Below are positions 1-29,348 of a stretch of 29,348 nt of DNA, piece after piece. Source of the stretch: a virus; the IMG/VR virus record IMGVR_UViG_3300021960_000353, positions 1-29,348 of that record; one strand, written 5' to 3'. Under the pieces are notes generated by a model, which was not told where the DNA came from, did no database searches, and was given only the letters and a program-made list of their open reading frames with translations. Positions within the stretch are counted from its first letter, which is position 1. Each line of letters opens with the position of its first letter. The translations under genes were made by a program, and so were the position numbers.

Positions 1-146
1 GCAATTTCGCCAAAGTAGTCTGAGTTAGTGATATCGCCACATACAGTACTCTTGCGGAATGCAAGCTGTACTTTTTTTGAATAGATTACAGGGCTAAAAT
101 TACCGTTTGGTAAATTCCCATAACCTGTTGCTGTTGTAAAAGCCAT
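1..146 (-). CDS. Major capsid protein, N-terminal part (cut by window edge)
   Basis: The reading frame starts at ATG 146-144 and runs off the left edge, giving 48 residues beginning MAFTTATGYGNLPNG. A strong ribosome binding site (GGAGG, read on the minus strand near 152-157) lies just upstream. The opening (TTATGY-NLPNGNFSP, IYSKK, FRK) is of the kind I recall at the N-terminus of major capsid proteins of marine podovirus-like phages. The position directly after the scaffold gene fits the usual scaffold-capsid order. A promoter-like sequence at 353-380 and a leader hairpin precede it, suggesting that the capsid message is made or controlled separately. The call rests on context and a short N-terminus only. 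Confidence 0.75.
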   Translation of the reverse strand, partial: MAFTTATGYGNLPNGNFSPVIYSKKVQLAFRKSTVCGDITNSDYFGEI

Positions 147-224
147 AATGAATCCTCCATTGAATGTTTGGCTTAGGTTTAAGTAAGCTTAACACAAGTT
201 GAAGAGGCTGCATTTTGAAGGGTG

Positions 225-330
225 GCGTTACAATAACGGGCCTGTAAATTCAGGTAGGTCTTAACTAATATGTTGTGCTTAGTAGTAATTGAGAAGCAAG
301 GTAGCTACAATAAAGTAGGGCTTGCTTCCC
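225..330 (-). other. Capsid-gene leader with inverted repeats (no gene in 147-388)
   Basis: The 242 bases between scaffold and capsid genes hold no convincing gene. They contain a perfect 8-bp inverted repeat, GAAGCAAG at 293-300 and CTTGCTTC at 321-328, with a 20-base loop. A smaller perfect stem, CGTTA-CAA-TAACG, lies at 226-238. Both would be in the 5' leader of a message started from the promoter at 353-380 and read leftward. No T-run follows either stem, so a plain terminator is unlikely. Confidence 0.45.
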
Positions 331-352
331 AAAGTAGTAATTCGTATGTATA

Positions 353-380
353 GTTATACTTAGTAATCTTTTGTTGTCAA
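353..380 (-). promoter_or_regulatory. Sigma70-like promoter upstream of the capsid gene
   Basis: On the minus strand a perfect -35 TTGACA (380-375) is followed after 16 bases by TATAAC (358-353), five of six matches to the -10 consensus. Transcription would start near 346 and read into the capsid gene with a leader of about 200 bases. It starts just inside the intergenic gap after the scaffold stop codon, which is where an extra promoter for a protein needed in many copies would be useful. Seen in sequence; activity is inferred. Confidence 0.55.
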
Positions 381-388
381 GCTTTTAT

Positions 389-1282
389 TTACCTTGCACC
401 CCCAGAAAGATCATAAATAAATTTACCTGATCGTTGTGCTTCCATAATAGCGTCTTGGTTTTTCTCAAACTCATGTATTGACATCTTGCTAATCATGGAT
501 TCAGTAAACGAAACATCAGTCTCAGCCTGTGTAGGCTTGGTTGTACGCTTGGTTACAACTGCAGATGCAGCAGCCTTAGATGACTTTTTGCGTGATTTAG
601 TGTCTAAACCCTTATCTACCTTATATAGATCAATGACCCGTACTACAGAACGTGGATCATCTTGGTTCTCATACAAAGCATCCTGTACCCACTTAGGCTG
701 TTCCCCTGCCCAATCGTGAAACTCATCGCTCTCCTTGAGATCATCAAAATCACTGTGTGACTCACGAATAGCATCCATAGATTTACTACGGTTAGCCTCT
801 GCAGACATTTCATCTATTTCACGTAGACGTTCCTCTGCAAAGCTAAACTTCTCTTGTGCTTTCTTCTCAGCAATAGTCTCAACAATAGCTGCAACGTCAG
901 GGTATTTGTCAGCCCACGCTTGAATGTCTTCATCACTCTTAGGTGGACGTACAATGCCTTGCTCTTTGGCGTTCTCTAGTTGAGCCTTGATAGCCTTTAG
1001 TTCTGCTGCAGTGTTGCTTTGGAGCTTGCGAATGTCATCATACCGTTTCTTGTATGTGCGTTCTTCCCCTGTGTCAGGCTCCTTAGCATCAACCTGTTGC
1101 TCTTTTGCAACACTTTCTGGTTCTGCTTGTTCTTCTGTTTCGTTTTCTTCTGCTTGAGGATCACTAAGTTTAGCAATCTCAGCTTCTTCTTCAGCAATAC
1201 GCCGTGCATTGGCATTGCGGTATGTGCTATCTACAAAACCTGCTGTCTTAGGTTTTTCTACAGTTGTTAGTTCTGGTGGCAT
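389..1282 (-). CDS. Scaffolding protein of the capsid (putative)
   Basis: The protein has 297 residues, is very acidic and charged, and looks largely helical. An acidic low-complexity stretch (EEEAEIAKLSDPQAEENETEE region, about residues 31-60) is followed by long K/E/Q-rich helices (about 75-160) and a short C-terminal tail. That composition and size are typical of phage capsid-assembly scaffolds, which fill the procapsid and leave before packaging. Position supports this: it sits between the portal/ejection genes and the capsid gene. The ATG at 1282 has a good upstream site (AAGGAAAAC). It follows the 1611-residue gene after 18 bases. No sequence motif proves the function. Confidence 0.7.
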   Translation of the reverse strand: MPPELTTVEKPKTAGFVDSTYRNANARRIAEEEAEIAKLSDPQAEENETEEQAEPESVAKEQQVDAKEPDTGEERTYKKRYDDIRKLQSNTAAELKAIKAQLENAKEQGIVRPPKSDEDIQAWADKYPDVAAIVETIAEKKAQEKFSFAEERLREIDEMSAEANRSKSMDAIRESHSDFDDLKESDEFHDWAGEQPKWVQDALYENQDDPRSVVRVIDLYKVDKGLDTKSRKKSSKAAASAVVTKRTTKPTQAETDVSFTESMISKMSIHEFEKNQDAIMEAQRSGKFIYDLSGGAR

Positions 1283-1300
1283 TAGTTTTCCTTTTTATAG

Positions 1301-4300
1301 TTATGGCCTAGTGCCTAAGCCTTTTCGTCGCTGGGTTTTTCGTTTCTTTTGTTTAGCTGCTACAGGTTTGGCTACTAAGCCTCCTTCGTCAAATAGATTG
1401 CTAAAGAAGTCTTCTCTTTGTTGTTCATATCTGTCTTCAGCAGCTTGTATTTTATCTTGTTGATTTTTAGCGTATTCTGCTCCTGTTCCCCAAGTACCGC
1501 CAGATTCAGTTAATCCAGCTACTGCCCCTCCTCCGGGGGCATACACGGTATTACCACGACGAGTATAACCCGGTTTATTAGCAACAGAGTTTAAATAGCT
1601 CTCTCCTCCATCACTTTTACCGCTTTGATCGTAACCTAGCCTAGATAGTCTTTCTGCATCCTGTCTTTTCCTTGTTTCATCAGCAATGCGTTTAGCCTCT
1701 GCTGCAGCAAATCTTATACCTTTGCCTTTTTCAACAGCACTTTTACTTGTTAAAAAGGTCTCTTGAACACTTTTAGCAGGGGCAGTCTCAGCAGGTGCAG
1801 TAAGAGGGTCTACACTTGTTTGTATTCCACCTGCGGCATCCCTTTTAGCCTTAACTCTAGCGTCAATTCTATCTGCAGCAGGTTCAAATATAGCATTAAG
1901 TATAGATCGTACAGGGTTAAATCCTACAGGCTCACCATCCTTACCCGTAGCTATAATTTCTCCAGTATCACTTAAATTATTTGCTATTCTAAGATTTTTC
2001 TGTAATGCACCTAAAGTAATTAACTCTTCTTCAGATAAAGCCTTATTGTCTAAATTATTTATCTGTCTTAGGTTTTTAGTTTTTGCTTTATCAGCCCTTC
2101 TTTTTAACTCATTCTCAATACGCCTTTCAACTATAGCCTGATTAGCTTTAGTGGCTAAACCAATAAGCGTCCCTACGGGACCAAGGGCAATGGCTGCTAC
2201 ATAACCTGCTTTTGTGTACCTCTTTGTGGTTTTTAAATGTTCCTGTAGTTCTTTTATTGTAGAATTTGAGTAATCCTTAGTATTACCTGCATTAAATCCT
2301 GTACCACTAGAAGCAGTAGGTGTAGGCATTGCCCCTACAGCAGAGTCATCCCCTGTCTTTACACGCTCTTTAGAAACAGGAGCAGCAACAACAGCAGAAC
2401 TAGTCTCAACAGAAGCCGCAGGTTTAACCCCATAGTCATTTGTAGCTTTTCTAGTAAATCCCGGCGGTAGAGGCATGGTCGTATTCCATGCAACAGGTAT
2501 TTCACTACCATCTGGCGCAATAAGTACAATCTGTTCTATTTTACCTTCTTTATTAAGAAAGGTATCTGTAACAACTTTTACTGGGTCTTTAATACCCGCA
2601 GCCTCAAACAAGTTTTGACCTAGCGTATTAAAAGAGCTAATATTAAATGGACTATCCTGTTGAGAAGTGTCTACCTCTGTGGTTCCTCCAAGCTTAAATG
2701 CTCTTGGCTGTACAGACACACCCTCTGCTGCCTCAATAGGCTCTTGAGGTTTATTAGCTTGTTGCATTTCAGCAGACTTTTTATCTGCACCCGTCTTGTT
2801 AACCATAATGCCTTTACTGGCAAGCTTCTCCATTAACGCAGGGTCTTTGTTAGCTGCAGTCATAAGCTTTTGTATAATGCCATCTACCTTGGTAACATCC
2901 CCATAGTTACCTACAGCTAAACCCCCAACAGCCATCTTAACTGTAGCACCACTTGCTCTCATACGTCCGTTAACCATAGGATCACGAGAAGCGTCATCAA
3001 TAAAAGTATCAAGGCTACCACCGTCAGTTAAACCACCAGCATACATGCCAGAACTAGAAAGTTCAGCTTTTAGTTCAGCAACGTCCATACTGTCCTCTTG
3101 CTCTGGTGCTGGTACAGGTTCACCGCCTATTCTACCATCAGCATCCATCTGTTGCAAGCCCATTTTTGCTTCTGTACGTAAATCCTCAAAGAATTTTACC
3201 CCAAAGAAACGAACAACATCAGCAGGAACAACGTACTCCCCCTCAGATAGCTTGGCATCAATATCATCCCTTACTTCTTCTGGTAACGATCCCGGAGGTA
3301 CGTCATTGCCTGATACAGGGTCTACTGTCTCAGCTTCGCCGCCTAGTGCAAAAGCCATTTGTGTTTGATCGTTCATTGATGTAAGCCCTCCTTGGGCATA
3401 TCCTTTTTGAGTTGGCCCCCAAGCACTAAACCCTTTTAATTCTGGTTCTATACCTTCTGCATATCTAGCAAAATTTACAGCACCGTTGGCGTATCTGATA
3501 ATTTCTTCATCAGTCATGGGTTTTAACTTGTATATAGCCCTATTTTTTGCTTGTTGAATTGGTTCATTGGGCATATTTTGATATGCTTCTTCTGAAGTTT
3601 CAATTCTTGTCTGTTTTTTAATTTCAGGAACTATTGGGTTTTTAGGTTTGTTATACTTTTTTTGAAACTCTGTCTGAGGAAATGATCTGTAACCTGACAC
3701 TCTAGCTTCTATTTCTGAAGCTGTTTGCATGTAAGTTCTAAAAGACTCTTGCTCTAATGACCTCATTAGTTTAGCTATTTTTTTGGCTGCTTCAGGATTT
3801 ACGAAGATTGTTTTATACGGAGATTTACTGTCCCACGAATAAGTTTTTTGACCTTCTTTATATAATTCTAAAATTTCATCTTTAATATTAATAAGTTTTG
3901 TATTTTGTCCTAATTTCTTTAAGTACAAATCCCCTTTATATGCTTTTTCAGGTTTAGCAACCGTTTTCATGTAACCCATAGGGCTACCCGCTATTTGTTC
4001 TAATCCTTTTATTTTTTTATCTTGCCACTGAATTGCATGTTGCAACTCATGAAAAAAACTATTTCTAAAATCTTGATCGTTTACATCTATGTCTTTTCTA
4101 CTTCCAGAAATTACAATAGAACCTCTTGATCCTTTACTAGGATTAAAATGTGCGCCAGACTCTTTAGCATCATCAAAGTAAAATTGTATGTTTCTTGCTT
4201 CTGGATACTGTTCAAACAACTTAGGGTGATCAATAATATCGCCAACATTAGCAGTTTGACTTGGGGAAGTCTCTTTTAAGGTTATGTTTCCATCATTAGA

Positions 4301-6136
4301 TTTAATTAAAACATCTGAGTCATCTATTTCAAACTTAAAGTAAGGCTTTGGTTCACCCCTTACCATAAGAGGCTCTGAGAAATAATCGTCTTCTGCAGAC
4401 CCTACTGTAAATCTTCCTGTAATTTCTTCAATCTCTTCTGGGCTAAAACCTCGTTCTTCTAGTTCTACTGCCTTTCGTAGATCATCACCATAAAAATCTT
4501 TTGCACCTTTACCTGCAATAATTTGATTTACAACTTCAGGGTCTACACCCCTCCTTAGAGCCGCTTTTGCTGCATCCCCTATAAAAGGAATTATACCAGC
4601 AACAGTACCTGCGCCTGAAAGTGCAGCATCTTTGTACCTGCCCTCTTTAATAAGATTAGCTGTTTCTTCAATACCTAAATACTCTCCTGCGATAGGAGTA
4701 GCTTCTGCTAACATAGCTACAGTCTGAGCTTGATATGGAGTAGCACCTAGTTTATCTATGGCTAAGTCATATATATAATTTTTAGTAGGCGTAATGCCTT
4801 CATCATCTTTTCGTCCAGCCAATGCACGATCATCAGCTTGTTCATTAAAACCTAGTAAGTCTCTACCAAATTGATATGCAGCAGTTGCGCCTCCAAGAAG
4901 ACCTGATCCTCTACTCATAGGGCCAGTTAGTAGGCCCATAGCACCTGTATCATCCATATACTCTTGAACTGTTGGTTTAGTCTCTTTTGCTCTAGGTGGA
5001 AGACCTAATGCTTCTTCCATTTCACGTTCAATATTAGTTACAGAACCGCCTTCGTTAAATTTTTTGGGCCTAAGTTGTGGCCTAAGACTTACTAAAGGTA
5101 CAGGATTGCCTTTTTTATTTAGTTCAGTAAAAGGTTTAAAAATAGGGTCTATATCTGCTAATTCATTAACAAAATCTTGTGTAATATTATTTTTAGTTAC
5201 CCTAACAATACCTCGTATATTCTTTTTTACATATACATCCTTACTACCCGCACCTTTTAAAGAAACCTCACCAATACCATGATTGCCTCCAACAATATCT
5301 ACAGAATCTCCTACCCCTTGCTTTCCGTATCTATCTCCTGCATAAAAAGTTACATGAGTACCATCATCACTATTATTAGGTTTTAAATCCCATATTATAA
5401 TATCACCTTCTTTGGCATCTTCAAGACTGTTTACAGGTGTACCATACTTTAAATACGCATTAGCCCTTATTTTATTATAACTTTCTTCTGACTTATTTTC
5501 TCCATATTTAAGTTGGTCAAATCCTGCTATTCCTAAGATATGATTTACAAACGCAGCACACCACGATGCTTTGTTTATATCAAAACCCTCTCCGTAAGGT
5601 CCGGGGCCAAGAGCCTCCTTTAAAAATCCAATAACAGCATCTTTGTCTTTAATTTTATTAAAGTTACTTAAAAGAGATTTTTCATTAGTTACACCTTGTG
5701 CTTCATTTCTTAGCAAAAATCCTGCATCAATTATTGTGTCAATTAAACTTGTATTGTATGTATTTAATTTTGGTTCTGTTAAAAAGGAAGAACGATCAGC
5801 AACATAACGCTTCATCCCATATTCATCAAGCTCATTAGACTTACCAAATTCAGGATTATAGTCTTCGTATTGTTTTTCAAGGTCTTGTGCAGAAAACTTT
5901 ATTTCTGGTTTGTTAAATAACGGAGTTATTTTTTCTTCAAGTAACTTAGGTAGCTTAACTCTGTTTTCATCACTCTGGAACGCTTCCATAACATCAGCTT
6001 GACGAGTTATCTCAGCTTGCTGACGCATACGACTTGAATCATCATAAGGCTTACCCGTAGTAGGGTCTATAATACTAGGGTCTCCACCTGTAGGATAACC
6101 CATCATATCTTCCATTTGACTTTCAAGTCTAGCCAT
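1301..6136 (-). CDS. Giant multidomain virion protein: CHAP/amidase-like plus HExxH metalloprotease (polyvalent/ejection type)
   Basis: This 1611-residue protein has several recognisable parts. Residues about 150-310 look like a CHAP/NlpC-type peptidoglycan hydrolase: a Cys in the context SWCAAFVN (C193), then GDIIIWD, then a His in GTHVTFYAGD (H261) and VGGNHG. About 380-480 holds Gly/Ala-rich, weakly hydrophobic sequence. Residues 690-710 contain FFHELQHAIQ, a zinc metalloprotease HExxH site (H696, E697, H700) like the MPTase domains of phage polyvalent proteins. Near 960-1010 is an acidic stretch containing LSEGEYVVPADVVRFFG, which I associate with marine phage virion proteins. The C-terminus is coiled and very basic. 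It lies between the portal block and the scaffold, so it is probably a virion protein injected with DNA. The start overlaps the preceding gene by 8 bases with AAAGG upstream. Confidence 0.7.
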   Translation of the reverse strand: MARLESQMEDMMGYPTGGDPSIIDPTTGKPYDDSSRMRQQAEITRQADVMEAFQSDENRVKLPKLLEEKITPLFNKPEIKFSAQDLEKQYEDYNPEFGKSNELDEYGMKRYVADRSSFLTEPKLNTYNTSLIDTIIDAGFLLRNEAQGVTNEKSLLSNFNKIKDKDAVIGFLKEALGPGPYGEGFDINKASWCAAFVNHILGIAGFDQLKYGENKSEESYNKIRANAYLKYGTPVNSLEDAKEGDIIIWDLKPNNSDDGTHVTFYAGDRYGKQGVGDSVDIVGGNHGIGEVSLKGAGSKDVYVKKNIRGIVRVTKNNITQDFVNELADIDPIFKPFTELNKKGNPVPLVSLRPQLRPKKFNEGGSVTNIEREMEEALGLPPRAKETKPTVQEYMDDTGAMGLLTGPMSRGSGLLGGATAAYQFGRDLLGFNEQADDRALAGRKDDEGITPTKNYIYDLAIDKLGATPYQAQTVAMLAEATPIAGEYLGIEETANLIKEGRYKDAALSGAGTVAGIIPFIGDAAKAALRRGVDPEVVNQIIAGKGAKDFYGDDLRKAVELEERGFSPEEIEEITGRFTVGSAEDDYFSEPLMVRGEPKPYFKFEIDDSDVLIKSNDGNITLKETSPSQTANVGDIIDHPKLFEQYPEARNIQFYFDDAKESGAHFNPSKGSRGSIVISGSRKDIDVNDQDFRNSFFHELQHAIQWQDKKIKGLEQIAGSPMGYMKTVAKPEKAYKGDLYLKKLGQNTKLINIKDEILELYKEGQKTYSWDSKSPYKTIFVNPEAAKKIAKLMRSLEQESFRTYMQTASEIEARVSGYRSFPQTEFQKKYNKPKNPIVPEIKKQTRIETSEEAYQNMPNEPIQQAKNRAIYKLKPMTDEEIIRYANGAVNFARYAEGIEPELKGFSAWGPTQKGYAQGGLTSMNDQTQMAFALGGEAETVDPVSGNDVPPGSLPEEVRDDIDAKLSEGEYVVPADVVRFFGVKFFEDLRTEAKMGLQQMDADGRIGGEPVPAPEQEDSMDVAELKAELSSSGMYAGGLTDGGSLDTFIDDASRDPMVNGRMRASGATVKMAVGGLAVGNYGDVTKVDGIIQKLMTAANKDPALMEKLASKGIMVNKTGADKKSAEMQQANKPQEPIEAAEGVSVQPRAFKLGGTTEVDTSQQDSPFNISSFNTLGQNLFEAAGIKDPVKVVTDTFLNKEGKIEQIVLIAPDGSEIPVAWNTTMPLPPGFTRKATNDYGVKPAASVETSSAVVAAPVSKERVKTGDDSAVGAMPTPTASSGTGFNAGNTKDYSNSTIKELQEHLKTTKRYTKAGYVAAIALGPVGTLIGLATKANQAIVERRIENELKRRADKAKTKNLRQINNLDNKALSEEELITLGALQKNLRIANNLSDTGEIIATGKDGEPVGFNPVRSILNAIFEPAADRIDARVKAKRDAAGGIQTSVDPLTAPAETAPAKSVQETFLTSKSAVEKGKGIRFAAAEAKRIADETRKRQDAERLSRLGYDQSGKSDGGESYLNSVANKPGYTRRGNTVYAPGGGAVAGLTESGGTWGTGAEYAKNQQDKIQAAEDRYEQQREDFFSNLFDEGGLVAKPVAAKQKKRKTQRRKGLGTRP

Positions 6137-6326
6137 TAGCGTTTACCTTTAGTCTTAACTGTTTAAGTGCAGTTAAAGCGTGTACTGCACCCTGCATTCT
6201 TTGCATAACCATAGGGTCATCCGTTTGTGAGAACGTCTTGTAGCTACTCTGAATGCGGTCCTCTAGTTCAGCCTCAAAAGCATCCCATAAGGGTTTATCG
6301 TTTGCGAGTTTCTTTAGTTGGCTCAT
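6129..6326 (-). CDS. Small helical protein of the portal block, unknown role
   Basis: Sixty-five residues, mostly helical and charged, with the pattern LKKLANDKPLWDAF near the start and MQGAVHALTALKQLRLKVN near the end. Short proteins of this pattern (LWDAF, then QGA..AL..LKQLR) recur next to portal or connector genes in marine phages as I recall them, but no function is established. It overlaps the preceding gene by 4 bases (ATGA) and the next by 8 bases, so the three are translationally coupled. AAGG lies upstream of the start. It could be a small connector or chaperone. Confidence 0.7.
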   Translation of the reverse strand: MSQLKKLANDKPLWDAFEAELEDRIQSSYKTFSQTDDPMVMQRMQGAVHALTALKQLRLKVNANG

Positions 6327-8275
6327 TTGGTTGACCTTTGCATTAAGCCACCTTTGTTCATAAGAATTGATCTACCTTCTTTAATCTGTTCTTTTCCCTC
6401 AGAGTCAATGTACTTTTCAAGTTTAAGCTTTTTAAGTTTTTTTATTCTTTCAGGATCAAGTTTACCCCACTTTGGAGGTTTTTTTGCATATACTTGTTTA
6501 CCTATTTGAATAACAAAAGGAGACTCAAACACAGGCATTTTACTTAGTCGGTCATAAAAAAACCCACCTCTGTCTGGATTGTACCCTAAATGTAAAAAAC
6601 TATCATCATCAATAACACTTAAAGCTAAATCTCTAGCTTCTTTATCTGAAAACATTTTTTTTGTTTTACGGTTTTCTGCAACTTTACCCATTATATATGC
6701 ATGAGGATACTTTGTTTTTACACCCCTAGATATATTAAAAGACGCAGAAGGGCTAGAGCTAAATTTTACATCTTCAATTACCATAGTCCTAGCAAACATA
6801 CTACCCCTACCTTCTTTTCCACTAAAATCTATTTGAGGCATATAAACATCAAATCTATTATAGGCAGGTATGTCAAGTCTAGCTCTAACTTTAGCCCCTA
6901 AATAAATTATAGGCTCATCTTTTTTATAAGTTTTAGGAAGCCCTAGTATCCCTTGCGCTCTTTTTTGTTTATCTAATGCAAAAACTCCCTCTGTAAAGGT
7001 AGGTAATTGCTCTACACTTTTAAATTTTTCAATATCAGAAAATGCTATTTTTCTAAATTCTTTAGGAGTTATTTCATCTGTTTCTAACTTTTGAGCAAAC
7101 TCTTTAAATGGTCTTTTTCCTGATTGTTCTTGCTTTCTGTTAGGTGCTTGAGACTTTCTAATCTTATCTATATTTTCCTCTCCAGAATCAAAAAGTTTTT
7201 CTGCTGTCTTGATATCTACAGATTCATCTATACTTCCTCTAAGTTCTTTATAGTTACTATTATTTATAGTTAAATAGTCGCTTTCTTTAAAAACCTTTGT
7301 AGCCTTACCACGTAAACTTTTTATAAACTTTTTAATAGTACTCTCGTCTGCATCAAAGTCTAACTTACCTATTCTTTCAAGTAACTCAGGCTTACTAATA
7401 GATACCTCAGTTAAACCTACAGGCAATTCTTCAGTAGCCATTATAGGGGAGTCTAAAAGAGGTTTATTTGGCCTACCTGTAAAACTATCAACACCTCTAC
7501 TACGGGACGCTAAGTCTCCTGCATCAGACTTTTTTATCTTAAATACGTGTACTTTTCCTTTTGAATCATACTTAGGATATTTTTCTTTAATTGCTCTTTC
7601 TTGTTCTTCACTTAAAATTCTAATTTTTTCTGAAAACTCCAGTCGTTTTTTATCAAATTCTTTATATAATTTTTTTATTTCACGGCTTACAGGAGCTATT
7701 TCTGGCTCTTTTAAATCAAACATTATAGCGTTTTCAAACTCATTTTCTTTGTTAAGTTTTGCAGCCTTAGCTTTATATTCGTTAGTTAACTTTTCCCACC
7801 CTTCTAAAAAACTTTTATGACTAGATTTTGTAATATCTAATTCTTCTTTAGAGTATTCTGATCCTCTTATGCCAAGCCTAGTGCCATACTTTTCAGAATA
7901 GCGTTGACTTCCTTGAATAGCTCTTATACCCTCATCTAAATTAGTAGGATCAAGAAGATATCCGTAAGTACCTCTACCTAAAGGGTCTATACCAGACCCA
8001 GTACCTTTTTCTCCTAAACCTTTTATTTTCTTAGCATCTAAAGAAGGTAAATCATCAAAGTCACCACCTCCATGTACTACATAAAAGTAATCCTCATCCA
8101 TGTCACCTGAGTCATACCCATAACGTGCACCCTGATATTGTACATTATCAATTTTAGGCTCTTTAGAGGCTTTACCTAAAGCTTCTACAGTCTCATCGTA
8201 CATCTTGTTAAGCTCTGGGTCTGTACCCTTTATAGCTTTAGCAAGCTGTTTACCTAGTAAAACTCCTATGCTCAT
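6323..8275 (-). CDS. Putative ADP-ribosyltransferase-like polyvalent protein
   Basis: A 650-residue, lysine-rich protein. Residues about 62-110 carry VVHGGGDFDDLPSLD (H68), then a Gly-rich stretch and GRGTYGYLLDP. This resembles the first two motifs of the ADP-ribosyltransferase domains in phage polyvalent proteins (HG-x-DFD, then G-x-GxYF). Around residue 572 is FFYDRLSKMPVFES, followed by VIQIGKQVYAKKPP, a C-terminal motif I also associate with polyvalent proteins. Such proteins are packaged and injected to modify host targets. The middle part (about 130-250) is coiled. It starts inside the portal stop codon (TAATG) with GGAAGG upstream and overlaps the next gene by 4 bases. A catalytic Glu cannot be fixed by eye, so activity is inferred. 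Confidence 0.55.
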   Translation of the reverse strand: MSIGVLLGKQLAKAIKGTDPELNKMYDETVEALGKASKEPKIDNVQYQGARYGYDSGDMDEDYFYVVHGGGDFDDLPSLDAKKIKGLGEKGTGSGIDPLGRGTYGYLLDPTNLDEGIRAIQGSQRYSEKYGTRLGIRGSEYSKEELDITKSSHKSFLEGWEKLTNEYKAKAAKLNKENEFENAIMFDLKEPEIAPVSREIKKLYKEFDKKRLEFSEKIRILSEEQERAIKEKYPKYDSKGKVHVFKIKKSDAGDLASRSRGVDSFTGRPNKPLLDSPIMATEELPVGLTEVSISKPELLERIGKLDFDADESTIKKFIKSLRGKATKVFKESDYLTINNSNYKELRGSIDESVDIKTAEKLFDSGEENIDKIRKSQAPNRKQEQSGKRPFKEFAQKLETDEITPKEFRKIAFSDIEKFKSVEQLPTFTEGVFALDKQKRAQGILGLPKTYKKDEPIIYLGAKVRARLDIPAYNRFDVYMPQIDFSGKEGRGSMFARTMVIEDVKFSSSPSASFNISRGVKTKYPHAYIMGKVAENRKTKKMFSDKEARDLALSVIDDDSFLHLGYNPDRGGFFYDRLSKMPVFESPFVIQIGKQVYAKKPPKWGKLDPERIKKLKKLKLEKYIDSEGKEQIKEGRSILMNKGGLMQRSTK

Positions 8276-10425
8276 TATTGTGGCCTTCCAGTAAAGCCTT
8301 GTTCTCCCGGCGCAGGTGCAGAACCTATACCTATGTTACCACCACCTCCACCTGATGTGTCTTGTGGCCCCGTAGGAGCCTGTCCTGTGGGTGCTGCGCT
8401 TTCAGGTGGGGTAGTACTTGGTTGGGGAACTCCACCCTCTGGCGGCTGTGGTAGAGGCTGCTGGAACTGCTTGAGTATCTCCGCTTGGATAGCGGCGTCT
8501 TGTAGACTGTTTGTAAGCTTCTCAGGGTCTAAGTCCATACTAACTGCAATCTCACGAATAAGGTAATCCATCTTAGCAAACGGTGCAAGTACAGGATTTT
8601 GTGCTACTTGTAAGAACTGCATCAAACGTTGGCTACGCACTTCGTTAGCCATCAAGCTCTCAGTACCTTGTGCGCGTACCTCTAAGTCACCCTTAATCTC
8701 AGGATCAAAGTCAAACTGCATGTTAAAATTAAAGAACGCTTTACCTAAAGGCTTAAGCATATAGTCATCTACGTTCTTAATTACATTCCGTATAGAACCA
8801 TTAGCAGCAGACATGAGCATACTAATGCCAGAAGCTGTACGTCCGACACCTGAAACTCCTGTCTGACCATGAGCAAAGCTAGGGAAACCTGTACTCTCGT
8901 CTGCTAATACACGTGCCTTGTCAAACATCTGCATATTCTCGCCTGACACGTTAGGGAACTTAGTGCCAAAAATAGCTTGTCCGGGCGCACCCCCTTGTCT
9001 TCTAAAGACTTTTCCGGGATACACACTTAAATCTTGGCCGGGAACTAGATTAGTTTCATCTACTTCAATAAGCATATTACCACTTAAAGCGGCATTATCT
9101 ACAGCCATACGCATAAACCCATTCATAAGAGTCTGTGTATCATCCATATTCTCAGCTATACCTATACCAAAGAAGCTATATGGGTTAAGCTCATAAGGTA
9201 CAGCGTAATAAGGAATAAGTGCAGGTTTAAATGGATTCATAACAAGGCGCAAAACTTGGTTGTTACATACCCAAATGTTTACGTTTACTTGCTCTGTATC
9301 TTTTAACTCTTTAGGTATATCTACATCGTACTCTTCAAGGACCTCTCTATCTACAAAGCCCCAAAACTCATGTACTTCATAACGCTCCGCTTTACCGCTT
9401 TGAGCGTCATCCTCCATTGCTTGCTCCCACCACTTCTTCTCGTAGGACTCACCCATGCTAAGGGCTTTATCAATGGCGTTATCACGAAAGAAAGGTCTAC
9501 CTTTTAAAGCACGAACCTGTGAGCGTGACATTTTATGTCGCTCAACAATATACTCAGCCTCATCCATGTTAGCAGCATCAGGATCAGGGTAGAAGTTCCA
9601 AATAGAAACGTGGCTAGTAGATGGTACAGTCTTAATGGTAGGTTTATACTCACCTTCATCATCCCAATTAGGGTACTCTTTATTTACGGCAAACGGACCC
9701 TTCATTATACCTGTACCAAACAAAGAAGTCTCAAAGGCAGCTAGGCGCAGTTGTTTATTAGCACCTGACTCTTCTAGCTGATCATGTACTTTCTTTTGCA
9801 TCTTCTTAGCTGCAACAAGTGCAGGATTAAAAGTAATGCTTGTAGGTAGTGTACCTTGCCCTTCAATCAACTTATCTTCTACAGGCTCTAGCTTCTTAGC
9901 CATACCACCTAGACGCTCACGCAAGCCGTCCATTGTTTCTCCCGGTTGCAGCTTTGCATCCTCAGAGCTAAACATGGGTGGTGTAAAGGTCTCTTTTAGT
10001 TCTTCTATACCTTGCTCTGCTTGTGGTGAAGCATCAAAGTGTACGGACTCAGCCACGCCCTCTGGTAATGTAGTCGGGTCTATAGCTAGTGGGAACTTAT
10101 GACTGCCAAATAGTACGTCAACAATCTGACCGTATGCTGCCAGTGTTTTAGTTTTAGTTACCTTGACAAATACGCGAGACTTTTCTGTTTCAGTAAATTG
10201 TACTTCATTGTTGTACATACCACGGTAATTACGGTACGCATCCATCCAACGCTGCTCATCTGTATAACGTGCATCTTCTGCCCGTTTGTAACGATCCATT
10301 ACCAAGTTAATAATGTGACCCGTCTTAGGATCATGCATACTCTCAGAGGTAACGTCCTCAATGTGAGAGGACTCGCCTGACTCTAAGTTAGTTTCAAAGT
10401 CTGTTGTGAAATCATCTGGGTCCAT
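8275..10425 (-). CDS. Portal protein (head-tail connector)
   Basis: A 716-residue protein directly after terL, the usual place for a portal. It has the mixed, soluble composition of podovirus portals and a length like that of P22-type portals (about 700-725 residues). Helical N-terminal sequence (RYTDEQRWMDAYRNYRGMY) is followed by a core with SHVSIWNFYPDPDAANMDEAEYI and PYYAVPYELNPYSFFGIGIA, which I recognise from portals of this group, and by a Pro/Gly-rich tail (about 655-716). The portal forms the dodecamer through which DNA is packaged and ejected. The start ATG at 10425 is two bases from the terL stop codon, with only a weak binding site, so it probably depends on coupling. Confidence 0.85.
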   Translation of the reverse strand: MDPDDFTTDFETNLESGESSHIEDVTSESMHDPKTGHIINLVMDRYKRAEDARYTDEQRWMDAYRNYRGMYNNEVQFTETEKSRVFVKVTKTKTLAAYGQIVDVLFGSHKFPLAIDPTTLPEGVAESVHFDASPQAEQGIEELKETFTPPMFSSEDAKLQPGETMDGLRERLGGMAKKLEPVEDKLIEGQGTLPTSITFNPALVAAKKMQKKVHDQLEESGANKQLRLAAFETSLFGTGIMKGPFAVNKEYPNWDDEGEYKPTIKTVPSTSHVSIWNFYPDPDAANMDEAEYIVERHKMSRSQVRALKGRPFFRDNAIDKALSMGESYEKKWWEQAMEDDAQSGKAERYEVHEFWGFVDREVLEEYDVDIPKELKDTEQVNVNIWVCNNQVLRLVMNPFKPALIPYYAVPYELNPYSFFGIGIAENMDDTQTLMNGFMRMAVDNAALSGNMLIEVDETNLVPGQDLSVYPGKVFRRQGGAPGQAIFGTKFPNVSGENMQMFDKARVLADESTGFPSFAHGQTGVSGVGRTASGISMLMSAANGSIRNVIKNVDDYMLKPLGKAFFNFNMQFDFDPEIKGDLEVRAQGTESLMANEVRSQRLMQFLQVAQNPVLAPFAKMDYLIREIAVSMDLDPEKLTNSLQDAAIQAEILKQFQQPLPQPPEGGVPQPSTTPPESAAPTGQAPTGPQDTSGGGGGNIGIGSAPAPGEQGFTGRPQ

Positions 10426-10427
10426 AT

Positions 10428-12011
10428 TTAATATCCGAATACTGGATCAGCAGCTTGAAAACCGCTTCTCTGTGTTGAAGGGTTGAAATCCCACAAGGAA
10501 CTTCTAGGTCTTGTCATGATACCATACCTAAGAGCATCGTACAAGTGATCTTCTGCGTTTGTATCTACATCTTCAGGGTTACGCTTATCTAAAGGAATAC
10601 TAGGTATTTGCGCTATGCAGTTGGTGCAGGTAGAAAAGAATACGAGTTGGGGTTCCTCAGTAAACTCATCTACCTGCAAACGACGGTGTATCTCATTTTT
10701 GCCTGACACCCTAGAACCTTTAGAACGATCAGAAGGTCTCCAGCGACAGCCCTTCATAATCATTTGCTCCGCTAGACTAGGGCCAGTGTCACCTCTTTTA
10801 TGCCAGAGGGACGAGTCCAACACGCCGTATCTTATGGTGCCATCGTCTGCCTCTGCCTCTAATATCAAATCCGCTAAGTCAGTAGCAGTAACTTTGGTGA
10901 CATACATTTCCCTATAAACTACAAGCTGCTCTGATGGAGACACAGCAAACCACACAACACCTGTCCAACTGCCGTACCCATAATCGCAAGCTCTGAACTT
11001 CGCCCAGCTATTAGGAATATCGTAAGGCTCAACAACGTGAACTTTTCTGTTGAACTCAGGGAATGCTGCACCCTCATTAACATCCCAGTTTCCTTCTAAT
11101 AACTGCTTACGTTGATGCTCTGGCATAGACAACAACATAGTCTCATAATCGCCGCTGTCAGCTAAATACGGATTATCAAACAAACTTGCAGGTATAAACC
11201 TACGCTTAAATAAAGGTTGACCTTCTTTAGTGTGACCTCTAGGGTACTCTAAACGGTCTCCTGTCTCAATATCTGTAGCCCAAAAAGGTTTATTAGGTTT
11301 AGAGGGGTCAATAAACATCTTCTTAACCCATTGATGCCCAACAGAACCGGGGTTTGTTGTAGCCCTCATGTACAAGCCTAACTCAGGTGATGCACTACGT
11401 AAACGTGACCTCATATAATTCCACGCAAAAGGTGTAGCCCACTGAGTTAACTCATCAAATGCAATGTAGTTAAACGCCTGTCCTTGATAGCGCATAACGT
11501 CTTGGTCTTTATCTAGGTAACTCATCCAAATGCGCCCACCTCTAGGTGTAACCCATTGAGACTTGCGTTCTGACCACTTAATGCCGGGAATTGCTTTAGG
11601 GTACAACTCTTGACTTTTCTGTATAAGCTCTCTTAGTTCCTCTGTAGTGTGGCGTACAAGCAAGCCACTAAAAGCGTGGTGATTTAGGTTGCGTAAGGGG
11701 TCAGCTAGTGTAGCGTAGCTTTTACCGCCACCTGCTGCACCCCCGTACAACACCTCACGCTCACCTGAAGCTAGAAAGTCTGTCTGTGGCCCTGCATTAG
11801 GCTGAAAGACAATGTTTTGCGCTTCCTCTACATCAAATGGCGCAGGTATTACTGTGGCTGGAATTGTTTCACGTGAAACATTTTTACTCGGCTGGACAGG
11901 TGTAGTAGCCTGTTCTTTCTTTTTCAAGCGTTTCGTACTGCGTGATCGCTTCTTGGAGCCTTTTGGCAAGCTCACGCTTGATTCTAGCAGTTGTTTTACG
12001 TTTTCGCTCAA
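10428..12011 (-). CDS. terL: Terminase large subunit
   Basis: The DNA-packaging motor: an ATPase that pumps DNA into the prohead and a nuclease that cuts it. The 527 residues show a Walker A motif GGAAGGGKS at about 90-98 and a Walker B motif YIAFDEL with D186-E187. An RNase H-like nuclease follows, with ACDYGYGSWTG, GVLDSSLWHKRGD and HLYDALRYG. The frame has no ATG near its beginning; the likely start is TTG at 12011 with AAGAGAG upstream, and in-frame GTG or TTG codons at residues 13 and 15 are alternatives. The first 128 bases overlap another gene in a different frame. The basic N-terminal extension contains a perfect parS site in its DNA (11865-11880). Confidence 0.93.
   Translation of the reverse strand: MSENVKQLLESSVSLPKGSKKRSRSTKRLKKKEQATTPVQPSKNVSRETIPATVIPAPFDVEEAQNIVFQPNAGPQTDFLASGEREVLYGGAAGGGKSYATLADPLRNLNHHAFSGLLVRHTTEELRELIQKSQELYPKAIPGIKWSERKSQWVTPRGGRIWMSYLDKDQDVMRYQGQAFNYIAFDELTQWATPFAWNYMRSRLRSASPELGLYMRATTNPGSVGHQWVKKMFIDPSKPNKPFWATDIETGDRLEYPRGHTKEGQPLFKRRFIPASLFDNPYLADSGDYETMLLSMPEHQRKQLLEGNWDVNEGAAFPEFNRKVHVVEPYDIPNSWAKFRACDYGYGSWTGVVWFAVSPSEQLVVYREMYVTKVTATDLADLILEAEADDGTIRYGVLDSSLWHKRGDTGPSLAEQMIMKGCRWRPSDRSKGSRVSGKNEIHRRLQVDEFTEEPQLVFFSTCTNCIAQIPSIPLDKRNPEDVDTNAEDHLYDALRYGIMTRPRSSLWDFNPSTQRSGFQAADPVFGY
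11865..11880. promoter_or_regulatory. Perfect parS site (ParB-binding sequence) inside terL
   Basis: The 16 bases TGTTTCACGTGAAACA form a perfect palindrome identical to the consensus chromosomal parS bound by ParB/Spo0J, including that of Alphaproteobacteria. It encodes part of the terminase linker (residues 44-49) and starts three bases beyond the stop codon of the overlapping gene. An identical copy lies at 17550-17565. The match is seen directly; ParB binding is inferred. Confidence 0.7.
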
Positions 12012-12300
12012 GGTCTACTCTCTTCTTTAAGCCCATGTGAGATATGCTTTTGCCTGACTGTGTAGTTAACCAAGCAGAAACTTCTCTATAACTATATTGC
12101 TTTAAGTGCTTCTTTGCAAGCTCTAATAGTTCTAACTCTTTCTCAATAGGGTTTAACCAACGTTCATCGTTTGGGTCTATCTCGTAACCAAAAGGTACAA
12201 ACTTTACTAGCCTTGGTATTCTCTCCCAATGTCGTAGCTTCTTAGGCTTAGGTAGCATCCAATAACCTAAGTCAGTAAACGCAAAGTGCCTAGTCATCAT
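11884..12300 (-). CDS. Unknown packaging-region protein, overlaps terL
   Basis: About 138 residues if it starts at ATG 12300 (or the adjacent ATG 12297), which overlaps the terS stop as expected for coupled genes. A longer frame upstream would lie inside terS and lacks support. The N-terminal half has aromatic and Pro-rich sequence (GYWMLPKPKKLRHWERIPRL). The middle, QYSYREVSAWLTTQSGK, followed by SISHMGLKKRV, reads like a helix-turn-helix. The end is a highly charged helix. It could be a DNA-binding packaging helper. Its last 128 bases overlap the terL frame, an unusually long overlap for this genome. Confidence 0.65.
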   Translation of the reverse strand: MMTRHFAFTDLGYWMLPKPKKLRHWERIPRLVKFVPFGYEIDPNDERWLNPIEKELELLELAKKHLKQYSYREVSAWLTTQSGKSISHMGLKKRVDLERKRKTTARIKRELAKRLQEAITQYETLEKERTGYYTCPAE

Positions 12301-12658
12301 TACTTTCTTTAGGGGGCAAGATAAACAAACCACCACTAGCCTCTACTGCAACCTTCTCCGTCTTAACTACACCAGCACGATCTAGTATTTGTCCTGCTGC
12401 AACCATCTTTTCTTTAATGCCAAGCTGAGTAGGGTCAACCAAAGCACTACCGTAAGCAACCGCAGCTTTAGGCCCAAGACGCGCCATGTAAGTTTTTGTA
12501 GCCTCAAATATTTCATCTTTTAAGCCTTCTATAATAGCTTTTGTAGATGAACCATCAGCATAACCTGCAAGCTTCTTAGCTTGTACAACATCACCTTGAG
12601 CCTCGTCAAACAAGACTTGCATAAAGAGTTGTTGTTTTTCGTTCAGTACCCTACTCAT
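12290..12658 (-). CDS. terS: Terminase small subunit (putative)
   Basis: A 122-residue helical protein directly upstream of the terminase block. The N-terminal part, NEKQQLFMQVLFDEAQGDVVQAKKLAGYADGS, has the pattern of terminase small subunits: a first helix beginning with a lysine-rich 'EKQ.LF', then a helix-turn-helix with A..AGY. The second half would be the oligomerisation helices. The small subunit recognises phage DNA and feeds it to TerL. The start ATG at 12658 overlaps the previous stop (ATGA) and has AGGAGAG upstream. Position and pattern agree well. Confidence 0.8.
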   Translation of the reverse strand: MSRVLNEKQQLFMQVLFDEAQGDVVQAKKLAGYADGSSTKAIIEGLKDEIFEATKTYMARLGPKAAVAYGSALVDPTQLGIKEKMVAAGQILDRAGVVKTEKVAVEASGGLFILPPKESNDD

Positions 12659-12975
12659 GTTACTCTCCTGTACGGCTTGGCAGCTTTAGCCGCTTTCTTA
12701 GGTTGCTTAGAAAACTGCTTACCTTTTGCTGTATCTGCTCTTTTTTTCGCTGAAGACGCAGCATAAGACTTAGAATCCATAGCTTTAATAGCACTAGCTG
12801 GCAAGTAACGCTCCCCTGTAGCCTTTGGACCTTGCGTAGAAGGTTTACCACTTTTAGTTCTCCAATCCTGCTTAGTCCACGACTTAAGGCTCTTTTGACT
12901 TTTAGCTAAACCGCCAGAGTTCATCTTGGCGGCTGGCTTTTTCTTTGCTTTAGGTGTTTTACTTTTGCTTGGCAT
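12655..12975 (-). CDS. Small basic phage protein with SWTKQDW motif
   Basis: About 106 residues, rich in Lys, Ala and Ser, starting at ATG 12975 after AAGAAG; a longer frame upstream overlaps the next gene and is not preferred. The stretch SLKSWTKQDWRTKSGKPS, followed by TGERYLP and a lysine-rich end, is a signature I recall from many marine phage genomes, where the protein is unassigned. High positive charge and position beside terS suggest nucleic acid binding or a minor head protein. It overlaps terS by 4 bases. Confidence 0.75.
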   Translation of the reverse strand: MPSKSKTPKAKKKPAAKMNSGGLAKSQKSLKSWTKQDWRTKSGKPSTQGPKATGERYLPASAIKAMDSKSYAASSAKKRADTAKGKQFSKQPKKAAKAAKPYRRVT

Positions 12976-13114
12976 TGTGCTTCTTTTGTACTGCAAAGTT
13001 AGCAGTAAGGCTTGCCCCCTTGTGAGGAACAAACTTACCGTCATGCTTCATTACTTTTAAACTGCCATCTTTTTGTTTCATCCAGTGATAACCTTTAGGT
13101 GCGTCTACTTTCAT
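12959..13114 (-). CDS. Small conserved phage protein, KGYHWM type
   Basis: Fifty-one residues starting MKVDAPKGYHWMKQKDGS and ending in a basic tail. The pattern KGYHWMK, then HDGKFVPHKGAS and A.F.VQKKH, resembles small proteins in other marine phages whose function is unknown. The start is very well placed: GGAGGG upstream, and ATG overlaps the preceding stop codon (TAATG at 13116-13112). Its 3' end overlaps the next gene by 17 bases. It is short enough to be missed by length-limited gene finding. Confidence 0.75.
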   Translation of the reverse strand: MKVDAPKGYHWMKQKDGSLKVMKHDGKFVPHKGASLTANFAVQKKHNAKQK

Positions 13115-13356
13115 TACGTGTACCCTCCACCTTTTGCTTTGTATTGCTTGGCAACCATTTGAGCTTTACGAGCCGACCACTGTCCGGGCTTTCCTCCTTT
13201 GCCGCCAGCCTTAACGGAGGCGACAAGAGACTTACGCATAGTAGGCTTAGTATAATTACCTGCCGCATTTACTGTTGACCCACCCTTAGCGTAGCCTCTT
13301 TTAGGTTTCGCTTTAGATGCAGTCTTTGCCGTAGAACTTTTGCTTGATTTCACCAC
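13114..13356 (-). CDS. Small basic phage protein with PGQWSARKAQ motif
   Basis: About 80 residues with a likely GTG start at 13356 (or the next codon, also GTG), six bases after GGAG. It is Lys/Gly/Ala-rich and ends GKPGQWSARKAQMVAKQYKAKG. The segment NYTKPTMRKSLV, followed by KAGGKGGKPGQWSARKAQ, is one I recall from many marine podoviruses and myoviruses as a protein of unknown role. Its first 43 bases overlap the end of the DUF1127 gene in another frame. A longer frame upstream would overlap that gene fully and is not supported. Confidence 0.75.
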   Translation of the reverse strand: MVKSSKSSTAKTASKAKPKRGYAKGGSTVNAAGNYTKPTMRKSLVASVKAGGKGGKPGQWSARKAQMVAKQYKAKGGGYT

Positions 13357-13465
13357 GTGTGACTCCAATATCTTTAAGAGAGGCATCTGACATATGTTGA
13401 AGCTGCCAGTATTGTACTCTGCGTTGTTGACCCTCTTGTAGTGCTTTGATAAGTTTCTTGAACAT
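13313..13465 (-). CDS. DUF1127 (YjiS-like) small protein
   Basis: A 50-residue protein not seen unless short frames are read. After a helical start comes QRRVQYWQLQHMSDASLKDI, then GVTRGEIKQKFYG. This matches the DUF1127 pattern: Arg-rich helix, L..LSD..L.DIG(L/V)TR..I. DUF1127 proteins abound in Alphaproteobacteria, and at least one (CcaF1 of Rhodobacter) binds RNA. A clear site, GAGGAG, precedes ATG 13465-13463. Start codon and part of the binding site lie in one arm of a perfect 14-bp inverted repeat (13461-13509), which suggests translational control. Why a phage keeps it in a late operon is unknown. Confidence 0.75.
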   Translation of the reverse strand: MFKKLIKALQEGQQRRVQYWQLQHMSDASLKDIGVTRGEIKQKFYGKDCI

Positions 13466-13509
13466 GGTATAACTCCTCTATGTATTACCACAGACAGTTA
13501 TACCATGTT
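13461..13509 (-). promoter_or_regulatory. 14-bp inverted repeat covering the DUF1127 start codon
   Basis: The arms AACATGGTATAACT (13461-13474) and AGTTATACCATGTT (13496-13509) are perfect inverse copies with a 21-base loop. In the leftward message the 3' arm contains the AUG of the DUF1127 gene and the end of its GAGGAG site. Folding would hide both. No T-run follows, so it is not an ordinary terminator. The repeat is seen directly; its role as a translation switch, processing site or protein site is inferred. Confidence 0.6.
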
Positions 13510-13552
13510 TTACCTTAAAGGACTACATACAAGAATGCAACCCCGTTATGCA

Positions 13553-14245
13553 TTATTTCTTTGCCTTCTTCTTTGCCATGCCGCCATACATATAGCCTGA
13601 CTTTTTAGTCGTACCCCCTGCAGCGTAAGCACCTTTAGGCTTCTTAGTTACAGGACCACCTTTATTCTTAGAAGTCTTAAGGCTAAGTCTAACACGATCT
13701 TTAGCTAAGTCTCTAGGAACACTTAAGTCGTTTCTTTCAGCCCATTTAGCTAAACGAAATTGCTCTTTAGAACTAAGACTTTTATCTCCTGCTTTCCAAG
13801 CGTCAAGCTTTGCTGAATTTGTTGTAGGTTTAGCTTTTGCCGTAACTTTAGGTTTAGCTTTTGCCGTAACTGCAGGTTTGCTTGTTGTAGAACTACTACG
13901 ATCAATAGTACGGCGCATAGTCTCATAATTACCGTCACCACGCCCTTTTCCTACAGTGGCAGGAGAAAGCTTCCTAGAAGTAATAGGTTTTTTCTCAAGA
14001 GGTTTTCCGTCTGGCCCTGTTTTTGTTTTGTCTTTAACGTTTGGTGCAGCAGGTTGTGCTGGACGTAACTTAGGATTTAAAGACTTTGCAGGTGCAGAAA
14101 ACTTCTTCATAACACCTTTTTTAGTTTCACCCTTTTTAAGGATGCTATATTTCTTTCCATTAAACTCAAATACGTAGTCATTAGCCGAACCCGACTTTTC
14201 AAACTTCTTACGTGCCTTCTTAAAGGCGTCACCAAATGCGCTCAT
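13553..14245 (-). CDS. Basic repeat-containing phage protein, unknown role
   Basis: A 230-residue, very basic protein. It opens with MSAFGDAFKKARKKF followed by YVFEFNGKKYSI, a start I associate with small marine phage proteins of the form SAFG.AF..AR...F.W.GK.Y. The middle is Lys/Pro/Ala/Thr-rich and unstructured. At 13826-13871 two copies of a 22-base sequence, 24 bases apart, encode a repeated TAKAKPK-type unit. The C-terminus is Gly/Lys-rich. It follows the HNH-like gene by four bases and is followed by an 87-base gap containing the DUF1127 hairpin. It may be a nucleic-acid-binding virion protein. Confidence 0.7.
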   Translation of the reverse strand: MSAFGDAFKKARKKFEKSGSANDYVFEFNGKKYSILKKGETKKGVMKKFSAPAKSLNPKLRPAQPAAPNVKDKTKTGPDGKPLEKKPITSRKLSPATVGKGRGDGNYETMRRTIDRSSSTTSKPAVTAKAKPKVTAKAKPTTNSAKLDAWKAGDKSLSSKEQFRLAKWAERNDLSVPRDLAKDRVRLSLKTSKNKGGPVTKKPKGAYAAGGTTKKSGYMYGGMAKKKAKK

Positions 14246-14249
14246 TTTA

Positions 14250-14519
14250 TTATACTCTCTTTCCTGCTGTTTTGTTACGAGGGAATGACCTGTTAGCCCT
14301 TGGCGTAGTTACAGCCAAGTTAGATGCCCTATTATCTAATGGATTCCCGTTTCTGTGATGTACGTCTTGGCCTACTTTAGCGTTACTTTTCTTTCGCGCA
14401 GCGTTGCGTGAGGCTCTTTTTTGTTTTTGCTCAGGGGAAGCATGGTAATTATCGTACTCTTTACGATAGTTACGTCCAGCAGGACCGGGCATTACAGATG
14501 TTTTAGTTGGCTGTTTCAT
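14250..14519 (-). CDS. HNH-endonuclease-like small protein
   Basis: Eighty-nine residues, basic. The core DVHHRNGNPLDNRASNLAV, followed by TTPRANRSF, matches the second half of HNH/homing-type nuclease domains (D-HH-NG---DNR--NL-----NR). The usual Cys-based first part is absent, so it is a compact domain. HNH proteins near terminase genes help DNA packaging in some phages; a homing-endonuclease origin is the alternative. The start ATG follows the previous stop codon directly (TAAATG). Nuclease activity is inferred from the motif. Confidence 0.7.
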   Translation of the reverse strand: MKQPTKTSVMPGPAGRNYRKEYDNYHASPEQKQKRASRNAARKKSNAKVGQDVHHRNGNPLDNRASNLAVTTPRANRSFPRNKTAGKRV

Positions 14520-14798
14520 TTACCACTTTACCTTATCTGCCCAATATGCTGCGCTCAGTTTTCCTTTTTTAATGTTTTTACCGTGTCTTGCTTTAAAGGA
14601 TGCACGTTTTTTCTTCATCTTGTCGGTTTCACCTTTTTTTGGCTTCCCGGCTGTCTTCGCTCCTTGTTCACCAAACCTGATGAGCTTAATGGTCTTACCT
14701 TCTTTTGCAAGTACGGCATGACTTTTTTTCGGGTGATCAGGGGTACGCTTCGGCTTGTTATAACCTGCAAATGTCTCTCCCCTATATTCTATGCTCAT
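14520..14798 (-). CDS. Conserved basic phage protein, GYNKPKRTP type
   Basis: Ninety-two residues with the pattern YRGETFAGYNKPKRTPDHP, then KSHAVLAKEGKTIKLIRFG, and a basic end with FKARHGKNI and LSAAYWADKVKW. This whole layout is familiar to me from many phages of marine and soil bacteria as a late-region protein of unknown function. It is adjacent to the HNH-like gene with no gap. The binding site upstream of ATG 14798 is weak (AAAGTGAAAG). The charge suggests DNA contact. Confidence 0.78.
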   Translation of the reverse strand: MSIEYRGETFAGYNKPKRTPDHPKKSHAVLAKEGKTIKLIRFGEQGAKTAGKPKKGETDKMKKKRASFKARHGKNIKKGKLSAAYWADKVKW

Positions 14799-14799
14799 A

Positions 14800-14994
14800 T
14801 TATTGCTTTTCTTTCACTTTAGGTAAACAGTACGCTACAACCCTGTCTTCAGGGGCTATACCGTGGGTACTGTAGCGTCTGGTTATCTCTCTAGCGTAAT
14901 AATTACAATGCTCTATATTGTTAAACACCATCTTGCCCTCTGATATTAACTCTCTAGCTGTACCTAAATACACCATAAGGACAAAGTAGTACAC
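14800..14994 (-). CDS. Small protein with hydrophobic N-terminus, lysis region
   Basis: Sixty-four residues from a GTG start at 14994 (an in-frame ATG at 14976 is an alternative). The first ten residues are hydrophobic (YYFVLMVYLG), followed by polar sequence with two Cys (C29 region and C57 region). It lies between the endolysin gene and a block of basic proteins. The short hydrophobic start could be a membrane anchor, which together with its place beside the endolysin hints at a spanin-like or other envelope role. No family is certain. Confidence 0.55.
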   Translation of the reverse strand: MYYFVLMVYLGTARELISEGKMVFNNIEHCNYYAREITRRYSTHGIAPEDRVVAYCLPKVKEKQ

Positions 14995-14996
14995 AA

Positions 14997-15506
14997 TTAC
15001 ATCATTTCTAATGCTGTTTCAAGTGTCTCTTTGTTTCTACGAGTCCACCCTTTACCAAAAGTCTTAAAAGTTTTAAGTCTCTCGTAGAAAGCCTGACGCT
15101 GGTTATGCATATCTTTAACTATTTCTTCAGGGTCTTTAGCCTCAACCATACCTAAAGTCTGAGGACCAATAGCACCATCAGCTTTAGCCCCTACAGAACG
15201 CTGTAAAGCTTTAGAAGGACGCTTAGAGCCAGAATTAACAGCCCAATCAAAACAAGCCCAATCTACACCACTAGGTAAATCATCACCTTTTACACGATCC
15301 CAGTAATTCTTTTTGTATATAGGTGCTACATCTTCAGGTGTAAGATTACGCATATCTTGCTCAGTAGATGTACGACCTACCCATTTATCATATACTGCTT
15401 TGGTAACACCAAGATTAGTCATACCACCGGGGTCTTTAGGGTGATTTACAAAACCCCCCTCATGTTTTAATAACATGATAAGGCAGTTATCAAAGTTCTC
15501 TTTCAT
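14997..15506 (-). CDS. Endolysin, GH108-type N-acetylmuramidase
   Basis: A 169-residue peptidoglycan hydrolase that degrades the wall at the end of infection. The N-terminus has the hallmark LKHEGGFVNHPKDPGGMTN with the catalytic Glu in EGG (E16), then NLGVT and a Trp-rich middle, WACFDWAVNSG. A C-terminal GPQT segment follows, as in the peptidoglycan-binding half of this family (GH108 with PG_binding_3). Length is normal. There is no signal peptide, so release should depend on the holin just upstream (15602-15955). AAAAGG precedes the ATG. Confidence 0.92.
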   Translation of the reverse strand: MKENFDNCLIMLLKHEGGFVNHPKDPGGMTNLGVTKAVYDKWVGRTSTEQDMRNLTPEDVAPIYKKNYWDRVKGDDLPSGVDWACFDWAVNSGSKRPSKALQRSVGAKADGAIGPQTLGMVEAKDPEEIVKDMHNQRQAFYERLKTFKTFGKGWTRRNKETLETALEMM

Positions 15507-15615
15507 CTATTAGCCTTTTCTGCTCTCGTATTTCTTGCTGCTGTTTCTCTAATGTAATAAACTGCTTATCCAACTCAGATAGTTGAGGGATAGGTATTAC
15601 ATTATTTCTTTCCAA
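15490..15615 (-). CDS. Small coiled-coil protein between holin and endolysin
   Basis: A 41-residue frame starting at TTG 15615 and ending inside the endolysin start (TGA 15492-15490). After NVIPIPQLSELDKQF it is a continuous charged helix (ITLEKQQQEIREQKRLIDER). It fills the only gap between the holin and endolysin genes and overlaps both, as true genes here do. The start has only a weak binding site. It may be an accessory of lysis or a soluble spanin-like remnant. The reading frame is seen; the function is a guess. Confidence 0.45.
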   Translation of the reverse strand: MERNNVIPIPQLSELDKQFITLEKQQQEIREQKRLIDEREL

Positions 15616-15955
15616 AGAACTTACTCACTGAACGCATTCCTATGGAAGCACTTACAATACCACCTAATGCAATCTGATACCACTGAGGCATAACCTCCAA
15701 CGCCTCAAACCCACGTGCTACTATGTCGTTACCCCAATCACCACAAAAAGCTAAGATAAGCGGAATGCTAAACAACAAAGTAATCCACTCATCCTTCCAT
15801 GAGTTCTCAGTAGCCCTCATAGCCTCTAAGTCCCAATCAATCTCACCCGTAAGCTGCTTTTTCTTAATCTCAGCTTCAGTAAGTTTAATCTGTGTCTTAC
15901 CATCTATGATACTTGTGGCTAAACCTGTAAGGCTACCTATGAGTTGACCAATCAT
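15602..15955 (-). CDS. Holin, GTA-type 3-TM family
   Basis: A 117-residue membrane protein immediately upstream of the endolysin. The segment SWKDEWITLLFSIPLILAFC, then GDWG and GFEALEVMPQWYQIALGGIV, matches the holin family first described in gene transfer agents (3-TM holin, PF11351 type). It has a Gly-rich hydrophobic start, a short charged helix, one clear membrane span near 58-73 and another near 92-108. It would open the inner membrane to release the endolysin. The start overlaps the previous stop (ATGA). Confidence 0.88.
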   Translation of the reverse strand: MIGQLIGSLTGLATSIIDGKTQIKLTEAEIKKKQLTGEIDWDLEAMRATENSWKDEWITLLFSIPLILAFCGDWGNDIVARGFEALEVMPQWYQIALGGIVSASIGMRSVSKFFGKK

Positions 15956-16386
15956 TTTTTAACGTACCCACCTTTAAACATGCCTTTTTCTCTATAGTCA
16001 ATAAACTCTTTACGACTATACCCTGTAGCTGTTGTAAAATCATCTTTAGCAGGTCTACCCCTAGCATCTACAAACTTTCCATCCTCCATAAAAGTCATAC
16101 CTTTAAACTCTTTAGCATCATCTATGAGTTTTGTAAGTTTGGCTGCTTTTTTTTCAAGGGACTTTTTAGAAGGCTCTCCCTTAATAAAGCGTAAAGCTCT
16201 ACGTGCTGCAGTAACAGCATTAACTACAGAAACAAAGGGAACCTCACCCATATCAGGTTGTTTACGTGAACCATCAGACCTTTCTGTAGTTAAACTTTTA
16301 TATTGAGGGATAGAACGTATTTCTTTGTCAATATTAAACAAAAGGCTTTGCATTCTGTTTGCGTGTCTTTGGCTATCATTACCCAT
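15952..16386 (-). CDS. Unknown protein upstream of holin
   Basis: About 144 residues from ATG 16386, chosen because GGAG lies nine bases upstream and the start overlaps the previous stop by eight bases; a longer frame to 16482 lies inside the neighbour. The protein is basic and helical with RHANRMQSLLFNIDKEIRS, a middle AARRALRFIKGEPSKKSLEKK, and an end FIDYREKGMFKGGYVKK. Gly/Lys-rich C-termini of this kind are common in this operon. I do not recognise a family. Coupling to the holin by a 4-base overlap is clear. Confidence 0.65.
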   Translation of the reverse strand: MGNDSQRHANRMQSLLFNIDKEIRSIPQYKSLTTERSDGSRKQPDMGEVPFVSVVNAVTAARRALRFIKGEPSKKSLEKKAAKLTKLIDDAKEFKGMTFMEDGKFVDARGRPAKDDFTTATGYSRKEFIDYREKGMFKGGYVKK

Positions 16387-16597
16387 TTTTATACTTCTCC
16401 GTATATGCTTCCTCAAAACCCTCTTCATGTATAGGAGCTTCGTGGTTTCCCCAAATTCTATGGAGATAGCTGTCATGTACATCTAAATAGTCTTGCTCAC
16501 TGTACTCATCAGGAGCCAACCTACCCTTAATAATCCAAAGAAAGCGATTAACCTCTTTGTGAAACGGAATGTCTGTACTTACTCTTTGCCCATCCAT
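16379..16597 (-). CDS. Small acidic unknown protein
   Basis: About 72 residues from ATG 16597 (an ATG at 16609 is also possible). It is rich in His, Glu and aromatic residues: HKEVNRFLWIIKGRLAPDEY, SEQDYLDVHDSYLHRIWG, then an acidic end. It overlaps its neighbours on both sides by 8 to 19 bases, as the other genes here do. I recognise no domain. The upstream binding site is poor, so coupled translation is likely. Confidence 0.6.
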   Translation of the reverse strand: MDGQRVSTDIPFHKEVNRFLWIIKGRLAPDEYSEQDYLDVHDSYLHRIWGNHEAPIHEEGFEEAYTEKYKNG

Positions 16598-16770
16598 ATT
16601 GCAAAACACCCAGTTAATGCCCCCATTACAACCGATACAAGCCCACTCTGCTGTATGGTAGGATCAGGTAAACCCATGTACCAATGGGTAACTTGGTAAG
16701 TCAAAAGCGTAACCACAAGCATCATTAGCCGTGGCATTACCTTCCAATCGTCAAAGTGTTGTCTAGGCAT
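16579..16770 (-). CDS. Small two-span membrane protein (holin-like)
   Basis: Sixty-three residues from ATG 16770, with GAGGG five bases upstream; a longer frame to 16821 overlaps the neighbour. MPRQHFDDWKVMPR leads into a hydrophobic span (about 15-31), a short loop with GLPDPT, then a second span (about 40-58) and a charged end. This layout, a basic N-terminus and two spans, is that of class II holins and of small membrane proteins I recall from marine phages. A second holin, antiholin or unrelated membrane role are all possible. Confidence 0.65.
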   Translation of the reverse strand: MPRQHFDDWKVMPRLMMLVVTLLTYQVTHWYMGLPDPTIQQSGLVSVVMGALTGCFAIWMGKE

Positions 16771-16948
16771 CTTTACCCTCGGCTTGTAGTACAGACTTAA
16801 TAGCCTTATTACGTCTAGCACTTTTCTGAGCTTCTATGGTAGCTTTCTCAGCTTTGTACTCACCTAACATACGGGTACTTGGTTGCGTAGGAGGGTTAGA
16901 CGCACCAATCTTAGCAAGCTTCTTTCTATATTTACTTAAGTCAGTCAT
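16763..16948 (-). CDS. Small basic helical protein, unknown
   Basis: About 61 residues from ATG 16948, which overlaps the previous stop codon by eight bases and has AGAGG upstream at a long spacing. The sequence is mostly charged helix: TDLSKYRKKLAKIG, a Pro/Ser-rich linker, then EYKAEKATIEAQKSARRNKA. No family recognised. It could be nucleic-acid-binding or structural. Confidence 0.6.
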   Translation of the reverse strand: MTDLSKYRKKLAKIGASNPPTQPSTRMLGEYKAEKATIEAQKSARRNKAIKSVLQAEGKDA

Positions 16949-17198
16949 AGCTACAGTATCCTCTAGGTCTATCAGGGTCCAAAACATCGTTACGACTTAA
17001 GTGACCCTCTAAGTACATTGCACGTTCAACGTGGTCTAACGTGTATTTAACCCCTGTATCAGCCTCTATTGCCGCACGTACATAGAATACATCAGACATA
17101 GGTATGTGAACGTCATGTAACGCCTTATTGTTACTAGAAGCTAAGGCGTTGTAAAATGTTTCTAGTACAGAGTCTTGATTTTGATGAGTTTGTTTCAT
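16941..17198 (-). CDS. Unknown protein, first gene of the leftward operon
   Basis: An 85-residue protein, Asn/His-rich at the start, then VFYVRAAIEADTGVKYTLDH, followed by VERAMYLEGHLSRNDVLD. The second half reads like a small helical domain. No family recognised. It is the gene nearest the divergent control region, and its upstream sequence contains the TTAAACTTT repeats. No good ribosome binding site precedes ATG 17198, so the start is uncertain and might be internal (ATG 17099). Confidence 0.6.
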   Translation of the reverse strand: MKQTHQNQDSVLETFYNALASSNNKALHDVHIPMSDVFYVRAAIEADTGVKYTLDHVERAMYLEGHLSRNDVLDPDRPRGYCSYD

Positions 17199-17212
17199 AT
17201 AGTTTTACTTAT

Positions 17213-17440
17213 GTTAAACTTTAAGTCAAGTGTTTTGTTGTAACTAATACAAATAATAAAAAATAGTTAGCTATAGTTAAACTTTTATGTTAAACTTTTC
17301 TTAACGCGAAACTTTTAGTTAAGTGTTTTTTTATTTCAACATTTAATTGAAACTTTAAAGTTTAACTTACTACCTACTACCGTAGTTTTACACAAATATA
17401 CCCCCATGTCAACCCCAAAAATACCCTAGCTAAGTGTTTT
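17213..17440. repeat. Iteron-like repeats TTAAACTTT and TAAGTGTTTT
   Basis: TTAAACTTT occurs at 17214-17222, 17277-17285 and 17290-17298, and inverted at 17357-17365 next to the palindrome AACTTTAAAGTT (17351-17362). A longer 21-base copy beginning AAACTTT and ending AAGTGTTTT occurs at 17216-17236 and 17309-17329 with 19 of 21 matches. A third partial copy, TAGCTAAGTGTTTT, is at 17427-17440. They lie directly before the leftward operon, so they may be regulator or initiator sites. Confidence 0.55.
17385..17412 (-). promoter_or_regulatory. Candidate leftward promoter
   Basis: On the minus strand TTGACA (17412-17407) is followed after 16 bases by TAAAAC (17390-17385), four of six matches to a -10. 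It would read into the leftward operon through the TTAAACTTT repeats. The -35 is perfect but the -10 is weak, so this is tentative. Confidence 0.35.
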
Positions 17441-17549
17441 TCTTTAAGAGTGTTGCATAAAAAGCACAATAATAGCCACATGTGTTTCCTATGAGAAACT
17501 TTAAGGTATACATTACATGCAAACGCATGTATTACTTGTGTTCCACGAA

Positions 17550-17565
17550 TGTTTCACGTGAAACA
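17550..17565. promoter_or_regulatory. Perfect parS site in the control region
   Basis: TGTTTCACGTGAAACA, identical to the ParB-binding parS consensus and to the copy at 11865-11880. A left half-site, TGTTCCACG, lies three bases away at 17539-17547. The site covers the expected start point of the leftward promoter at 17572-17601, so a bound ParB could block or tune it, or the site may serve partition or replication of the phage DNA. Binding is inferred from the sequence identity. Confidence 0.75.
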
Positions 17566-17571
17566 ATTTGC

Positions 17572-17601
17572 ATTGTACCACATATATACAGCCGGGGTCA
17601 A
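17572..17601 (-). promoter_or_regulatory. Candidate leftward promoter abutting parS
   Basis: On the minus strand TTGACC (17601-17596) is followed after 18 bases by TACAAT (17577-17572), five of six matches at each hexamer. Transcription would begin around 17565, at the edge of the parS palindrome. It points toward the late operon with a leader of some 370 bases. Spacing is one base longer than ideal. Confidence 0.45.
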
Positions 17602-17876
17602 GCTTATAACGTCTTTCTTTAGGGTTATACTTTAGGTTGTGCTATTGTGAAACCCCGTGTGTTGCAGAGTACATACATACGTACTGTACGGGTGGGGGGT
17701 GGCTGTCGCAGGGGGTGCTTTTCAAGGCACTACCATCATTATTCTGGGGTTTTCCAGTGTAAAGCGTTGATTTTACTCAATAAAGATACTGATAATGTAT
17801 CTCTAAAACGCTAAAATAGGCTCATTTTGATTGATTCTGATCGTTTGTGACTGAAAGTGAAAATTTATGTACAATC

Positions 17877-17904
17877 TTAAACATCAAAAGCTATTCCTTA
17901 TAAT
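17877..17904 (+). promoter_or_regulatory. Candidate rightward promoter of the first early gene
   Basis: A perfect -10 TATAAT lies at 17899-17904. A weak -35 TTAAAC is 16 bases upstream (17877-17882). The start would be near 17911, just before the first two palindromes (17925-17947 and 17963-17986), which would then be in the leader of the 18087-18713 message. Confidence 0.45.
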
Positions 17905-17924
17905 GGCCTAAAAAAGTATACCCC

Positions 17925-17947
17925 TAACGTCGGACGATCCGACACTA
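17925..17947 (+). repeat. Early palindrome, copy 1 (loop CGA)
   Basis: Perfect arms GTCGGA and TCCGAC around the three bases CGA, preceded by TAAC and followed by ACTA. It is the only copy whose 3' flank lacks the final A and one of two with an unusual centre. It lies just downstream of the TATAAT at 17899. Confidence 0.85.
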
Positions 17948-17962
17948 TTTCGCTCAATCAAT

Positions 17963-17986
17963 TAACGTCGGATTATCCGACACTAA
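17963..17986 (+). repeat. Early palindrome, copy 2 (loop TTA)
   Basis: TAAC, GTCGGA, TTA, TCCGAC, ACTAA. It lies 15 bases after copy 1, forming a tandem pair about 100 bases before the first early gene. A short TTTTTTGAAAAAA sequence follows. Confidence 0.9.
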
Positions 17987-18086
17987 ATCTTTTTTGAAAA
18001 AAGCTATTGCGTTTATGTTCCAACTATGGTTTAAGCTTACTCATGCGACAGCTATGGTCGCTTCACTTTTAACTTAGGAGACTAAA

Positions 18087-18713
18087 ATGTCTAACACTGC
18101 AAAGAAAACAGCAACAAAGAAAACAGCAACAAAAACAGCTCAAAAAGTTGTCAATATTAAGACAACTGCAAAACAGCGTCGCGCTAAAACTGAAAAGCCA
18201 GACCTTGGAAAACTCAATAGCCCATTGTTTGATACTGTTATTGATAACACTGAAAAGCTCACAGAAAACGCCAAAACAGGTTTGAGCTATTGGAAAGCTA
18301 TTGGCGACAGCATCATTGAAATTCGCGCCAATTGGATCGCAAACGGCGGCGACGTAAAAGCACGTGGTGACGCAAGTTTTAAGACATATCGTGAAACATC
18401 GCCTATTGGTTTCATGAGCAAACAGGACGTCTCCGACGCTATGCTAATTGCAAAAAACTGGTCTGTAGTTTGCAAAATGGACGACACTGAAAGCTTAGAC
18501 GCAATGGGTGTATCAAAATGTAAAAAGGCAATTAGTGAAGCTAAAAAGCCTAAGCAACAACAAGGTCCAAGCAATAAGAACACAAGCAAGAAATCTGTAT
18601 CGGCTCAATCAATTGTAGATAACGCGCTGGCAACTGCAGCCAAGCACGGTGTCGCAGTCTCTGATCTTTTGATCACACTCAAAACTACACTTGAAAAGAC
18701 TGCTAAAAAATAA
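18087..18713 (+). CDS. First early protein, candidate regulator of the palindromes
   Basis: A 208-residue basic protein. Residues 1-35 are Lys/Thr/Ala-rich; two perfect tandem 15-base repeats (18101-18130) encode KKTAT units. The core, SYWKAIGDSIIEIRANWIAN, then SFKTYRETSPIGFMSKQDVS and DAMLIAKNW, is helical and resembles DNA-binding cores in which a growth/length domain is followed by a 'S...A...M.IA' helix. The C-terminal region is another basic helical part. It is a transcription unit of its own: promoter and tandem palindromes upstream, palindrome copy 3 at its stop codon, and a strong terminator after that. The leader box GGAGACTAAA (18077-18086) touches the ATG. An autoregulated DNA-binding role is inferred from this layout, not from a known family. 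Confidence 0.75.
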   Translation: MSNTAKKTATKKTATKTAQKVVNIKTTAKQRRAKTEKPDLGKLNSPLFDTVIDNTEKLTENAKTGLSYWKAIGDSIIEIRANWIANGGDVKARGDASFKTYRETSPIGFMSKQDVSDAMLIAKNWSVVCKMDDTESLDAMGVSKCKKAISEAKKPKQQQGPSNKNTSKKSVSAQSIVDNALATAAKHGVAVSDLLITLKTTLEKTAKK

Positions 18714-18734
18714 CGTCGGATTATCCGACACTAA
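18711..18734 (+). repeat. Early palindrome, copy 3 (loop TTA), contains a stop codon
   Basis: TAAC, GTCGGA, TTA, TCCGAC, ACTAA. Its first three bases are the TAA stop codon of the preceding gene. A rho-independent terminator starts five bases later, so this copy lies at the end of a message rather than in a leader. Confidence 0.9.
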
Positions 18735-18738
18735 ACAC

Positions 18739-18772
18739 GCCTCGCAAGCTTCACGGTTTGCGGGGCTTTTTT
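18739..18772 (+). terminator. Rho-independent terminator after the first early gene
   Basis: A 9-bp stem, GCCTCGCAA (18739-18747) with TTGCGGGGC (18758-18766), contains one T-G pair and a 10-base loop, and is followed directly by six T residues (18767-18772). It separates the first early gene from the rest of the rightward region. Confidence 0.9.
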
Positions 18773-18834
18773 GTGCCTTACGTACGCGCCGGGAACGCGC
18801 ACCTACGCATGATAGTAATGGGATGCCATCTCGT

Positions 18835-18863
18835 TTGACATAAGCTGCACCCTATGCTATACA
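18835..18863 (+). promoter_or_regulatory. Sigma70-like early promoter
   Basis: Perfect -35 TTGACA (18835-18840), 17-base spacer, -10 TATACA (18858-18863) preceded by TGC (extended -10). Start near 18870; palindrome copy 4 begins about 10 bases later. It shares CCTATGCTAT with the promoter at 19303. Confidence 0.8.
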
Positions 18864-18879
18864 TATTGCAAGGCAACGT

Positions 18880-18903
18880 TAACGTCGGATAATCCGACAC
18901 TAA
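18880..18903 (+). repeat. Early palindrome, copy 4 (loop TAA)
   Basis: TAAC, GTCGGA, TAA, TCCGAC, ACTAA, eight bases before the GGAGACTAAA box of the next gene and just after the promoter at 18835-18863. Confidence 0.9.
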
Positions 18904-18924
18904 TTTTATGTGGAGACTAAAAGA

Positions 18925-19101
18925 ATGACTGAGTTTGGCAAGATATGTAATGAAGCTAAGGAAGCGGCTATAGTACGCCGTAATGAGGCGTTAAAGGATG
19001 TTTATGATAACAATCCTGATATGCTATTATCGGAACTAGCCCAAATCGTAGGGGTATCTGTACCAGAACTAAAAGAAATTTTAATGGGGGGTGACTTGTG
19101 A
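18925..19101 (+). CDS. Small early protein with HTH-like C-terminus
   Basis: Fifty-eight residues from ATG 18925. An in-frame GTG fifteen bases upstream lies within the ribosome-binding box, so it is not used as start. The second half, DMLLSELAQIVGVSVPELKE, has the spacing of a helix-turn-helix (LSELAQIVGVSVPELKEIL) and may bind DNA, although the protein is very short. It is coupled to the next gene by a GTGA overlap. Function unknown. Confidence 0.7.
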   Translation: MTEFGKICNEAKEAAIVRRNEALKDVYDNNPDMLLSELAQIVGVSVPELKEILMGGDL

Positions 19102-19301
19102 GACCTGATTATACAATACAGAGTGATTGGTCTAAATGGGAAGATCACGCTAAAACGTGTGACGTACGCGCTTTGCGTCACATTATAGCAGATTGTCGCA
19201 ATGCTGCTGCTGCTATGAGGTCGCACAACACAGATAAAGAGGGGTACTATATTGACCAAGCTTGCACCTATAGTGACGAATTGCGTAATCGTTTGACTTG
19301 A
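19098..19301 (+). CDS. Small early protein, unknown
   Basis: Sixty-seven residues from a GTG that overlaps the previous stop (GTGA), after a G-run. The sequence (DWSKWEDHAKTCDVRALRHI, then CRNAAAAMRSHNTDKEGYY) is helical with several His, Cys and Asp residues. No family recognised. It ends just before the promoter at 19303. Confidence 0.65.
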   Translation: MRPDYTIQSDWSKWEDHAKTCDVRALRHIIADCRNAAAAMRSHNTDKEGYYIDQACTYSDELRNRLT

Positions 19302-19302
19302 T

Positions 19303-19331
19303 TTGACTTTTGCCTAGTCCTATGCTATCAA
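19303..19331 (+). promoter_or_regulatory. Sigma70-like early promoter with inverted repeat
   Basis: TTGACT (19303-19308), 17-base spacer, TATCAA (19326-19331) preceded by TGC. CTAGTCCTAT (19314-19323) and ATAGGGCTAG (19337-19346) form an inverted repeat with one mismatch (T-G) that flanks the -10. Palindrome copy 5 is about 35 bases beyond the start. Confidence 0.7.
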
Positions 19332-19371
19332 CAGGTATAGGGCTAGTCATGGGCTAAATTGATTGACCCGC

Positions 19372-19395
19372 TAACGTCGGATAATCCGACACTAA
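19372..19395 (+). repeat. Early palindrome, copy 5 (loop TAA)
   Basis: TAAC, GTCGGA, TAA, TCCGAC, ACTAA. It is followed by the same bases TTTTATGTGGAGACTAAA as copy 4, so the module is duplicated beyond the palindrome itself. Confidence 0.9.
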
Positions 19396-19416
19396 TTTTA
19401 TGTGGAGACTAAACAG

Positions 19417-19611
19417 ATGATTACTTGTGATGAATTAAATAGACATTGCAATTTGCATCAAGACACTTTGCGTGGTTTGGATGCCATTGATATGCGGGTA
19501 TTTTGTGACACTTATGAGGCTGAAAAGAATAGAGTATTGACTAGTACTCGTTTTTTGCCTACAACAAATAGGGATTACTATGTAGCATTGGCTGCACTAG
19601 TAACTGATTGA
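19417..19611 (+). CDS. Small early protein, unknown
   Basis: Sixty-four residues from ATG 19417, after the box GGAGACTAAA (19404-19413). The protein, MITCDELNRHCNLHQDTLRG onward, is polar with a hydrophobic end (YYVALAALVTD). No recognisable domain. It is a single-gene cassette between palindrome copies 5 and 6. An upstream in-frame GTG lies in the box and is rejected. Confidence 0.65.
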   Translation: MITCDELNRHCNLHQDTLRGLDAIDMRVFCDTYEAEKNRVLTSTRFLPTTNRDYYVALAALVTD

Positions 19612-19614
19612 TTT

Positions 19615-19638
19615 TAACGTCGGATTGTCCGACACTAA
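19615..19638 (+). repeat. Early palindrome, copy 6 (loop TTG)
   Basis: TAAC, GTCGGA, TTG, TCCGAC, ACTAA, three bases after a stop codon and four bases before the next GGAGACTAAA box. The centre TTG is unique, while both arms are intact. Confidence 0.9.
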
Positions 19639-19655
19639 ATATGGAGACTAAAACT

Positions 19656-20093
19656 ATGACACTTCAAGAAATGTTTGATAAAGCAGTGGCTCACTTTGCC
19701 GATATGGATCGTCCCTCTATGTCTACGCCTAAACAGTATGGTGCATATGGTGGTACAGACTGTGCGTATCGTGGTCATCATGGTAACAAGTGTATCGTTG
19801 GTGCATTTATTGATGATGAACATTATGACGAGGGATTAGAGGGCAAAGGTGTTTTGGAGTATTCAACTCTTAATCGCTCTTGCGGTGTTCAGCCTGTGCT
19901 TAATGCTGTGGCTGCATCTATGGGTGTTGAGGCTTTGGGTGACGAGCAAAGCCAATTATTGTACAAGCTGCAGCTTATTCACGACGATAACAGTGATGGA
20001 TTTGACATAGGTGAAGATAACTGGTATGAAGCAGTTGAGCTATTCTTGAGAGAGTTGGCTGACGATTGTGACCTAGAGTATAACGTCGGATAA
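19656..20093 (+). CDS. Early phage protein with CxYRGxxGxKCxxG motif
   Basis: A 145-residue acidic protein. Residues about 30-60 carry TDCAYRGHHGNKCIVGAFID, then DEHYDEGLEGKGV. This CxYR...G.KC..G..I....Y....EG pattern is one I recall from unassigned proteins of many phages. The rest is helical and acidic, with DNWYEAVELFLRELADDCD near the end. The start ATG 19656 follows GGAGACTAAA; the ATG at 19641 is part of that box. The last three codons and the stop are supplied by palindrome copy 7, so the C-terminus is NVG. Function unknown. Confidence 0.75.
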   Translation: MTLQEMFDKAVAHFADMDRPSMSTPKQYGAYGGTDCAYRGHHGNKCIVGAFIDDEHYDEGLEGKGVLEYSTLNRSCGVQPVLNAVAASMGVEALGDEQSQLLYKLQLIHDDNSDGFDIGEDNWYEAVELFLRELADDCDLEYNVG

Positions 20094-20104
20094 TCCGACA
20101 CTAA
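20081..20104 (+). repeat. Early palindrome, copy 7 (loop TAA), codes a C-terminus
   Basis: TAAC, GTCGGA, TAA, TCCGAC, ACTAA. The preceding gene reads into it: AAC GTC GGA encodes its last residues and the loop TAA is its stop codon. The next GGAGACTAAA box begins five bases later. Confidence 0.9.
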
Positions 20105-20122
20105 TTTGTGGAGACTAAACAC

Positions 20123-20785
20123 ATGTATAAGCGTGATGTAGCTGAGATAAAAGATTTCGTCAGGTTCGGTGGGCCTGATGCTTTGGTAAGTGTTGTTTTG
20201 TTTGTGTTGCTTACAATTCAAGCAGGTCTAAGCACCGTAAAAGGTCAGCTTAAGAAAGTTGACGAGGATGGCTTTCGTGCTAATTGTTTGTGGGGTAAAA
20301 AAGCTGATGGCTTGCGTTATGCCAGAGACAACAAAGATTTTTTGTATGGTAAACTGTACAAGATAATTCAAACGCACGGCTATGCATCTACTGAGGGGTG
20401 CGTTGCAGCTATTGAGTTATTCATCACCATCCCTAATCTTGGGCTAGTAAAAGCTGCATTTGTAGCTCAGTGTTTGGGCTTTGACGTTGCATGTTTGGAC
20501 AGTCACAACTTGGCTAGGTTTGGTATTCCTGTATCTCAGGTAAAAGATAACCCCAAAGCTAAGATAGAGACACGACGTAAAAAGTGGGCGTCTTATGTGC
20601 AGCTATGCCGTGACTTGGCAGATGCAAATAATGTAGATGACATAGCGCATGGTTTATGCTCAACAGCCACCGAGTACTGGTGGAATAGTTGGTGTTCCTA
20701 CGTTGCGGGTAACATTGCCAACCGTAGCTTAGACAGTGGCGATATTGTGTCACGCTATCATGTAGAGTGTATCGTTCGTACATAA
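20123..20785 (+). CDS. HhH-GPD-like protein, possible DNA base-excision fold
   Basis: A 220-residue protein starting at ATG 20123 after GGAGACTAAA (20110-20119). Residues 102-128, TIPNLGLVKAAFVAQCLGFD followed by VACLDSHN, resemble the helix-hairpin-helix GPD motif of DNA glycosylases (LPGVG..TA..V, then (V/L)DTH), including the Asp-x-His. The lysine that bifunctional enzymes use falls on Val here, with Lys shifted one position. The N-terminal third is helical and the C-terminus holds several Trp and Cys residues. It could be a monofunctional glycosylase, an inactive DNA binder, or an unrelated fold. A single-gene cassette between copies 7 and 8. Confidence 0.5.
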   Translation: MYKRDVAEIKDFVRFGGPDALVSVVLFVLLTIQAGLSTVKGQLKKVDEDGFRANCLWGKKADGLRYARDNKDFLYGKLYKIIQTHGYASTEGCVAAIELFITIPNLGLVKAAFVAQCLGFDVACLDSHNLARFGIPVSQVKDNPKAKIETRRKKWASYVQLCRDLADANNVDDIAHGLCSTATEYWWNSWCSYVAGNIANRSLDSGDIVSRYHVECIVRT

Positions 20786-20786
20786 C

Positions 20787-20815
20787 TTGACTATTAAGTG
20801 CGCCTTGTGTACTAC
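20787..20815 (+). promoter_or_regulatory. Candidate early promoter with inverted repeat
   Basis: TTGACT (20787-20792), 17-base spacer, TACTAC (20810-20815), a four-of-six -10. CGCCTTGT (20801-20808) and ACAGGGCG (20818-20825) form an inverted repeat with one T-G mismatch across the -10, as at 19314-19346. Palindrome copy 8 lies about 25 bases beyond the expected start. Confidence 0.5.
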
Positions 20816-20845
20816 TAACAGGGCGTACTACAAGACGATCAAGTT

Positions 20846-20869
20846 TAACGTCGGATAATCCGACACTAA
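20846..20869 (+). repeat. Early palindrome, copy 8 (loop TAA)
   Basis: TAAC, GTCGGA, TAA, TCCGAC, ACTAA, six bases before the next GGAGACTAAA box (20876-20885). Confidence 0.9.
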
Positions 20870-20888
20870 ATATACGGAGACTAAACAA

Positions 20889-21086
20889 ATGTTTGACACT
20901 TGGGATCAAGCCTTGCATATGAGAGACAAGCTTAGTGAAGTCAGTGTTTTAGCGATGCAGTTAAGTTCTTTATCTGCAGATATTGTGGATGACTTTGACA
21001 ATCACAAAAGATGTGCTACAACTGAGGAACGGTTAAGAGAGAAGCTAAAAGAGTTAAACACTACATTGGAAGGATTAAACATATGA
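20889..21086 (+). CDS. Small coiled-coil early protein
   Basis: Sixty-five residues from ATG 20889, after GGAGACTAAA. It is almost wholly helical with heptad-like spacing: MRDKLSEVSVLAMQLSSLSA, then TTEERLREKLKELNTTLEG. It probably forms a coiled coil. It is coupled to the next gene by an ATGA overlap. No known function. Confidence 0.65.
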   Translation: MFDTWDQALHMRDKLSEVSVLAMQLSSLSADIVDDFDNHKRCATTEERLREKLKELNTTLEGLNI

Positions 21087-21409
21087 CACGTGCAAAGAAC
21101 CTACTTGGCAAAAGCCGCAAGACAGATACACCTTATGCTATCTTCAAGGGCTACGGCCCCTTTGGTGAGACTGAAATGCGTTTGCTTAAGACATATCAAC
21201 TACCTGCAAAAGAGAAAGAGAACCCATATGCTAGGTGGTTTGTAGCTGTAAAGACTGACATGACGTATGGATCATATGACATGGGTGACAGCTACATCAA
21301 AGAGGCTACTATGGGTTTGACCCGTGTCTATGCTCACCCTCTGTATCTTGAGCAATACGGTATTGAGGAAGATGCGGATGACAAGTTATTGGCTGAGTTG
21401 TTCAGCTAA
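21083..21409 (+). CDS. Early protein, unknown
   Basis: A 108-residue protein beginning at an ATG that overlaps the previous stop. The N-terminal part is basic (TRAKNLLGKSRKTDTPYAIF), the middle has many aromatic residues (YARWFVAVKTDMTYGSYDMG), and the end is acidic (EEDADDKLLAELF). The mixed strand-like middle suggests a small globular fold. No family recognised. Confidence 0.65.
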   Translation: MTRAKNLLGKSRKTDTPYAIFKGYGPFGETEMRLLKTYQLPAKEKENPYARWFVAVKTDMTYGSYDMGDSYIKEATMGLTRVYAHPLYLEQYGIEEDADDKLLAELFS

Positions 21410-21606
21410 TGCTACACCTGCATAAACGTGACCGCTACGCTAGGCGTCCAGACAAGTTCTGGCGTAGCAAATGGTTAAGAGAAGTCACCAGAAGTTTTAC
21501 TTTATTTGACATAGAGAACCGCTTCTGGTATAACAATATTACACCAACTAAAATGGAGACTAAAGACAATGACAACTTACAGCGTGATAGCCCGAATAGC
21601 GGGTAA
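21409..21606 (+). CDS. Small basic early protein (possible)
   Basis: Sixty-five residues from ATG 21409, which overlaps the previous stop (TAATG). The first 45 residues are basic and aromatic (HKRDRYARRPDKFWRSKWLR). The last part reads through the leader box of the next gene and gives METKDNDNLQ, which is also what that box spells by chance elsewhere. The overlap with the next gene is 38 bases. It is probably real because it fills the space with coupled translation, but the evidence is modest. Confidence 0.5.
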   Translation: MLHLHKRDRYARRPDKFWRSKWLREVTRSFTLFDIENRFWYNNITPTKMETKDNDNLQRDSPNSG

Positions 21607-21745
21607 GACTTTTGTAGAACACCCTGAGTTCGGTGATGAAGCACCTGTCCAAATGCTTACAGATAGTGGCATGATTGAGACACCCTTTTGGGATATGGAT
21701 GAACCCCGTGAAGTACACCTGTGGGTATTGGAGGAAGCACAATGA
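21569..21745 (+). CDS. Small acidic early protein, unknown
   Basis: Fifty-eight residues from ATG 21569, four bases after GGAGACTAAA (21555-21564). MTTYSVIARIAGKTFVEHPE, then an acidic stretch with FWDMDEPREVHLWVLEE. It has no palindrome directly upstream, unlike most boxed genes. It ends in an ATGA overlap with the next gene. No family recognised. Confidence 0.65.
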   Translation: MTTYSVIARIAGKTFVEHPEFGDEAPVQMLTDSGMIETPFWDMDEPREVHLWVLEEAQ

Positions 21746-21948
21746 AGATCACCAGAACAAACCCTATGACAGGTAACACTGTCTCAATGGATATTGATGT
21801 CACACCTGCACAGATTGTATCATGGGAGGGGGGAGAGTTAGCACAAAACGCTTTCCCTAATATTGATGCTGGTCAGAGAGAGTTTATTATGACAGGTATG
21901 ACGCCTATGGGTTGGAAGTTTTTGTTTGGGGAGATTGATGATGCTTGA
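21742..21948 (+). CDS. Small early protein, unknown
   Basis: Sixty-eight residues from ATG 21742, chosen because GGAGG lies just upstream and the start overlaps the previous stop. The sequence MKITRTNPMTGNTVSMDIDV, then PAQIVSWEGGELAQNAFPNI, resembles small phage proteins that I recall containing a 'R.NP.TG....D..VT..Q...W..G...Q.A.P......RE....G..P..W' pattern. The role is unknown in those too. The end overlaps the following start. Confidence 0.72.
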   Translation: MKITRTNPMTGNTVSMDIDVTPAQIVSWEGGELAQNAFPNIDAGQREFIMTGMTPMGWKFLFGEIDDA

Positions 21949-22123
21949 AGCTATTTTTTGGGATGAGTGTGGAACCATCCAAGTAGTAGAATATAACGTT
22001 GCCGACACTGAGATTGGTGACTTGATTGACAAGTACCCTGATTGGAGTTATAGGTATTCACAGGAACCCTACGTTCCTTCTGAGCCTGAGTTCTATGACC
22101 CTTACGAGGGTGACTATTCTTAA
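21941..22123 (+). CDS. Small acidic early protein, unknown
   Basis: About 60 residues from ATG 21941 (ATG 21938 also possible), after GGGGAG. Mostly strand-like and acidic: EAIFWDECGTIQVVEYNVAD, then SEPEFYDPYEGDYS. Its stop codon TAA is the first three bases of palindrome copy 9. No family recognised. Confidence 0.65.
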   Translation: MLEAIFWDECGTIQVVEYNVADTEIGDLIDKYPDWSYRYSQEPYVPSEPEFYDPYEGDYS

Positions 22124-22144
22124 CGTCGGATTATCCGACACTAA
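22121..22144 (+). repeat. Early palindrome, copy 9 (loop TTA), contains a stop codon
   Basis: TAAC, GTCGGA, TTA, TCCGAC, ACTAA. The leading TAA ends the preceding gene. The following leader box is GGAGACATATC (22160-22170). Confidence 0.9.
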
Positions 22145-22170
22145 CTAAGCAAACCTAAAGGAGACATATC

Positions 22171-22398
22171 ATGTTTGCACTTATCGCCACAGCACCTTTG
22201 AACGATGGTACTAACGGCTTCCGCTTTAACATACTTGGACGTAAGGGTCTGTATCGCCCTCGTAAATTAAAGAGCCGAGGTATTGGCATTGAGAAGCTGT
22301 CATGTACTACCGCATTTCATCTTTTCAAGCGTACTATTTACCTTGAGAAGAAAGTAAACCGTACTACTTCTCGCCGCTTGCGTCATTTCGCTGGCTGA
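22171..22398 (+). CDS. Small basic early protein, unknown
   Basis: Seventy-five residues from ATG 22171, after GGAGACATATC. It is very basic with an Arg/Lys-rich second half: NILGRKGLYRPRKLKSRGIG, then FHLFKRTIYLEKKVNRTTSR. It could bind nucleic acid. Its gene is a single-gene cassette between palindrome copy 9 and the promoter at 22402. Confidence 0.65.
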   Translation: MFALIATAPLNDGTNGFRFNILGRKGLYRPRKLKSRGIGIEKLSCTTAFHLFKRTIYLEKKVNRTTSRRLRHFAG

Positions 22399-22401
22399 TT
22401 G

Positions 22402-22430
22402 TTGACTTTGGCTACCCCTGCTGCTATACA
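22402..22430 (+). promoter_or_regulatory. Sigma70-like early promoter with inverted repeat
   Basis: TTGACT (22402-22407), 17-base spacer, TATACA (22425-22430) with an upstream TGC (extended -10). CCCTGC (22416-22421) and GCAGGG (22435-22440) form a perfect inverted repeat around the -10. No 24-bp palindrome follows, unlike the other early promoters. Confidence 0.75.
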
Positions 22431-22477
22431 TGTGGCAGGGAGACACTCCCCTTCATATTTACATAGGAGACTACATC

Positions 22478-22729
22478 ATGGAATTGACTGACATCAAACA
22501 AGCAATGCTTGCACTAGACACTGCTGACCTCAATGATATTATTGACTTGGCGCATGACTTAAAGACCCTCAAGGGTAGGACTAGCCTCAAGGTAGGTCAG
22601 GACGTTTGGGTAGTACAAAAGACCAAGCGTACTGCTGGTATCATTGAGAAGATTAACCAAAAGAAAGCACAGGTGCGTATGCGTGGCTCTATCTACAACG
22701 TACCGTTCAGCATGATTGAGGCAGCGTGA
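22478..22729 (+). CDS. Small early protein with SH3-like C-terminus
   Basis: Eighty-three residues from ATG 22478, after GGAGACTACATC; a longer frame to 22430 would begin in the promoter. Residues 1-35 are an acidic helical pair (MELTDIKQAMLALDTADLND). Residues about 38-80, LKVGQDVWVVQKTKRTAGII, then EKINQKKAQVRMRGSIYNVP, read like a small beta-barrel of the KOW/SH3 type found in many phage proteins. A nucleic-acid-binding role is a guess. The stop overlaps the next start by one base. Confidence 0.7.
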   Translation: MELTDIKQAMLALDTADLNDIIDLAHDLKTLKGRTSLKVGQDVWVVQKTKRTAGIIEKINQKKAQVRMRGSIYNVPFSMIEAA

Positions 22730-23508
22730 TGCAACAGTACGTAATCAGTCTGTACGACTACACAGGTGAGGCTCTCAAGCCTTGGGCAGAAGCAGGGTAT
22801 ACCTGCTATGCCTTTGACATACAGCATAATGGTGAGTTAAGGCGTGTCACAGATTATTCTGGTGGTGGTTCTATTCATTATTGTCATGCTGACCTGCATG
22901 ACTTTAGTACTCACAGTGATCTGTTCTTTCGTTTCAATGGTCGCAAGGTAGCATTTGGTATGGCCTTCCCTGTCTGTACTGATCTGGCTGTATCAGGTGC
23001 AGCGTGGTTCAAGAAGAAGGCAGAGGCTGACCCATTGTTTCAACAGAGGGCTGCACAACACGCCATTGATTGTGCTGGTCTGTTTGATGATCTTGGTTGC
23101 CCTTACTTCATTGAGAACCCTGTATCTGTATTGGCTACCAAGTGGCGCAAGCCTGACCATACGTTTCACCCTTACGAATACGGTGGTTACATTGCCAAGA
23201 ATGACGCACGGCATCCACGTTGGCCTGACTACATTGCAGACCGTGACGCCTACCCTAAGAAGACTTGCTTGTGGACAGGCAATGGCTTTGTGATGCCGCC
23301 CAAGGTTCCTGTTGAGCCTGAGACAGGTCACAGCAGACAACACTTGAAGTTAGGCGGTAAGTCTGCTAAGACTAAGAACATCAGAAGTGCCACACCACGT
23401 GGCTTTGCAATCGCTGTCATGGCAGCTAACATACAGAAGGAGACTACCAATGGGAACCAAGATGGATCACGACAAGCTGTACAAGATACAGACCTACTCG
23501 TTTCATGA
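22729..23508 (+). CDS. DNA cytosine methyltransferase-like protein
   Basis: A 259-residue protein from ATG 22729 (an upstream GTG is adjacent). It opens VISLYDYTGEALKPWAEAGY followed by FDIQ, a motif I-like S-adenosylmethionine-binding start with an acidic residue ending the next strand. Then come PVCTDLAVSGAAWF (C83, motif IV-like) and FIENPVSVL (E129-N130-P131, motif VI-like). This order resembles phage Dcm-related methyltransferases. The usual PC pair is VC here, so activity is uncertain. The C-terminal part, with SRQHLKLGGKSAKTKNIRS and a TPRGFAIAV segment, is also typical. The last 20 residues read through the next gene's start and may be non-conserved. Confidence 0.65.
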   Translation: MQQYVISLYDYTGEALKPWAEAGYTCYAFDIQHNGELRRVTDYSGGGSIHYCHADLHDFSTHSDLFFRFNGRKVAFGMAFPVCTDLAVSGAAWFKKKAEADPLFQQRAAQHAIDCAGLFDDLGCPYFIENPVSVLATKWRKPDHTFHPYEYGGYIAKNDARHPRWPDYIADRDAYPKKTCLWTGNGFVMPPKVPVEPETGHSRQHLKLGGKSAKTKNIRSATPRGFAIAVMAANIQKETTNGNQDGSRQAVQDTDLLVS

Positions 23509-23827
23509 TGCAATCATTACTGTGACTGAGGCTTTCTATGGGCGTACTGAGATTGATAAACCTACCAAGCCTAACAAGCACGGTCATACACAATCCCCTA
23601 CAGTACACGCTGATGGCAGTGAGCATTACTACAAGTACACACACTGGGAAGAAGCTATTGCTGTAGTACCTTTGCACTTTGATTATGCTGATAACCTGAC
23701 TGATGCTGATAAGGTGAAGACAGTCCTTGAGACTATTGATGCCTTAGAGAAAGCTTATGCTTCATATCCTGATGGAGAGATCAGCATCAGTTGGACTATG
23801 CGCCGTAACTGTATCAATCAGGATTAA
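23450..23827 (+). CDS. Early protein, unknown
   Basis: A 125-residue protein from ATG 23450, after GGAGACTACC (23439-23448); a longer frame lies inside the methyltransferase-like gene. It contains FHDAIITVTEAFYGRTEIDK, a His/Lys-rich loop, THWEEAIAVVPLHFDY, and a helical end. It overlaps the previous gene by 59 bases. Its stop is the TAA at the start of palindrome copy 10. No family recognised. Confidence 0.68.
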   Translation: MGTKMDHDKLYKIQTYSFHDAIITVTEAFYGRTEIDKPTKPNKHGHTQSPTVHADGSEHYYKYTHWEEAIAVVPLHFDYADNLTDADKVKTVLETIDALEKAYASYPDGEISISWTMRRNCINQD

Positions 23828-23848
23828 CGTCGGATTATCCGACACTAA
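23825..23848 (+). repeat. Early palindrome, copy 10 (loop TTA), contains a stop codon
   Basis: TAAC, GTCGGA, TTA, TCCGAC, ACTAA. The leading TAA ends the preceding gene. GGAGACACC follows four bases later, before ATG 23866. This is the last copy in the window. Confidence 0.9.
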
Positions 23849-23865
23849 ATGAGGAGACACCGCCA

Positions 23866-24078
23866 ATGACTATTAAAGTTTTATATCAAAGCGTAGACAT
23901 GCGTGAAGGTTACACAGTTAACTATGATAACTGTGCTGATGCAGCCAAAGCGATTAAATATCAGATAGGTAACCTTGGCGAGAAAGAGAGTCTCTATGCT
24001 GTCTCTAATGATGGCATAGCTACTGCAACACCCATAAACTGTACAATGTGGGACATACATGAGGCTGCAAACCAATGA
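23866..24078 (+). CDS. Small early protein, unknown
   Basis: Seventy residues from ATG 23866, after GGAGACACC. MTIKVLYQSVDMREGYTVNY begins a strand-rich sequence, with DAAKAIKYQIGNLGEKESLY following; the layout suggests a small alpha/beta fold. The stop overlaps the next ATG (ATGA). No family recognised. Confidence 0.65.
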   Translation: MTIKVLYQSVDMREGYTVNYDNCADAAKAIKYQIGNLGEKESLYAVSNDGIATATPINCTMWDIHEAANQ

Positions 24079-24266
24079 ACATGCCAAGCAATCAATACAA
24101 TCTAAAACACATTACACCTCTGTCAGAAGAACGGCAGAGGTTAATGGATGCAGTAGAGGAGTCACAGTGGGAGGGTGACATGCACATGGCTGACCTACTC
24201 AGCACAGAGCTAGACCTAGTTAACCAATGCATAACTAAGGGGGAGCTATATGCACCCCTTTTTTAA
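24075..24266 (+). CDS. Small helical protein, unknown
   Basis: Sixty-three residues, acidic and helical (SEERQRLMDAVEESQWEGDM, then LLSTELDLVNQCITKGELY). The start overlaps the previous stop. The last 17 bases overlap the next, membrane-protein gene. No family recognised. Confidence 0.6.
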   Translation: MNMPSNQYNLKHITPLSEERQRLMDAVEESQWEGDMHMADLLSTELDLVNQCITKGELYAPLF

Positions 24267-24339
24267 GAGTGTAGGTAACTTTCTACTCTACATACTAATC
24301 ACTATCGTATTCGTTAGTGCAGCAATAGGAATGATGTAA
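24250..24339 (+). CDS. Tiny single-span membrane protein
   Basis: Twenty-nine residues, starting MHPFFKSVGNFLLYI. Residues about 10-27 are continuously hydrophobic (FLLYILITIVFVSAAIG). GGGGGAG lies just upstream of ATG 24250, and the stop is one base before the recombinase ATG. A membrane-inserted regulator or toxin-like peptide is possible; nothing more can be said. Confidence 0.55.
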   Translation: MHPFFKSVGNFLLYILITIVFVSAAIGMM

Positions 24340-24340
24340 C

Positions 24341-25267
24341 ATGCCACCCAAACAAGAAGAACTTAAAAGTACACACACTATACGCAAAGCTTGTGACTTC
24401 TACATGCGTACACCTAAGTTCTGTGCTTTGGGTGGTAAGTCACAGTATGACTACAATCGTAACTTAGCGTTTGCTTGTAACACATCAGTACAAGGGGGTA
24501 AGTATTTAGGTAACATCAAACTAAAAGACATACAGTTTTCTCATGTAACTGTAGCGTATGATCTTTGGCGAGTTAAGCACGGTGTGAGGGCTGCTAACTA
24601 TATAGCTACCTGTCTAAGCATTGTGTTTAACACAGCCAGAAGACACAACGCACTACTATCAAACCCTGTGTCGCTGTTGGATCGCGCCAAACCTAAGCCT
24701 CGCAAAGTCAAGTGGACTACACCTCAAGTCAAACAGTTCCTTGACACAGCGTACAGTAATTGGGAGTGGCGTAGCATTGGCTTAATTGTACACATGGCGT
24801 TCCATTGGGCGCAGCGTATAGGTGACATGCGTTTACTTGAGTGGAAAGCATTAGACCTAGACAAAGGTGTGCTAGACCTAGAGCAAAGCAAGCGTGGTGC
24901 AGATGTTCACTTGCCTATACAGGGTGGGTTGTTGCCTATGCTACAACAGCAGAAGGAAGACTTTGGGTTCCTACCTTACGTAGCACCTAGAGTTAGGGCT
25001 AGGGCTGGCGTATATACGCCCTACGATGATGTTGAGATTTGTGGTTTAGTTAACAGTGTTAAAGAGGCTGCAGGTTTACCTAGTGAGTTGACAGCTATGG
25101 ACTTAAGGCGTACAGCTATTACACAGATGGTTGAGAAGGGCGTTGATGTTGTGGGTATCATGCAGGTAAGTGGACACAGCACACCACAAAGCGTTGCGCC
25201 TTACTTGGTTAATACATTGGCAGGTGCTACTGAGGCACTGTCTAACAGAGAGGATGACTTGATATGA
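24341..25267 (+). CDS. Tyrosine recombinase / integrase-like protein
   Basis: A 308-residue site-specific recombinase. The N-terminal half is a SAM-like DNA-binding domain. The catalytic half shows HWAQRIGDMRLLEW (R159), a beta-hairpin lysine in LEQSKRGADVHLP (K184), DLRRT (R256), GHSTP (H279) and the nucleophile Y288 in VAPYL. The box II residue that is usually His (H-x-L-R) is Met here (M253), so one of the six catalytic residues is replaced. Phage integrases insert the genome at an att site, but no repressor or excisionase is recognisable nearby. It could also act in genome resolution. Upstream genes are coupled to it closely. Confidence 0.87.
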   Translation: MPPKQEELKSTHTIRKACDFYMRTPKFCALGGKSQYDYNRNLAFACNTSVQGGKYLGNIKLKDIQFSHVTVAYDLWRVKHGVRAANYIATCLSIVFNTARRHNALLSNPVSLLDRAKPKPRKVKWTTPQVKQFLDTAYSNWEWRSIGLIVHMAFHWAQRIGDMRLLEWKALDLDKGVLDLEQSKRGADVHLPIQGGLLPMLQQQKEDFGFLPYVAPRVRARAGVYTPYDDVEICGLVNSVKEAAGLPSELTAMDLRRTAITQMVEKGVDVVGIMQVSGHSTPQSVAPYLVNTLAGATEALSNREDDLI

Positions 25268-25410
25268 TGAGATACTATGTAGAACTACGGATGAAACCTG
25301 ATGATCCTATTTACCCTAATGTTTCTTTTTACGTAAAAGGATGGTCAATAGAGCAGGTAAGGGATATGTTTTGTGAAGAAGATATAGTTGCAGTAGACCA
25401 GACAGATTGA
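25264..25410 (+). CDS. Small protein between integrase and primase
   Basis: Forty-eight residues from ATG 25264 (or the following ATG), overlapping the integrase stop. MMRYYVELRMKPDDPIYPNV, then SFYVKGWSIEQVRDMFCEED. It reads as a strand-helix-strand fold of small phage proteins. No function recognised. The ATGA overlap supports it as a coupled gene. Confidence 0.6.
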   Translation: MMRYYVELRMKPDDPIYPNVSFYVKGWSIEQVRDMFCEEDIVAVDQTD

Positions 25411-25417
25411 GGCTAAT

Positions 25418-26179
25418 ATGATGCATAAGTACATAGAAGACTTAGACTTAAGTGAGGGTGACACTGTAAGAGGTGATTGCCCTGATTGTGGTGGTAAGAA
25501 TACCTTCACTGCTAACAAGTCAGGCGGTGCTGTCCTGTATAACTGCTACAAGCTAGGCTGTAAGATCAGTGGTGTTCACACTGTAGGTATGACTGCTGCT
25601 GACATACAAGCTAGGATGCAGGAAGTAGAACAAGATAAACCTAAACCAAAGGTAGAGATTATGGAATTACCTGAGTACGTTGTGCGGAGTGGCAGTGGGC
25701 TTGATGCATTCAGAGACAAGTGGGACTTATGGGATCAGGGCTTGATGTATGACCTCAAGGACAGACGCGCAGTGTTCCCTATCTTTATAGACAATGTTCT
25801 AATTGATGCTGTAGGTAGGGCTTTAGCTGGTGCAGAGCCTAAGTGGTTGCGCTACACTGGCAAGGCTAACTACTTCATTGCTGGTACAGGTAAGACTGTA
25901 GTTGTAGTTGAGGACGTTATCAGTGCTATCACTGTAGCCAAGCTTGGCTTTACTGGTATGGCTATCCTTGGTACATCTTTGAGTGTTGCACATATGGAAC
26001 AGTTGGGTAACTATTCTCAGGTTATCGTAGCGTTAGACCCTGATGCTGCACACAAGACCTTGCGTTTCAGACAAGAGATAGAGGCGTGGACAGGTACATC
26101 CACTATTGCATTAAGGCTTGACGATGACATAAAGTATCGGGTAGAATCGGATATTGAGCAGTTGAAGGAGTTCCTATGA
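25418..26179 (+). CDS. DNA primase, zinc ribbon plus TOPRIM
   Basis: A 253-residue primase making RNA primers for phage replication. The N-terminal zinc ribbon has CPDCGG (C21, C24), then C43 and C48. The TOPRIM domain follows, with VVVVEDVISA (E165, D166) and VALDPDAAHKT (D207, D209), which bind metal. The layout matches the primase half of T7 gp4, but here the helicase is a separate gene (28325 onward). The length is that expected for a stand-alone phage primase of this type. An ATG pair lies at its start, with GAGG about nine bases upstream (25408-25411). Confidence 0.88.
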   Translation: MMHKYIEDLDLSEGDTVRGDCPDCGGKNTFTANKSGGAVLYNCYKLGCKISGVHTVGMTAADIQARMQEVEQDKPKPKVEIMELPEYVVRSGSGLDAFRDKWDLWDQGLMYDLKDRRAVFPIFIDNVLIDAVGRALAGAEPKWLRYTGKANYFIAGTGKTVVVVEDVISAITVAKLGFTGMAILGTSLSVAHMEQLGNYSQVIVALDPDAAHKTLRFRQEIEAWTGTSTIALRLDDDIKYRVESDIEQLKEFL

Positions 26180-26180
26180 C

Positions 26181-26318
26181 ATGGATAAAAAGAGAAGACC
26201 TAATCCTATGGCTAAGGATTTGATGAACCCCAAGTATAGACCTAGAGTTATACCTGACAAGAAACGTCCTGCCATTCGCAAGAAGAAGCACAAAGGAGAT
26301 AAGGAAGATGAAAGCTAG
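26181..26318 (+). CDS. Small basic phage protein
   Basis: Forty-five residues, strongly basic: MDKKRRPNPMAKDLMNPKYR, then PRVIPDKKRPAIRKKKHK. The pattern PMAKDL-x-P-KYR-PRV resembles small proteins of T7-like marine phages (L..PK(F/Y)RPRVV..K). The start lies one base after the primase stop. Function unknown. Confidence 0.65.
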   Translation: MDKKRRPNPMAKDLMNPKYRPRVIPDKKRPAIRKKKHKGDKEDES

Positions 26319-26409
26319 AGAGGAATTACTTAGAGAGATTGGTGAGTTGAAGAAACGCATTGAACAACTAGAAGCACAGCTAAAACTTTGGAAAGGTACA
26401 GCACCGTGA
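26308..26409 (+). CDS. Tiny coiled-coil protein
   Basis: Thirty-three residues, almost a single helix with heptad spacing: KAREELLREIGELKKRIEQL, then EAQLKLWKG. GGAGATAAGGAAG precedes ATG 26308, and the stop codon overlaps the GTG start of the transporter-like gene. It may pair with another small protein. The frame and site are clear; the role is not. Confidence 0.6.
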   Translation: MKAREELLREIGELKKRIEQLEAQLKLWKGTAP

Positions 26410-26837
26410 ATAACTATGTATATACAGCCATTGGACTTGTAGTATTCTACATTGGCCTCAAGATGTTTAGCGGTGGCATGAAAAGTATGGGTAACATAGA
26501 CCACTTGACTTGGTTCTTGGGCAACCCTATCTATATGTTCTTTGGGTCAATCGTTATGACACTGGCGTGGCAGAGTAGTAGCCTATCCACTACGGCTATC
26601 ATTGCCTTGGTTGCGTCAGGTGTGCTACCCTTACCTGCTGCTGTGGCTGCTGTACTAGGGGCTAACATAGGTACAACAGGTACGATCTGGCTGGCTGGAC
26701 TGTTAGTGTCTGACGGTATGCCAAGGGGTGACACCTTGCGTATTGCCTTGGTGCATACTGGTGTTAATCTTTTGATGGCGATAAGTCTGTTGCCATTTGT
26801 ACATCACATAGCTAAGTACGTGGGGAGAGTAGGTTAA
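26406..26837 (+). CDS. Half-size Na/Pi-cotransporter-like membrane protein
   Basis: A 143-residue membrane protein from GTG 26406, which overlaps the previous stop (GTGA). It has the repeat unit of Na+/phosphate cotransporters (NptA/PF02690 type): GLKMFSGGMKSMG, then MTLAWQSSSLSTTAIIALVA with the QSSS motif, then AAVLGANIGTTGTIW with the GANIGTT motif. Full transporters have two such units (about 300 or more residues); this has one plus a final span, about four spans in all. It could work as a homodimer, pair with a host half, or modify host phosphate or ion flow. It lies among replication genes, so it is expressed with them. The family is recognised by motifs; transport is inferred. Confidence 0.75.
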   Translation: MNNYVYTAIGLVVFYIGLKMFSGGMKSMGNIDHLTWFLGNPIYMFFGSIVMTLAWQSSSLSTTAIIALVASGVLPLPAAVAAVLGANIGTTGTIWLAGLLVSDGMPRGDTLRIALVHTGVNLLMAISLLPFVHHIAKYVGRVG

Positions 26838-27217
26838 TGATTGATGAAAATACAGATAATGTAGTTACTGCAGATATTGACACTGTAAACAAATGGATAG
26901 AAAAAGAAATACCTTTAGCTGAAGCTGAAGCTATAAGAAAATATGATAAAGATTATTCTGATGGTGCGGCTCAGAGAGAGTTAAGGAGGCTAAAGATAAT
27001 GAAACAAATATTGGACGCAGGTATTGACTACGTTACATTGGGTAATGGCTGCGTATATATACAAGAGGGTGACAAAACTTTTAGATACTATTTGTTGACA
27101 GGCAAATGGAGTTCTAAAATAAATCCAGACGGGGGAAGGGTTTCTTGGCGGTCTGTTAAAGTTTACCTGTCTAAGTCTGCTACGCACTTCGTTGAAAACT
27201 ACGTAAAGGATAAATAA
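26837..27217 (+). CDS. Unknown protein upstream of thyX
   Basis: A 126-residue protein, acidic and helical at the start (IDENTDNVVTADIDTVNKWI, EKEIPLAEAEA), then strand-rich (YVTLGNGCVYIQEGDKTFRY) and basic at the end. The start overlaps the transporter stop (TAATG), and the stop is one base before the thyX ATG. AT content looks higher than that of the neighbours. No family recognised. Confidence 0.65.
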   Translation: MIDENTDNVVTADIDTVNKWIEKEIPLAEAEAIRKYDKDYSDGAAQRELRRLKIMKQILDAGIDYVTLGNGCVYIQEGDKTFRYYLLTGKWSSKINPDGGRVSWRSVKVYLSKSATHFVENYVKDK

Positions 27218-27218
27218 G

Positions 27219-27887
27219 ATGATTGATGTAACATACATAGACCACATGGGCAGTGACCTGAGTGTAGTTAATGCAGCACGTGTTAGCTTTGGTAAGAAGA
27301 GTGAGGCACTTGGTACATCAAGCATAGTGGGTGAGCCTATGACCCCTATACTCAATGACCCTGATAAGAGGTTAATCAAGTACCTAGCCAAGCATAAGCA
27401 CATGTCACCTTTCGGTCATGCCTTTGCATCCTTCCACGTCAAGGCACCTGTCTTTGTAGCTAGGCAGTTGGTCAAGCATAAATTTTTACGGTGGAATGAG
27501 ATAAGCCGTAGGTATGTCGATGATGAACCTGAGTTCTATATGCCTGATGCGTGGCGTGGTCGTAGTGTTGACAAGAAGCAGGGTAGTGAAGGAATTGTAT
27601 CAACGAACCAGCGGATAATGGCAGCTTCATCAAAGGCAAACATGTGGGCGTTGAGAAATTATCAAGGTCTATTAAACCAAGGGGTAGCACCAGAGCAAGC
27701 ACGTATGGTGTTGCCACAAAGCACCATGACAGAATGGTATTGGTCAGGTAGCCTTGACGCCTTTGCAGATATGTGTAGGTTAAGAATTACACCAGATACT
27801 CAATACGAAAGTAAGCAGGTAGCCCTTGGTGTGGATAAAGAAATGTTAAAACTATTCCCTGTATCATGGAAAGCACTTGAAGAATAA
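27219..27887 (+). CDS. thyX: Flavin-dependent thymidylate synthase
   Basis: A 222-residue ThyX, which makes dTMP from dUMP using FAD and methylenetetrahydrofolate and so supplies thymine for phage DNA. It opens MIDVTYIDHMGSDLSVVNAA followed by RVSFGKK, as ThyX proteins do, with HMSPFGH (about 61-67), and FVARQLVKHKFLRWNEISRR (79-98). That stretch holds the ThyX signature in altered form: KHK replaces RHR and Arg replaces the first Ser of RHRxxSxNxxSxR. The C-terminal half has PQSTMTEWYWSGSLDAFADM, the usual substrate-binding part. The altered signature is also seen in some phage ThyX proteins as I recall. Confidence 0.92.
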   Translation: MIDVTYIDHMGSDLSVVNAARVSFGKKSEALGTSSIVGEPMTPILNDPDKRLIKYLAKHKHMSPFGHAFASFHVKAPVFVARQLVKHKFLRWNEISRRYVDDEPEFYMPDAWRGRSVDKKQGSEGIVSTNQRIMAASSKANMWALRNYQGLLNQGVAPEQARMVLPQSTMTEWYWSGSLDAFADMCRLRITPDTQYESKQVALGVDKEMLKLFPVSWKALEE

Positions 27888-27888
27888 G

Positions 27889-27948
27889 ATGATAAATGAC
27901 ATCACTGTATTAGTTAAGGGGCAATACTTGCCAGTACTAACACCCTAG
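27889..27948 (+). CDS. Very short possible peptide after thyX
   Basis: A 19-residue frame, MINDITVLVKGQYLPVLTP, whose ATG comes one base after the thyX stop codon. The spacing fits coupled translation but no binding site is visible. It could equally be untranslated spacer. Confidence 0.25.
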   Translation: MINDITVLVKGQYLPVLTP

Positions 27949-27967
27949 TAGTAGTAGGAGAGGATAA

Positions 27968-28159
27968 ATGACAAACCCTAATGATCAAAGCTCTAACCAA
28001 CAAATGACCAAGCGTATACCCATGAAGGGCGGGGATGAGTACGATGGGCTTACCAAAGCACGTAAGTTTTATCTATGGAAAAAAGGCCAGTTAAAGAAGA
28101 TTAAACGTGCCTACAATAAAAGGTTTCGTAAGTATAACAAGGAGATAAAAGATGTGTGA
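27968..28159 (+). CDS. Small basic protein, unknown
   Basis: Sixty-three residues, polar at the start, then strongly basic and aromatic: TKARKFYLWKKGQLKKIKRA, followed by YNKRFRKYNKEIK. AGGAGAGG lies just upstream of ATG 27968. The basic helix suggests nucleic acid binding. It overlaps the next gene by eight bases. No family recognised. Confidence 0.68.
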   Translation: MTNPNDQSSNQQMTKRIPMKGGDEYDGLTKARKFYLWKKGQLKKIKRAYNKRFRKYNKEIKDV

Positions 28160-28325
28160 CTATGTCAACAAAGAAATTAAAATTATAGAAGTAGAGGAGC
28201 ATGAGGATGGTAGTGCTACCTTACAAGTAGAGTGTGACCCTGAGACATTCGCAGCTATATTTAACGTAGGCTTTGTATCGTTAATACGTAAAGGACTAGA
28301 GTCAGAAAACAAGGATGAACTATAA
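28152..28325 (+). CDS. Small acidic protein upstream of helicase
   Basis: Fifty-seven residues from ATG 28152, overlapping the previous stop, after GGAGATAAA. The sequence, MCDYVNKEIKIIEVEEHEDG, then ATLQVECDPETFAAIFNVGF, looks like a small alpha/beta fold of a type I recall in phages (D-G-S-A---V---PE--------G). The stop overlaps the helicase start (TAATG). Function unknown. Confidence 0.65.
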   Translation: MCDYVNKEIKIIEVEEHEDGSATLQVECDPETFAAIFNVGFVSLIRKGLESENKDEL

Positions 28326-29348
28326 TGATGGAACTGTCTCTAATTAGAACCCTACACGATCAGGAGTTCTATGAAGATCACAAGGGTATCAAATGCCCTG
28401 ACAAGTTGTTCACTAAAGATGTACGCAAGATCAAGCGTGTGTTGGATAACGCTATGGAAAAGTATGACTGTAATATATCTACTTCTGAGTTAGAGGCTTT
28501 GTTCTTCTCTGAGTACAGTACCATGACCACAGCTAACAAAGTTTTGTATGAGGGTCTGTTTGCCAAGCTACGCAAAGAGGTTCCTATGTCTAGGGACGTA
28601 GCCTCTGATGTACTGTCTAGGATGTTTAGGCAGCACGTAGGGGAGCAAGTAGCTAACTTAGGGTTTGACTACGTTAACGGTAAGCTTACGTCCCTTGAGC
28701 CACTACGCCAAGTGCTAGAGGCACATGAGGATAACTTCATGCCTAACATGAATGTTGAGTGGGCTGACATTGATATAGACACCATCCTTGAGGCGGGTAC
28801 TAAGCAGTCACAGTGGAAGTGGAACATACCTAGCCTCGCCGGGCGCATAGAAGGAATTAGTAGTGGTCACTTTATCATTGTGGGTGCTAGACCCAACACA
28901 GGTAAGACAAGCTTCCATGCGTCTACTATTGCCTCACCTAAAGGCTTTGCAGAGCAAGGTGCTAAGTGTATGGTACTGTGTAACGAGGAAGAGTATGTAC
29001 GTGTAGCTGAACGCTACCTGTGCGCTGCTGCTAGTATGGATACAGACGAGATTAAGTCTAACTATGCGTTAGCTGCTGCAAGGTACAAGAAGGTGCGTGA
29101 TCAGATTAGTATGTTTGACAGTACAGGTAAAGATTTAGGGTGGGTAGAGAACATTATTAAACACAGCAAGCCTGACATAGTTGTGCTTGATATGGGTGAT
29201 AAGTTTGCCTTAAAGACTAGCGACAAGTCAGATGTGTACCTCAAGGCTGCTGCTATCCACGCTAGGAACATAGCTAAGAAGTATGACTGTGCTATTATAT
29301 GGATGAGCCAGTTGTCGGCTGATGCACAAGATAAAGTTTACTTAGATC
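28325..29348 (+). CDS. Replicative DNA helicase, DnaB-like (cut by window edge)
   Basis: The first 341 residues of a replicative helicase. An N-terminal helical domain (about 1-150) is followed by a RecA-like domain with Walker A GARPNTGKTSFHAS (about 198-211), CNEEEYVRVAERYL with an acidic pair typical of DnaB, VVLDMGDKF (Walker B, about 289) and IIWMSQLSADAQ at the cut end (motif H3 region). It unwinds DNA ahead of the phage polymerase and would work with the separate primase at 25418. It starts at ATG 28325, overlapping the previous stop; an ATG directly follows. Confidence 0.87.
   Translation, partial: MMELSLIRTLHDQEFYEDHKGIKCPDKLFTKDVRKIKRVLDNAMEKYDCNISTSELEALFFSEYSTMTTANKVLYEGLFAKLRKEVPMSRDVASDVLSRMFRQHVGEQVANLGFDYVNGKLTSLEPLRQVLEAHEDNFMPNMNVEWADIDIDTILEAGTKQSQWKWNIPSLAGRIEGISSGHFIIVGARPNTGKTSFHASTIASPKGFAEQGAKCMVLCNEEEYVRVAERYLCAAASMDTDEIKSNYALAAARYKKVRDQISMFDSTGKDLGWVENIIKHSKPDIVVLDMGDKFALKTSDKSDVYLKAAAIHARNIAKKYDCAIIWMSQLSADAQDKVYLD

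Follow-up and report, generated by a model that had tools for sequence, protein, structure and literature searches.

The window analysed here, a 29,348-nucleotide stretch of IMG/VR virus record IMGVR_UViG_3300021960_000353, is part of an HMO-2011-type marine podovirus genome. Its terminase is 74–79% identical to those of Roseobacter phages CRP-2, CRP-603 and CRP-207 and Puniceispirillum phage HMO-2011, and the gene layout agrees with this assignment, with a leftward late arm and a rightward early arm encoding an integrase, primase, ThyX and helicase. The early arm is punctuated by copies of a palindromic element, GTCGGA-N3-TCCGAC, which are listed below with the neighbouring features.

17899–17904, + strand: TATAAT, a possible −10 sequence upstream of copy 1, with no good −35 seen
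17925–17948, + strand: element copy 1 (TAAC, GTCGGA, CGA, TCCGAC, ACTAT), with TATAAT about 20 bp upstream
17963–17986, + strand: element copy 2, centre TTA, ahead of the first gene
18087–18713, + strand: first early gene, 208-aa product with a basic N terminus and a predicted helical core; putative element binder
18711–18734, + strand: element copy 3, centre TTA, overlapping the first-gene stop codon, with the terminator following
18739–18766, + strand: strong intrinsic terminator behind the first gene, with a 12-bp stem and a T tail
18835–18863, + strand: TTGACA-17-TATACA, resembling a promoter, ahead of copy 4 and also conserved in relatives
18880–18903, + strand: element copy 4, centre TAA, with the TTGACA/TATACA promoter on one side and a ribosome-binding site on the other
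19303–19331, + strand: TTGACT-17-TATCAA, resembling a promoter, ahead of copy 5 and also conserved in relatives
19372–19395, + strand: element copy 5, centre TAA
19615–19638, + strand: element copy 6, centre TTG
20081–20104, + strand: element copy 7, centre TAA
20846–20869, + strand: element copy 8, centre TAA
22121–22144, + strand: element copy 9, centre TTA, overlapping a stop codon
23825–23848, + strand: element copy 10, centre TTA, overlapping a stop codon

A direct scan confirmed the description given by the first-pass annotation: ten copies at these coordinates, in one orientation and with perfect GTCGGA and TCCGAC arms, with TTA and TAA centres four times each and CGA and TTG once each, the window's late arm being free of them. 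In longer relatives, every copy found likewise sits in a single early cluster. The commonest palindrome with 6-bp arms and a 3-bp spacer occurred 10 times in the window, compared with a maximum of 1 or 2 in 100 shuffles. Allowing up to 3 arm mismatches retrieved 14 sites (3.3 expected), of which 10 were perfect and none carried 1 or 2 mismatches. The ACTAA right flank, previously described as kept, is present in 9 of the 10 copies, copy 1 ending in ACTAT. The flanks had also been called asymmetric; the outer TTA and TAA of TTAAC...ACTAA are in fact symmetrical, and therefore it is mainly the AC/AC step that gives the element a direction. An Rfam scan and a search of plasmids returned no match. 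We also considered the element as a terminator and rejected this, as its stem is only 6 bp and a T run does not immediately follow.

Seven of the 10 copies end 23–32 nt upstream of a start codon, unlike copies 1, 2 and 3, which lie 106–196 nt away, and several run into, or directly adjoin, the stop codon of the gene before them. Of 48 elements from six phages, 18 had TTGAC[AT] between −105 and −34, compared with 5.9 expected from random positions (0 of 2000); many elements are therefore preceded at short distance by a probable host-type promoter. The first copy stands, in most relatives, 39–58 bp upstream of the −35 motif that precedes the first gene. L031, L032, L034 and L035 all keep the TATAAT ahead of copy 1 (TATAATGGC); given this conservation copy 1 may be transcribed, and the argument that it lies outside any transcript was dropped. 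Overall, this geometry makes sense for a repressor, or a roadblock, that also feeds back on the gene encoding it.

The exact element with its flanks was present in 13 stretches of viral contigs. Further relatives were found through the integrase and then searched for repeated palindromes, revealing elements at positions that correspond to those of the window. Across phages, the arms were spelled GTCGGA, GTCCTA, GACGGA, GTAGGA, GTAAAA, GTCCAA or AGTCCG, with spacers of 2–4, while within any one phage they were uniform or nearly so; element-bearing genomes carried five to eleven copies. One relative has 8 copies with GTCCTA arms, those with GACGGA arms have 11 and 6, those with GTCGGA arms and a TCG or CGA centre have 5, one with GTAGGA arms has 6 plus near copies, and those with GTAAAA arms have about 6–8. 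Among cultured phages, HMO-2011 carries five copies of AGTCCG-N4-CGGACT, and CRP-1 and CRP-345 carry copies of GTCCAA-N2-TTGGAC, some of which fall within coding sequence. The element seems to be unreported in these three phages. De novo motif searches of CRP-2, CRP-603, CRP-207, CRP-9 and CRP-13 returned only motifs with near-shuffled counts or resembling ribosome-binding sites.

Arms and spacers change as a set. In L039, GTCCTA replaces GTCGGA although most site flanks are 92–100% identical to those of the window and its near relatives (some pieces down to 79%). Similarly, every copy visible in L121 (two) and L122 (three) has a spacer of 4, compared with 3 in L058, while their first-gene products remain 78–79% identical to that of L058. 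One contig, L011, combines three GTAGGA copies around its first gene, which is 44% identical to that of the window, with one distal GTCGGA copy, and is either a recombinant or an assembly chimaera. Symmetric switching across a whole set of sites is the outcome expected from co-evolution with a recognizing protein, and the private spelling of each phage suggests that a virus-made regulator docks at these sites, with a code that differs from phage to phage.

The first early gene is probably the source of this candidate regulator. Counterparts of 18087–18713 occupy the first position in element-bearing genomes where that region is present and readable. The sites, their positions, their set-wide changes between phages and their association with this gene are direct observations. 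The product evolves fast. Profile comparison with hhalign linked the window, L058, L045, CRP and HMO-2011 groups in a chain (4e-12, 5e-23, 9e-6 and 1e-5), of which the weaker links are suggestive only because the pairwise comparisons used very small alignments; the first genes of the L097 and L104 groups share a similar layout and a weak C-terminal likeness. No homologue was found in the stretches fetched, mostly partial records, of the element-free cultured phages CRP-2, CRP-603, CRP-207, CRP-9, CRP-13, CRP-3 and CRP-212. Relatives with the same genes and no element, which the first-pass annotation had seen as a challenge to its reading, thus do occur, but only among phages that also lack the first gene. 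The product matched no known family and no recognizable DNA-binding family, including ParB/KorB; DUF3102 was considered and gave no match. PDB sequence and fold searches yielded nothing above noise, and the best match in BFVD was a 205-residue protein (E = 0.003), the same length as HMO-2011 gp74. AlphaFold2 predicted an all-helical core and a two-helix C terminus, with confidence mostly 80–90 in the core of the L058 homologue and a mean pLDDT of 59, a poor model, for the window protein.

We next consider whether the element is read as DNA or as RNA. The asymmetric flanks had been taken to favour RNA, a view that the relatives do not support, given their reverse-complement centres, single inverted copies and, in some phages, poorly pairing arms. 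In 47 window-group sites the centres occur as reverse-complement pairs (TAA 18 and TTA 10; CAA 12 and TTG 6), the five HMO-2011 copies carry ACAG four times and its reverse complement CTGT once, and L058/L062 carry CGA once and TCG four times. In L101 and in L092, one copy matches the consensus, counting its flanks, more closely when inverted than in the forward direction (2 versus 5 and 3 versus 6 mismatches, respectively). All 47 distinct window-group sites have their flanks one way, a count made on forward-flank sites. Arm changes between phages, which the first-pass annotation had proposed as a way of telling RNA (compensatory change) from protein recognition (symmetric change), are symmetric and compatible with both DNA and RNA; two L097 copies with a one-sided change that retains a G-U pair point to RNA, while pairs broken to A.C or A.A in half of the L039 copies and most of the L101/L092 copies point to DNA. 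Judging from these patterns, the element is fairly likely to act as DNA rather than RNA.

We favour, tentatively and at a little under even confidence, the proposal that the copies are distributed DNA operators for a phage-encoded regulator, probably the first-gene product, that restrains early transcription. We infer that the first-gene product binds the element, that its target is DNA and that its effect is repression. Two GTCGGAY half-sites, mirrored about the centre, would form a dyad-symmetric operator. Many copies are preceded by a sigma-70-type promoter and followed by an early gene's ribosome-binding site, and others frame the first gene; bound regulator would block nearby initiation and elongation past the site, thereby restraining early transcription, and would feed back on its own gene. 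It could serve a timed early shut-off or form part of a lysogeny choice, and the operator spelling and spacer of each lineage would suit the regulator variant that it encodes. Several observations run against the operator proposal, namely the lack of a recognizable DNA-binding family and the poor model for the first-gene product, the position of 7 window copies just before start codons as for an RNA-level element, the one-way flanks in the window group and the possible transcription of copy 1. In addition, CRP-3, for which integration has been demonstrated (PMC6918029), lacks both element and first gene in the stretches read. Neither the exact element nor integrase relatives were found in a genome collection of 84,980 species, which therefore provided no prophage evidence.

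The main rival to DNA operators is control by an RNA hairpin. In lambda, a 15-nt phage-specific palindrome, a basic protein from the first early gene and a terminator just after it occur together, and all three have counterparts here. In these phages, a 15-nt transcript hairpin would be bound by the basic first-gene product, causing antitermination as with N and boxB, or translational control. The window hairpin (6-bp stem, 3-nt loop) has a computed stability of about −8.3 kcal/mol, like lambda boxB when computed likewise; phage-specific stems are consistent with N/boxB, copy 3 stands immediately upstream of the terminator after the first gene, and the single orientation and nearness to start codons also fit. 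However, while intact in the window phage, the hairpin is not stable in all copies across relatives: besides the mismatches in L039, L101 and L092, the hairpins of GTAAAA phages reach only −2.8 to −4.4. A conserved loop is likewise missing, the centres varying as reverse-complement pairs, and single copies are inverted. Unlike boxB, the element occurs five to eleven times per genome, and in L058 the terminator stands before the copy, not after. We regard hairpin control as unlikely, though still deserving of weight.

Lower probabilities attach to three other readings. A KorB/ParB-like bridging, spreading or partition protein could organize or silence the early region at a distance, as KorB silences RK2 promoters through near and distant operators (PMC11790492). 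Like RK2 KorB operators, the elements are dispersed, perfectly conserved palindromes suited to a global regulator and found both near and far from promoters, and the first copy lies upstream of the first-gene promoter. Against it, the sites are clustered before early genes only, their spelling differs between close relatives and the first-gene product has no ParB/KorB match; this reading is improbable. The elements could also be promoters for a phage-encoded T7-like RNA polymerase. They stand in one orientation ahead of genes, and GACACTAA of the element resembles the core of a T7/SP6-type promoter, yet the HMO-2011 and CRP-2 stretches read have no annotated RNA polymerase gene (the window itself being partial), both arms switch symmetrically between phages and sigma-70-like promoters lie upstream of many copies; we give this reading almost no credence. 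Finally, the elements may be kept chiefly as cassette recombination junctions, with regulation secondary. Close relatives have gained, lost or rearranged the cassettes that lie between elements: the window has D then E where L039 has E then D, and the L039 site at 965 has an upstream flank corresponding to window 19619 and a downstream flank corresponding to window 20085. The repeated element together with the ribosome-binding site may thus act as a recombination junction, as proposed for T4-type PeSLs (cited in PMC4503421). PeSLs are also repeated regulatory units between early genes and sites of gene shuffling, but they join a terminator stem-loop to an early promoter, whereas the element is a short palindrome apart from both. 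Shuffling could simply result from repeated sequence, and junctions leave the set-wide arm and spacer changes and the first-gene link unexplained, so that recombination as the chief role is doubtful.

The DNA operator proposal extends the comparison with cluster A stoperators made in the first-pass annotation, which gains from the set-wide switching, the co-occurrence with the first gene and the upstream −35 motifs. Stoperators, the sites of the L5 repressor, are 13-bp asymmetric sequences bound by a monomer with a recognized HTH (PMC6550527, PMC9283540). As in cluster A, many short sites lie in short intergenic spaces of each genome, in one orientation in the window group, and the consensus differs by phage, tracking the cognate regulator (here the candidate one). 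Unlike stoperators, the element is a perfect palindrome with a 15-bp core, is confined to the early region and has single inverted copies or centres in HMO-2011, L058, L092 and L101. Stoperator-type repressors combine an N-terminal HTH with a stoperator domain; the candidate protein has a low-confidence fold and, within the searches made, no relation to known families. Cluster K ESAS are imperfect 17-bp inverted repeats with variable spacers and a promoter inside, lying upstream of a 13-bp SAS (PMC3203893, PMC11373665). They too stand upstream of the start codons of some non-structural genes, precede a conserved start-proximal motif and differ in consensus by subcluster. In contrast, the element has near-perfect arms of 5–7 bp and a fixed spacer, lies downstream of promoters (−35-like motifs 34–105 bp upstream) and is linked to a candidate regulator gene. 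The layout works like stoperators and resembles ESAS, yet it fails the defining features of both because the site is symmetric and its arms are short, near-perfect and downstream of promoters. More tentatively still, these comparisons suggest an independent stoperator-like operator system with an undescribed regulator family, in which target and spacer would be replaced genome-wide in concert, giving many private specificities among closely related phages of this abundant marine podovirus group.

A comparative paper on HMO-2011-type phages (PMC9038755) makes no mention of palindromes, promoters or a repressor, and the literature surveyed mentions no repressor or early regulator for these phages. 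Nor does that survey, which was not exhaustive, appear to describe this family of elements, the spellings specific to each phage or the connection with the first gene. HMO-2011-type phages are a dominant marine viral group, for which a candidate regulator and its putative sites can now be named; cultured phages, HMO-2011 and CRP-1 among them, carry both. Because operator spelling and spacer vary naturally from phage to phage, the co-evolution of a regulator with its five to eleven sites becomes open to direct testing.

In close relatives of the window, small genes lying between copies of the palindromic element (GTCGGA-N3-TCCGAC in the window) are gained, lost and reordered as cassettes (window 18880-24270, compared with the related viral contigs L031, L032, L034, L035, L039, L045 and L046). 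Cassette D precedes cassette E in the window, whereas the order is reversed, E then D, in L039. Across the same interval, the element is the site of the cassette junctions.

The first-gene product of L035 (2238-2924) could be aligned to that of the window up to residue 170 only, and because the match stops there and the C-terminal part is apparently unrelated, its sequence suggests a domain exchange. The related contig L011 is mosaic (75-1658, minus strand), with a divergent first gene flanked by three copies of the GTAGGA form of the element and one distal GTCGGA copy; it is either a recombinant or an assembly chimaera.

Many early genes are preceded by a recurrent motif, whether or not the palindrome is present:

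Window 18080, 18912, 19404, 19643, 20109, 20865 and 21555: start-proximal motif GGAGACTAAA

The motif reaches well past the ribosome-binding site and is reminiscent of mycobacteriophage SAS. Where the early and late arms diverge, an AT-rich stretch (window 17200-17380) lies between them and upstream of the leftward genes; it contains repeated words resembling TTAAACTTT, which could constitute a second set of regulatory sites.

Finally, window 26388-26837 encodes a 149-aa membrane-like protein that, judged by eye, resembles a portion of a Na/Pi cotransporter, a gene type reported from HMO-2011-type genomes (PMC9038755).
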